Assembly: GCF_013911965.1 (NCBI RefSeq) | Contig: NZ_JACESE010000002.1 | Coordinates: 186,001-250,000, forward strand | Length of the DNA stretch: 64,000 nucleotides | Source: Phenylobacterium sp. | GTDB taxonomy: Bacteria; Pseudomonadota; Alphaproteobacteria; Caulobacterales; Caulobacteraceae | Direction: 5' to 3' | Part shown: piece after piece, positions 1 to 64,000 of the stretch | How positions within the stretch are numbered: position 1 is the first letter of the stretch | Layout: every line of letters begins with the position of its first letter | Translations under genes and position numbers: made by a program | The notes under the pieces: model-generated | What the model was told of the DNA's origin: nothing | The model's database searches: none | What the model saw: the letters and a program-made list of their open reading frames with translations, nothing else

Positions 1-1091
1 CGGACCTGAAGCCGGAAGGCGACCTGGGCGACGTGGTCGACGGCAAGGCCGACCTGTCCTTCGAGATCGCCCTGGACATCATGCCCGACTTCGAGCCGGT
101 CGATCCGTCGACGCTCGAACTCACCCGTCCGGTCTACAAGCCCGGCGACGACGAGGTGGCCGAGGCGCTCGCCGAGCTGGCCAAGCAGAGCCGCAGCTTC
201 GAGCCGCGCACCGGCAAGACCGTCAAGGCCAAGGACGGCGACCAGCTGACCATCGACTTCGTCGGCAAGATCGACGGCGAGGCCTTCGAGGGCGGTTCGG
301 CCGAGGACGCCAAGCTGGTGCTGGGCTCGGGCCAGTTCATTCCGGGCTTCGAGGAACAGCTGGTCGGCGCCAAGCCCGACAGCGACGTGGTCGTGAAGGT
401 GACCTTCCCCGAGGACTATCAGGCCGCCCATCTGGCCGGGAAGGAAGCCGAGTTCGACGTCAAGGTGAAGGAAGTGGCCGCGCCGGTGGAGACCGAGGCC
501 GACGACGCCTTCGCCGAAAAGCTCGGCATCGAAAGCCTGGACAAGCTCAAGGAGCTGCTGCGCGAGAACATCGAGCAGCAGTACGCCGGCGCCTCGCGCT
601 TCAAGCTGAAGCGCGCCCTGCTGGACGCGCTGGACGCCAAGCACGACTTCCCGCTGCCGCCGAAGATGGTCGAAGCCGAGTTCGGCGCCATCTGGACCCA
701 GGTCCAGCAGGACAAGGAGCGCGGCGCTCTGCCGCCGGAAGACGCCGACAAGAGCGACGAGCAGCTGGAGTCGGAGTACCGCAAGATCGCCGAGCGCCGC
801 GTGCGCCTGGGCCTGGTGCTGGCCGAGATCGGCCGCGTCAACAACGTCCAGGTCACCGACCAGGAGCTGCTCGAGGCCATGCGCCAGGAGGCCATGCGCT
901 ACGGCGCCCAGGCCCAGCAGGTGTTCGACATGTTCCGCCAGAACCCGAACGCCCAGGCCCAGCTCCGCGCCCCCATCTTCGAGGACAAGGTCGTCGACCT
1001 GATCGTGGGCAAGGCCAAGGTCGAGGACAAGGACGTCAGCAAGGACGAGCTGATGGCCGAGGACGACCTGCCGGAAGGCTACGGCGCCTGA
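1..1091 (+). CDS. tig: Trigger factor, 3' part (5' end outside window)
   Basis: Ribosome-associated chaperone and peptidyl-prolyl isomerase that meets nascent chains at the exit tunnel. The frame is open from base 3 with no stop, so the N-terminal ribosome-binding part is cut by the window edge and the GTG at 33 is an internal codon. 362 residues are visible: the end of the N-domain, an FKBP-type domain ([16 protein letters not shown], then [17 protein letters not shown]), then the long helical C-terminal chaperone region. The acidic tail ending in DLPEGYGA is ordinary. It sits upstream of clpP and clpX on the same strand, the usual bacterial order. Confidence 0.96.
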
Positions 1092-1095
1092 CGAC

Positions 1096-1178
1096 GGCCG
1101 GGGGCGTCAAGCCCCGGCCCGAGCTTTGAGACTTCCGATCCCGGCGCGGCCTTGGCGCAGCGCCGGGATCGTGCGTCT
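1096..1178 (+). terminator. Two hairpins between tig and clpP
   Basis: The first hairpin pairs 1096-1103 with 1112-1119 (8 bp). The second pairs 1137-1147 with 1160-1170 (11 bp, 12-nt loop) and is followed by GTGCGTCTTT. Neither has a full U-tract, so termination after tig is plausible but partial read-through into clpP is likely. Confidence 0.45.
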
Positions 1179-1297
1179 TTAGGGGTTCGGAAACGCGCTT
1201 GCCCCGAGGGTCGCCTTGCATCCCTCCCTGCGAGACGCGATATCGGAGAGGACGACGGCGATCGGTGCGATCGCCCATCGAGAAGGGCTTCCTGCTT

Positions 1298-1915
1298 ATG
1301 CGTGACCATGTGACCACCGCGCTCAACCTCGTGCCCATGGTGGTCGAACAGACCAGCCGCGGCGAACGGGCCTTCGACATCTTCTCCCGCCTGCTCAAGG
1401 AGCGGATCATCTTCCTCAACGGGCCGGTGGAAGACGGCATGTCGGCGCTGATCTGCGCCCAGCTGCTCTTCCTGGAGTCGGAGAACCCGAAGAAGGAAAT
1501 CTCCATGTACATCAACTCGCCCGGCGGGATCGTGACCTCCGGCCTGGCGATCTACGACACCATGCAGTACATCAAGAGCCCGATCTCGACGGTGTGCCTG
1601 GGCATGGCGGCGTCCATGGGCTCCTTCCTGCTCATGGCCGGCGAGAAGGGCCAGCGGATCGCCCTTCCGAACGCCCGCATCATGGTCCACCAGCCCTCGG
1701 GCGGCTATTCGGGCAAGGCCTCGGACATCCAGCGCCACGCCGAGGACATCATCAAGACCAAGCGCCGGCTGAACGAGCTGTACGCCAAGCACACCGGCCA
1801 GCCGATCGAGGTGGTGGAGCAGACGCTCGACCGCGACCACTTCATGACCGCCCAGGAAGCCAAGGAGTGGGGCCTCGTGGACCACGTCTACGAACGTCGG
1901 ACCGAGGAAGACTGA
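1298..1915 (+). CDS. clpP: ATP-dependent Clp protease proteolytic subunit
   Basis: Serine peptidase that forms the tetradecameric barrel working with ClpX, encoded just downstream, and with ClpA. In Caulobacter ClpXP degrades CtrA and other cell-cycle regulators. The protein is 205 residues. The catalytic triad is S106 (in AASMGS), H131 (in MVHQPSGG) and D180 (in DRDHF). The frame is open upstream to 1199, but the ATG at 1298 is chosen because the known family N-terminus ([13 protein letters not shown]) begins there, with AGAAGG 11 bases upstream. A possible heat-shock-like promoter, CTTGCA-N15-CGCGATAT at 1215-1243, lies upstream but is a weak match. Confidence 0.98.
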
Positions 1916-1943
1916 CGCCCACGAGGCGGCTGACGACAATGGA

Positions 1944-1971
1944 GGCGCGGCTCTCGAGCCGCGCCTTTTTT
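1944..1971 (+). terminator. Rho-independent terminator after clpP
   Basis: A perfect 10-bp inverted repeat (1944-1953 with 1956-1965) is followed by six T residues at 1966-1971. It ends the clpP transcript before the oppositely oriented gene. Confidence 0.9.
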
Positions 1972-1986
1972 GCGGCCGGGGCCGCC

Positions 1987-2382
1987 TCAGCCCTCCCGCG
2001 GATAGGCCTCGGGCCGATCAAGATAGTAGGCGATCGCGGGAAGCCCGGCGTCGCCCTCCACCGCTTCGTTGTAGATGCGCCCTTCGAAGCCGCCGCGTTC
2101 GGCGCGCTTGGCGATCCGGGCGGCCTCGACCGCTTCCAGCGCCAGGCCCTCGGCCTCGGCCAGGGTCCGCAGCACCTCCAGGACGTCGGCCAGTTCGGCG
2201 GCGAGCGCCTCGGGCCCTTCGGCCGCGGCCGCCTCGGCGGCCTCCTCCACCAGCTTCGCCCGCAGGGCCGCGCGGAAGCTCGCCTCGTCCAGCCGGCGCT
2301 CGAAGACGGACAGCCCCTGGTCGCGCATCATCCGGGGCAGATGGTCGCGGATGAGCTTGCCGACGCGGAAGCGAAGCCTCAC
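1987..2382 (-). CDS. MazG-like nucleoside triphosphate pyrophosphohydrolase
   Basis: 131-residue all-alpha NTP pyrophosphohydrolase-type protein, likely a house-cleaning enzyme for non-canonical nucleotides. It opens with RFRVGKLIRDHLPRMM and carries the acidic metal-binding pattern KLVEEAAEA followed by ELADVLEVL, as in the phosphoribosyl-ATP pyrophosphohydrolase-like (COG4997) group. The start is a GTG at 2382 that overlaps the TGA of the upstream HAD gene (GTGA), so the two are translationally coupled. The substrate cannot be read from sequence; it is too divergent and in the wrong context to be HisE. Confidence 0.8.
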   Translation of the reverse strand: MRLRFRVGKLIRDHLPRMMRDQGLSVFERRLDEASFRAALRAKLVEEAAEAAAAEGPEALAAELADVLEVLRTLAEAEGLALEAVEAARIAKRAERGGFEGRIYNEAVEGDAGLPAIAYYLDRPEAYPREG

Positions 2383-2999
2383 GGGCTCTCCCTGAAAACG
2401 CGATAGCCCTTCTCGTCGGCGATCTTCAGCATTTCGCGGTCGCCGCTGGTGTCGCCATAGGCGGCGCGCAGGCGCACGCCGGGGCCGAACATGGCCTCCA
2501 GGCGGGCCACCTTCTCCGGACCGCGGCAGTTGCGGCCGAGGAAGGCGCCGGCGACGCGATCCTCGGAATCGAAGGCCAGCTGCGTGGCGATCAGGACATC
2601 GGCGCCCAGGCCGCGGGCGAAGGGCTGGACGATCAGGTCCGGCGAGGCGGTCACGATGACCATCTTGGCCCGCCGCTCGCGCCAGCGTCGCCAGGTGCGC
2701 AGGGCGTCCGGCCGGAGCAGGCGCGGCGCATAGGCCTCGGCGAAGGCGCGGGCCTGGATCTCGAGCTCCTCGCGTGGGACGCCGATGAGGAATTCCCGGA
2801 CGGCCGCGGCCTTGATGCGCCCGCGGTTGCGGTGGAACAGATAGGCGCCTCCGGCGGGCGCCAGCCTGCGCATGCCCCGGGCCCAGCGGGCGCGGCCGGC
2901 GCGCCACTTCAGGAAGGTCGTGAAACTGTCCTTGGTGGTCAGGGTGCCGTCGAAATCGAAGGCGACGATGCCCATGTCTTCGGCAGGATCATCCATCAT
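2379..2999 (-). CDS. HAD-IB family phosphatase (PgpC / SerB-like)
   Basis: 206-residue HAD-superfamily phosphohydrolase. Motif I is FDFDGTLT with nucleophile D15 and general acid D17; motif II is VIVTASPDL; motif III/IV is GDTSGDREM. The cap region and the pattern TTKDSFTTFLKW resemble phosphatidylglycerophosphatase C and the wider HAD-IB group, so the substrate may be a phospholipid phosphate, but this is inference. The frame stays open to 3233; the start at 2999 (the first of two ATGs) is chosen for the GGAG about 11 bases upstream and because the domain begins right after it. It is the first gene of a two-gene minus-strand unit with the MazG-like gene. Confidence 0.8.
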   Translation of the reverse strand: MMDDPAEDMGIVAFDFDGTLTTKDSFTTFLKWRAGRARWARGMRRLAPAGGAYLFHRNRGRIKAAAVREFLIGVPREELEIQARAFAEAYAPRLLRPDALRTWRRWRERRAKMVIVTASPDLIVQPFARGLGADVLIATQLAFDSEDRVAGAFLGRNCRGPEKVARLEAMFGPGVRLRAAYGDTSGDREMLKIADEKGYRVFRESP

Positions 3000-3371
3000 G
3001 GCGCCCGGAACTCCGTTGCGCCGAAATAACGCAGTTTGAACATTCAGCCCCTCCAGCCCGCCATCCTTGCGAAATGCGGGCCGGCTCATCTGCGCAAGCT
3101 GAGCCACGACGAGACCTTTGGGGGCAGGGGCCGTGTAGGTCGACTTGCGCCAAACCGATACAATCCCATCTAGAGATTCGAAATTGCGCGCCACCGGGCG
3201 CCCTTCGCCGAATGACCCTCGGCGGCGAGCCAAGGCTTGTGATCCCGGCGCGGATCAGGGAATGTCAAGACTTAGACAACCCCCGGCGCGTATCCTGCAA
3301 GAATGGCGGGAAATCGCCGCCCGCCGAAGGGCGGCGTTTCGTCCGGCGTCGTCGAGAGAGTGAGACTGAAC
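3000..3371. other. Intergenic region, HAD gene / clpX divergent promoters
   Basis: 372 bases without a convincing gene. It must hold the promoters of the minus-strand HAD gene and of clpX. I could not find a clear -35/-10 pair for either. The frames open through here are N-terminal extensions without homology. Confidence 0.6.
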
Positions 3372-4634
3372 ATGACCAAGGCCGCGAGCGGGGACTCCAA
3401 GAGCACGCTGTACTGCTCCTTCTGCGGAAAGAGCCAGCATGAAGTCCGCAAGCTCATCGCGGGTCCCACGGTGTTCATCTGCGACGAGTGCGTCGAGCTG
3501 TGCATGGACATCATCCGCGAGGAGCACAAGATCTCCTTCGTGAAGTCCAAGGACGGCGTCCCGACGCCCCGCGAGATCCGTGAAGTCCTCGACGACTACG
3601 TGATCGGCCAGGACCACGCCAAGAAGGTGCTCTCGGTCGCCGTCCACAACCACTACAAGCGCCTGAACCACGCGACGAAGAACAACGACGTCGAGCTGGG
3701 CAAGGCCAACATCCTGCTCATCGGGCCCACCGGCACGGGTAAGACCCTGCTGGCCCAGACGCTCGCCCGCATCATCGACGTCCCCTTCACCGTGGCCGAC
3801 GCCACGACCCTCACCGAAGCCGGCTATGTCGGCGAGGACGTCGAGAACATCATCCTGAAGCTGCTGCAGTCGGCCGACTACAATGTCGAGCGGGCGCAGC
3901 GCGGCATCGTCTATATCGACGAGGTCGACAAGATCAGCCGCAAGTCGGACAACCCGTCCATCACCCGCGACGTGTCGGGCGAGGGCGTCCAGCAGGCGCT
4001 GCTCAAGATCATGGAAGGCACGGTCGCCTCCGTGCCGCCCCAGGGAGGCCGCAAGCATCCCCAGCAGGAGTTCCTGCAGGTGGATACGACCAACATCCTG
4101 TTCATCTGCGGCGGCGCCTTCGCCGGCCTCGACAAGATCATCTCGGCCCGCGGGCAGGGGACCTCGATCGGCTTCGGCGCCAAGGTCGCCGACCCGGACG
4201 AGCGCCGCACCGGCCAGATCCTGCGTCAGGTGGAGCCGGACGACCTGCAGCGCTTCGGCCTGATCCCGGAGTTCATCGGCCGCCTGCCCGTGCTGGCGAC
4301 CCTGGACGATCTGGACGAGTCGGCCCTGGTGAAGATCCTCACCGAGCCGAAGAACGCCTTCATCAAGCAGTACCAGCGCCTGTTCGAAATGGAGAATGTC
4401 GGCCTGACCTTCACCGACGACGCCCTGAACGCCGTCGCCCGCAAGGCCATCGCCCGCAAGACCGGGGCGCGCGGCCTGCGCTCGATCCTGGAAGGCATCC
4501 TGCTCGACACCATGTACGAGCTGCCGACCTATGACGGGGTCGAAGAGGTGGTGGTCAACGCCGAGGTCGTCGAAGGCCGGGCCCAGCCGCTGATCATCTA
4601 CGCCGAGCGGCGCGACAAGGGCGGCGCGGCCTAA
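3372..4634 (+). CDS. clpX: ATP-dependent Clp protease ATP-binding subunit
   Basis: AAA+ unfoldase of ClpXP. The protein is 420 residues, the usual length for this family. The N-terminal zinc-binding domain has C15, C18, C37 and C40. Walker A is GPTGTGKT at 118-125, Walker B is [10 protein letters not shown], and the C-terminal small AAA domain is intact. The ATG at 3372 is chosen over an upstream in-frame ATG at 3303 because [18 protein letters not shown] is the family N-terminus. In this clade ClpX is essential for the cell cycle. It has its own upstream region and its own terminator, separate from clpP. Confidence 0.99.
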
Positions 4635-4659
4635 GGGCCGCCTGCTCCGGCGAACCTGG

Positions 4660-4690
4660 ACGGCCCCGCAGGCGTTGCGGGGCCGTTCTC
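4660..4690 (+). terminator. Terminator after clpX
   Basis: Perfect 11-bp stem (4660-4670 with 4676-4686), loop GGCGT, followed by the T-rich TCTCGCTT. Confidence 0.8.
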
Positions 4691-4746
4691 GCTTGTCGTC
4701 ACGGCCGCGAACCCCTGACACGTTGTCGCGCAGGGGGCCTGCCCAG

Positions 4747-4777
4747 CTTGAACCGCGCGGGGAAGCGTCCACATAAA
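4747..4777 (+). promoter_or_regulatory. Putative sigma-32 (heat-shock) promoter of lon
   Basis: CTTGAA at 4747-4752, a 16-base spacer, then CCACATAAA at 4769-4777. This resembles the sigma-32 consensus (CTTGAA, 11-16 bases, CCCCATNT) with one mismatch in the core. It lies between the clpX terminator and lon, which is a heat-shock gene in many proteobacteria. This is inferred from sequence only. Confidence 0.55.
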
Positions 4778-4902
4778 TAGTCCGAAGAAGCCGCCGTCAT
4801 GGCGGACGGGCCGTCCGACTCAGGCGCATCGTCTGGCGTAACCACGGTCCACAGGTCGAGCCTTGCTTAAGTTCGAGGGGGCCGACCGGGAGTGAAAGCA
4901 TC

Positions 4903-7299
<2,397 letters not shown>

Positions 7300-7326
7300 G
7301 ACCGGGTTCGAAAATCTGGAACGGCG

Positions 7327-7360
7327 AAGCGGCGCAGGGTTTCCTGCGCCGCTTTGTTTG
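7327..7360 (+). terminator. Terminator after lon
   Basis: Perfect 12-bp stem (7327-7338 with 7343-7354), GTTT loop, then TGTTTG. Its 3' T-rich tail overlaps the -35 hexamer of the HU promoter. Confidence 0.88.
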
Positions 7361-7385
7361 ACGCGCCCTCCGAACCCCGCATAAT
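7358..7385 (+). promoter_or_regulatory. Housekeeping promoter of the HU gene
   Basis: TTGACG (7358-7363), 16-base spacer, CATAAT (7380-7385). Close to the sigma-70 consensus and 74 bases before the HU start codon. Confidence 0.75.
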
Positions 7386-7458
7386 CCTTGTGCGCGAAGG
7401 TGTTCCGCCGCTGCCGGCCTTCGCGAAAAAAGAAAAGGGCAGGGAGAGGAAACGACAA

Positions 7459-7734
7459 ATGACCAAGGCTGAACTCGTCACGGCCATGGCCGAGAAGGCT
7501 GGCATCACCAAGGCGCAGGCCAAGGACGCGCTCGAGGCGTTCATCGACTCCGTCACCGGCAGTCTCAAGGGCGGCGAAGAGGTGCGTCTGGTGGGCTTCG
7601 GCAGCTTCGTGCCCGTCCAGCGCGCCGCCGGCGTGGCTCGCAACCCGCGCACGGGGGAGAGCGTCAATCGCCCCGCCTCCCAGACCGCCCGCTTCCGGGT
7701 CGGCGAGGGACTGAAGAACGCCCTGAACGCTTAA
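7459..7734 (+). CDS. hup: DNA-binding protein HU
   Basis: 91-residue nucleoid-associated HU/IHF-family protein. It begins MTKAELVTAMAEKAGI, has the conserved VRLVGFGSF segment and the DNA-contacting arm around RNPRTGESVNRPAS (many family members have I-PA here). An upstream frame extends to 7354, but the purine-rich GGGAGAGGA at 7442-7450 places the start at 7459. The position right after lon, with its own strong promoter, is the typical proteobacterial arrangement. HU rather than IHF is favoured because there is no IhfA/IhfB-type N-terminus. It probably acts as a homodimer. Confidence 0.95.
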   Translation: MTKAELVTAMAEKAGITKAQAKDALEAFIDSVTGSLKGGEEVRLVGFGSFVPVQRAAGVARNPRTGESVNRPASQTARFRVGEGLKNALNA

Positions 7735-7860
7735 GGGCTCTGTCGGCGGCCGCCTGCGAGCGGCGCCGGCCTTGGGGGCGGTCGCGGGGCAGCGGCCGCC
7801 CTTCATGCTTTCGGAGACTCCGAATCCGGCGCGGATACGTCTATGAACGTGCGCCTCGGA

Positions 7861-7937
7861 GGGCGGCTAGCTCAGCTGGTCAGAGCACCTGGTTTACACC
7901 CAGGGGGTCGGGGGTTCGAACCCCTCGCCGCCCACCA
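7861..7937 (+). tRNA. tRNA-Val (anticodon UAC)
   Basis: 77-nt cloverleaf. The acceptor stem is GGGCGGC (7861-7867) paired with GCCGCCC (7927-7933), with discriminator A and an encoded CCA (7935-7937). The anticodon stem CCTGG/CCAGG closes the loop TTTACAC, giving anticodon UAC (valine). The T-arm contains GGTTCGAACC. Confidence 0.97.
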
Positions 7938-7958
7938 CCGCCACGCCCTTCTGGCGAG

Positions 7959-8894
7959 ATGCCGATGCGCCACCGCCCCCTCGGCCGTACGGGCCTGACC
8001 GTCTCGGAGATCGGCTTCGGCTGCGCCAGCTACTGGGGCCTGCGGCGCTTTCCCGAGCGCGAGGCCCTCGGCCTCGTCCATCGCGCCATCGACCTCGGGA
8101 TCACGCTCTTCGACACCGCGCCCGGCTATTCCCGCGGCGAGGCTGAGCCGAGGCTGGGACGGGCGCTGGGGGGCCGCGACCGAGACCGGCTGGTCATCGC
8201 CACCAAGGCCGGCACTTTTCACGCCGGCGGCGGCCGGATGGGCCGGGACTTTGCGCCCGCGGCGATCGTCGCGAGCGTGGAGGCGAGCCTGCGCCGTCTC
8301 GGCCTTGAGCACCTCGATATCGTGCAGCTTCACGGGCCGGCGGCGGCCGAGCTGACGGACGACCTCTTCGAGGCGTTTGCGGGCCTGAGGGCGCGGGGGC
8401 TCGTGCGGGCCTTCGGCGCCAACAGCTTCGACCCGGCCGTGCTGTCGGCGGTGATCGAGTGCGAGGCCTTCGATCTCGTCATGCTCGACTACAACGTCCT
8501 GCGTCCGGAGCGGGCGCCGCTCGTCGCGCGCGCCGCGGCGCTGGGGAAGGGGGTGCTGGCGGGCATGCCGCTGGCCATGGGCCACGTCGACCAGCAGATC
8601 GGAAAGGTGCGGGGCCCGCGCGACCTCTGGTACGCCGCCCGGGCGCTGAAGAACCATCGCCGGGAGGTGGGGCAGGGCGCGAGGTTCGGCTTCCTCCGGG
8701 ACCTGCCGGACATGAGCGCGGCCCAGGCGGCGCTCGCCTACGTGCTGGCGGACCCCGGAGTCGCCTGTGCGGTCACGGGGACCACGCGGCGCGAGCATCT
8801 CGAAGCCAACGCCGCGGCCTCCGGCCTGGCCTTGCCCGAGGCCGTCATGGCGCGCATCCGTGCGGTTCAGGCGGAGCTTGCCCGAACGTCCTGA
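7959..8894 (+). CDS. Aldo/keto reductase
   Basis: 311-residue NAD(P)H-dependent oxidoreductase with a TIM-barrel fold. The AKR signature is at the N-terminus (LGRTGLTVSEIGFGCASYWG). The catalytic tetrad is present: D52 and Y57 (FDTAPGYS), K83 (ATKAG) and H125 (QLHG). The C-terminal cofactor-binding strand is TGTTRREHLEAN. The start is ATG 7959; ATG 7965 two codons later is an alternative. It begins 21 bases after the tRNA-Val 3' end and stands next to a flavin monooxygenase, so it may act in the same oxidative catabolism. The substrate is unknown. Confidence 0.88.
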   Translation: MPMRHRPLGRTGLTVSEIGFGCASYWGLRRFPEREALGLVHRAIDLGITLFDTAPGYSRGEAEPRLGRALGGRDRDRLVIATKAGTFHAGGGRMGRDFAPAAIVASVEASLRRLGLEHLDIVQLHGPAAAELTDDLFEAFAGLRARGLVRAFGANSFDPAVLSAVIECEAFDLVMLDYNVLRPERAPLVARAAALGKGVLAGMPLAMGHVDQQIGKVRGPRDLWYAARALKNHRREVGQGARFGFLRDLPDMSAAQAALAYVLADPGVACAVTGTTRREHLEANAAASGLALPEAVMARIRAVQAELARTS

Positions 8895-8975
8895 CGGTTC
8901 TGCAAGGTTTCCGGACGGCGCAGCCGGGGGTTATCGTTCGTCTCAGAACAACGACAAGCTTCGCGGAAACGTCCC

Positions 8976-10898
8976 ATGAGCCCCTCCGAGCAAGAGCTGG
9001 ACGCGGCCCTCGCCGCCGCCCACCTCCCGGCCCTCGTCCTCTCCATGGTGCATCTCACCGGCGATCCGGGTTGGCTGAAGCCGGAGTGGCGACCGACCTA
9101 CACGCCCTTGGCGCGCGGCGACATCGGCGTGCCGGAGGCCGAGCAGGCGAGACTCCGCGCCGCGGCGCGGCCGGTCATCGCCGCCCATCTGTCGGGCGAG
9201 CTGAAGCCGGCGCCGACGCCGGGGCCCGAGCTGGTCCGGCAGATGATGGACTTCATCGCGGGGACGGAGATCCCGGCCGGCTATGTGGACTTTCTGTCGG
9301 ACGAACTGGCCCTGTCCGGCGACAGCTCCAAGACCCCGGACTGGAGCGAGGACGAACGGCGGGCGGCCGGATCCATGAAGGTGCTGGTCATCGGGGCCGG
9401 CATGTCGGGCCTGCTTGCGGGAATCCGGCTGTCACAGGCCGGCGTCCCCTTCGAGATCGTCGAGAAGAACGCCGAGGTGGGCGGCACCTGGTTCGAGAAC
9501 ACCTATCCCGGCTGCCGGGTCGATTCCTCGAACCACATGTACTCCTACTCCTTCGAGCCGAACCACGGCTGGCCGCAGCACTTCTCCACCCAGCCGGTGC
9601 TGCTGGACTACTTCCGCGGGGTCGCCGAGCGCTACGGCCTGCGCCGTCACATCCGGTTCGAGACGACCGTCGAGGCGATGGACTGGGACGAGGCCGCCGC
9701 CCAATGGCGCGTGCGGCTGCGCCTCCCCGACGGGGCCGTCCGCACCGAGACCGCCACCGCCGTCATCTGCGCCGTGGGCCAGCTGAATCGCCCGCGCCTC
9801 CCCGACATTGCGGGGCGGGAGAGCTTCGAGGGCCCCGCCTTCCATTCCGCCCAGTGGCGTCACGACGTGGATCTGACGGGCAAGCGGGTCGCCGTCATCG
9901 GCACAGGCGCCAGCGCCTTCCAGTTCGTGCCGGAGATCGCCGGAAAGGTGGCGCGGCTGGAGGTGTTCCAGCGAACGCCGCCCTGGTGCTTCCCGACGCC
10001 GCACTATCACGACGACGTCCCCGCCGGCATGAACTGGCTGCTGGAGCACGTGCCCTATTACGACAAGTGGTATCGCTTCTTTCTCTTCTGGACGGCCACC
10101 GATGGCCTGCTGCCGGCCGTGAAGGCGGATCCGGACTGGCAGGGACCGCCGACCGCCGTCAGCCAGGTCAACGCCGGCTTCCGGGAGATGATCGCCCAGG
10201 CCCTGGCGGCGCAGGCGGGCGAGCGCGCTGATCTCGCCGCCAAGATCGTGCCCGACTATCCGGTGGGCGGTAAGCGGGCCCTGCTCGACAACGGCGTATG
10301 GGTGAGGGCGCTGAAGCGGGACAATGTCGCCCTGGTCACCGAGCCGATCACCGCCATCGAGCCGGCCGGCCTGCGGACCGCCGACGGCGCCCTGCACGAT
10401 GCCGACGTGCTGATCTACGGCACCGGGTTTCAGGCCAGCAACTTCCTCTGGCCGATGCGGATCAAGGGCCGGGGCGGCCGCGACCTGCACGCGACGTGGG
10501 ACGGGGATCCGCGGGCCTATCTCGGCATGACCGTGCCGGATTTCCCCAACCTCTTCATGATCTACGGACCGAACACCAACATCGTGGTCAACGGCTCCAT
10601 CATCTTCTTCTCCGAATGCAGCGTCCGCTACATCCTGGGATGCCTGAAGATGCTCGCCGCCAGCGGCGCCCGAGCGCTCTCGCCGCGGGTCGAAGCGCAC
10701 GACGTCTTCAACGCCCGCGTGGACGCGGCCAACCGCGGATGGGCCTGGGGCGCGCCGCAGGTGTCGAGCTGGTACAAGAACGAGAAGGGGCGCGTGACCC
10801 AGAACTGGCCGTTCGCGCTGGTGGACTACTGGCGCGCGACGCTTGCGCCGGATCCGGAGGACTTCGAGTTCGACAAGGCGACGGCGGCGGTGGCCTGA
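8976..10898 (+). CDS. Flavin-containing Baeyer-Villiger-type monooxygenase, HAPMO-like
   Basis: 640-residue class B flavoprotein monooxygenase. The first Rossmann motif is GAGMSG (140-145, FAD) and the second is GTGASA (309-314, NADPH). Between them is a Baeyer-Villiger fingerprint, F284-x-G-xxx-H290-xxx-W294. The residue after W is R295, where the published fingerprint has P or D. A roughly 130-residue N-terminal extension before the FAD domain, and the total length, match 4-hydroxyacetophenone monooxygenase. This suggests oxidation of an aryl or alkyl ketone to an ester, but the substrate is inference. No esterase is encoded beside it. Confidence 0.82.
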   Translation: MSPSEQELDAALAAAHLPALVLSMVHLTGDPGWLKPEWRPTYTPLARGDIGVPEAEQARLRAAARPVIAAHLSGELKPAPTPGPELVRQMMDFIAGTEIPAGYVDFLSDELALSGDSSKTPDWSEDERRAAGSMKVLVIGAGMSGLLAGIRLSQAGVPFEIVEKNAEVGGTWFENTYPGCRVDSSNHMYSYSFEPNHGWPQHFSTQPVLLDYFRGVAERYGLRRHIRFETTVEAMDWDEAAAQWRVRLRLPDGAVRTETATAVICAVGQLNRPRLPDIAGRESFEGPAFHSAQWRHDVDLTGKRVAVIGTGASAFQFVPEIAGKVARLEVFQRTPPWCFPTPHYHDDVPAGMNWLLEHVPYYDKWYRFFLFWTATDGLLPAVKADPDWQGPPTAVSQVNAGFREMIAQALAAQAGERADLAAKIVPDYPVGGKRALLDNGVWVRALKRDNVALVTEPITAIEPAGLRTADGALHDADVLIYGTGFQASNFLWPMRIKGRGGRDLHATWDGDPRAYLGMTVPDFPNLFMIYGPNTNIVVNGSIIFFSECSVRYILGCLKMLAASGARALSPRVEAHDVFNARVDAANRGWAWGAPQVSSWYKNEKGRVTQNWPFALVDYWRATLAPDPEDFEFDKATAAVA

Positions 10899-10938
10899 GG
10901 CGGCCCCGTCGCATCGTTGGATTGTCTGGAAGCGAGGA

Positions 10939-10954
10939 GCGCCATGGGACCCCA

Positions 10955-10960
<6 letters not shown>
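10939..10960. repeat. Perfect 10-bp inverted repeat across the tRNA-Asp 3' end
   Basis: GCGCCATGGG (10939-10948), an AC loop, then CCCATGGCGC (10951-10960). One arm includes the CCA end and discriminator of tRNA-Asp; the other lies in its 3' trailer. It could be a processing or termination hairpin. No T-run follows on the tRNA strand. Confidence 0.8.
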
Positions 10961-11031
<71 letters not shown>

Positions 11032-11060
11032 TTAGGGTCTCGCGTCGCCGCGAGGCGCGT

Positions 11061-11089
11061 CTGATAGGTCCCGGCCTGAATCATGTCAA
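11061..11089 (-). promoter_or_regulatory. Promoter of tRNA-Asp
   Basis: On the minus strand: TTGACA (11089-11084), 17-base spacer, TATCAG (11066-11061), followed by a GC-rich start region as in stringently controlled stable RNA genes. The -35 box overlaps the stop codon of the upstream transporter gene. Confidence 0.8.
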
Positions 11090-12639
11090 CGGGGCATCGA
11101 CGCAGATATCGCATCCGGCGGTGAATAATGCACAGACGCCGCCGGTCCCAGCGGCGCCTCGAGGGCCGACCAGAGGCCGACCAGCAGCATGCCAGCGCAC
11201 ATCATGGCCGCGGAGTAGGGCAGCATGGCGCTGATCAGGCCGCCGACGCCGAAGCCCGGCCGCCAGCGCTGGCAGAATCCCAGGACCAGGCCGAAGTAGG
11301 GCATCAGCGGCGAGGCCATGTTCACGCTCGAATCGCCCATGCGGTAGGCGGCCGTCGTCATCTCCGGGCTGATTCCCAGCAGCATCAGCATCGGCACCAG
11401 CACCGGCGCCAGCGCCGCCCATTTCGCCGAGGCCGAGCCGATCAGCATGTCCAGGCCGGCGGTGAGCAGGACGATGGCCATCAGCAGGATGGGAATGGGC
11501 AGGCCGGTCGAGCGGATCGCCTCGGCGCCGTGGATGGCGATGATCACGCCCAGGTTCGACCAGCTGAACATGGCGATGAAGTGGGCGGCGGCGAAGGCCA
11601 GTACGATGTAGGGCGCCATGGCCGCCATCGACTCCGAGGCCAGCCGGACGAGGTCCCGGTCGGAGCGGATCTGCCGCGTCATCAGGCCATAGGTGACGCC
11701 TCCGGCCAGGAAGAGGACGAAGAAGCCGGCCACCAGGGACCGAAAGAAAGGCGTCCAGCGCCCCGGCCCCTCGGCGGCCCGGTCGAGCAGCGGCGCGCCG
11801 GGCGCGAGCACGAGCGCCGCCCAGGTGAGCACCACCGCCAGAATGGCCAGGCCCGCGCCCGCGAGCGCCCGGCGCTCAGCGTCGGTGAGGGGCGCGTCCT
11901 GCGCCGGCTGCCCCTCCGGGGGAACCCAGGGCCCCAGGCGGGGCTCCACAACATTGACCGTGACCCACCAGGCCACCGGCACGAAGACGAGGGCGCCGGC
12001 GGCGGTGAAGAACCAGTTGCCCACCAGGTTGGCGCGCCAGGTCTCGTCGATCAGCCGCGCGGCCGGCTCCGACAGCCCGAGAATCAGGGCGTCGAACTGG
12101 CCGGGCAGGGGGTTGCCGGCGAAGCTGCCGACCACGCCGGCGAAGGCCGCAGCGATGCCGGCGATCGGGTGGCGGCCCACGGCGGCGAAGGCGGCGCCGG
12201 CCAGGGGCAGGAGAATCACGAAGCCCGTGTCGGCCGCATGGTTGGAGAGGAGGCCGATCAGGATGATCACCGGCGCGACCAGTCGCCGCGGGGTGCGGCT
12301 CATCATCGCGCGGATGGCGGCCGACAGGAGCCCCACGCGCTCGGCGATTCCCGCGCCCAGCATGATGAGCAGCACGTAGCCGAGCGGAGCGAAGGCGGTC
12401 AGGGTGCGCGGCATCTCCACCAGCAGGGTGCGGACATTGTCCGGCGCCAGCAGGCTCTGAGCGCGCAGCACCTCGCCGTCCACCGGATTGACCGCGCTGA
12501 CTCCGAGGAGGGCGCAGATCACGCTGGCGATCACCAGTGCGCCAATGATCCAGGCGAAGATGAACACCGGGTCGGGCAGCCGGTCGCCCAGGCGTTCGAC
12601 GGCATCGAGCGCCCGGTGGACAATGGGTTTTCGGCTCAA
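11086..12639 (-). CDS. AbgT-family transporter (p-aminobenzoyl-glutamate type)
   Basis: 517-residue inner-membrane protein with many hydrophobic helices, from [22 protein letters not shown] near residue 25 to the last helix near 490. The conserved family segments are present: [18 protein letters not shown], a [15 protein letters not shown] re-entrant loop, and [17 protein letters not shown] with [15 protein letters not shown] near the C-terminus. Family members import p-aminobenzoyl-glutamate (AbgT, using proton motive force) or export sulfonamides (MtrF, YdaH). Which applies here cannot be told. The start is TTG 12639 with GGGAGG upstream. No abgA or abgB hydrolase genes are nearby, which argues against a complete utilisation operon. 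Confidence 0.85.
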
Positions 12640-12709
12640 TACGGCCTCCCTCGCAACCTCCGGGAGCGTAGGGCGCCGGGAGGGGGCGACAAGCCCTGGA
12701 TGTCAGCAG

Positions 12710-12726
12710 TTGCGAAGCATTCGCAA
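12710..12726. promoter_or_regulatory. Operator-like palindrome between abgT-like gene and nuoA
   Basis: TTGCGAA-GCA-TTCGCAA, a perfect 7-3-7 inverted repeat, 71 bases upstream of the transporter start and 107 bases before the nuo promoter. It has the size and symmetry of a dimeric repressor site. No regulator gene is adjacent, so the cognate protein is unknown. Confidence 0.55.
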
Positions 12727-12832
12727 AGTCTTCGCGGCTGCGCGCCCCGTGGGCGCCGGAAGCCTCGCCAACGTCTGGAGGCGGATCAGCGACGGCTCGC
12801 GCTCACGTAACTTTGTTGCGGGAATCCGCTGT

Positions 12833-12861
12833 TTGAACCCTGCGCATTGCTGGTCTAGAAG
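12833..12861 (+). promoter_or_regulatory. Putative promoter of the nuo operon
   Basis: TTGAACC (12833-12839), 14-base spacer, TCTAGAAG (12854-12861). This matches the Caulobacter housekeeping consensus (TTGACGS, 10-14 bases, GCTANAWC) in most positions and lies 25 bases before the nuoA ATG. Confidence 0.55.
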
Positions 12862-12886
12862 GGCGCGCGACTCCTTCGAGGACTCC

Positions 12887-13264
12887 ATGAACGCGTTCCT
12901 TCTGCAGTACCTGCCGATCGTCATCTTCCTGGGGATCGCGGCGGTTCTGGGCCTGGCTTTCGTGCTGGCCGCCGCCGTGCTCGCGCCCAAGGCGCCGGAC
13001 CCTGAAAAGCTCTCGACCTACGAGTGCGGCTTCAACGCCTTCGACGACGCGCGGATGAAGTTCGACGTCCGGTTCTACCTGGTCTCGATCCTCTTCATCA
13101 TCTTCGACCTCGAGGTCGCGTTCCTGTTCCCCTGGGCCGTCAGCCTGATGAACCTGCCCACCGAGGCCATGCAGTTCGCCTTCTGGTCGATGATGACCTT
13201 CCTGGGCGTGCTCACCGTCGGCTTCATCTACGAATGGAAGAAGGGGGCCCTGGAATGGGAGTGA
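12887..13264 (+). CDS. nuoA: NADH-quinone oxidoreductase subunit A
   Basis: 125-residue membrane subunit of complex I with three hydrophobic helices. The conserved loop is [26 protein letters not shown], whose YECG cysteine is a family marker, and the acidic [11 protein letters not shown] follows in the second helix. It is the first gene of the nuo operon. The frame is open far upstream, but the ATG at 12887 is the family start and follows the promoter directly. Its last codons overlap the nuoB start by 10 bases. Confidence 0.97.
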
Positions 13265-13815
13265 TCGTTCCGGCCAACTCCGCCGGCCGCGCCAGCGTCG
13301 AGGGCTACGACCCGAAGGTCCACGACCCGTTCTTCGACGGCGTCAGCGACCAGCTCGCCGACAAGGGCTTCATCACCGCAGCCGCCGACGACCTTATCAC
13401 CTGGGCGCGCACCGGCTCGCTCATGTGGATGACCTTCGGCCTGGCCTGCTGCGCCGTCGAGATGATGCAGGCGTCGATGCCGCGCTATGACCTGGAGCGC
13501 TACGGCTTCGCGCCGCGCGCCAGCCCGCGCCAGTCCGACGTGATGATCGTCGCCGGCACGCTGTGCAACAAGATGGCTCCGGCCCTGCGCAAGGTCTACG
13601 ACCAGATGCCGGACCCGCGCTACGTCATCTCCATGGGCTCCTGCGCCAATGGCGGGGGCTACTACTACTTCAGCTACTCGGTGGTCCGCGGCTGCGACCG
13701 CATCGTGCCGGTGGACATCTACGTGCCCGGCTGCCCGCCGACGGCCGAGGCGCTGGTCTACGGCGTGCTGCAGCTGCAGAAGAAGATCCGCCGCACCGGG
13801 ACGATCGAGCGATGA
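13255..13815 (+). CDS. nuoB: NADH-quinone oxidoreductase subunit B
   Basis: 186-residue peripheral-arm subunit that carries cluster N2, the last iron-sulfur centre before quinone. The ligands are C65 and C66 (the tandem cysteines of ACCAVEMM), C130 (GSCANGGG) and C160 ([10 protein letters not shown]). The start at 13255 overlaps the end of nuoA by 10 bases. A GTG two codons later is possible but less likely. It is followed by an ATGA overlap with nuoC. Confidence 0.98.
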
Positions 13816-14444
13816 GCTGGCCCGTCACCGCCGCCGACCTGACCGCGCTCGGCCAGTCGATCGTCGCCGACAGCGCCGGCGAGATCACCAGCTTCGATGT
13901 CGCCTATGACGAGCTGAACCTGACCGCGCCGCTCGGCCGCATCGTCCAGGCGCTGACCCATCTGCGCGACCATCCGGCCTGCCGCTTCGAGGTCCTGATC
14001 GACCTGACGGCGGTGGACTATCCCGACCGCGCCAAGCGGTTCGACGTGGTCTACCACCTGCTGTCGATGAGCCTGAACCAGCGCATCCGCATCCGCGTCG
14101 AGACCGACGAGGACACGCCGGTGCCGACGGTGACCGGCGTCTATCCTTGCGCCAACTGGTACGAGCGCGAGGCCTTCGACATGTACGGGGTCTTCTTCGA
14201 AGGCCATCCGGATCTGCGCCGCATCCTCACCGACTACGGCTTCCACGGCCATCCGCTGCGGAAGGACTTCCCGATGAGCGGTTATGTCGAGCTCCGCTAC
14301 GACGAAGAGCTCAAGCGCGTGGTCTACGAGCCGATCAAGATGACCGAGTGGCGGAACTGGGACTTCCTCAGCCCCTGGGAAGGCGTCGAGCGCGGCTTCT
14401 CGCCCCTGCTGCCGGGCGACGAGAAGACGGAGCCCAAGGCATGA
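13812..14444 (+). CDS. nuoC: NADH-quinone oxidoreductase subunit C
   Basis: 210-residue 30-kDa subunit of the complex I connecting module. The family signature [31 protein letters not shown] is cleanly present (residues about 115-145). NuoC and NuoD are separate genes here, unlike the fused NuoCD of enterobacteria. It starts in ATGA overlap with nuoB and ends in ATGA overlap with nuoD. Confidence 0.97.
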
Positions 14445-15676
14445 CCGGCGAAGTCGTCCCCAAGACCGAGGCCCAGGTGGCGCACAGCCCCACCCAGGAG
14501 ACCGAGGTCCGCAAGTTCACCATCAACTTCGGCCCGCAGCACCCGGCGGCGCACGGCGTGCTGCGCCTGATCCTGGAGCTGGACGGCGAGGTCGTCGAGC
14601 GGGTGGACCCGCACGTCGGCCTGCTCCATCGCGGCACCGAGAAGCTGATGGAGGCCCGGCCCTATCAGCAGACGATCCCGTACTTCGACCGCCTCGACTA
14701 TGTGGCGCCGATGAACCAGGAGCACGCCTATGTGCTCGCCATCGAGAAGCTGCTGGGCGTCGAGGTCCCCATCCGGGGCCAGCTGATCCGCGTGCTCTAC
14801 TCGGAAATCGGCCGCATCCTGAACCACCTGCTGAACGTCACGACCCAGGCCATGGACGTCGGCGCGCTCACCCCGCCGCTGTGGGGCTTCGAGCAGCGCG
14901 AGAAGCTGATGGTGTTCTACGAGCGCGCCTCGGGCGCGCGGTTGCACGCCAACTACTTCCGCGTCGGCGGCGTGCGCCAGGACCTGCCGCCCAAGCTGAT
15001 CGCCGACATCTCGGCCTGGTGCGACGCCTTCCCCAAGGCGCTCGAGGATATCGACGGCCTGATCACCGAGAACCGCATCTTCAAGCAGCGCAACGTCGAC
15101 ATCGGCGTCGTGACCAAGGAAGAGGCGCTGGCCTGGGGCTTCTCGGGCGTCATGGTGCGCGGCTCGGGCATCGCCTGGGACCTGCGGCGCAACCAGCCCT
15201 ACGAGTGCTACAACGAGCTGGAGTTCGACATCCCGCTCGGCGTCAACGGCGACTGCTACGACCGCTATCTCTGCCGCATGGAAGAGATGCGCCAGTCCGT
15301 CCGCATCATGAAGCAGTGCTGCGAGCGGCTGGAGAAGACGCCGGGGCCGGTGCTGAACGAGGACAACAAGATCGCTCCGCCGCGCCGGGGCGAGATGAAG
15401 CGCTCGATGGAAGCGCTCATCCACCACTTCAAGCTCTTCACCGAGGGCTTCCGCACCCCGCCGGGCGAAGTCTACGCCTCGGTCGAGGCGCCCAAGGGCG
15501 AGTTCGGCGTCTATCTCGTCTCCGACGGCACCAACCGGCCGTACAAGTGCAAGATCCGCGCGCCGGGTTATCCGCACCTGCAGGCGATGGACTGGATGAA
15601 CCGCGGCCACATGCTGGCCGACGTCTCCGCCATCCTGGGCTCGCTGGACATCGTGTTCGGGGAGATCGACCGGTGA
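14441..15676 (+). CDS. nuoD: NADH-quinone oxidoreductase subunit D
   Basis: 411-residue 49-kDa subunit that forms the quinone-binding cavity with NuoB. Visible family segments are [17 protein letters not shown] (with the quinone-contacting histidine), HRGTEKLME, the [17 protein letters not shown] stretch, and the C-terminal [19 protein letters not shown]. The length is typical. It starts in ATGA overlap with nuoC. Its stop TGA overlaps the GTG start of an extra small gene instead of leading to nuoE. Confidence 0.98.
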
Positions 15677-16023
15677 CGGCGGCTGCGACGCTCTCTCCCG
15701 CCGACCTGGCCCAGGGCCAGCTCGAGGCCTACAACGCCCAGGACGTGGATGCGCTCTGCGGCTTCTTCGCCGAGGACCTGATCGTGGCCGACCTGAACGG
15801 GGCGGTGACGGTGCAGGGGCTCGAGGCCTTCCGCGCCAAGCACGTGGCGCTGTTCGCCGAGCATCCGCAGAACCGCGCCGAACTGGCCCACCGGGTCGTC
15901 ATCGGCGACCGGGTGATCGACCACGAGCGCGTCTATCGCAAGCCGGGTCCGGTGAGCTTCGAGGTGGCGGCCATCTACACCATCGCGGACGGCAAGATCG
16001 CCCGCATCGACTTCGTGAAGTGA
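15673..16023 (+). CDS. NTF2 / SnoaL-like small protein within the nuo operon
   Basis: 116-residue soluble protein with the alpha+beta NTF2 fold pattern ([27 protein letters not shown], then FRAKHVALF, then [14 protein letters not shown], and a final [16 protein letters not shown]). This resembles nuclear transport factor 2 / steroid delta-isomerase-like proteins, a fold shared by enzymes and binding proteins. The GTG start overlaps the nuoD stop (GTGA), and nuoE follows after 7 bases, so it is co-transcribed with complex I. It is not a recognised complex I subunit. Its role, whether assembly, accessory or unrelated, is unknown. Confidence 0.82.
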
Positions 16024-16030
16024 GGGGCAA

Positions 16031-16714
16031 GTGAGCGTCCGTCGTCTTTCCCCCGAGCAGCCCGAGAGCTTCGCCTTCTCGCCCGAGAGCCTGGAAAAGG
16101 CCAAGTGGTGGATCGCCAAGTTCCCCGCCGGCCGTCAGCAGTCGGCCGTCATCCCGCTCCTCTGGCTCGTCCAGAAGCAGGAGGGCTGGGTGTCGGAGCC
16201 CGCCATCCGCTACGTGGCCGAGATGCTGGGCATGGCCCGCATCCGGGTGCTCGAAGTGGCCACCTTCTACACCATGTTCATGCTGGAGCCGGTGGGCAGC
16301 GTGGCCCTGGTGCAGGTGTGCGGCACGACGCCCTGCCAGCTGCGCGGCTCGGAAAGCCTGATGGCCGTCTGCAAGCGCAAGATCGGCGCGAAGGACCACC
16401 TGTCGGCGGACGGCAAATTCTACTGGCAGGAAGTCGAGTGCCTGGGCGCCTGCGCCAATGCGCCGATGGCCGCCATCAACGACTACTACTATGAAGACCT
16501 GACGCCGGAGAGCTTCGAGGCTCTGCTGGACGACTTCGCCGCGGGCAAGACGCCCGCGCCGGGCTCGGCCATCAAGCGCCAGGGTTCCGCGCCCGAGGGC
16601 GGGCCGCTGACCCTGCAGGACGCGGCGCTCTATGACGGCACGGCCGCCAAGCCGATCAAGACGCTGCCGAACGCCGAGCCGAAGAAGAAGCCGAAGGCGG
16701 AGACGCCGGCGTGA
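16031..16714 (+). CDS. nuoE: NADH-quinone oxidoreductase subunit E
   Basis: 227-residue 24-kDa subunit of the NADH-oxidising module. The thioredoxin-like fold carries a [2Fe-2S] cluster (N1a) on C97 and C102 (CGTTPC) and C137 and C141 (CLGAC). After the domain there is a lysine-rich, proline-rich tail (about residues 175-227, ending [14 protein letters not shown]) that is low-complexity and probably disordered. The start is GTG 16031 with GAGGGG upstream. The 3' end overlaps a small membrane gene by 4 bases. Confidence 0.97.
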
Positions 16715-16920
16715 GCGAGGCGGCCCTGGTCAAGGCGCGCTTCAAGCGCATGGCGGCGGTCAACGCCGTCTGCCTGCTGACGGCCATCGCCGCCGTCGTG
16801 GGGGCGTTCGCGCTCGGCCAGGACTGGCTGTTCGGCGTCTTCGGCCTGGCGCTCGCCGCCGGCTTCGTGGCGCAGATCTGGTTCATCGCCGCCTTCCGGC
16901 GCGCGAAAGAAGGAGTTTGA
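16711..16920 (+). CDS. Small two-helix membrane protein between nuoE and nuoF
   Basis: 69-residue protein with a basic N-terminus ([13 protein letters not shown]), then two hydrophobic helices (about 17-36 and 42-61), ending in FRRAKEGV. It has no motif I recognise. The GTG start overlaps the nuoE stop (GTGA) and nuoF starts 5 bases after its stop, so it is embedded in the operon and co-translated. Coupling on both sides and GC-rich third positions support a real gene. It might help anchor or assemble complex I, but that is inference from position only. Confidence 0.78.
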
Positions 16921-16925
16921 GGGGC

Positions 16926-18242
<1,317 letters not shown>

Positions 18243-18248
18243 GACGAC

Positions 18249-20288
18249 ATGCCCACAGCTAAGGTCGACGGCGTCGAGGTCGAGTTCGAACCCGGCATGA
18301 CCGTCCTGCAGGTGGCGGAGCTGGCGGGGAAGGAAATCCCGCGCTTCTGCTACCACGAACGCCTGTCCATCGCCGGCAACTGCCGGATGTGCCTGGTCGA
18401 GGTGAAGCCCGGCCCGCCGAAGCCGCAGGCCTCCTGCGCCCTGCCGGCCGCCGAGGGCCAGGAGATCTTCACCGACACGCCGATGGTGAAGAAGGCCCGT
18501 CACGGGGTGATGGAGTTCCTGCTCATCAACCACCCCCTGGACTGCCCGATCTGCGACCAGGGCGGAGAGTGCGACCTGCAGGACCAGGCCATGGGCTATG
18601 GCCGCGACGATTCCCGTTATCAGGAGAACAAGCGGGCCGTCGAAGAGAAGTTCATGGGGCCGCTCATCAAGACGGTGATGACGCGCTGCATCCAGTGCAC
18701 CCGCTGCGTCCGCTTCATCACCGAAGTGGCCGGCGTGCCGGAGATCGGCCTCATCTCCCGCGGCGAAGATGTTGAAATCACGACCTATCTCGACGCGGCC
18801 GTGACGTCGGAGCTGAGCGCCAACGTCATCGACCTCTGCCCGGTCGGCGCGCTCACCTCCAAGCCCTACGCCTTCAACGCCCGGCCCTGGGAGCTGAAGA
18901 AGACCGAAAGCGTCGACGTGATGGACGCGCTCGGCTCCTCGATCCGCGTCGACTCCCGTGGCCCCGCCGTGCTGCGCGTGCTGCCGCGGATCAACGACGA
19001 CATCAACGAAGAGTGGATCAGCGACAAGACGCGCTACGCCGTCGACGGTCTGTCGCGCCAGCGCCTGGACCGCCCCTATGTCCGCGAGAACGGCAAGCTG
19101 CGCGCCGCCAGCTGGGCCGAGGCGCTGCAGACGGTCGCCGCCAAGGTGAAGGCCACGGCGCCGGACCGGATCGGCGTCATCGCCGGCGACCTGCAGGACG
19201 CCGAATCGATGAAGGCCGCCATGGATCTCTTCGGCGGCCTGGGCGTCGCCAGCCTCGACTGCCGCCAGGACGGCATGGCGCTGGGGCATGGCCCCCGCGA
19301 AAGCTGGCTGATGAACTCGACCATCGCCGGCATCGAGGAGGCCGACGTCGTCCTTCTGGTCGGCACGAACCCGCGCCTGGAAGCCCCGGTGTTCAACGCC
19401 CGGCTGCGCAAGCGCTGGCTGGCCGGCGCCCTGCGCGTGGGCGTGATCGGCGAACAGGCCGACCTGACCTATGGCTACGACTATCTCGGCGCGGGCTATG
19501 AGAGCCTCGCCGGCCTGCCCAAGTCCCGCGGCGACTTCGCCAAGGCGATGAAGGCGGGCGAGAAGGTCGCCGTGATCGTCGGCGCCGGCGCGCTCTCGCG
19601 CGAGGATGGCGCGGCGGTGCTCAAGGCGGCGGCCAATGTGGCCAAGACCTTCGGGGCGACCTGGAACGTCCTGCACACGGCGGCCTCCCGCGTGGGCGGC
19701 CTCGACATGGGCTTCGTGCCCCGCGAGGGCGGCAAGAGCGCCCGCGAGCTGATCGCCAAGGGCGGCGCGGATCTGCTGTTCCTGATGGCCGCCGACGAGA
19801 TGGATCTGGGGCAGACCGACGCCTTCGTCGTCTATATGGGCACCCATGGCGACGCGGGCGCGCACCGCGCCGACGTCATCCTGCCCGGCGCCGCCTACAC
19901 CGAGAAGGACGGCCTCTACGTCAACACCGAAGGCCGGGTGCAGCGCGGCGAACGCGCTGTCTTCCCCAAGGGCGAGGCCAAGGAAGACTGGGCCATCCTG
20001 CGGGCGCTCTCGGAACTGCTGGGCGCCAAGTTGCCCTACGACAATCTGGGCCAGCTGCGCGCCAAGCTCTTCGCCGACCATCCGACCTTCGGCCGGATCG
20101 ACTACGTGCCGGAGGCGCCGGGCGCGCTGGATCTGTCGGTGCTGGGCGGGGAGGGGGCCGCGTCCGACGCGCCCTTCAAGAGCCCGGTCAGCGCCTTCTA
20201 TCTGACCAACCCCATCGCGCGGGCCAGCGTGACCATGGCCGAATGCCAGGCGCTCGTCTCGGGCGCCGAGAAGATCGCGGCGGAGTAG
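18249..20288 (+). CDS. nuoG: NADH-quinone oxidoreductase subunit G
   Basis: 679-residue 75-kDa subunit. The ligands of three clusters are all visible: [2Fe-2S] N1b on C34, C45, C48 and C63; a [4Fe-4S] on H95, C99, C102 and C108 ([14 protein letters not shown]); and a [4Fe-4S] on C147, C150, C153 and C197 (CIQCTRC, then LCPVGAL). The remainder is the molybdopterin-oxidoreductase-like domain, which has lost its cofactor in complex I. The fourth, extra cluster (N7) cysteine set of some bacteria is not seen. It follows nuoF by 6 bases. Confidence 0.98.
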
Positions 20289-20291
20289 ACC

Positions 20292-21377
20292 ATGGACGCG
20301 ACGACGAACTTCTGGGCCACCCCGGGCGGCTGGACCCTGATCACCGTGGGCCAGATCCTGGCCGTCATGGTCTGGATCCTGCTCTCGCTGGCCTTCCTGC
20401 TGCTGGCCGACCGGAAGATCTGGGCCGGCGTGCAGATGCGCAAAGGCCCCAACGTGGTCGGCCCCTTCGGCCTGCTGCAGTCCTTCGCCGACTTCCTGAA
20501 GTTCGTGCTGAAGGAGGTCGTGATCCCCGACGGCGCCGACAAGGTCGTCTTCCTTCTGGCGCCGCTGATCACCTTCATCCTGGCCTTCGCGGCCTGGGCC
20601 GTGGTGCCGCTGGCCCCCGGCTGGGTTGTCTCGGACATCAATGTCGGCGTGCTCTACCTGCTGGCGATCAGCTCGCTTGGCGTCTACGGCATCATCATGG
20701 GCGGCTGGGCGTCCAACTCGAAGTATCCCTTCCTGGGCAGTCTGCGATCGGCGGCCCAGATGGTCAGCTACGAGGTCTCGATCGGCTTCGTGATCATCAC
20801 GGTGATCCTGCTGGCCGGCACCATGAACCTGCAGGCCATCGTCATGGCGCAGGGCGGCGGGTTCTGGAACTGGAACGTCCTCGGCGGCGGCCTGACCAAC
20901 CTGCCCATGGCCCTGGTCATGATCCCCATGACCGTCGTCTTCTTCATCTCGGCGCTCGCCGAGACCAACCGCCCGCCCTTCGACCTGCCCGAAGCCGAGT
21001 CCGAGCTCGTGGCCGGCTATCAGGTGGAGTACTCCTCCACCCCCTACCTGCTCTTCATGATCGGCGAGTACGCCAACATCGTCCTGATGTGCGCGCTGAT
21101 CACCATCCTGTTCTTCGGCGGATGGCAGGCGCCGTTCCCGACGCCGTTCCTGGAGAGCTGGCCTTCGACCGCGCAGAGCTTCTTCGGCTTCATGTGGTTC
21201 TTCGCCAAGACCGTCTTCTTCTTCTTCCTGTTCGCCATGGTGAAGGCGATCGTGCCCCGCTATCGCTACGACCAGCTGATGCGGCTGGGCTGGAAGATCT
21301 TCCTGCCGACCTCTCTCGTGGCCGTGGTCATCGTCGCCGCCTGGCGCGTGTTCGGTCCGGCCCAAGGAGCGATGTGA
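20292..21377 (+). CDS. nuoH: NADH-quinone oxidoreductase subunit H
   Basis: 361-residue membrane subunit at the junction of the two arms; it lines the quinone entrance. It has about eight hydrophobic helices. Family signatures are [27 protein letters not shown] and the acidic loop [28 protein letters not shown]. The final stop overlaps the nuoI start (TGATG). Confidence 0.98.
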
Positions 21378-21874
21378 TGAGTTTCGCCGCCCGCATCAGC
21401 CAGGCCGTCAAAGGCGCGGCGCTGATGGACTTCGTCGGGGCCTTCGGCCTGGGCATGAAGTACATGATGCGCCCCAAGGCCACCGTGCTCTATCCGAACG
21501 AGCGCAACCCGCAGTCGCCCCGTTTCCGCGGCGAGCACGCCCTGCGCCGCTATCCCAACGGGGAAGAGCGCTGCATCGCCTGCAAGCTTTGCGAGGCGGT
21601 CTGCCCGGCCCAGGCCATCACCATCGAGGCCGAACCGCGCGCCGACGGCAGCCGCCGGACGACCCGCTACGACATCGACATGGTCAAGTGCATCTACTGC
21701 GGCCTGTGCCAGGAGGCCTGCCCGGTGGACGCCATCGTGGAAGGGCCGAACCTGGAGTTCGCCACCGAGACGCGCGAAGAGCTCTACTACGACAAGGCGC
21801 GCCTTCTCGATAACGGCGACCGCTGGGAACGCGAGATCGCGAAGAATCTGGAACTCGACGCCCCCTATCGCTAA
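21377..21874 (+). CDS. nuoI: NADH-quinone oxidoreductase subunit I
   Basis: 165-residue ferredoxin-like subunit carrying clusters N6a and N6b. Two CxxCxxCxxxCP motifs are present: C66, C69, C72, C76 and C105, C108, C111, C115. An amphipathic N-terminal helix ([20 protein letters not shown]) sits on the membrane arm. It starts in a 1-base overlap with nuoH. A large GC-rich hairpin follows before nuoJ, making the one real gap in the nuo operon. Confidence 0.98.
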
Positions 21875-21906
21875 GAGACGGGCGCGATTCCAGGGCTGGG
21901 AAATCA

Positions 21907-21946
21907 CCGCCGCACAGGGCCCCCACGGGGCCCCGGAGTGCGGCGG
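21907..21946 (+). other. Large intra-operon hairpin between nuoI and nuoJ
   Basis: The outer stem CCGCCGCAC (21907-21915) pairs with GTGCGGCGG (21938-21946). The inner stem GGGCCCC (21917-21923) pairs with GGGGCCC (21927-21933) with a CAC loop. There is no U-tract after it, so an RNA-stability or attenuation element is more likely than a full terminator. Confidence 0.75.
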
Positions 21947-21981
21947 ATCATGAATGAGTAAGGGGCGAAAGTAGAGCCGTC

Positions 21982-22599
21982 ATGGCCTTGCAGACGATCG
22001 CATTCTACCTGCTGGCGATAGTCACCATCGGCTCTGCCTTCGCCGTGGTGTCCGCCCGAAATCCCGTGCACTCGGTGCTGTTCCTCATCCTGACCTTCTT
22101 CTCGGCGGCGGGCCTCTTCCTGCTGCTCGGGGCGGAGTTCCTGGCGATGCTGCTGGTCGTCGTCTATGTGGGCGCGGTCGCGGTGCTGTTCCTCTTCGTC
22201 GTCATGATGCTGGACGTCGATTTCGGGGCGCTGAAGTCCGGCTTCGCCCGCTACCTGCCGATCGGCGGTCTGATCGCCGGCATCCTGGCGGTCGAGATGA
22301 TCGTCGTCGCCACCACGGTCGCCACCGGCGGCGCGGCGCGCGGCGCCCGCGAGCCGATGGCCGCGGCCGAGGGCCTGTCCAACACCGAGACGATCGGGCG
22401 GGTGCTCTACACCGACTATGTCTACTTCTTCCAGGCGGCGGGCCTGGTGCTTCTGGTCGCCATGATCGGGGCCATCGTGCTCACCCTGCGCCACAAGCCG
22501 GGCGTGCGCCGCCAGGTCATCGCCGACCAGGTGGCCCGCGGGCCCAAGACCGGCATGCGCGTCATCCAGATCAAGCCGGGCGAGGGGATGGGCGAATGA
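21982..22599 (+). CDS. nuoJ: NADH-quinone oxidoreductase subunit J
   Basis: 205-residue membrane subunit with five hydrophobic helices. It contains the conserved [23 protein letters not shown] and the pi-bulge helix region [21 protein letters not shown]. The C-terminal, positively charged tail ([24 protein letters not shown]) faces the cytoplasm. It comes 107 bases after nuoI, across a hairpin, and overlaps nuoK by 4 bases. Confidence 0.97.
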
Positions 22600-22904
22600 C
22601 CATCGGGCTCAGTCACTACCTGGCGGTCGCCGCCATCCTGTTCACCATCGGCGTCTTCGGCATCTTCGTGAACCGCAAGAACGTGATCGTCATCCTGATG
22701 TCGATCGAACTGATCCTGCTAGCCGTGAACATCAACCTGGTGGCCTTCTCGGTCTATCTGCACGACGTGGTGGGGCAGATCTTCGCCATGTTCGTGCTCA
22801 CCGTCGCCGCCGCCGAGGCGGCCGTCGGCCTGGCCATCCTCGTCACCTTCTTCCGTAACCGCGGCGGCATCGCCGTGGACGACGCTTCGATGATGAAAGG
22901 CTGA
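22596..22904 (+). CDS. nuoK: NADH-quinone oxidoreductase subunit K
   Basis: 102-residue membrane subunit with three helices, homologous to MrpC. The key proton-path glutamates are in [16 protein letters not shown] (helix 2) and in the [13 protein letters not shown] segment (helix 3). Its start overlaps the nuoJ stop (ATGA). Confidence 0.98.
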
Positions 22905-22913
22905 CGGACAGCT

Positions 22914-24971
22914 ATGACCCCTCAGTCTCTTTCCATCGTCCTGGTCTTCGCGCCGCTCGTCGGCGCGATGATCGCCGGCCTGTTCGGCCGCCGCATCGGC
23001 GACGTGGCCTCCCAGGCCGTGACCACGGGCCTGCTGCTGCTGTCGGCCGCGCTGTCCTGGACCATCTTCGCCCAGTGGACCTGGGGCGGGCTGGAGCCGT
23101 TCACGCTCACCCTGCTGCCCTTCATCAACATCGGCGACTTCCAGTCGGCCTGGTCGATCCGCATCGACGGCCTCTCGGCGGTCATGCTGATCGTGGTGAC
23201 CACGGTCTCGGCGCTGGTCCACGTCTATTCGTGGGGCTACATGGCCGAGGACGACTCCCGGCCGCGCTTCTTCGCCTATCTGTCGCTCTTCACCTTCGCC
23301 ATGCTGGCCCTGGTGACGGCCGCCGACTTCATGCAGCTGTTCTTCGGCTGGGAAGGGGTGGGGCTGGCGAGCTACCTGCTGATCGGCTTCTGGTTCAAGA
23401 AGCCCACGGCCAACGCCGCCTCCATCAAGGCCTTCGTGGTCAACCGGGTCGGCGACTTCGGCTTTGCGCTCGGCATCATGACCGTCTTCTGGATGTTCGG
23501 CACGATCGAGTTCGCCGAGATCTTCCCGCGCGTGCCGGAATTCGCGTCGGCCGGCTGGTCCTTCGCCGGCCAGACCTGGCACGCCATCGACCTGGCCTGC
23601 GCGCTGCTCTTCGTGGGCGCCATGGGCAAGTCGGCCCAGTTCTTCCTGCACACCTGGCTGCCGGACGCCATGGAGGGCCCGACCCCGGTCTCGGCCCTGA
23701 TCCACGCCGCCACCATGGTGACGGCCGGCGTCTACATGGTCTGCCTGCTGTCGCCGATGTTCGAGTATGCGCCGGTGGCCAAGCAGATCGTCACCCTGGT
23801 CGGTGCGGTGACGGCGCTCTTCGCCGCCACGGTCGGCCTGGCGCAGAACGACATCAAGCGGGTCATCGCCTATTCGACCTGCTCGCAGCTCGGCTACATG
23901 TTCTTCGCCGCCGGCGTCGGCGCCTATCAGGCGGCCATGTTCCACCTGTTCACCCACGCCTTCTTCAAGGCGCTGCTGTTCCTGGGCGCGGGCTCGGTGA
24001 TCCACGGCATGCACCACGAGCAGGACATGCGGAAGATGGGCGCCCTGTGGAAGCTGCTGCCCGTGACCTATGTCGTCATGGTCATCGGCACGCTGGCGAT
24101 CACCGGCTTCGGCATTCCGAGCCTGCATCTCGGCTTCGCCGGCTTCTATTCCAAGGACATGATCATCGAGGCGGCCTACGCCGCGGGCCAGCAGAACGGG
24201 CTCGCCTACTTCGCCTTCGTCATCGGTCTCCTGGCCGCCGGCCTGACGGCCTACTATTCCTGGCGTCTGGCCTTCATGACCTTCCACGGCCACGCCAAGT
24301 GGGGTCACGAGACCCACGACGACCACGCCAGCGCGCCCGCCCAGCACGTCAGCCATGACGAGCCGCTGCCGGATGCGCCCGAGCATGACCAGCACCACGG
24401 CCACAAGCCGCACGAGAGCCCCTGGGTGATGGTCGTTCCGCTCCTCGTCCTGGCGATCGGCGCGGTCGCGGCGGGCTTCGCCTTCGCCGAGCAGTTCGTG
24501 GGCCATCATCAGGGTGAGTTCTGGCGCGGCGCGATCTTCACCGCCCCGACCAATCATGTGCTCGACGAAGCCCACCACTCGCCCGCCTGGGTCCTCTGGG
24601 CGCCGCTGGTGGTCTCGACCCTGGGCCTTGCGGCCGCCTTCTACATCTACGTTCTGCGCGAAGGCCTCGGCGCCCGCATGGCGGCGAAAGAGGGCCCGGT
24701 CTGGACCTTCCTCTACAACAAGTGGTTCTTCGACGAGCTCTACAACGCCACCTTCGTGCGCGGCGCGCGGGGCCTCGGCGACCTCTTCTGGAAGGTGGGC
24801 GATCAGAAGCTGATCGACGGGCTGGGTCCGAACGGCGTGGCGGCGGTTTCCGGCGCCGTCGGGCGCCGGACCGGGCGGCTGCAGACGGGCTTCGTCTACC
24901 ACTATGCGTTCGTGATGCTGCTCGGCGTGGCGGGACTTCTGTCCTTCGCGCTCTGGGCCTGGGCGGCTTGA
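22914..24971 (+). CDS. nuoL: NADH-quinone oxidoreductase subunit L
   Basis: 685-residue antiporter-like proton-pumping subunit with the long lateral helix. Family segments include [19 protein letters not shown], the Lys/His proton channel region [26 protein letters not shown], and [18 protein letters not shown]. An unusual histidine-rich loop lies at about residues 458-500, with 12 His in 43 residues and many Asp and Glu. It starts 9 bases after nuoK. Confidence 0.98.
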
Positions 24972-24987
24972 GTCGGGGGATTACGTC

Positions 24988-26475
24988 ATGACCGGCATTC
25001 TCTCGCTCATCACCTACGCGCCCCTGGCCGGCGTGCTGGCGATCCTCGCCCTGCGCGCCACGGCGTCCGCGGGCGGACCCAAGTCGGCCGAAACGGCCAA
25101 GTGGATCGCCTTCGTCACCACGCTGGCGACCTTCGCCCTGTCGCTGGTGATGCTGGCCCAGTTCGACCGCACCACGGCCGACTTCCAGTTCGTGGAGGAC
25201 TTCGCCTGGTTCGGCGGGCTCCATTACCGGATGGGCGTGGACGGCATCTCGGTGCTGTTCGTCGTGCTCACGGCTTTCCTGATGCCGCTCTGCATCGCCG
25301 CCTCCTGGCGGTCGATCGAGACCCGCATCGAGGAGTACCTGATCGCCTTCCTGGTGCTGGAGACCCTGGTCATCGGCGTCTTCTGCGCGCTCGACCTGAT
25401 CCTCTTCTACGTCTTCTTCGAGTTCGGCCTCGTGCCGATGTTCCTGATCATCGGCATCTGGGGCGGCAAGAACCGGGTCTATGCGGCCTTCAAGTTCTTC
25501 CTCTACACCCTGCTGGGCTCGGTCCTGATGCTGGCCGCGGTGCTGGCCATGATCGGCATCACCGGCACCTCGTCGATCCCCGAGCTCATGACCTACGAGT
25601 TCGGCCAGGGCGTGCAGATCTGGCTGTGGCTGGCCTTCTTCGCCTCCTTCGCGGTGAAGATGCCCATGTGGCCGGTGCACACCTGGCTGCCCGACGCCCA
25701 CGTGGAGGCGCCGACGGCCGGCTCGGTCATCCTGGCGGGCATCCTGCTGAAGATGGGCGGCTACGGCTTCATGCGCTTCTCGCTGCCCATGTTCCCGGAC
25801 GCCTCGGCCTATTTCACGCCGCTGGTCTTCGCCATGTCGGTGATCGCCATCGTCTACACCTCGCTGGTCGCCTTCCGGCAGACCGACATCAAGAAGCTGA
25901 TCGCCTATTCGTCGGTCGCCCACATGGGCTTCGTGACGCTCGGCATCTTCTCGGGCAACGCCCAGGGCGAGCAGGGCGCCATCTTCCAGATGGTCAGCCA
26001 CGGGGTGATCTCCGGCGCGCTCTTCCTCTGCGTCGGGGTCGTCTACGACCGCATGCACACCCGCGAGATCGCCTTCTACGGCGGCCTGGTGAACCGCATG
26101 CCCTGGTACGCCGCAGTGTTCCTGCTCTTCACCATGGGCAATGTGGGCCTGCCGGGCACCTCGGGCTTCGTGGGCGAGATCCTGACCATGACCGGCGCCT
26201 ACGAGGCCTCGACCTGGGCGGCCATTGTGGCGGCCACCGGCGTCATCCTCTCGGCGGTCTATGCGCTCTCCCTCTATCGCCGGGTCGTCTTCGGCGAGAT
26301 CACCAACCCGGCGCTCGCCCAGATCACCGATCTGGACTGGCGCGAGGTGGCGATCTTCGCGCCCCTGATCCTCGGCACGCTGTATCTCGGCGTCTATCCG
26401 GCCGCCGTCTTCGATTTCACCCAGGCCTCGGTCGACAACCTGGTCGCGGTCTATCGCGCGGCGATCGGCGGGTGA
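24988..26475 (+). CDS. nuoM: NADH-quinone oxidoreductase subunit M
   Basis: 495-residue antiporter-like proton-pumping subunit with about 14 helices. Visible landmarks are [21 protein letters not shown] with the conserved glutamate, the lysine-containing [37 protein letters not shown], and [18 protein letters not shown]. It begins 16 bases after nuoL. Confidence 0.98.
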
Positions 26476-26488
26476 GGGGGCTTTTCCG

Positions 26489-27919
26489 ATGAACTTCTCC
26501 GCTGATCTCAGCCTCGCCCTTCCCGAGGTGATCCTTGCGGGCGGCGCGCTCCTGCTGCTCGTCTGGGGCGCCTTCCAGAGCCGCGCCAACGCCGTCTTCA
26601 CCCTCGCAGCCGTCGCCGTCCTGGGCGCCGCCGCCGTCGCCGCCGTGGTCGGACCTGTGGGACGCGGCTTCGCCGGCGGCCTGGTGGCCGACGCGGCCTC
26701 GTCCTTCGCCAAGGTGGCCATCTACGCCGCCAGCGCCATCGCCATCCCGCTGGGCCAGCCCTGGTTCCGCCGGCGCGGCATCAACAATTTCGAGTTCCCG
26801 GTCCTCATCGTCCTCGCCGCCCTGGGCATGGGCATGATGGCGTCGGCCGGCGACCTGATCTCGCTCTATGTGGGCGTCGAGCTCCACTCGCTGGCGCTCT
26901 ACGTCATGGCGGCCATGCATCGGGACGACGCCAAGGCCTCGGAAGCCGGCCTGAAGTACTTCGTGCTGGGCGCGCTCTCCTCGGGCCTGCTGCTCTACGG
27001 GGCGTCTCTCATCTATGGCTTCGCCGGCTCGACGCGGTTCGACGTGATCGCGCAGACGGTGTCCGACGGCGCCGGGGTGGGCATCCTCTTCGGGCTCGTC
27101 TTCCTGATCTGCGGCCTGGCCTTCAAGGTCTCCGCCGCGCCCTTCCACATGTGGACGCCCGACGTCTATGAAGGCGCGCCGACCCCGGTCGTCGCCTTCT
27201 TCGGCGCGGCGCCGAAAATGGCCGCCATGGTCCTCTTCGCCCGCGTCCTGGCCGACGGTTTCGGCGGGGCGGCCGAGCAGTGGCGCCAGATCCTGGTCAT
27301 CGTCGCCCTGCTGTCGGTGGCCGTGGGCGCCTTCGCGGGCCTGGCCCAGAGCAACCTCAAGCGCCTGTGGGCCTATTCGTCCATCGCCAACATCGGCTAC
27401 GCCGTGCTGGGCCTGGCGGCCGGCGACGCGGCCGGCGTGCAGGCCATGCTGGTCTTCATGGTCCTCTACATGGTCGATGTGACCGGCTTCTTCGCCTGTC
27501 TTGCGGCGCTCTCCCGCGAGGGCCGTCCGATGGAGACCATCTCCGACATGGCCGGGCTGGTGAAGGAGCGTCCGGGCATCGCGCTCGCCATGACCGCCTT
27601 CTCCCTCTCGGCCCTCGGCCTGCCGCCCTTCTCGGGCTTCTGGGCGAAGTTCTATGTCTTCAAGGCCGCCATCGGCGCGGGCCTCGGCGTGGCCGCGGTC
27701 ATCGCCCTGGTGGGGTCCGTCGTGGCGGCCTTCTACTATCTGCGCCTGATCAAGGTGATGTGGTTCGACGCGGCCGCCGGCGCCGTGGACAAGCCCGCGC
27801 CCGAGGCCAGGATCATCGCCGTGGCGCTCGCCCTCTTCACCTTCCCGGTCGTCCTCGTCGCGCTCGCCTTCATCGACCCGCTGGCAGCGGCGGCCGCGGC
27901 GGCCTTCGGCCTCGCCTGA
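26489..27919 (+). CDS. nuoN: NADH-quinone oxidoreductase subunit N
   Basis: 476-residue antiporter-like proton-pumping subunit and last gene of complex I. Signatures are YVGVELHSLALYVMAAMHRDD, FKVSAAPFHMWTPDVYEGAPTPV and QSNLKRLWAYSSIANIGY. It runs straight into birA, one base apart, with no terminator, so birA and possibly coaX are read from the nuo transcript. Confidence 0.98.
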   Translation: MNFSADLSLALPEVILAGGALLLLVWGAFQSRANAVFTLAAVAVLGAAAVAAVVGPVGRGFAGGLVADAASSFAKVAIYAASAIAIPLGQPWFRRRGINNFEFPVLIVLAALGMGMMASAGDLISLYVGVELHSLALYVMAAMHRDDAKASEAGLKYFVLGALSSGLLLYGASLIYGFAGSTRFDVIAQTVSDGAGVGILFGLVFLICGLAFKVSAAPFHMWTPDVYEGAPTPVVAFFGAAPKMAAMVLFARVLADGFGGAAEQWRQILVIVALLSVAVGAFAGLAQSNLKRLWAYSSIANIGYAVLGLAAGDAAGVQAMLVFMVLYMVDVTGFFACLAALSREGRPMETISDMAGLVKERPGIALAMTAFSLSALGLPPFSGFWAKFYVFKAAIGAGLGVAAVIALVGSVVAAFYYLRLIKVMWFDAAAGAVDKPAPEARIIAVALALFTFPVVLVALAFIDPLAAAAAAAFGLA

Positions 27920-27920
27920 A

Positions 27921-28664
27921 TTGGCGGCCGAGCCCCCTCCGATCGAGTTCCACGCCGAACTCGACTCCACCAACGCCGAGGCCCGCCGCCGGGCCGAGGC
28001 CGGGGAGGGCGGCCCGGTCTGGATCGCCACGTCCCGTCAGACCGCCGGCCGCGGCCGTCGCGGGCGGGCCTGGGAGACCGGCGACGGCAATCTCGCCGCC
28101 ACCCTGCTGCTGACCACAGACCGCCCGGCGGCCGAGGCCGCCCAGCTGTCCTTCGTCGCCGCGCTGGCGGCCGCCGATCTGGCGGAGGCCTGTCTGGGGC
28201 CCGGGAAGGTCAGCGTGAAGTGGCCCAACGACCTGCTGATCGCCGGCCGGAAGGCCGTGGGGATCCTGGTGGAATCCGGGCCGCGGGCCGACGGGCGCCT
28301 GTGGCTGGCGGTCGGCGTCGGGATCAACCTTCGTGCGGCCCCCTTGGCGGTCGAGCGTCCGGCCACCACATTCGCCGAGCACATGGCGGGCCCGCCACCC
28401 ACGCCTGAGGCGGCGCTGGAGGTCCTGGCGCGCGCCTTCGAACGCTGGCGCGGCCTGTGGGCCACGCAGGGCTTTCCCGCAATCGCGCGTGGATGGACCG
28501 AACGCGCCCACGGTCTTGGGCAGGCCTGCGTCGCCCGTCTTCCCAACGAGACGCTCGAAGGCGTGGCGGAGGGCATGGACGAGGACGGCGCCCTGCGGCT
28601 GCGCCTGCCCGACGGCTCGCTGCGCCGCATCACCGCCGGCGACGTATTCTTTGGAGACGCCTGA
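27921..28664 (+). CDS. birA: Biotin--[acetyl-CoA-carboxylase] ligase
   Basis: 247-residue biotin protein ligase that activates biotin as biotinyl-AMP and attaches it to the acetyl-CoA carboxylase carrier protein. The biotin-binding loop is [29 protein letters not shown] follows. It lacks the N-terminal winged-helix domain, so it is a group I enzyme without repressor function. The start is TTG 27921, one base after the nuoN stop; there is no better ATG before the domain. It overlaps coaX by 1 base (TGATG). Confidence 0.93.
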
Positions 28665-29437
28665 TGCTTCTGGCCATCGAACAGGGCAACACCAACACCC
28701 TCTTCGCCGTCCATGACGGGGAGACCTGGATCGCCCAGTGGCGGGCGGCCACCGATTCCACGCGTACGGCCGACGAATACGCCGTCTGGCTCTCCCAGCT
28801 GCTCAACATGGCCGGGCTGCAGTTCGGCGTGCTCGACGCCTGCATCATCTCCAGCGTGGTGCCGCAGTCGATCTTCAACCTGCGCAACCTGGCGCGGCGC
28901 TACCTGCACGTCGAACCCCTGGTGATCGGCGAGAACGCCGAACTCGGCATCGCCGTGCGGATCGACAAGCCTTCGGAAGCCGGCGCCGACCGCCTGGTGA
29001 ACGCGATCGGGGCGCACATCCTCTATCCCGGCGACCTCATCGTCATCGATTCCGGCACGGCGACCACCTTCGACGTCATCGCCGCCGACGGCGGGTTCGA
29101 GGGCGGCGTCATCGCGCCCGGCATCAACCTGTCGATGGAGGCCCTGCACGCGGCCGCCGCCAAGCTGCCCCGGGTGGCCATCCAGCGCCCGCAGCGCGTC
29201 ATCGGCAAGGACACGGTCACCGCCATGCAGTCGGGCGTCTTCTGGGGCTACATCGCCCTGATCGAAGGCCTGATCTCCCGCATCAAGGCCGAATGGGATC
29301 GTCCCATGACCGTGGTCGCAACCGGCGGCGTCGCTTCGCTTTTCCATGGGGCCAGCCTGGCCATCGACCACTTCGACCCCGACCTGACGATCCGGGGCCT
29401 GCTCGAAATCCATCGTCGCAACCGCGGAGGCGCATGA
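28664..29437 (+). CDS. coaX: Type III pantothenate kinase
   Basis: 257-residue kinase for the first step of CoA synthesis, of the ASKHA-fold type not inhibited by CoA. The P-loop-like motif is IEQGNTNT with E6 in the place usually held by Asp; [11 protein letters not shown] and [11 protein letters not shown] supply the other acidic residues, and [11 protein letters not shown] is the pantothenate pocket. It starts 1 base inside birA and overlaps the RNase J start region. Confidence 0.95.
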
Positions 29438-31116
29438 TGGCCCGATCGAAAGAGGACGAACTCGTCTTCCTGCCCCTGGGCGGGTCCAACGAGATCGGCA
29501 TGAACTTCAATCTCTACGGCTTCGGTCCGTCGCATGCGCGCAAGTGGATCGTCGTCGACCTGGGCGTCACCTTCGGCGACCTGACCACGCCGGGCGTCGA
29601 ACTGATCCTGCCCGATCCGGCCTTCATCGAGGAGCATGCCGACGACATCCTGGGCATCGTGCTGACCCACGCGCACGAGGACCATATCGGCGCCGTCGCC
29701 TGGCTGTGGCCGCGATTGCGCGCTCCGCTCTACGCCACGCCCTTCACCGCCTATCTGCTGCGCGAAAAGCTGCGCGAGGCGGGCCTCGAGGGCGAGGCGC
29801 ATATCACCGAGGTGCCGCTCGGGGGGCAGCTCACGCTCGGCCCGTTCGAGATCGAGCTGATCACGCTGACCCACTCCATTCCCGAGCCGAACGGCCTGTC
29901 GATCCGCACGCCGCTCGGGACGATCCTGCACACCGGCGACTGGAAGATCGATCCCGATCCTCTGCTCGGCGCGCCCACCGACGAGGCGGCCATCCGCCGG
30001 CTCGGGGACGAGGGCGTGCTGGCCATGATCTGCGATTCCACGAACGTGTTCGTCGAGGGGGAGTCGGGCTCGGAGGCCGACGTCCGCGACGCGCTGTCCA
30101 AGCTGATCGGCGAGCTGAAGGGCAAGGTGGCGGTCGGCTGCTTCGCCTCCAACGTCGCACGCATGGATTCGGTGATCCGGGCGGCCGAAGCCAACGGCCG
30201 CCGCGTCTGCCTGCTGGGCCGCTCCATGCACCGCATGGCCGCCGCCGCCCGTTCGGTGGGCCTCTTCGCGGGGCTCAAGGACTTCGTCAACGAGAACGAA
30301 GCCGGCTATTTCCCGCCGGACGGCATCCTCTATCTCTGCACCGGCAGCCAGGGCGAGGCGCGCGCGGCGCTCTCGCGCATTTCCGAAGGCACGCATCCGC
30401 ACGTGACGCTGGGGCAGGGGGACGCCTGCATCTTCTCCTCGCGGATCATTCCGGGGAACGAGGTGGCGATCCGCAACCTCCAGAACCGGCTCGCCGACCG
30501 GGGCGTGCGGCTCTACACCGACTACGACCACCCCGGCATCCACGTGTCCGGCCATCCCTGCCGGGACGAACTGGCGCGCATGTATTCCTGGGCCCGGCCG
30601 CAGATCGCCGTGCCGACCCACGGCGAGCGCCGCCACCTGCTCGAACACGTGGCCTTCGCCAAAGACCTGCAGGTGCCCCAGGCGCTGGCCCCGCGGAACG
30701 GCGACATGGTCCGCCTCGCCCCCGGCCGCGCCGAGATCATCGACGAGGTGCCGGCCGGCCGCCTGTTCATCGACGCCAATGTGGTCACGGTGGAGCATGG
30801 CGAGGCCCTGCGTGAGCGGCGGCACGCCGCCCACAACGGCGTCATCATGGTCTCGGTCGTCCTCGACGGCCGCGGGAAGATCGCCTCGGGTCCGCAGATC
30901 CGCGCCATCGGAATGCCGTCGGACGAGGAATACCCCCTCGACGAGGTGCTGGACGATCTGGCCGAGGAGGCCGAGCGCGCGCTGCACCGCCTGTCCGGCG
31001 AGGATCGCGACCTGGACGACGCGGTGGAGACCGCCATGTCTCGGGCGGTGAAGAAGGCCTGTCAGCGGGTCTGGGGCCGCCGTCCCGTGGTGGAGACCAC
31101 GGTGCTGCGACTCTAG
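29437..31116 (+). CDS. rnj: Ribonuclease J
   Basis: 559-residue metallo-beta-lactamase/beta-CASP ribonuclease with endo- and 5'-exonuclease activity, used in RNA maturation and decay in many alphaproteobacteria. The zinc motif is H78-A-H80-E-D82-H83; the CASP region and the motif HVSGHPCRDELARM follow; GERRHLLEHVAFA and the C-terminal RNase J tail are intact. Two ATGs stand at 29434 and 29437; the second is preferred because GGAGG (29426-29430) is then 6 bases away. The start overlaps the coaX stop. Confidence 0.96.
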   Translation: MARSKEDELVFLPLGGSNEIGMNFNLYGFGPSHARKWIVVDLGVTFGDLTTPGVELILPDPAFIEEHADDILGIVLTHAHEDHIGAVAWLWPRLRAPLYATPFTAYLLREKLREAGLEGEAHITEVPLGGQLTLGPFEIELITLTHSIPEPNGLSIRTPLGTILHTGDWKIDPDPLLGAPTDEAAIRRLGDEGVLAMICDSTNVFVEGESGSEADVRDALSKLIGELKGKVAVGCFASNVARMDSVIRAAEANGRRVCLLGRSMHRMAAAARSVGLFAGLKDFVNENEAGYFPPDGILYLCTGSQGEARAALSRISEGTHPHVTLGQGDACIFSSRIIPGNEVAIRNLQNRLADRGVRLYTDYDHPGIHVSGHPCRDELARMYSWARPQIAVPTHGERRHLLEHVAFAKDLQVPQALAPRNGDMVRLAPGRAEIIDEVPAGRLFIDANVVTVEHGEALRERRHAAHNGVIMVSVVLDGRGKIASGPQIRAIGMPSDEEYPLDEVLDDLAEEAERALHRLSGEDRDLDDAVETAMSRAVKKACQRVWGRRPVVETTVLRL

Positions 31117-31175
31117 GTCCTTGGCCTCAACTCCGCCCTTCGCGCCGTAGGGTCAGGGGGAGTATAGGCATCTGC

Positions 31176-31598
31176 ATGATCGGGAAACTGAACCATGTGG
31201 GCGTCGCCACGCCCTCCATCGAGGACTCGGTGCGCCTCTATCGCGATGTGCTGGGGGCCACCTCCATCACCGAGAAGCGGGCGCTGGAGGAGCAGGGCGT
31301 CTGGGTCTGCTTCGTCGACCTGCCCAATTCTCAGATCGAGCTGATCGAGCCCTTGGGCGAGAACTCGCCGCTGAAGGGCTTCCTGGCCAAGAACCCGGCC
31401 GGCGGACAGCATCATGTCTGCTTCGAGGTCGAGGACATCATCGCCGCCCGCGACGACATGCGCGCCAAGGGGGCCACGGTGCTGGGGACGGGCGAGCCGC
31501 GCATCGGCGCCCACGGCACGCCGGTGATCTTCGTCCATCCCAAGGACATGGGCGGGGTGCTGGTCGAGCTGATGGAAACGCCGAAGGACGCCCACTGA
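31176..31598 (+). CDS. mce: Methylmalonyl-CoA epimerase
   Basis: 140-residue vicinal-oxygen-chelate protein that interconverts (S)- and (R)-methylmalonyl-CoA in propionate breakdown. Two beta-alpha-beta modules are seen; metal ligands include H7 (LNHVGVATPS), the histidine pair in GGQHHVCFEVED and the glutamate in GVLVELMET. The length is normal. The mutase genes are not in this window. It overlaps the next gene by 1 base (TGATG) and is part of the coaX-rnj group. Confidence 0.93.
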   Translation: MIGKLNHVGVATPSIEDSVRLYRDVLGATSITEKRALEEQGVWVCFVDLPNSQIELIEPLGENSPLKGFLAKNPAGGQHHVCFEVEDIIAARDDMRAKGATVLGTGEPRIGAHGTPVIFVHPKDMGGVLVELMETPKDAH

Positions 31599-31858
31599 TG
31601 GATCTGACGACCTCCATAGCCACCTATCTGATCATCTGGTGGGTGGTGCTGTTCGCCGTCCTGCCGATCGGCACGATCAGCCACGCCGAGGCGGGCATCG
31701 ACAAGGGCGACGGCGGCGATCCCGGCGCGCCGGTCGATCCGAAGCTGAAGCAGAAGTTCATCACCACGACCTGGGTTTCGGCCATCGCCTTCGCCCTGGT
31801 CTGGATCGTCATCCGCCTCGGCTTGATCCCCATGCCGTCGGGCCCGGCCAACTTCTGA
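31598..31858 (+). CDS. DUF1467 family membrane protein
   Basis: 86-residue protein with two hydrophobic helices (about 5-27 and 57-77) and a charged loop (AEAGIDKGDGGDPGAPVDPKLKQKFITTT) between them. It matches the alphaproteobacterial DUF1467 pattern WWVVLFAVLPIG, usually next to mce and proS as here. The function is unknown. It overlaps mce by 1 base. Confidence 0.88.
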   Translation: MDLTTSIATYLIIWWVVLFAVLPIGTISHAEAGIDKGDGGDPGAPVDPKLKQKFITTTWVSAIAFALVWIVIRLGLIPMPSGPANF

Positions 31859-32178
31859 GACGCGGCTCTTCCGGATCCCCCTGGGCGCCCACGTCGTGCG
31901 CGTTCGGCCCGCCGGTGGAAAGGAACCGCCTGAATTTTGGGCGGAAGGCGCAGAGACCTTGCGCCGGAGCGATGAGCCGGGCCGCCGGTCGTTTGTTACA
32001 TGGGTTACAAAGGCGTCAGCCAAGCGGCCCTGCCGGCTTGCGCAGCGTTTTCCCCGATGACCGACTGGCCGCCTGCGGATCGCAGGCGGCCTTCTTTTCG
32101 CCGCTTCGATTGCCAAGGTCGGAGGCGCGAGGCTAATCAGGGCCGATCGTTTCAGAGTCAGCTTCTCCGAAGGCCCGC
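31859..32178 (+). other. Intergenic region before proS with a terminator
   Basis: 320 bases with no convincing gene. It contains a short direct repeat GTTACA-N3-GTTACA (31995-32000 and 32004-32009) and, further on, a strong terminator. The terminator lies 209 bases after the last stop codon, so a separate short transcript from this region is possible. Confidence 0.5.
32067..32098 (+). terminator. Rho-independent terminator upstream of proS
   Basis: Perfect 11-bp stem (32067-32077 with 32081-32091), a 3-nt loop, then TTCTTTT. It separates the nuo/birA/coaX/rnj transcript from proS. Confidence 0.88.
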
Positions 32179-33495
32179 ATGCGTCTCTCGCGTTATTTCA
32201 TCCCCACGCTGCGTGAGGCCCCCGCCGACGCCCAGATCGTGTCGCATCAGCTGATGCTGCGCGCCGGCATGATCCGTCAGGAGGCGGCCGGCATCTACGC
32301 CTGGCTGCCCATCGGCCTGCGCGTGCTGAAGAAGATCGAGCAGATCGTTCGCGAGGAGATGGACCGCGCCGGCGCCATCGAGGTGCTGATGCCGACCCTG
32401 CAGCTCGCCGACTTGTGGCGCGAGAGCGGCCGCTACGACGACTATGGCGACGAGATGCTGCGCATCAAGGACCGGCACGAGCGCGACCTGCTCTACGGCC
32501 CCACCGCCGAGGAGGTGATCACCGAGATCTTCCGCGCCTATGTGAAGAGCTACCGGGATCTGCCGAAGAACTTCTACAACATCCAGTGGAAGTTCCGCGA
32601 CGAACGCCGCCCGCGCTTCGGCGTCATGCGCGGCCGCGAGTTCCTGATGAAGGACGCCTATTCCTTCGATCTGGACGAGGCCTCGGCCCGGCGGTCCTAC
32701 AACCGCATGTTCGTCGCCTACCTGAACACCTTTGCGCGCCTCGGCCTGAAGGCGGTGCCCATGCGCGCCGATCCCGGCCCCATCGGCGGCGATCTGAGCC
32801 ACGAGTTCATCATCCTGGCTGACACCGGCGAGAGCCAGGTCTTCTGCCACCGCGACCTGGTGGAGATGCCGCCGCCCGGCGACGTCGACTGGGACGGCGA
32901 CCTGCAGCCCATCGTCGACCAGCGCACGGCCCTCTATGCGGCCACCGAGGAGATGCACGAGGCCGACCGCTTCGAGGCGGAGGTGCCCGAGGGCGACCGC
33001 CTCTCGGCGCGCGGCATCGAGGTCGGCCACATCTTCTATTTCGGCGAGAAGTACTCGCGGCCCATGCGCGCCATGGTGACGGGGCCCGACGGCCAGGAGC
33101 GCCCGATCCATGGCGGCTCCTACGGCATCGGGGTCTCTCGCCTGGTGGGCGGCATCATCGAGGCCAGTCATGACGAGGCCGGCATCATCTGGCCCGACGC
33201 GGTGGCGCCCTTCGGCGCGGCCGTGATCAATCTGCGTCCGGGCGACGCGGCCGTGGATCTGGCCTGCGAACAGGCCTACGGCGCGCTGAAGGCCGCCGGC
33301 AAGGACCCGCTGCTCGACGACACCGACGAGCGGCCCGGCGCCAAGTTCGCCGCCATGGACCTGATCGGCGCGCCCTGGCAGCTGATCGTCGGGCCCAAGG
33401 GCCTGGCCGACGGCAAGGTGGAGATCAAGCGCCGCGCCACCGGGGAGCGCCAGAGCCTGCCGCTGGACGACGCCATCAAGGCGATCACCGCGTGA
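32179..33495 (+). CDS. proS: Proline--tRNA ligase (type 3, short form)
   Basis: 438-residue class II aminoacyl-tRNA synthetase. Motif 2 is [25 protein letters not shown]; motif 3 is [16 protein letters not shown]; the C-terminal anticodon-binding domain is ordinary. The INS editing domain found in the long bacterial form is absent, so this is the short alphaproteobacterial form. It overlaps lolC by 4 bases. Confidence 0.97.
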
Positions 33496-34766
33496 ACGGC
33501 GCCGCTCCGCCCTTCGGCCGCTGGGAGCGCATGCTCGCCGGCCGCTATCTCCGCGCAAAGCGCAGCCAGGGCGGGGTGGCGCTCATCTCCATCATCTCCT
33601 TCGTCGGCATCATGCTGGCGGTGGCGGTTCTGATCATCGTCATGTCGGTGATGAACGGCTTCCGGACGGAGCTGCTGGACCGCACCCTGGGCTTCAACGG
33701 CCACATCTTCGTCTCGGGCGGTTCGCTCGTGGAGCCCGATGTGCAGCGCCTGGCGGGCGAGATCGCCGGCCTGCCGGGCGTCACCCAGGCCGCGCCCCTG
33801 GTCGAGGCCCAGGCCATGGCGCTCGGCCAGGGCCAGATCAGCGGCGTGGTGGTGCGCGGCATTTCCGCCGCCGATCTGCGTGCGACGCAGATCGTCTCCG
33901 GCAACATCGTCCGCGGCTCGCTCGAGGGCTTCGGCGAGGGCGAGTACGGCGGCGACCTGATCGTCATCGGCGAGCGTCTGGCCCAGACTCTCGGCGTCCA
34001 GCCGGGCGACCCGCTCACCCTCATCTCCCCCAGCGGCGGGGCGACGGCCTTCGGCTTCACGCCCCAGCGCAAGACCTACACGGTCGCCGCCACCTTCACC
34101 GTGGGCATGAGCGAATACGACCAGCTCTTCATCTACATGCCGCTCGCCCAGGCCCAGCTCTTCTTCGGCCGGGAGGGCGTGGTCGACGTGGTCGAGATCC
34201 GGGTGGCCGACGCCGACCGGGCCATGGAGATGAAGTCTCAGATCGCCGAACTGGCGGGCCCCACCGCCATCGTCACCGACTGGACCCAGCGCAACGCCAG
34301 CTTCTGGAACGCGCTCAAGGTCGAACGCAGCGTCATGCGGCTGATCCTGATGCTGATCGTCGCCATCGCGGCCATGAACATCATCTCCGGCCTGGTCATG
34401 CTGGTGAAGAACAAGGGCCGCGACATCGCCATCCTCCGCACCATGGGGGCGGGCAGGGGCGCCATCCTGCGGGTCTTCTTCATGGCCGGCGCCTCCGTCG
34501 GCGCGCTCGGCACGCTGGTCGGCCTGGTGCTGGGGGTGCTCTTCTGCCTCTTCATCGGCCCCATCCAGAGCTTCGTGGAATGGGTGACCGGCGCCGAGGT
34601 GTTCAGCTCCGACATCTACTATCTGGCCCACATCCCGGCCCAGGTGGACTGGCGGGAAGTGCTGATCATCGTCGCCTGGGCGCTCGGCGTCTCCTTCGTG
34701 GCCACCCTGCCGCCGGCCCTGCGGGCCTCGCGCCTCGATCCGGTGGAGGCCCTTCGCTATGAGTGA
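33492..34766 (+). CDS. lolC: Lipoprotein-releasing ABC transporter permease (LolC/E)
   Basis: 424-residue inner-membrane component of the Lol system, which extracts outer-membrane lipoproteins and hands them to LolA. One helix is at about 28-52 ([32 protein letters not shown]), a large periplasmic domain follows, then three helices near 280-305, 325-350 and 390-410. Some alphaproteobacteria use one LolC/E-type protein as a homodimer, and only one gene is here. The start GTG 33492 overlaps proS; the 3' end overlaps lolD by 8 bases. Confidence 0.94.
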
Positions 34767-35451
34767 GGTTCCGGTCCTCTCCGTCCGCGGCCTCGAACGG
34801 ACCTATGTCACCGGCGACCGCAGCCTGACCGTGCTGCGCGGGGTCGATCTCGACGTCTATCCTGGCGAGATCGTCGGACTGATCGGTCCGTCTGGATCGG
34901 GCAAGTCGTCCCTGCTGCACGCTGCGGGCCTGCTCGAACGGCCGAACGCCGGGGACATCGCCATCGAGGGACGCGACTGCACGCGGATGAGCGAGCGGGC
35001 GCGCACCCGGGTGCGGCTCGGCTCCATCGGCTTCGTCTACCAGTTCCACCATCTGCTGGCGGAGTTCACGGCTCTGGACAATGTGGCCCTGCCGCAGATG
35101 ATCGCCGGCGTCGCGCAAGGCCCTGCGCGCGAGCGGGCGGGGCGGTTGCTGAGCCAGCTCGGTCTCGCCGATCGGGTGGAGCACCAGCCGGCCCAGATGT
35201 CCGGCGGCGAGCAGCAGCGGGTGGCCATCGCCCGCGCCCTGGCCAACGCCCCGCGCCTGCTGCTGGCCGACGAGCCCACCGGCAATCTCGATCCCACGAC
35301 CTCTTCGGAGGTGTTCGCCAGCCTCTACCAGCTGGTGCGCGAGACCGGCGTGGCGGCCGTCATCGCCACCCACAATTTCGAACTCGCCCGGCACATGGAC
35401 CGGGTTCTGGCGCTGAAGGACGGGCATCTGGAGCCCCAGTCGGTCTTCTGA
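34759..35451 (+). CDS. lolD: Lipoprotein-releasing system ATP-binding protein LolD
   Basis: 230-residue ABC ATPase of the MacB/LolD type. Walker A is GPSGSGKS at 43-50, the signature is [15 protein letters not shown], and Walker B is [12 protein letters not shown]. The Q-loop region contains [19 protein letters not shown], a LolD hallmark. It overlaps lolC by 8 bases, so the two subunits are co-translated. Confidence 0.97.
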
Positions 35452-35464
35452 GGCTCCAGCCGGT

Positions 35465-35893
35465 TCAGGCTTCCGGAAGGAAGCGCGTGCCTCCGTCGGG
35501 ATCGATCTCCGCGCCCGGATTGTGCGCCACTTCCCAGACGTGCCCGTCGGGGTCTGCGAAATAGCCCGAATAGCCCCCCCAGAAGACGGCTTCCGGCGGC
35601 TTCAGCGCCTTGGCCCCCGCGGCGAGCGCTTCGGCGAAGATGGCGTCCACCTCGGCGCGGTCGCGGCCGTTGATGGCGATGGTGACGCCGCTGAAGGTTC
35701 CGTCGATCGGACGTTTGGCGTCCTCGGCCAGGGCCTCGCGGCCGAACAGGCCCAGCACCATTCCGGGCAACTGATAGAAGCAGACCGCGTCCATGGCGCT
35801 CACCGGCTTCCACCCCAGCCCCGCCTCATAGAAGCGGCGGGAGCGGGGCAGGTCGGCGACGCCGAGGGTGATCAGACTGATGCGTTGGTCCAT
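35465..35893 (-). CDS. VOC / glyoxalase-like protein
   Basis: 142-residue vicinal-oxygen-chelate domain protein (LITLGVADLPRSRRFYEAGLGW, then FFADPDGHVWEVAHNP). It is related to the glyoxalase/bleomycin-resistance group; substrate and metal role are unknown. The start at 35893 is chosen over an upstream ATG at 35932 because AAGGAG sits just ahead. It is divergent from sidA, and the SOS-type operator lies between them, so it may be influenced by LexA. Confidence 0.85.
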   Translation of the reverse strand: MDQRISLITLGVADLPRSRRFYEAGLGWKPVSAMDAVCFYQLPGMVLGLFGREALAEDAKRPIDGTFSGVTIAINGRDRAEVDAIFAEALAAGAKALKPPEAVFWGGYSGYFADPDGHVWEVAHNPGAEIDPDGGTRFLPEA

Positions 35894-35916
35894 GGGTCGG
35901 CTCCTTGGGGGCGGGC

Positions 35917-35942
35917 TTGACGATGAGAACAAAACCAGAATA
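35917..35942 (+). promoter_or_regulatory. Putative promoter of sidA
   Basis: TTGACG (35917-35922), a 14-base spacer and an AT-rich AGAATA (35937-35942). The LexA sites overlap and follow the -10 region, as in a repressed SOS promoter. Confidence 0.5.
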
Positions 35943-35958
35943 AGAACATTTATCGAAC
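35927..35958 (+). promoter_or_regulatory. LexA (SOS) boxes upstream of sidA
   Basis: A perfect alphaproteobacterial SOS box, GAAC-ATTTATC-GAAC, is at 35944-35958. A near-match, GAAC-AAAACCA-GAAT, is immediately before it at 35927-35941. Two tandem sites suggest tight LexA repression of the plus-strand transcript. The lexA gene in this same window has the same kind of box. Confidence 0.88.
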
Positions 35959-35988
35959 ATCCACAAGTGGGCCACAGGGGAGTTGGTG

Positions 35989-36081
35989 ATGGTCATTCGT
36001 CTGGCGCGGGAATCGCTGGCATTTGCTTCGGTGGCGGGCTTCGTTTGGATGGTCTGCCAGGTCGCCTACCTGGTGGGCTGA
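35989..36081 (+). CDS. sidA: SOS-induced inhibitor of cell division SidA
   Basis: 30-residue single-pass membrane peptide: a basic start MVIRLARES followed by one hydrophobic helix (LAFASVAGFVWMVCQVAYLVG). A very strong ribosome-binding site AGGGGAG (35976-35982) is 6 bases before the ATG. In Caulobacter crescentus the 29-residue SidA is SOS-induced, binds FtsW and stops division after DNA damage; its gene is directly upstream of dnaE. The size, topology, position and LexA boxes all match here. I assign it by these features, not by a full alignment. dnaE starts 24 bases downstream without a terminator. Confidence 0.88.
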   Translation: MVIRLARESLAFASVAGFVWMVCQVAYLVG

Positions 36082-36105
36082 CGGCGCGGCGGTGCGGAGG
36101 TGAGG

Positions 36106-39549
<3,444 letters not shown>

Positions 39550-39608
39550 ACCGCCCGCGGCTCTTCGGCCCGGACGGCGGCCCGGCAGGTCCAAGCCGCC
39601 GTCCATGC

Positions 39609-39636
39609 TTGCTTTTTTCGCAAGTCCGCCTTATTT
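39609..39636 (+). promoter_or_regulatory. Promoter of rpsB-tsf
   Basis: TTGCTT (39609-39614), 16-base spacer, TTATTT (39631-39636). It gives a transcript with a leader of about 115 nt before rpsB. Confidence 0.6.
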
Positions 39637-39671
39637 GCCGGCCCATCACACACGCAGGCGTTCGGCGACCG

Positions 39672-39718
39672 GCGGGGAGACATCCCGCAGGTATCCGTTC
39701 CGGGCCTCCGAAAGGAGG
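39672..39718 (+). promoter_or_regulatory. Structured rpsB mRNA leader
   Basis: Two hairpins stand in the leader: GCGGG (39672-39676) with CCCGC (39684-39688), and CCTCC-GAAA-GGAGG (39705-39718), a perfect stem closed by a GNRA tetraloop. The second hides a GGAGG sequence. Leaders of this sort often bind the ribosomal protein they encode; autoregulation by S2 is inference. Confidence 0.5.
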
Positions 39719-39757
39719 TTTTGGCCTGCGGAGGCGCACCGGAAAAAGGAGCAATCT

Positions 39758-40555
39758 ATGGCGCTGCCCGACTTCTCCATGCGTCAGCTTTTGGAAGCTG
39801 GCGCTCACTTCGGCCACCAGACCCACCGCTGGAACCCGAAGATGGAACGCTACATCTTCGGCGCTCGGTCGAACATTCACATCATCGACCTGTCGCAGAC
39901 CATCCCGCTGCTGCACCAGGCCCTGGTCAAGGCGCGCGACGTCGCCGCCGGCGGCGGCCGCATCCTCTTCGTCGGCACCAAGCGCCAGGCCTCCGATCCG
40001 GTCGCCATGGCCGCCAAGCGCTGCGCCCAGTACTATGTGAACCACCGCTGGCTGGGCGGCACGCTCACCAACTGGCGCACCGTTTCCGGCTCCATCGCCC
40101 GCCTGCGCGAGCTTGAAGGCGTGCTGGACGGCGAGGGCCAGGGCCGCGGCAAGAAGGAGCTGCTGCAGCTCACCCGCGAGCGCGACAAGCTCGAACTGTC
40201 GCTGGGCGGCATCAAGGACATGGGCGGCATCCCCGACCTGATGTTCGTGATCGACACGAACAAGGAGGCGATCGCCATCCAGGAGGCGCGCAAGCTGAAC
40301 ATCCCGGTCATCGCGATCCTGGACACCAACTGCGATCCGGCCGGCATCACCTATCCGATCCCGGGCAACGACGACGCCGCCCGCGCCCTTCAGCTCTATT
40401 GCGACCTGATGGCCGACGCGATCCTCGACGGCCTGACCGCCGGCCAGATCGCCGCCGGCGTCGACCTGGGCGCCTCGGAAGCCCCGATGGAGCCGGCGCT
40501 CGCCCAGACGGCGGCGGCCGAACCGGCCCCGGAAGCGGCGACCGAGCAGTCCTAA
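39758..40555 (+). CDS. rpsB: 30S ribosomal protein S2
   Basis: 265-residue small-subunit protein. Typical segments are [48 protein letters not shown] and [16 protein letters not shown]-terminal Ala/Glu-rich tail ([17 protein letters not shown]) extends past the core. The start at 39758 has AAAAGGA upstream; the earlier in-frame ATG at 39605 is not used. It pairs with tsf as in most bacteria. Confidence 0.98.
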
Positions 40556-40561
40556 TCGGTT

Positions 40562-40630
40562 CCGCCGCCCAGGCCGGGCGGCGGCCCCGACATCAAACTG
40601 TGACGGCTGGGCTTCATCAGGAGCCCAGTC
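40562..40630 (+). other. Two hairpins between rpsB and tsf
   Basis: A 9-bp perfect stem (40562-40570 with 40576-40584) without a U-tract, then a second stem (40607-40613 with 40622-40628). They probably reduce, but do not end, transcription into tsf. A CcrM-type GATTC follows at 40634. Confidence 0.6.
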
Positions 40631-40657
40631 GCTGATTCTAGATCGAAGGAGCCGACC

Positions 40658-41593
40658 ATGGCGGAGATCACCGCTGCGCTGGTCAAGGAACTGCGCGAGA
40701 AGTCTGGCGCGGGCATGATGGACTGCAAGAAGGCCTTGCAGGAGAACAACGGCGACATCGAAGCGGCCACCGACTGGCTGCGGTCCAAGGGCCTGTCCAA
40801 GGCCGCCAAGAAGTCCGACCGCGCCGCGGCCGAGGGCCTGGTGGCCGCCGCCGTGCGGAAGGATGGCGAGGGCATGACCGGCGTGCTGGTCGAGCTGAAC
40901 GCCGAGACCGACTTCGTGGCGCGCAACGAGCTGTTCCAGAACGCCGCCAAGGACGTCGCCCAGGTCGCCCTGGACAACGAAGGCGTCGAGGCGATCTCGG
41001 CCGCCAAGACGAGCGCGGGCGAGACCGTGTCCGACACGATCACCAACCTGATCGCGACCATCGGCGAGAACATGATGCTGCGCCGCGCGGCCCGTCTCAC
41101 CGTGTCCCAGGGCGCGGTGGCCAGCTACGTCCACGCCGCCGCCGCTCCGGACCTCGGCCGCATCGGCGTGCTGGTGGCCATCGAGGGCGCCGGCGACCAG
41201 GCCAAGCTGCAGGAAGTCGGCCGCAAGATCGCCATGCACGTGGCGGCCACCAACCCGATGTCCCTGTCGGCCGACGATCTCGATCCGGCCGCCATCGAGC
41301 GCGAGAAGGCCATCTTCACCGAGCAGGCGCTGGAATCGGGCAAGCCCGCCGGCGTGGTGGAGAAGATGGTCGAGGGCCGCATCCGCAAGTTCCTCGAGGA
41401 GGTCGTGCTGCTGAAGCAGGCCTTCGTGATGAACCCGGACCAGACGGTCGAGCAGCTGGTCGCCGACCTGGCCAAGGAAACGGGCGCCCCGGCCACCGTG
41501 AAGGCCTTCGTGCGCTTCGGCCTCGGCGAGGGCGTGGAGAAGAAGGCGGACGACTTCGCCGCCGAGGTGGCGCAACTCAGCGGTCAGGCCTAA
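40658..41593 (+). CDS. tsf: Elongation factor Ts
   Basis: 311-residue guanine-nucleotide exchange factor for EF-Tu. The N-terminal UBA-like domain ends with the signature [19 protein letters not shown]; the core has [11 protein letters not shown], and the two dimerisation repeats are present. AAGGAG is upstream of the ATG. The gene is closed by a long hairpin. Confidence 0.98.
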
Positions 41594-41615
41594 AGCTCGA
41601 TCGACCTCATAGCTG

Positions 41616-41651
41616 GGGCGCGGGTCGCGTTCGACGCGGCTCGCGCCCTTG
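41616..41651 (+). terminator. Terminator-like hairpin after tsf
   Basis: A 14-bp stem with two G-U pairs (41616-41629 with 41635-41648), loop TTCGA, then TTGCGCTATCTTG. The T-run is weak, so it may act as an attenuator. Confidence 0.6.
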
Positions 41652-41689
41652 CGCTATCTTGCCTGCGCCAGAATCGGAAGTCCGCGCCC

Positions 41690-42415
41690 ATGCCCGACGC
41701 CATGCCTGCCCTCCGCTACAAACGGATCCTCCTGAAGGTCTCAGGCGAGGTCCTGATGGGAGACCAGGGCTTCGGCATCGATCCAAACACCCTCGAGGCC
41801 GTGGCCGAGGACATCGCCGAGGTGGTCAATCACGGCCTGGAACTGTGCCTGGTCATCGGCGGCGGCAACATCTTCCGCGGCGTCTCCCTGGCGGGGAAGG
41901 GGATGGAGCGGGCCAGCGCCGACTATATGGGCATGCTGGCCACCGTCATGAACGCCCTGGCCCTGCAGGGGGCGCTCGAGAAGATCGGCGTCTACACACG
42001 CGTGCAGTCGGCCATCCCGATGGATGCGGTGTGCGAGCCCTACATCCGCCGCCGGGCCCTGCGTCACCTCGAGAAGGGCCGCGTCGTCATCTTCGCCGCG
42101 GGCCTCGGCGCGCCCTTCTTCACGACCGACACGCCGGCCGCTCTACGCTCGGCCGAGATGGGCTGCGAGGCGCTGTTCAAGGGCACCAGCGTGGACGGCG
42201 TCTATACGGCCGACCCGAAGAAGGTGGCCGACGCCCGGCGCTACGAAGCGCTCAGCTATCAGGACGTGCTGGCCCAGGACCTGCGGGTCATGGACGCCTC
42301 GGCCATCGCCCTGATGCGCGACAACCAGATCCCGATCGTGGTCTTCTCGATCCGCGAGCGCGGGAATTTTCTGAAAGTGCTCAAGGGCCAGGGCGTCTTC
42401 ACGACGATCGCCTGA
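41690..42415 (+). CDS. pyrH: Uridylate kinase
   Basis: 241-residue hexameric UMP kinase of the amino-acid-kinase fold. Key segments are [43 protein letters not shown] and the activator/ATP region [17 protein letters not shown]. The length is typical. It is followed after 21 bases by frr, the common bacterial pair. Confidence 0.97.
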
Positions 42416-42436
42416 CCCAAGGATTGGAGGAGCCCC

Positions 42437-43003
42437 ATGGCCACCGCAGAGAAGCCGGTTCTTTCGAAGTACAAGGATCGCATGGACAAGGCCGTCGCGG
42501 CCCTGAAGGAGGAGTTCGGCTCCCTTCGGACCGGCCGCGCCTCGTCGAGCCTGCTCGACCAGGTCACCGTCGAAGCCTACGGCTCGACCGTGCCGTTGAA
42601 CCAGGTCGCCGCCGTCAGCGTGCCGGAGCCGCGCATGCTGGTGGTCAATGTCTGGGACAAGGGCCTCGCCGTCTCGGTGGAGAAGGCGATCCGGAATTCG
42701 GGCCTCGGGTTCAATCCCGTGGTCGACGGCCAGAACCTGCGCATCCCGATCCCGCCGCTCACCGAGGAGCGCCGCAAGGAGATGGTCAAGCTGGCCGGCA
42801 AGTACGCCGAGCAGCAGCGCATCGCCGTCCGCAACGTCCGGCGTGACGCCAACGACGACCTCAAGAAGGCCGAGAAGGACGGCGTCGTCAGCCAGGACGA
42901 GCAGAAGCGCATGGAAGGCGAGGTCCAGAAGCTGACCGATGAGGCGATCAAGCGCGTGGACGAAGCCTTGAAAGTCAAAGAACAAGAGATCATGCAGGTC
43001 TGA
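42437..43003 (+). CDS. frr: Ribosome-recycling factor
   Basis: 188-residue factor that splits the post-termination complex with EF-G. It has the conserved [21 protein letters not shown] and the C-terminal [15 protein letters not shown] helix. The start has GGAGGAG upstream. uppS follows after 36 bases. Confidence 0.98.
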
Positions 43004-43039
43004 TCGTCAGACTGCGGTCCGACGCGCGAAGGAACGCCC

Positions 43040-43816
43040 ATGGCCTCCAGCCCAGAGCCCACCGCCGCGACCCCGCCCGCAGCCTTCGCCGCGGGCGACG
43101 GCCTGCACGTGGCCCTGGTGATGGACGGCAACGGTCGCTGGGCCAAGCGCCGGGGCCTGCCGCGCACCCTGGGCCACCGGGCGGGGGTCGAGGCGCTCAA
43201 GCGGACGGTGGCGGCGGCGCCCGACCTCGACATCCGCTGCCTGACGGTGTTCGGCTTCTCGACCGAGAACTGGAGCCGCCCGGCCACCGAGGTGGCCGAA
43301 CTCATGGCCCTGCCGAAGCGGTATTTCGAGAGCGACCTGGAGCGCCTGGAGCGCGAAGGCGTTCGGGTGCGGGTGATCGGCCGGCGCGAGGGGCTGAATT
43401 CCGAACTGGTGGAGATCATCGCCCAGGCCGAGGCGCGGACCGCGCACAACGATCGCTTTCTCCTGCAGATCGCGTTCAACTATGGCGGCCAGGCCGACAT
43501 CACCGATGCGGCGCGTCGCTTCGCCCAGGCGGTGGCCGAGGGCCGCGCCCGGCCCGAAGACCTCACCGAGGCGGCGTTCGCCGCCCAGCTGTCCACCGCC
43601 GATACGCCGGCGCCGGACCTGATCGTCCGGCCCTCGGGCGAGCAGCGCCTCTCCAACTTCCTCCTGTGGGAGGCGGCGTACGCCGAGCTTGTGTTCCAGG
43701 ACGTGCTTTGGCCCGACTACGGGGCCGATCACCTCAAGGCGGCCATCGCCGAGTTCCGCACCCGCGAGCGGCGCTATGGCGGGGCCGTCGCCGATGACGC
43801 CCTTGCCGCCGGCTAA
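43040..43816 (+). CDS. uppS: Undecaprenyl diphosphate synthase (cis-prenyltransferase)
   Basis: 258-residue isoprenyl transferase making the C55 carrier for peptidoglycan and other envelope polymers. The signature is VMDGNGRWAKRRGLPRTLGHRAG with catalytic D29. TVFGFSTENWSRP and the C-terminal IVRPSGEQRLSNFLLWE are intact; Glu and Gln appear where many homologues have Gly and Glu in the last motif. A 20-residue Ala/Pro-rich N-terminus precedes the domain. It overlaps cdsA by 23 bases. Confidence 0.97.
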   Translation: MASSPEPTAATPPAAFAAGDGLHVALVMDGNGRWAKRRGLPRTLGHRAGVEALKRTVAAAPDLDIRCLTVFGFSTENWSRPATEVAELMALPKRYFESDLERLEREGVRVRVIGRREGLNSELVEIIAQAEARTAHNDRFLLQIAFNYGGQADITDAARRFAQAVAEGRARPEDLTEAAFAAQLSTADTPAPDLIVRPSGEQRLSNFLLWEAAYAELVFQDVLWPDYGADHLKAAIAEFRTRERRYGGAVADDALAAG

Positions 43817-44612
43817 GCGCTTCGACTGGTCCAACCTCGCCATTCGCGCGGCCTCCGCCCTGGTGCTGGTGCCGGCGGCGGTGGGCGCGGTCTGGTGGGG
43901 CGGCTGGCCCTTCCTCCTGCTGATGGCCGTCGGCGTGGCTCTGCTCGCCATCGAGTGGGGCGGCATGACGGCGCCGCGGGCGCCGCTGCGGGTTCTGACC
44001 TCGGTCCTGGTGGCGGTGCTCGCCGGCGTGTTCCTGGTCTATCTGCGCTACGTCTCGGCCGCCTGGCTCGTTTTACTGGCCGGGGCCGGCCTGGCCGCCT
44101 TCGTGGCGCGGCGTGTCGCCGAGCGTCCGGCGGACGCCGCCTTCGGGGTCATCTATATCGGCGCCCCCTGCCTGGCGCTCGTCTGGCTGCGCGGCACGCC
44201 CGACGGACGGCTGTGGGTGCTGATGCTGTTCGCCGTCACCTGGGCGGCCGACATCGCGGCCTTCCTGGTCGGCAGCCTGCTCAAGGGGCCGAAACTCTGG
44301 CCGCGGTTCTCGCCCAACAAGACCTGGTCGGGATTCGTCGGCGGCCTGGTCGCCGCCACCCTGGCGGGCTTCCTCTGTTCGCGCCTGCTGGGCGATGAAC
44401 TCGGCGGCTTTGCGGGCGCCGTGGTCGGGCTCTTCGGCGGCCTGGCCACCATGGGTGGCGATCTTTGGGAATCGATGCTCAAGCGCCGTTTCGGGGTGAA
44501 GGATTCCGGCGACCTCATCCCGGGCCACGGCGGCCTGCTCGACCGCGTCGACGGCCTCATGTTCGCCGTCATCGTCCTGTCCATCGCCCGTCTGGCGGAG
44601 TTGCTCGCATGA
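43794..44612 (+). CDS. cdsA: Phosphatidate cytidylyltransferase
   Basis: 272-residue membrane enzyme that makes CDP-diacylglycerol for phospholipid synthesis. It has about eight hydrophobic helices. The C-terminal signature is present: [31 protein letters not shown]. The ATG at 43794 lies inside the end of uppS in another frame and is the first sensible start; the protein begins with a short basic segment and the first helix. dxr starts within its stop (ATGA). Confidence 0.95.
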
Positions 44613-45805
44613 ACGCCCACAGCTTTCCGCGCAAGGTCACGGTCCTGGGCTCCACGGGCTCGGTGGGCATGTCCACCCTCGACCTCTTCGAGCAGGCCGG
44701 CGTGGAGCTGGAGATCGTCGGCCTGACCGCCGGCCGCAACGCCGCGCGCCTGGCCGAACAGGCCCTGCGCTGGCGTCCGCAGGTGGCGGTCGTCGAGGAC
44801 GAGTCTCTCCTGCCGGAGCTGCGCGAGCGCCTGAAGGGCTCGGGCGTCCAGGCGGCGGCCGGCGCTCAGGCGGTGAAAGACGTGGCCGCGGCGGAGGCCC
44901 AGTGGGTGATGTCGGCCATCGTCGGCTTCGCCGGGCTTGCGCCGACCCTGGCGGCCGCGCGGGCCGGCGCCATCGTCGCCCTGGCCAACAAGGAGAGCCT
45001 GGTCTGCGGCGGGCCCGGCCTGCTGCGCACGGCCAAGCTGGCCGGCGGGGCGGTGATCCCGGTGGATTCGGAGCATTCGGCCATCTTCCAGGTGCTGGAC
45101 TCGCGCGTGACCGAGCAGGTCCATCGGGTGATCCTCACTTCTTCGGGGGGGCCGTTCCGCACCTGGACCCGCGAGCAGATGGCCCACGCCACGCCGGAGC
45201 AGGCGGTCGCACATCCGAACTTCAGCATGGGCGCCAAGATTTCGGTCGATTCCGCGTCCATGATGAACAAGGGGCTCGAGATCATCGAGGCCGCCTACCT
45301 GTTCGCCATGCCGCCGGAGCGCCTTGAGGTCTTGATCCACCATCAGCAGATCATCCACTCGATGGTGGAGTACGCCGACGGCTCGACGCTGGCCCAGCTG
45401 GGTCCGCCGGATATGCGCGCCCCCATCGCCTGCGCCTTCGCCTGGCCCGACCGGCTGCCGTGGCCGGCGCCGCGTCTCGACCTGATCAAGAGCGGCCCGC
45501 TCACCTTCGAGGAACCGGACGCCGAGCGTTTCCCCGCGCTCGCCCTGGCCAAGGCCGCGCTCGCCGCCGGCGGCGGCGCGCCCGGAGCGCTCAACGCCGC
45601 CAACGAGGTGGCCGTGGCCGCCTTCCTTGACCGTCGGATCGGCTTTCTCGATATTGCCGCCACTGTTGCGGAGACGCTCGAGCGGATGGACCGCGAAGGG
45701 GCGCTCGCGGGGGCGGGCGGAGACATATTCGAAACGGCGCGGCAGACCGATGCGGCTGCACGGCGCATTGCCTCGGCGGTCGTCGCCGGGCTAGCCGATG
45801 CCTGA
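44609..45805 (+). CDS. dxr: 1-deoxy-D-xylulose 5-phosphate reductoisomerase
   Basis: 398-residue NADPH-dependent enzyme of the MEP isoprenoid pathway, the source of the precursors used by UppS. The NADPH motif is [13 protein letters not shown]; metal ligands include D153 and E155 ([11 protein letters not shown]); NKESLVCGG and the catalytic-loop SMVEYADGS region are intact. It overlaps cdsA by 4 bases. Confidence 0.98.
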
Positions 45806-45827
45806 TCGGCTCAAGGAGTAGCCCCCG

Positions 45828-47045
45828 ATGCTCGCCATCCTGCAGACCGCGCTGACCTACATCATCCCCTTTCTGCTCGTGCTGACGCTGGTCGTCACCA
45901 TTCACGAGCTCGGCCACTACTGGGCGGCGCGGGCCTGCGGCGTGGCCATCGACCAGTTCTCCATCGGCTTCGGCCGCAAGATCTTCGGCTGGCGCGACAA
46001 GCGCGGCGTGGAGTGGCGGGTCGGCTGGATCCCGCTCGGCGGCTTCGTCCGCTTCTCCGGCGATGAGAACGCCGCCAGCGTGCCCGACCATGAGAACCTT
46101 CAGGCCCTGCGCCAGAAGATCGAGGCCGAGCAGGGCCGGGGCGCAGCCGACCGCTACTTCCACTTCAAGCCGGTGTGGCAGCGCGCCTTCATCACCGCCG
46201 CCGGCCCGTTCGCCAACTTCGTCCTGGCCGTCGTGCTTTTCGCCGTCCTCCTGATGAGCGTGGGCGAGACGGTGGTGCCGGCCCGCGTGGCGGCCGTCGA
46301 GGCCGGCAGCCCGGCGGCGGAGGCGGGCTTCCAGGCGGGCGACGTGGTCGTGGAGGCCAATGGCCAGACGATCGACAACTTCTTCGACCTGCAGCAGATC
46401 ATCGCCGTGCGCTCCAACGCGCTCACCGAATTCGTCGTGGAGCGGGACGGCCGGACGGTCACCCTGAGCGCCACGCCCGAGCGGCGCCTGGTCACCGACC
46501 GCATGGGCGGCGAGCAGAAGATCGGCGTGCTCGGCATCTCCAGTCCCGCCGGTTCGGGCGAACGGACCGTGCGCCGCTACGGCCCCGTCGAGGCTGTGGG
46601 GGCGGGGGTGGAGCGGACATGGCGGGTGCTGAGCACCACCGTCTACTACCTCGGGCGCGTGGTCACGGGACGTGAGAGCGCCGACCAACTCGGCGGGCCG
46701 CTGCGGATCGCTCAGGCGTCCGGCCAGGTGGCCCAGGTCGGCGCCCAGGGGGCGCCCGACCTCGGGGCCATGCTCCTGGGCAGCGCCGTGGCCCTCCTGG
46801 GCCTGGCGGCGGTGCTGTCGGTGGGCATCGGCTTCATGAATCTGCTGCCCGTTCCGGTGCTCGATGGCGGCCATCTGCTCTTCTACGCCTACGAGGCGGT
46901 GGCCCGTCGCCCTCTTGCGGCCAAGGTTCAGGCGGCAGGATACCGGGTAGGCCTTGCGCTGCTGCTCGGATTGATGTTGTTCGCCACCTGGAACGATCTG
47001 CAGCAACTGCGTGTGTTCAAACTCCTCGGCGGTCTGGTCTCCTAG
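45828..47045 (+). CDS. rseP: Site-2 protease, RseP / MmpA type
   Basis: 405-residue intramembrane zinc metalloprotease. H26-E27-xx-H30 (HELGH) lies in the first helix and D346 (PVPVLDGGH) in a C-terminal helix. One PDZ domain is near residues 145-215 (AGSPAAEAGFQAGDVVVEANG). Homologues cleave anti-sigma factors; in Caulobacter the homologue MmpA cleaves PodJ and is important for polarity. It sits in the usual dxr-rseP-bamA order. Confidence 0.95.
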   Translation: MLAILQTALTYIIPFLLVLTLVVTIHELGHYWAARACGVAIDQFSIGFGRKIFGWRDKRGVEWRVGWIPLGGFVRFSGDENAASVPDHENLQALRQKIEAEQGRGAADRYFHFKPVWQRAFITAAGPFANFVLAVVLFAVLLMSVGETVVPARVAAVEAGSPAAEAGFQAGDVVVEANGQTIDNFFDLQQIIAVRSNALTEFVVERDGRTVTLSATPERRLVTDRMGGEQKIGVLGISSPAGSGERTVRRYGPVEAVGAGVERTWRVLSTTVYYLGRVVTGRESADQLGGPLRIAQASGQVAQVGAQGAPDLGAMLLGSAVALLGLAAVLSVGIGFMNLLPVPVLDGGHLLFYAYEAVARRPLAAKVQAAGYRVGLALLLGLMLFATWNDLQQLRVFKLLGGLVS

Positions 47046-47076
47046 GCTCCCGCTTTCCTCCGTTACGGCTGATCAG

Positions 47077-49431
47077 ATGCAAAGAACTCGCGCTCGCGGC
47101 GCTGCGCTCGCTTCCGGCTTCGCCCTGCTCCTGTCCTCCACGGCGCTGGTCGCGCCGACGGTGGCCCTGGCGCAGGCCCAGACCCAGGTGGCGCAGCGCA
47201 TCGTCGTGCGCGGCAACGAGCGGATCGAGCAGGCCACGGTCCTCTCCTATCTGCCGATCCAGCCGGGAGACACGGTCGATTCGCAGACCCTCGACCTGGC
47301 GCTGAAGGCGCTCTACCGGACCGACCTGTTCGCCGACGTGAAGATCTCCGCCGTCGGCGGCGAGGTGGTCGTGGAGGTGGTCGAAAACCCGATCATCAAC
47401 CGCGTCATCTTCGAGGGGAACAAGGGCCTTAAGGAGGACAAGCTCCGCGACGAGGTCACCCTTCGTCCGCGCAGCATCTTCACGCGCGCCCGCGTGCAGC
47501 AGGACGTGCAGCGGATCGTCGAACTCTATCGCCGCTCGGGCCGGATCTCGGCCGAGGTGACGCCCAAGGTGGTGGAGCTGCCGCAGAAGCGCGTGGACGT
47601 GATCTTCGAGATCGACGAGGGCGCCAAGAGCGGGGTCCTGCGCACCAACTTCCTCGGCAATACCGAGTTCTCCGACAACGACCTGCGCGACGTGGTCGTG
47701 ACCGAGCAGAGCGCCTGGTACAAGCTCTTCACCAGCAACGCCAACTACGATCCCGACCGGCTGGAGTACGACAAGGAGCAGCTGCGCGAGCACTATCGCA
47801 ACCGCGGCTTCTACGACTTCCGCGTGGTCTCGGCGATCGCCGAGCTTGCGCCGGACAAGAACGGCTTCGTGGTGACCTACACCCTCGACGAGGGACCGGA
47901 GTACCGCTTCGGCGAGGTCACGGTGGAGACCGAGCTCGAGCGCCTGAACAAGGAGACTCTGACTCAGCTGGTGCCTATCCGCGAAGGTCAGATCTATCAG
48001 GACGAGCGGATCGAGCAGGCGACCGACGCCCTGACCTTCGCCGCCGGCGCCGCAGGCTTCGCCTTTGTCGACGTGCGTCCGCGCTATACCGCCAATCGCG
48101 AGACCAAGACGGTCGACGTCACCTTCCAGGTGCGCGAAGGACCGCGCGTCTATGTCGACCGCATCGACATCGTCGGCAACACCCGCACGCTCGACTATGT
48201 GGTGCGTCGGGAGATGAACCTGGTGGAGGGCGACGCCTATAACCGGGTGCTGGTCGACCGTTCGCGCAACCAGATCCGCGGCCTCGGCTTTTTCAAGGAC
48301 GTGAACATCGAGGAGATCCCCGGCGCTGCGCCCGACCGGACGAGCCTCCGCGTCGAGGTCGAGGAACAGCCCACCGGCGAGCTCTCCTTCAGCGCCGGCT
48401 ATTCCTCCGTCGATCAGCTGATCCTCGATCTGGGCGTCACCGAACGGAACTTCCGCGGCCGAGGGCAGAACCTGCGCGCGCGCGTCTCGGTCGGCTCTCT
48501 GCGCCAGCAGGTGGACCTGTCCTTCACCGAACCGCGGTTCCTCGGCCGCGACCTCGGCGCCGGCGTCGATCTCTATTCGTACAAGTACGACCTGACCGAC
48601 TACTCGGCCTACAAGACCAACACCATCGGGGCCGGTCTGCGCCTGGGCTTCCCGCTGACCATGAACTCCCGCGGCTCGCTGCGCTACACCCTGCGCCGCG
48701 ACGAGGTGGAGATCCCGGACTCCTACTGCGATCCGACCGCGCCGGTCGTGTCGATCTCGCTCTGCGCGCAGCGCGGCCAGTACACCACCTCGCTGATCGG
48801 CTACGGCCTGCGGCTCGATCGGCGGAACGATCCGATCAATCCGACGCGTGGCTTCTACACCGCCCTGAACCAGGACCTGGCGGGCATCGGCGGCGACGTG
48901 AACTATCTGAAGACCGAGGTCGAGGGCGGCTGGTACTACGGCTTCTCGCCGAGCTTCATCTTCAGCGCCACCGGCTCGCTGGGCTATGTGGACGGCTGGA
49001 ACGGCGACACGGTCCGCATCAACGACCGCTTCTACAAGGGCGGCAACAGCTTCCGCGGCTTCGAGACCGCCGGCATCGGGCCGCGCGACCTGAACGCCAG
49101 CCGGAGCGACGCCATGGGCGGCAAGGCCTACGCCATCGGCTCGGTGGAGCTGACGGTGCCGACCTTCCTGCCCGAGCAGTATGGGGTGAAGGCGGCGCTG
49201 TTCTCCGACTTCGGCACCTTGGGCCTGCTGGACGATGAGGATAAGCTGACGACCGCAGGCGTGGTCGATCCGAACATCAAGGACGACCTGTCGCTGCGGG
49301 CTTCCGCGGGCCTCAGCATCCACTGGCGCTCGCCCATGGGCCCCATTCGCTTCGACTTCAGCCAAGTTTTGGCCAAAGAAGACTACGACAAGACCGAAAC
49401 CTTCCGGTTCTCCACCTCAACGAGGTTCTGA
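47077..49431 (+). CDS. bamA: Outer membrane protein assembly factor BamA
   Basis: 784-residue Omp85 protein, core of the BAM complex. A signal peptide (RTRARGAALASGFALLL, cleavage after ALA near residue 32) is followed by five POTRA domains (starting RIVVRGNERIEQATV) and a C-terminal beta-barrel with the VRG/F-type signature FYKGGNSFRGFETAGIGPRD. It ends in Phe, as needed for barrel insertion. The in-frame ATG at 47011 is inside rseP; the ATG at 47077 just ahead of the signal peptide is preferred. Confidence 0.97.
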   Translation: MQRTRARGAALASGFALLLSSTALVAPTVALAQAQTQVAQRIVVRGNERIEQATVLSYLPIQPGDTVDSQTLDLALKALYRTDLFADVKISAVGGEVVVEVVENPIINRVIFEGNKGLKEDKLRDEVTLRPRSIFTRARVQQDVQRIVELYRRSGRISAEVTPKVVELPQKRVDVIFEIDEGAKSGVLRTNFLGNTEFSDNDLRDVVVTEQSAWYKLFTSNANYDPDRLEYDKEQLREHYRNRGFYDFRVVSAIAELAPDKNGFVVTYTLDEGPEYRFGEVTVETELERLNKETLTQLVPIREGQIYQDERIEQATDALTFAAGAAGFAFVDVRPRYTANRETKTVDVTFQVREGPRVYVDRIDIVGNTRTLDYVVRREMNLVEGDAYNRVLVDRSRNQIRGLGFFKDVNIEEIPGAAPDRTSLRVEVEEQPTGELSFSAGYSSVDQLILDLGVTERNFRGRGQNLRARVSVGSLRQQVDLSFTEPRFLGRDLGAGVDLYSYKYDLTDYSAYKTNTIGAGLRLGFPLTMNSRGSLRYTLRRDEVEIPDSYCDPTAPVVSISLCAQRGQYTTSLIGYGLRLDRRNDPINPTRGFYTALNQDLAGIGGDVNYLKTEVEGGWYYGFSPSFIFSATGSLGYVDGWNGDTVRINDRFYKGGNSFRGFETAGIGPRDLNASRSDAMGGKAYAIGSVELTVPTFLPEQYGVKAALFSDFGTLGLLDDEDKLTTAGVVDPNIKDDLSLRASAGLSIHWRSPMGPIRFDFSQVLAKEDYDKTETFRFSTSTRF

Positions 49432-49435
49432 TTTT

Positions 49436-50056
49436 ATGACCATGAAACCCCTCGCCGCCGGCGCCGCCGCCGCTGCGGCCCTCTCGCTCGCCGCTTCGTC
49501 GGCCGCGCTGGCGCAGACCGCCGCGGCGGCCCCGCAAGTGTCGCACGGCGCTGCGGTCCCCGGGGTCTGCGTGATGTCGGTCGAAGCCGCCATCGGCGGC
49601 TCCACGGTGGGCCAGTATGTGCAGTCGCGGCTGCAGCAGATCTCGACCCAGGTCGAAGCCGAGCTGAAGGCCGAGGAAACGGCCATCAGCAACGAGGCCA
49701 AGGCCATCGAAACCGCGCGCTCCACCCTCAGCCAGGACGCCTTCGACAAGCGCCGGGCCGATCTGCAGGTTCGCCTGAACGCCTATCAGCGCAAGGGCGC
49801 GCTTCGCGAGCGCGAGATGGCCGTCACCCAGCAGAAGGCGATCTCCCGCATCGGTCAGGAGATGGAGCCGCTGATCCGTCAGGTCTATCAGCAGAAGCAG
49901 TGCAGCCTGCTGCTGAACCGCGACGCCCTGCTGCTCGCCAACCCGGCCATGGACGTCACGCCTCAGGTCGTCACGGCCCTGAACGGCAAGATCACCCAGT
50001 TCGCTTTCGACCGCGAGCGGCTGGACCAGGCCGCCTCCGGCGCTCAGACTAACTAG
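49436..50056 (+). CDS. OmpH/Skp-family periplasmic chaperone
   Basis: 206-residue protein with a signal peptide (about 1-26, ending SAALA) and an OmpH-like coiled-coil body: VEAAIGGSTVGQYVQSRLQQISTQVEAELKAEETAI, then long Glu/Arg-rich helices that form the Skp tentacles. It should guard unfolded outer-membrane proteins on their way to BamA. ATG 49436 and ATG 49442 are both possible starts. Position between bamA and lpxD is the classical one for this gene. Confidence 0.9.
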   Translation: MTMKPLAAGAAAAAALSLAASSAALAQTAAAAPQVSHGAAVPGVCVMSVEAAIGGSTVGQYVQSRLQQISTQVEAELKAEETAISNEAKAIETARSTLSQDAFDKRRADLQVRLNAYQRKGALREREMAVTQQKAISRIGQEMEPLIRQVYQQKQCSLLLNRDALLLANPAMDVTPQVVTALNGKITQFAFDRERLDQAASGAQTN

Positions 50057-50092
50057 GCGAACGACTCGGCAAGAGGCGCGGGTCGCGCCTGG

Positions 50093-51121
50093 ATGGACAT
50101 GCCCGACCCGCGTTTCTTCGAGGACCTCGGTCCGATCAGCCTTTCCGATCTGGCTCACCTGACCGGCGCCGAACTGGCGCCGGGCGTCGATGGCGGCCGC
50201 GCCGTGCGCGGGGTCTCGATCCTCGACCGGGCCGGGCCCGACACCGTCACCTTCCTGTCCGACCGGCGGCTCGCCCCCGAACTGGCGCGCAGTCGCGCCG
50301 GCGCCTGCTTCCTGCACCCCAGGCTTGCCGAACAGGCGCCGGAGGGCTGCGCCGTCCTGCTCACGCCGGCGCCGCAGGCGGCCTACGCGCTCGCCGGCCA
50401 CCGGCTTCACAGGCCGCGCGTCAGTCTCTCCGCCGCCCATGTCTCGCCTTCCGCGCGGCTGGAGGAGGGGGTTCAGATCGGCGCCGGCGCCGTCGTCGGG
50501 GACGAGGCCCAGATCGGTCGCGGAACCCTGATCGGTCCGGGCGCCGTGATCGGCGCGGGGGTGACCATCGGGCGCGACTGCGAAATCGGTCCCCGCGCGT
50601 CCATCAGCTTCGCTCTCTTGGGCGATCGGGTGCGGATCTATGCCGGCGCCGTGATCGGGGAGGCGGGCTTTGGCGCGACGCCAGGACCCAAGGGCCTCAT
50701 CGACATTCCGCAGCTCGGGCGCGTGATCGTTCAGGACGGCGTCACTGTCGGAGCCAACACCTGCATCGACCGCGGCGCCTTCGACGATACGGTGATCGGC
50801 GAGAACACAAAGATCGACAACCTGGTGCAGATCGCCCACAACGTCCGCGTCGGGCGCAATTGCGTCATGGCCGCCCATACGGGCATTTCCGGCAGCGTGA
50901 CCATCGGCGACGGCGCCCAGTTCGGCGGCCGGGCCGGAGTCGCCGATCACGTGATCATCGGGGAGGGCGCGCGCATCGCCGCCGCCGCCGGCGTCATGAA
51001 GGATGTGCCGCCCGGCGAGACCTGGGGCGGGTCGCCGGCCCGTCCGGTGAAGAGATGGATGCGGGAAACCGCCTGGCTGTCGAAGATGGCCACGCGTCGT
51101 GGAGAGGGAGCGGGCGGATGA
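50093..51121 (+). CDS. lpxD: UDP-3-O-acylglucosamine N-acyltransferase
   Basis: 342-residue lipid A enzyme of the third pathway step. The N-terminal uridine-binding domain is followed by a left-handed beta-helix of hexapeptide repeats (from about 105 to 300). The catalytic histidine is H249 (QIAHNVRVG). Start ATG 50093 or 50099. It overlaps fabZ by 4 bases. Confidence 0.97.
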
Positions 51122-51591
51122 GCCGAAAGGCGCCAGTGAACGACAATCCGTCGGAGATCGACATCTCCGAGGTGCTGCGGCGCATCCCGCACCGCTATCC
51201 GTTCCTGCTGGTCGATCGCGCCGAGGACTACAAGCCGAGCGAGTCGATCGTCGGCATCAAGTGCGTGACCTTCAACGAGCCGTTCTTCGTCGGGCATTTT
51301 CCGGAGTACCCGGTGATGCCCGGCGTCCTGATCGTCGAGGCCCTGGCGCAGACCGGGGCGGTGCTGATGTCCAAGTCGCTGAACGTGGACGTCGAAGGCA
51401 AGACGATCCTGTTCATCTCGGTCGACAACTGCCGCTTCCGCCACCCGGTCCGGCCGGGCGACGTGCTGCGCATGCCGGTCGAGGTGCTTCGTCACCGGGG
51501 GGATGTGTTCAAATTCCGCGGACGGGCCATGGTGGGCGACAAGGTCGCCGCCGAGGCCGAGTTCGCCGCCATGGTTGTGGAGACCCAGTGA
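51118..51591 (+). CDS. fabZ: 3-hydroxyacyl-ACP dehydratase FabZ
   Basis: 157-residue hot-dog-fold dehydratase of fatty acid synthesis. Catalytic H60 ([12 protein letters not shown]) and E74 (EALAQTGA) are present. [19 protein letters not shown] is also typical. It competes with lipid A synthesis for 3-hydroxyacyl-ACP, which is why it sits in the lpx cluster. Start and stop are coupled to lpxD and lpxA by 4-base overlaps. Confidence 0.98.
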
Positions 51592-52385
51592 GCGTCGAAA
51601 TCCATCCCACCGCCATCGTCGCCAAGGGCGCCGAACTCGCCGACGGCGTCTCGATCGGCCCCTATTCGATCATCGGCGAGCACGTGAAGATCGGCCCGCG
51701 GACGCAGGTCCTGGCGCACGTGGTCATCGAGAACCGTACGACGATCGGCGCCGATTGCACGGTGCGCAACTTCGCCAATCTGGGCGGGCCGCCGCATCAC
51801 ACCGGCTACAAGGGCGAGCCGACGGAGCTCGTCATCGGCGATCGCAACCGCCTTTGGGAGCACGTCACCATGCACATCGGCACGCCCGACGGCGGCGGCG
51901 TGACGCGCGTGGGCAACGACGGCATGTACATGGCCACCAGCCATGTGGGGCACGACTGCGTGGTCGGCGACAATGTCGTCCTGGCGCACTCTGCGACCCT
52001 CGGCGGACATGTGCATGTGGGGGACTTCGTCATGGTCAGCGGCCTGGCCGCCGTCCACCAGCACTGCCGGGTCGGCCGCTATTCCTTCATCGGCGGCCTG
52101 GCGGCGGTGACCAAGGACGTCATCCCCTATGGCCTCGTCTGGGGCAACCATGCCCACCTTGAGGGCCTGAACCTCGTGGGGCTGAAGCGCCGCAACTTCT
52201 CGCGCGAGACCATCAGCGGCCTGCGCTCGGCCTACCGCCTGCTGTTCGCCGAGGAAGGCACCTTCCAGGAGCGGATCGAGGACACGACCGCCACCTTCGG
52301 CCAGAGCGCGCCCGTGATGGAGATCATCGACTTCATCCGCGCCGACGCCAACCGGCCGCTCTGCCTGCCGGAGCGGGAGGTCTGA
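51588..52385 (+). CDS. lpxA: UDP-N-acetylglucosamine acyltransferase
   Basis: 265-residue acyltransferase of the first lipid A step. The beta-helix runs from [26 protein letters not shown] to about residue 190, then a helical C-terminus. Catalytic H122 is in [14 protein letters not shown]. The start is GTG 51588 in GTGA overlap with fabZ. Confidence 0.98.
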
Positions 52386-52388
52386 GCC

Positions 52389-53228
52389 TTGCGCAAGCTC
52401 GGCCTGATTGCGGGCGGCGGCGGGTTGCCGGTGGAGATCGCCAGCGCCTGCGAGAAGGGCGGACGCCCCTATTTCGTGATCCGCCTGAAGGGCTCGGCGG
52501 GGCCTGAACTGGAGGCCTTTCCGGGCGCCGAGGTCGGCATCGCCGAACTGGGCAAGTGCATCAAGACGCTCAAGCGCGCCGGCTGCGAGGCGGTCTGTTT
52601 CGCCGGACAGGTGGCGCGGCCGGACTTCGCCGCCCTGAAGCCCGACCTGCGCGGCATCGTGGCCCTGCCGGGCATCGTCGCCGCCGCCCGTAAGGGCGAT
52701 GACGCGCTGCTGCGCGCCCTGCTCGCCGAGTTCGAGAAGGAGGGCTTCGTGGTGGAGGGCGCCGACGAGGCGGTCGGCGATCTCCGCTTGCCGGCCGGGC
52801 CTCTGGGAACCGTGGCGCCCGGCGCCGGCCACGCCGAAGACATCGCCCGCGCCCTTCAGGTCGCCCGCGAGATCGGACGCCTAGACATCGGGCAGGGGGC
52901 GGTGGTCTGCGACGGCCTGGTCCTGGCCGTGGAGGCGCAGGAGGGCACCGACGCCATGCTGCGGCGGGTCGGCGAGCTGCCGGAGGACATCCGCGGCCGT
53001 CCCGGCGCGCCTCGCGGCGTGATCGCCAAGGCGCCCAAGCCCATCCAGGAGACCCGCGTCGATCTGCCCACCATCGGCTTGGGGACGGTGCAGCGCGCCG
53101 CCCGCGCCGGGCTGGCCGGCATCGTCGGGGAGGCGGGCCGCCTGCTGGTCCTGGATCGCGACGAGGTGATCGCGCTGGCCGACGAACTCGGCCTCTTCAT
53201 CGTGGGCGTGGACCCGCAGGCGTCGTGA
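52389..53228 (+). CDS. lpxI: UDP-2,3-diacylglucosamine diphosphatase LpxI
   Basis: 279-residue enzyme that hydrolyses UDP-2,3-diacylglucosamine to lipid X. LpxI (DUF1009) was characterised from Caulobacter crescentus and replaces LpxH in many alphaproteobacteria. The glycine-rich start GLIAGGGGLPVEIA and the C-terminal RVDLPTIGLGTVQRAARAG are clear. D225, essential in the Caulobacter enzyme, is present in VDLPTIG. The start is TTG 52389, 3 bases after lpxA. Confidence 0.95.
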   Translation: MRKLGLIAGGGGLPVEIASACEKGGRPYFVIRLKGSAGPELEAFPGAEVGIAELGKCIKTLKRAGCEAVCFAGQVARPDFAALKPDLRGIVALPGIVAAARKGDDALLRALLAEFEKEGFVVEGADEAVGDLRLPAGPLGTVAPGAGHAEDIARALQVAREIGRLDIGQGAVVCDGLVLAVEAQEGTDAMLRRVGELPEDIRGRPGAPRGVIAKAPKPIQETRVDLPTIGLGTVQRAARAGLAGIVGEAGRLLVLDRDEVIALADELGLFIVGVDPQAS

Positions 53229-54390
53229 CCCGGCCGCTCTGCGTCATGCTGGTGGCCGCAGAGGCCTCGGGCGATGATCGCGGGGCTGGCCTCATGGCCG
53301 CCCTGAAGCAACGACTGGGACCCGATCGCGTGCGCTTCGTCGGCGTTGGCGGGGCCCGAATGGCCGAGGAGGGGCTCGTCAGTCCCTTCGACATCGCCGA
53401 ACTGTCGATCCTGGGCCTGCTGGAGGGCCTGCTGGCCTATCCGAAGGTGGTCCGACGCGCCGACGAGACCGCGGCCCTGGCGGCGCGGGAGAAGCCGGAC
53501 GTCGCCATCCTGATCGACTCCTGGGGTTTCACCCTGCGCGTCGCCCAGCGGCTGAAGGCGCAACAGCCCAACCTTCCGCTTGTGAAGTATGTCGGGCCTC
53601 AGGTCTGGGCCTCGCGGCCGGGGCGGGCGGCGACGCTCGCCCGCTCGGTCGACCACCTGCTGTCGATCCACGCCTTCGACGCGCCCTATTTCGAGAAGGA
53701 GGGCCTGCCGGTCACCTTCGTGGGCAACAGCGCGCTCAGCGTCGACTTTTCCGGCGCAGATCCCGGCCGGCTGCGCAAGCGTCTCGGGATCGGGGCGGAG
53801 GCGGACATCCTCCTCGTCCTGCCGGGCAGCCGACCGAGCGAGATCGCCCGCGTGCTGCCCCCGTTCGGAGAAGGCGTGCGGATCCTGAAGGCGGAACGGC
53901 CCGATCTGGAGGTGGTCATCCCCGCGGCTCCGACGGTGGCCGCGATGGTCAAGGACCAGGTCGCCGGCTGGCCCGACAAGGTCCATGTGGTCGAGGGCGA
54001 GGAGGCCAAGCTCGACGCGATGAAGGCGGCGACCGTGGCGCTCGCCTGCTCGGGAACCGTGACCACCGAACTGGCCCTGGCGGGGGTTCCGATGGTCGTG
54101 GGCTACCGCCTTGGGCCGGTGACCTACGCCATCCTGAAGCGGCTGATCCGCACGCCCTATGTGACGCTGTTCAACATCGCGGCCCAGGACTTCGTGGCGC
54201 CGGAGCTGATCCAGGACGACTGCAACGGTCCGCGCATCGCCCGGGAGATCGCCGCGCGGCTGGACGCCCCCTCGGCGCGCCAGCAGCAGGTGCGCGCCCA
54301 GTACGAAGCCCTCGACAAAATGGGACGCGGCGGCCCCGATCCCTCGGAGGCCGCCGCGCTGGCCGTTCTGAAGGTGGTCGGGGCTGAGCC

Positions 54391-54394
<4 letters not shown>
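53225..54394 (+). CDS. lpxB: Lipid-A-disaccharide synthase
   Basis: 389-residue glycosyltransferase (family 19) that joins lipid X and UDP-diacylglucosamine. Signatures include [38 protein letters not shown] and the nucleotide-binding [13 protein letters not shown] 53225 overlaps the lpxI end by 4 bases. Its stop TAG overlaps the gltA stop on the other strand. Confidence 0.96.
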
Positions 54395-55674
<1,280 letters not shown>

Positions 55675-55733
55675 GCCATCCCCTTTCCTGTAACTAGGAA
55701 TTAAAACGTTCGTTCGCTTGGCCTTATAGCGCT

Positions 55734-57140
55734 TTACGCAGCGGGCGAAAGCGCGTCGTCGAGACGGGCCATGCTTTCGTCGCGGCCCAGCGCCACCAGG
55801 GCGCCCGCCAGGTCCGGCGCAGGCGAGCCTGCGGCCAGGCACATGCGCAGCGCCGGTCCGAACTTGCCGATGCCCACCGATTCCGACTCGGCGAACCCCC
55901 GGATTTCGGCTTCCAGCGCCGGGACCTCCCAGGTCTCGGCCGCGGCGAGGCGATCGCGCAGCCGCGACAGGCGGGCGCGGGTCTCGTCGGTGAGCAGGCT
56001 TGCGGCCTTTTCCGGCATATCCAGCGGGCGCTGACGCAGGACGAAGACGGTGGCGTCGGCCAGGTCGAGCATGGTCTTGGCGCCGTCGCGCACCAGCGGA
56101 ATCGTGCGCTCCAGAACCGCGCGATCGGCCTCGCGGACCTTCAGGTCGCGGCTGGCGTGGATGGCGGTGACCAGGTCGGCGAGGCGCGGGATCTCCGCCT
56201 GCCGGATGTAGTGGTTGTTCAGGTGGTTGAGCTTCGCCCAGTCCAGGCGCGAGGGGGCGCTGACCACGTCGGCGATGTCGAACCAGGAAATGGCCTGATC
56301 GTCGGAGAAGATCTCGTCGTCGCCGTGGCCCCAGCCCAGCCGGGCCAGATAGTTGCGCATGGCCTCGGGCAGGTAGCCCATGGCGTCGAACTCGCTGACG
56401 GCCTGGGCGCCATGGCGCTTGGAGAGCTTCGCGCCGTCCGGACCGTGGATCAGCGGCAGGTGGGCCCAGACCGGGACCTCCCAGCCCAGCGCCTTGTAGA
56501 TCAGCGTCTGGCGGGCGGCGTTGTTCAGGTGGTCGTCGCCGCGGATCACATGGGTGACGCCCATCTCGTGGTCGTCGACCACGACGGCCAGATTGTAGGT
56601 CGGCGAGCCGTCGGTGCGCAGCAGGATCAGGTCGTCCAGATCCTTGTTCTGGAACCGGATGTCGCCCTTGACCTGGTCGGCGACCAGGGTCTCCCCCTCG
56701 CGCGGGCTTTTCAGGCGCACGACGAAGGGCCGGTCGGGCGCGTCGTTCGGGGAGAGGTCCCGCCAGGGCGAGCGCACGACGCGCCCTTCGGCGCGGGCGG
56801 TCTCGCGTTCGGCCTCCAGCTCCTCGGGCGTCATGTAGTCGCGATAGGCCTCGCCGCGGGCCAGAAGCTCCTCCACGGCCGCGCGGTGACGATCGGCGCG
56901 GGCGGCCTGGAAGACCGGTTCCTCGTCCGGCTGCAGGCCGAGCCATTCGAGCCCCTCGAAGATCACCTTCACCGCAGCCTCGGTGGAGCGCTCACGGTCG
57001 GTGTCTTCGATGCGCAGCAGGAACTTGCCGCCGGTGTGGCGCGCATAAAGCCAGTTGAAAAGCGCCGTCCTCGCCGTGCCAATGTGCATGGAGCCGGTGG
57101 GCGAGGGGGCGATCCGGGTGACGACGGGACGGTCGGACAT
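55734..57140 (-). CDS. gltX: Glutamate--tRNA ligase
   Basis: 468-residue class I synthetase. The HIGH-type motif is in [23 protein letters not shown], and the KMSKS-type motif is KLSKRHG. Many alphaproteobacteria carry two GltX proteins, one acting on tRNA-Gln with the amidotransferase; only one copy is in view. The start at 57140 is 13 bases from the divergent comEC start. Confidence 0.97.
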
Positions 57141-57153
57141 CGATATCGCAGGA

Positions 57154-59337
57154 ATGAAGGTGATGCGCCGCGGCGCGATCGCCGGGCTTTGGGGCGGGTC
57201 CCTTAGCACGGGCCTGGCTCGGGCTCCTAGCCTCGCCGACCTGATGGCCGCGCTCGCAGGACAGTTCGCCGCCAACGCCGACCGCTGGAGCCTTTGGACG
57301 CCGGTGGCCTTCGGGCTGGGCTGCGCGGCCTATTTCGCCCTGCCGGGGGAGCCTCTGCCGTTCGTCGCCTGGAGCGCGGCGGGCCTCGCGGCGGCCGCCT
57401 TCTGGGCGAGCCGCCGCTGGGGCCGACGGCGGATCGTCGCCGTCGCCCTGATCCTGATCGCCTTCGGCCTGGCGGGCTTCGCCGTCGCAAAGCTGCGGTC
57501 GCTGGCGGTTGGAACACCCGTCGCGCCCGCCCTGGAGGGACCCGTCGGACTCAGCGGCTACGTCCTCGACGTCGCCAATCCGGGCGAGGGCGGTCCGCGC
57601 ATGCTGGTGGCGCCGACGCAGGTCGAGGGGCTGCCGCCGGACGCGACGCCCGCCCGTGTTCGGCTCACCCTGCGCGAATCCCCGCCGCCGCCGGGCTCGG
57701 CCGTACGGGTGCTGACGCTGCTCAACCCGCCGCCGCCGCCCGCCAGCCCAGGCAGCTACGACTTCGCCCGCGACGCCTATTTCGAGAGCATCGGCGGGGT
57801 CGGCTTCGTCCTGAAGGGGCCCGAGCCCGCCGAAGCGACACAGGTCCCCCTTCGCCTGCGCTGGACCATGGCCATCAACGCCATGCGCTGGAACCTGGCT
57901 CAGAGGATCGTCCGCTCGATGGGGCGGGAAACCGGCGGTCTCGCCGCGGCCATGGTGACCGGCCATCAGGCCTTCATCCCGCGCGAGCAGATCGAGGACA
58001 TGCGCGCCTCGGGTCTGGCGCACATCATCTCCATCTCGGGACTCCACATGGCCATCGTCGGCGGCTTCGTCTTCGCCGCGGCGCGTCTGGGCGTGGCCGC
58101 CTGGCCCTGGCTCGCCCTGAGGATGTCGAGCAAGAAGGCCGCCGCCCTGGCCGGCCTCCTGGCCGTCGGCGGCTATCTGGTCGTCTCGGGCGCGCCGGCC
58201 CCGGCGGAGCGGGCGGCGATCACCGCCTCGGTGGCCTTCGCGGCTGTCCTGTTCGACCGGCGGGCCATCAGCCTGCACACCCTGGCCATCGCCGCCCTGG
58301 CGGTGCTCGTCCTGCAGCCCGAGGCGGTGACGGAACCGGGATTCCAGATGTCCTTCTCGGCAACGGCGGCGCTGGTGGCCTTGGCCGAGGCGTGGCCGCG
58401 GAGCGTGCGGGAGATCAATGCGCCCTGGCCGATCCGCGCCGCCCAGGGGGCGCTCGGCTGGCTCGCCGCGAGCCTGGCGGCCAGCTTCGTGGCCGGCCTC
58501 GCCACCGGCCCCTTCGCGCTCCAGCACTTCAACCGCATGGCCACCTTCGGCCTTCTGGCCAACCTGGCCGCCGCGCCGGTCTCCTCCTTCCTGATGATGC
58601 CGGCCCTCGCCGTGGGGGCGGTCCTGACCCCGTTCGGGCTGGGAGATGCGCCGCTTGCCGTGGCTGGATGGGGCATCGCCGGCATCACCGGGATCGCTGC
58701 GACCGCGGCCCATGCCCCAGGCGCGGCCCTGCTGGTCGGAAGCGCGCCGGCCTGGGCCCTGCCCATGGCCTTTCTCGGGATTCTCTGGGTCTGCCTCTGG
58801 CGCGGCCCGGTGCGGTGGGCGGGCCTGCCCTTCGCCCTCGCCGTCAGCCTGGCGCCGAGGGGCGAGCCGCCGGCTCTGTTCGTGGCCGCCGACGGGGCCC
58901 AGGTCGCCGTCCGCTCGGGCGATGCGGCCATCCTGTTGCGGCCGGAGGTCAAACGCTTCGCGGCCGAACGCTGGGCGCAGCGCCGGGGCCTGGCGGCCGA
59001 GGAGGACGCCGCGCGCCGCGACGCCGCTTATGTGTGCGACCGCTGGTCCTGCCGGCCGGGCGCTGCGGCCCCTGTGTCCGTCGCGGCGGTCTGGAGTCGC
59101 AAGACCCCGGGAGCAGAGGACCTGGCGAGGCTCTGCGCCTCCGCCGAGGTGGTGATCGTGCGCGCGCCCCTGCAGAGCCCCGCCTGCCCGGGAGCGATCC
59201 TGCTGTCGGGCGCAGATTTCGCCGCCGGCGGGTCCGCCGAGCTCTATCGCGGCGCCGAGGGCTGGAGGCTCCAGTGGGCGCAGGACCTGCGCGGCCGCCG
59301 GCCCTGGACCTGGGGCGCTAGTGGTAGCGGCGAATGA
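57154..59337 (+). CDS. comEC: ComEC/Rec2-family competence membrane protein
   Basis: 727-residue inner-membrane DNA-uptake channel homologue. An N-terminal DUF4131-type segment is followed by the competence domain, with [42 protein letters not shown] and many helices. The C-terminal 150 residues are too short and lack the HxHxDH metal motif of the metallo-beta-lactamase domain found in Bacillus ComEC. The start may be ATG 57154 or 57163. It overlaps the lexA 3' end on the other strand by 20 bases. Confidence 0.9.
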
Positions 59338-60019
59338 GGCCGACCAGCCGACCCTGGACCGCCACCTGGTCGGGTCCGAAGATGCGGGTCTCGTAGGCCG
59401 GGTTGGCGGCCTCGAGCGCGATCGAGGCGCCCTTGCGGCGGAGGCGCTTCAGCGTGGCCTCCTCGCCCATGACCAGCGCCACGACGATCTCGCCGGAATT
59501 GGCCGCGTCCGTCTTGCGGATCACCACATAGTCGCCGTCGAGGATGCCGGCGTTGATCATCGAGTCGCCCTGAACCTCCAGGACGAAGTGCTCGCCGGCG
59601 CCCAGCATCGTTTCGGGCACATGCAGGCGGTCGCGCTCCTGCTGGATAGCCTCGATCGGGGTGCCGGCGGCGATGCGGCCGAGCACCGGCAGCTCCCGCG
59701 TGTCGTTGGCCGCGGCCGGCAGGCCCGGCGCAGGGGCGTCGGAGGCCTCGACCAGCTGCGGACGGAAGGCCTGCCGCCCCTTGGGCGGGGCTGCGGTCGT
59801 GGCCTGCTGCGGCAGTTTCACCACCTCGAGCGCGCGGGCCCTGTGGGGCAGGCGGCGAAGAAAGCCGCGCTCCTCGAGCGCGGTGATCAGCCGGTGGATC
59901 CCGGACTTGGACGCGAGGTCCAGCGCCTCCTTCATCTCGTCGAAGGAGGGCGAGACGCCGGTCTCCTTGATGCGCTCATGGATGAACATGAGCAGTTCGT
60001 GCTGCTTGCGGGTGAGCAT
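59318..60019 (-). CDS. lexA: LexA repressor
   Basis: 233-residue SOS repressor. The N-terminal winged helix ([33 protein letters not shown]) is followed by a variable linker and the autoprotease. The self-cleavage site is A118-G119 (GRIAAGTP); the catalytic dyad is S153 (GDSMINAG) and K191 (ATLKRL). The gene has its own SOS box and therefore autoregulates. sidA in this window is a predicted target. Confidence 0.98.
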
Positions 60020-60059
60020 GGCTTCCGAACCTTGAGAACAAAGCGCTAACGTTATCGAT

Positions 60060-60074
60060 GTTCTCTAGGTGTTC
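60060..60074 (-). promoter_or_regulatory. LexA (SOS) box of lexA
   Basis: On the minus strand GAAC-ACCTAGA-GAAC, an exact match to the alphaproteobacterial GAAC-N7-GAAC box. It covers the lexA -10 region. Confidence 0.92.
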
Positions 60075-60088
60075 TTCCTTAATGTCAA
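60062..60088 (-). promoter_or_regulatory. Promoter of lexA
   Basis: On the minus strand: TTGACA (60088-60083), 15-base spacer, TAGAGA (60067-60062). The SOS box overlaps the -10, so bound LexA would block its own promoter. Confidence 0.75.
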
Positions 60089-60142
60089 GTTACCGCCTGC
60101 GATCTGCCTTTTCGCAGCGGAATCCGCGGCTTGCGCGGCGGC

Positions 60143-61099
60143 TCAGGTCTGAAGCCGGTTGATCGGCGGCATGTCCGGATAGGTGGCGAGGAATCGCTCG
60201 GCCACGAAGTGGAGGACGATGTCGGGCCGCTCGCGGTCGAGGATCTCGGCGAGCACGTCGCCGTCGTGCCAGGCATAGACCACGCGGGCGAAATGCTCGG
60301 AGAGGAAGGGCATCACCTCCGTGGCCGTCGAGTCGCGGAAGACGACGGCCCGCGGCAGGGTCGAATCGCCCGTCTCGAAGGCGACCAGCTCCCGGCCGCG
60401 GAATCCCGGCAGGTAATCGTCGGCCAGGCGGACGCGCCGGGCCCGGGCGGTGTCGGGATGCAGCCGGTAGAGGAGGCCGAGCTCGAGCATGTTGCGCCAC
60501 TGGGCGTAGCCCGCGTCGGCGGCGAAGGCGGCCCGGTCAGCCTCGTCGAGCTGAGCATAGACGTCGCCTTCGAACCCTGCGAGCTCGGGCAGGAGGTCGC
60601 TGTAGGCGATGGACGGCGTGGTCGTCACGCCGGTCTGGGCGATCGTCTCCATCACATAGCGATAGAGCAGATAGGCCCCGAGCCAGCTCACATGGGTGTC
60701 GCCGCGGAAGTAGACGAAGCCCAGCCGCTTCATCCGCTCGAACCAGGGGGCGAGATAGTGGACCGCCGCGGGCGCCGCCGCGGCCATCTGAAGGGCGGGA
60801 CGATCGGCGGCGTTGCGGAGCCGGTCGAGACCCTCCGGCAGCCATTCCCGATAGACCACGCTCTTTTCCGGGGTGACGAACATCCGGTAGGGCGTCGGCG
60901 AGAGCGCGGCCAGACGCGCCTGCAGGGTCTGCCGGACGGCTCTCGCCTCGGCCGGGGTCCAGCGTTTCAGACCGAACTGCCAGGACAGGAAGTCGTTGGT
61001 GTCGTTCACCAGATAGACCCAGCCGCCGGGCGCGGGCAGGGCCTTTCCCGGTCGGCGGGCCTTGGCGGCGGCCACGAGGCGGGCGGCCTGGCCGAACAC
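60143..61099 (-). CDS. SGNH (AlgJ/AlgX-like) acetyltransferase-type protein
   Basis: 318-residue protein resembling the SGNH domain of alginate O-acetylation proteins. The Asp-His pair is in YFRGDTHVSWLGAYLLYRYV, where the usual motif is DTHW, and a serine is in VVFRDSTATEVMPFLSEHF. The domain begins WVYLVNDTNDF near residue 27. No signal peptide or membrane anchor is visible, and no MBOAT partner gene is in the window. The GTG start at 61099 comes 1 base after the trpC stop, so translation may be coupled. A role in polysaccharide modification is inference. Confidence 0.65.
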   Translation of the reverse strand: MFGQAARLVAAAKARRPGKALPAPGGWVYLVNDTNDFLSWQFGLKRWTPAEARAVRQTLQARLAALSPTPYRMFVTPEKSVVYREWLPEGLDRLRNAADRPALQMAAAAPAAVHYLAPWFERMKRLGFVYFRGDTHVSWLGAYLLYRYVMETIAQTGVTTTPSIAYSDLLPELAGFEGDVYAQLDEADRAAFAADAGYAQWRNMLELGLLYRLHPDTARARRVRLADDYLPGFRGRELVAFETGDSTLPRAVVFRDSTATEVMPFLSEHFARVVYAWHDGDVLAEILDRERPDIVLHFVAERFLATYPDMPPINRLQT

Positions 61100-61100
61100 C

Positions 61101-61889
61101 TCAGGCCAGCAGGGCTTGGGTGGCGGCGGTGACGTCAGCCTGCCGCATCAGGCTTTCCCCCACCAGCATGGCCCGGGCGCCGCAGGCCTCCAGCCGGCGC
61201 ACGTCGGCCGGGCCGCCGATGCCGCTCTCGGTCACGAGCAGCGCGCCCGACGGCGACAGCGCGGCGAGACGCTCTGTGGTGGCCAGATCGGTCTCGAAGG
61301 TGCGCAGATTGCGGTTGTTCACGCCGACGAGCGTCGCGCCCAGCGCTCCGGCGCGCGCCATCTCGGCCTCGTCGTGGACCTCCACCAGCGCGTCCATCGC
61401 CAGGCGCCGGGCCTCGGCGTGCAACTCGGCGGCCAGGACGTCGTCGACCATGGCCATGATGATCAGGATGGCGTCGGCGCCGAGCGCGCGGGACTCGGCC
61501 ACCTGCCACGGATCGACCAGGAACTCCTTGCGCAGGACGGGCAGGGCGACGGCGGCGCGCGCGGCCACCAGAAAGTCCTCGCACCCTTGGAAACTCGGCG
61601 CGTCGGTCAGGACGGACAGGCAGGCCGCGCCCCCGGCTTCATAGGCGGCTGCGATCGCGGGCGGATCGAAGTCGGCGCGGATCAGCCCCTTGGACGGCGA
61701 CGCCTTCTTCACCTCGGCGATGAGGGCGAGCCTGCCCGGCGCGTGGGCCCGCTCCAGGGCGGCCTGGAATCCGCGCGGCGCGGAGGCGGCCTTGGCGGCG
61801 GCCTCCATGGCGTCCTGGCTGCGGGCGCGACGGCGGTCGGCCACCTCCTGGCGCTTGTAGTCGGCGATGCGTTCGAGGACGTCGCTCAT
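61101..61889 (-). CDS. trpC: Indole-3-glycerol phosphate synthase
   Basis: 262-residue TIM-barrel enzyme of tryptophan synthesis, without a fused TrpF domain. Active-site segments are [49 protein letters not shown] and LVTESGIGG. The start overlaps the trpD stop (ATGA). Confidence 0.97.
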
Positions 61890-62899
61890 GCGTTTGTGGT
61901 CTCGCAAAGACGGGCGAGCGCCTGGCGCGCGCGTCCGTCGTCCAGGATCTGGCCGGCCAGCTCGACGCCCTCGCGAAGGGTCTCGACCTTTTCGCCGACC
62001 AGGAAGGCCGCCGCGGCGTTCAGCGCGACGATGTCGCGATAGGGGCCGGTCTCTCCGTCCAGCAGGCGGCGGATCGCCTGGGCGTTCTCCTCGGGGGCGC
62101 CGCCCGTCAGGTCCGACAGGGCCGCCCGCGGCAGGCCGACCGCCTCCGGGGTGACGGTGAAGAGGCGCACCTGCCCGTCGCGCCACTCGGCGACCTGGGT
62201 TTCGCCGGTGGTGGTCATCTCGTCCATGCCGCCGCCGTGCACCACCCAGGCCCGCTCGGTCCCCAGGGCGCCGAGGACCCGCGCCAGCGGTTCGACCCAG
62301 CGGTCGGAGAAGACGCCGAGCACCTGGCGCTGCGCGCGGGCCGGATTGGTGAGCGGCCCCAGCAGGTTGAAGAGGGTGCGGAAGCCCAGTTCGGCGCGGA
62401 TCGGAGAGACGTGCTTCATCGCCCCGTGGTGGGCCTGGGCGAAGAGGAAGCAGAGCCCGGCCTCGTCCAGCGCCCGCAGCTGCTGCTCGCGGCTGGCCAT
62501 GATGTTGACGCCCAGCGCCGCCAGCACGTCGGCCGCGCCGGAGCGGGAGGACAGGGCGCGGTTGCCGTGCTTGGCCACCTTCAGTCCGCCGCCGGCGACC
62601 ACGAAGGCCACTGCGGTGGAGATGTTCAGGGTGTGCAGCCCGTCTCCGCCCGTGCCGCAGACGTCGATCACCTGGAACGGATGCTCCAGCGTCACGGCGG
62701 CTTCGCGCATGGCCCGGGCGCAGGCGGTGATCTCGCCGACCGTCTCGCCGCGCATGCGCATGGCCGTGAGCGCCGCGGCGATCTGCGCCGGAGTCGGCTC
62801 GCCGCGCAGGCAGGCGGAGAAGAAGACCTGCGCGTCCTCTTCCGACAGGGTCGCGCCGTCGGCCAGGCGCGCCAGCAGGGGCTTGAAGGCGTCGGACAT
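61886..62899 (-). CDS. trpD: Anthranilate phosphoribosyltransferase
   Basis: 337-residue enzyme that adds phosphoribose to anthranilate. The PRPP site is [37 protein letters not shown] and the second metal site are present. It lies 3 bases from trpG and overlaps trpC by 4 bases. Confidence 0.97.
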
Positions 62900-62902
62900 T
62901 GC

Positions 62903-63493
62903 TCAGGCGGCCGACAGCCGCCTGGCGCCGGCCAGGTCCAGGAAGTTGGAGAGCAGGGCGTGGCCGCCCTCGGTGGCGATGGATTCCGGGTGGAACTGGA
63001 CGCCGAAGATGGGGCGGCTGACGTGCTGCACGCCCATCACCTCGCCGTCGTCGGTCCAGGCGGTGACTTCCAGCTCGGCCGGCATGGTGTCGCGCTTGAC
63101 CGACAGGCTGTGATAGCGCGTCGCGGTGAAGGGCTCCGGCAGGCCCTTGAAGACGCCCTTGTCGGTGTGGTGGATCGGGCTCGTCTTGCCGTGCATCAGC
63201 TGGCTCGCCCGCACGACCTCGCCGCCGAAGGCCTGTCCGATGGCCTGGTGGCCCAGGCAGACGCCCAGGATCGGCAGGTCCTGCGGCGCCTGACGCAGCA
63301 GGTCGAGGCAGATGCCGGCTTCGTTCGGGGTGCAGGGCCCGGGGGACAGCAGGACGCCTTCCGGCTTCATCGCGATCGCCTCTTCGGCGCTCAGCGCATC
63401 GTTGCGGCGAACCAGCGTCTCGGCCCCAAGCTCGTTCAGGTAGTGGACGAGGTTGTAGGTGAAGCTGTCGTAGTTATCGACGACGAGGATCAT
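62903..63493 (-). CDS. trpG: Anthranilate synthase glutamine amidotransferase subunit
   Basis: 196-residue class I glutamine amidotransferase. The catalytic nucleophile is C79 ([11 protein letters not shown]) and the His-Glu pair is in VQFHPES. It supplies ammonia to TrpE and may also serve PabB. It is separated from trpE by a small gene on the opposite strand. Confidence 0.97.
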
Positions 63494-63569
63494 GGGGTTT
63501 CTCTAGGCCAAGGCGGCGGATGCGCCAACCATCGTTGCATATGGCGTTCGGCGCAGCGAAGCTGAAGCC

Positions 63570-63860
63570 ATGTCCGTCATCGATTCCGCCCTGGATCCCG
63601 AGGCCCTGGCCCAGGCCCGCGCGCTTCTCGCGCCACCGGCGAAGCGCGAACGGCTGGGGCCCGTTCTGGGGGCGGCGGCCTTCGCGGCCATCGCCGCGCT
63701 CGCCCTCGCCGCGGCCATGATCACGGCGCCGCCCGTGGTGACCCAGCATGTGCTGCCGCCGCAGGCGGAGGATGGGCCGGCGGCCGGCGAAGCCTCGCTC
63801 GCCGACATTCCGCTCAGCGAGGCGCCGCTCACCGAATCCATCCTGCCGCCGGAGTCCTGA
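63570..63860 (+). CDS. Small single-helix membrane protein, unknown function
   Basis: 96-residue protein: an N-terminal cytoplasmic-looking segment (SVIDSALDPEALAQARALLAPPAKRERLG), one hydrophobic helix (about 30-53), then an acidic, proline-rich tail. It lies on the plus strand inside the minus-strand trp cluster, between trpG and trpE. No strong ribosome-binding site is seen. Third codon positions are GC-rich, as in real genes here. I do not recognise the family. Confidence 0.6.
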   Translation: MSVIDSALDPEALAQARALLAPPAKRERLGPVLGAAAFAAIAALALAAAMITAPPVVTQHVLPPQAEDGPAAGEASLADIPLSEAPLTESILPPES

Positions 63861-63867
63861 GCGGCGC

Positions 63868-64000
63868 TCAGACGAAGCGCCAGGCTTCCTCGGCGGCGCG
63901 GCGCAGGGCGCGGGCCTTGTGCTGAGTCTCGTCGTACTCGGCGTCGGGATCGGAGTCGGCCACCACGCCGCCGCCGGCCTGGACGTACATCTGGCCGCCC
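63868..64000 (-). CDS. trpE: Anthranilate synthase component I, C-terminal fragment (runs off window)
   Basis: The last 43 codons are visible: [20 protein letters not shown], then [14 protein letters not shown]. This is the chorismate-binding C-terminus with the conserved [12 protein letters not shown]. The remainder of the gene and its promoter lie beyond the window. It is the natural partner of trpG. Confidence 0.9.

Follow-up and report, generated by a model that had tools for sequence, protein, structure and literature searches.

Does a short frame that lies directly before dnaE in a Phenylobacterium genome encode the division inhibitor SidA, and how far beyond Caulobacter does this arrangement extend? 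The division inhibitors that the SOS response induces are generally presented as specific to their lineages and unrelated to one another. We know of no described SOS-induced division inhibitor in the alphaproteobacteria outside Caulobacter, and our literature search found no work that extends SidA beyond that genus. We examined a stretch of 64,000 nucleotides from contig NZ_JACESE010000002.1 (hereafter the window), its genome and its relatives. Taken alone, the window gene is one more sidA; the main interest lies in the wider family.

The frame before dnaE matches the SidA family

An earlier note, made from the letters of the window, had described a short frame behind a perfect AGGGGAG that encodes one membrane helix, follows a perfect SOS box and a second near-match, and is directly followed by dnaE, as in the layout of SidA; we find each of these points confirmed. 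The frame (Table 1) starts with the ATG at 35989, six bases past AGGGGAG, and ends with the TGA at 36079-36081. Its translation, MVIRLARESLAFASVAGFVWMVCQVAYLVG, has 30 residues and a single hydrophobic stretch, with a Kyte-Doolittle 17-residue maximum of 1.89. Because this peptide matches the NCBIfam equivalog model NF033228.1 (div_inhib_SidA) with 65.8 bits, over a cut-off of 35 and across model positions 2-29 of 29, we assign the ORF by its sequence to sidA, as an unexceptional member of an established family; no Pfam model covers the peptide. Among 80 distinct sequences, the ORF varies mainly at the third base of its codons (mean minor frequency 0.170, 0.092 and 0.328 at positions 1, 2 and 3). 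The note had also supposed that the gene is missing from the public record, which is doubtful since NCBI annotation includes a model made for this very family of 29 residues. An alternative start at the TTG at 35983, in frame with sidA, is possible but poorly placed. A phage or plasmid origin was considered and rejected, as tblastn with the window peptide returned nothing from phages or plasmids at E ≤ 10.

Table 1. Features of the window around sidA and at lexA
Feature	Coordinates	Strand	Basis
lolD-like ABC transporter ATPase, upstream neighbour	34759-35451	+	best NCBIfam model TIGR02211, 257 bits, below cut-off 307.75
glyoxalase-superfamily gene	35465-35893	-	PF00903, 59.3 bits, cut-off 20.6
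TTGACG, probable -35 element	35917-35922	+	sequence reading; promoter role inferred
second LexA box, near-match GAACAAAACCAGAAT, one mismatch to GAAC-N7-GAAC	35927-35941	+	sequence and conservation
GAATAA, possible -10 element overlapping both boxes	35938-35943	+	sequence and alignment of relatives; inferred
exact LexA box GAACATTTATCGAAC, GAAC-N7-GAAC	35944-35958	+	pattern search; conserved in relatives
ribosome-binding site AGGGGAG	35976-35982	+	sequence reading
sidA ORF, 30 codons and TGA	35989-36081	+	basic N-terminal end, then one hydrophobic helix
dnaE, DNA polymerase III alpha subunit	36106-39549	+	NF004226, 1466 bits, cut-off 1002
lexA (extent of model match)	59324-60019	-	TIGR00498, 184.1 bits (G000:C12:245324-246019)
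exact LexA box 40 nt before lexA ATG	60060-60074	-	pattern search

The ATG of dnaE at 36106 lies 24 bases past the sidA stop, with an in-frame GTG at 36100 as a possible start, and this short gap suggests that the two genes probably form one co-transcribed operon. The named DnaE sequences closest to that of the window are from Phenylobacterium metagenome genomes (86% and 85% identical over 300 residues), which places the window in the Caulobacteraceae and probably in Phenylobacterium. Upstream of the sidA region are lolCE- and lolD-like genes. The glyoxalase-superfamily gene is oriented away from the LexA boxes, with its start ∼35 nt from them, and as far as known stands outside the sidA unit. 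The same genome has a single LexA match, an exact LexA box 104 nt before the recA ATG, and an FtsW gene with a model match over cut-off.

Two LexA boxes overlap the predicted sidA promoter

The LexA box of Caulobacter is reported as GTTC-N7-GTTC (PMC9578287), and the window has an exact box and a near-match in front of sidA. An exact box alone is weak evidence in 64 kb, being near chance: the window holds two, the mean of shuffled sequences is 1.17, and two were reached in 29 of 100 shuffles. Similarly, the genome has 102 exact boxes, most of which are therefore expected by chance. The box at sidA gains weight, first, because the other box in the window is the one before lexA and, second, because the upstream stretches of relatives keep boxes far above controls. 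An exact box is present in 67 of 82 distinct upstream stretches, and a box with at most one mismatch in all 82. The corresponding counts are 0 and 2 for 81 control stretches taken further upstream, 0 and 7 for 82 stretches within dnaE, and on average 1.0 and 12.3 in shuffles. The near-match is likewise kept, with the pattern GAAC-R-AA-N4-GAA-W present in 77 of the 82 stretches, and a TTG is found 6-9 nt before it in 76 of 82 distinct relatives. The arrangement suggests that the operator copies overlie the -35/-10 region and that the GAAT half-site doubles as part of the -10 element, an overlap that would account for GAAT in place of GAAC in the near-match.

We also noted the hexamer TCCACA, the core of the DnaA box, on either strand in 55 of 82 sidA upstream stretches, as against 2 of 81 and 2 of 82 in the two control sets. 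When up to one mismatch is allowed, TTATCCACA is present in 20 of 82, compared to 1.0 in shuffles, and the window carries ACATCCACA within 35944-35989. Part of this TCCACA-type signal may be ribosome-site sequence, but DnaA might also act on the unit formed by sidA and dnaE.

SidA is conserved in the genus and across the window's family

Conservation of the frame in sister genomes, on which the earlier note had staked its reading, is observed: a peptide search finds sidA in 33 of the 36 genomes of the genus, the window's own included, and the three misses are 73-89% complete. When NF033228 was compared with 398 genomes of the order, 73 matched at E ≤ 0.001 (43 over cut-off), all of them in the window's own family; Caulobacter vibrioides was the sole match among 14 named control genomes. 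We then examined 100 sequences, namely the window and 99 loci (39 fetched by dnaE and 60 by SidA, with the window counted three times in all), and found a SidA-like frame in 97, with dnaE next in 97 of 97. The three without such a frame are a DnaE paralogue and two contigs whose first bases fall within dnaE or shortly before it. Two genomes have two SidA matches each, G026 (C28 and C49, with equal scores) and G063 (C17 and C3, one strong and one weak), which could be either assembly duplicates or real second copies.

In genus g12, which is of Brevundimonas type, a SidA-like ORF follows a LexA box in all 11 loci examined, and one of these peptides is identical to that of Brevundimonas aveniformis (L092). 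In five of these 11 genomes NF033228 gave no match at E ≤ 0.001 and in five more the match was below cut-off; the reach of the model could be widened.

The layout recurs in most Caulobacterales families sampled

Four of the five Caulobacterales families that we sampled show the layout of LexA box, one-helix peptide of ∼30 residues and dnaE. We examined 60 of 95 genomes from the other families of the order, using hydropathy and length limits that were set after an initial look at the data. A box and a hydrophobic ORF of 22-36 residues precede dnaE in 9 of 15 regions from family f3, 16 of 18 from f4, 18 of 18 from f5 and 0 of 9 from f2 (shuffle expectations 1.0, 0.1, 0.3 and 0). Both f4 misses do have the ORF, just under the hydropathy limit. 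Neither box nor ORF is found before dnaE in any of the nine f2 genomes (L166-L170, L219-L222), and sidA seems to have been lost in this family. Among five further loci, box and ORF are both present at L160, L165 and L161, in the last with lower hydropathy (1.42), and L163 and L164 have neither before dnaE. With the final limits, an ORF of 22-45 residues that starts within 120 nt of the box, 43 of 48 box-bearing regions qualify, compared to 2.0 in shuffles and 1 with the stretch reverse-complemented; none of the 32 other exact boxes of the window's genome meets these limits.

The remaining f3 genomes are of two kinds: three of the 15 have no box, and three (L175, L192 and L194) have a LexA box ∼50-120 nt upstream of the dnaE match but lack a small ORF in the interval, such that dnaE stands alone behind the box. 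Because these three keep the box close to dnaE without the ORF, we infer that LexA control of dnaE may itself be worth keeping, which suggests that sidA and dnaE form one SOS unit.

The layout is found in scattered families of the class

To describe the layout outside Caulobacterales, we searched 190 genomes of the class, of which 181 have a dnaE match, and examined 108 of the 178 outside the order. A LexA box is found within 500 nt before dnaE in only 14 of these 108 regions, but 13 of those 14 hold the ORF, where 0.5 is expected by shuffling and 0 with the sequence reverse-complemented. The layout is thus present in scattered alphaproteobacterial families; another 11 regions have a hydrophobic small ORF with no box before it. 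In a further survey of three orders, for which the limits were fixed beforehand, 29 loci were obtained, 26 of them new, with a box in 23 and the ORF in 22 of the 26. The other new loci are L354, whose ORF has lower hydropathy, L342, which has no box, and two that are cut by contig ends.

Position was left out of account in a blind search, in which a 25-row profile was run over 385 class genomes with no use of dnaE. Each of the best 27 matches (E ≤ 0.0024), those of the window and of G567 among them, has an exact LexA box in front of it and dnaE immediately after it. Thirteen of these 27 genomes gave no row to the profile, although the peptide of one of the 13 is identical to a row, and six are from f14, f95 and f174, families whose survey genomes gave no row. 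Ranks 28 and 29 are not near dnaE, and rank 30 is near dnaE but has no box.

A SidA-like frame precedes dnaE in Sinorhizobium

One of six named dnaE records taken from a plasmid collection has the layout: in Sinorhizobium meliloti Ak57 (CP090106.1), two exact LexA boxes accompany a small frame of 28 codons that encodes the one-helix peptide MADFVRDLAAFASMSLFIVSISVIALGL. Neither box nor ORF was found before dnaE in the other five, from Azospirillum, Paroceanicella, Ruegeria, Methylobacterium and Acetobacter. Searching with the Ak57 peptide returned three more Sinorhizobium records and Shinella (57% identical); exact LexA boxes are present at both further loci inspected, K101 and Shinella. The gene table, which is incomplete, shows no feature under the Sinorhizobium and Shinella matches.

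A ribosome-profiling study of S. meliloti small proteins reports sORF25, in the 5′-UTR of dnaE1, as translated and noteworthy, and possibly a uORF (PMC10117765); ‘SOS’, ‘lexA’ and ‘SidA’ each have 0 occurrences in its main text. By its position before dnaE1, sORF25 is probably the dnaE-linked SidA-like gene of S. meliloti. We also observed that a hypothetical protein of Rhizobium beringeri pRlX6 (WP_326894604.1, 57856-57984; L376) shares 46% identity with the S. meliloti peptide (E 4). This protein does not adjoin dnaE, and is perhaps a mobile SidA-like gene or a chance match.

The distant peptides are conserved as proteins and resemble SidA by profile

Most groups tested show coding-type conservation. 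Codon differences are given as synonymous/non-synonymous, with the non-synonymous number expected at random in brackets; pair counts are not independent. We obtained 93/4 (66.6) for g3, 40/16 (44.2) for g24, 80/47 (109.0) for g5, 50/72 (107.2) for g10, 6/1 (5.5) for g23, 10/4 (10.1) for g6, 10/9 (16.7) for g29 and 13/11 (20.1) for the g100 pair; g26 has no coding signal, with 5/13 (13.4). For 19 distinct g100 sequences, a set that leaves out ORFs L338 and L358, which had no end-to-end alignment, the values are 1768/2026 (3341), and base differences by codon position are 1251, 1161 and 3257.

NF033228 gave no match at E ≤ 10 to the distant dnaE-linked peptides (overlapping sets of 10, 13 and 14), and for this reason we call these SidA-like rather than SidA. 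Profiles nevertheless point to a relationship with SidA beyond shared hydrophobicity. With an HMM built from 13 class peptides outside the order, all 68 SidA sequences exceed the 95% level of 766 null helix segments, and 63 of the 68 also exceed the maximum of these segments. The Sinorhizobium and Shinella peptides score above all 766 nulls with the class HMM; with the SidA HMM, 10 and 3 of the 766 nulls score as high. In the reverse comparison, with an HMM of SidA only, 14 of 16 f4 peptides, 4 of 13 class peptides and 0 of 16 f5 peptides exceed the 95% level of the nulls. Profile-profile scores are 32.8 for SidA versus class, 33.6 for SidA versus f4/f5 and 39.6 for class versus f4/f5; these three values were equalled or exceeded in 1, 0 and 0 of 150 column shuffles and in none of 100 pseudo-families each, and helix pseudo-families score at most 9.9.

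By analogy with Caulobacter SidA, the distant members may block division through FtsW. They might instead be SOS-induced peptides with another target, either the membrane potential or a different part of the divisome. DinQ of E. coli provides the precedent, as an SOS-controlled single-helix peptide with a different effect (PMC3567139), but the profile relatedness to SidA and the common plan of a short N-terminus plus helix argue for the SidA-like role, and we regard another target as unlikely. We give still less credence to the idea that the distant peptides have no kinship with SidA and that one-helix peptides evolved under LexA on several occasions. Their low identity to SidA, the composition that one-helix peptides share, and the failure of the SidA-only HMM with f5 would all fit that idea; it does not readily explain how the class HMM could recover most SidA sequences above every null, why the profile-profile scores are almost unreached by shuffles and pseudo-families, or why the same box and the same position before dnaE recur.

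SidA as a probable LexA-controlled division brake

We are highly confident that the window ORF encodes a SidA that would act as a LexA-controlled brake on division, with dnaE probably co-transcribed. What we observed ourselves is that the ORF matches the family, that boxes stand before it and are conserved, that the frame varies as coding sequence does, that boxes also precede lexA and recA, and that the genome has an FtsW gene; LexA control, the membrane location and the FtsW target are carried over from published work on the Caulobacter protein. In that organism SidA has 29 residues, is located in the inner membrane and interacts with FtsW, and ftsW and ftsI mutations suppress its action (PMC4211646). 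In undamaged cells of this strain, LexA bound to both boxes would cover the core promoter and keep sidA shut. DNA damage would lead to cleavage of LexA and to early transcription of sidA, the product of which is predicted to insert as a single helix in the inner membrane and, by analogy, to hold the late division complex FtsW/FtsI/FtsN inactive, such that cells would not divide over damaged chromosomes. If dnaE is transcribed along with sidA, the same signal would raise the replicative polymerase too.

If the frame were a leader peptide, its translation would control dnaE and the peptide itself would be inert. The short distance to dnaE on the same strand, and the reading of sORF25 as a possible uORF (PMC10117765), are what one would expect of such a leader. 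However, amino acids are kept beyond random expectation while third positions drift; the gap to dnaE is highly variable, with the ORF ending up to 337 nt before the dnaE match; and Caulobacter SidA works as a separate gene product, the deletion of which abolishes filamentation of a lexA mutant (PMC12700426). On these three grounds we reject a leader as the sole role, which we consider very improbable, and a double role of SidA and uORF is possible. That a chance ORF merely follows a chance box has negligible probability: frames as short as this one are frequent in six-frame listings, and finding two boxes in 64 kb is close to what chance predicts, but the NF033228 match and the third-position bias of its variation rule this out, as do the recurrence of the frame in the genus, the constant presence of dnaE after it and the conserved boxes.

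Relationship to known systems

Other small inhibitors resemble SidA by action. YneA of Bacillus subtilis and SosA of Staphylococcus aureus are, like SidA, SOS-induced membrane division inhibitors, and YneA acts on FtsW (PMC13396833, PMC6851548); we liken these to SidA by action only. DidA of Caulobacter is also a small membrane inhibitor of FtsW/I/N after DNA damage (PMC4211646), but differs from SidA in that it is not under LexA control and binds FtsN. sORF25 is alike in being a translated small ORF before the replicative dnaE (PMC10117765).

We consider it likely that the LexA-controlled SidA-like microprotein before dnaE is an old alphaproteobacterial SOS checkpoint wired to the polymerase gene, kept in much of Caulobacterales, in Sinorhizobium, Shinella and others and lost elsewhere, and that sORF25 is the missing SOS division inhibitor of S. 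meliloti. Such genes would be invisible to annotation because they are ∼30 residues long and drift fast. Position, operator and sequence together allow a 30-residue protein to be traced across a class, and the dnaE-linked, LexA-controlled family provides a ready list of candidates, one of which has probably already been seen translated in S. meliloti.

The closest counterpart of the window gene is SidA of Caulobacter crescentus (NF033228), which is similar in length (29 residues, PMC4211646), in sequence, in its LexA boxes and in having dnaE next. The order of box, sidA and dnaE that the earlier note had attributed to Caulobacter is indeed found in C. vibrioides DSM 9893 (L070), and we take it from this locus rather than from the literature. 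The window peptide is 66% identical to DSM 9893 SidA (alignment A1) and has one extra residue near the N-terminus. The boxes differ in order and in spacing: in DSM 9893 the exact box comes first, followed by two near-matches, whereas in the window the near-match comes first.
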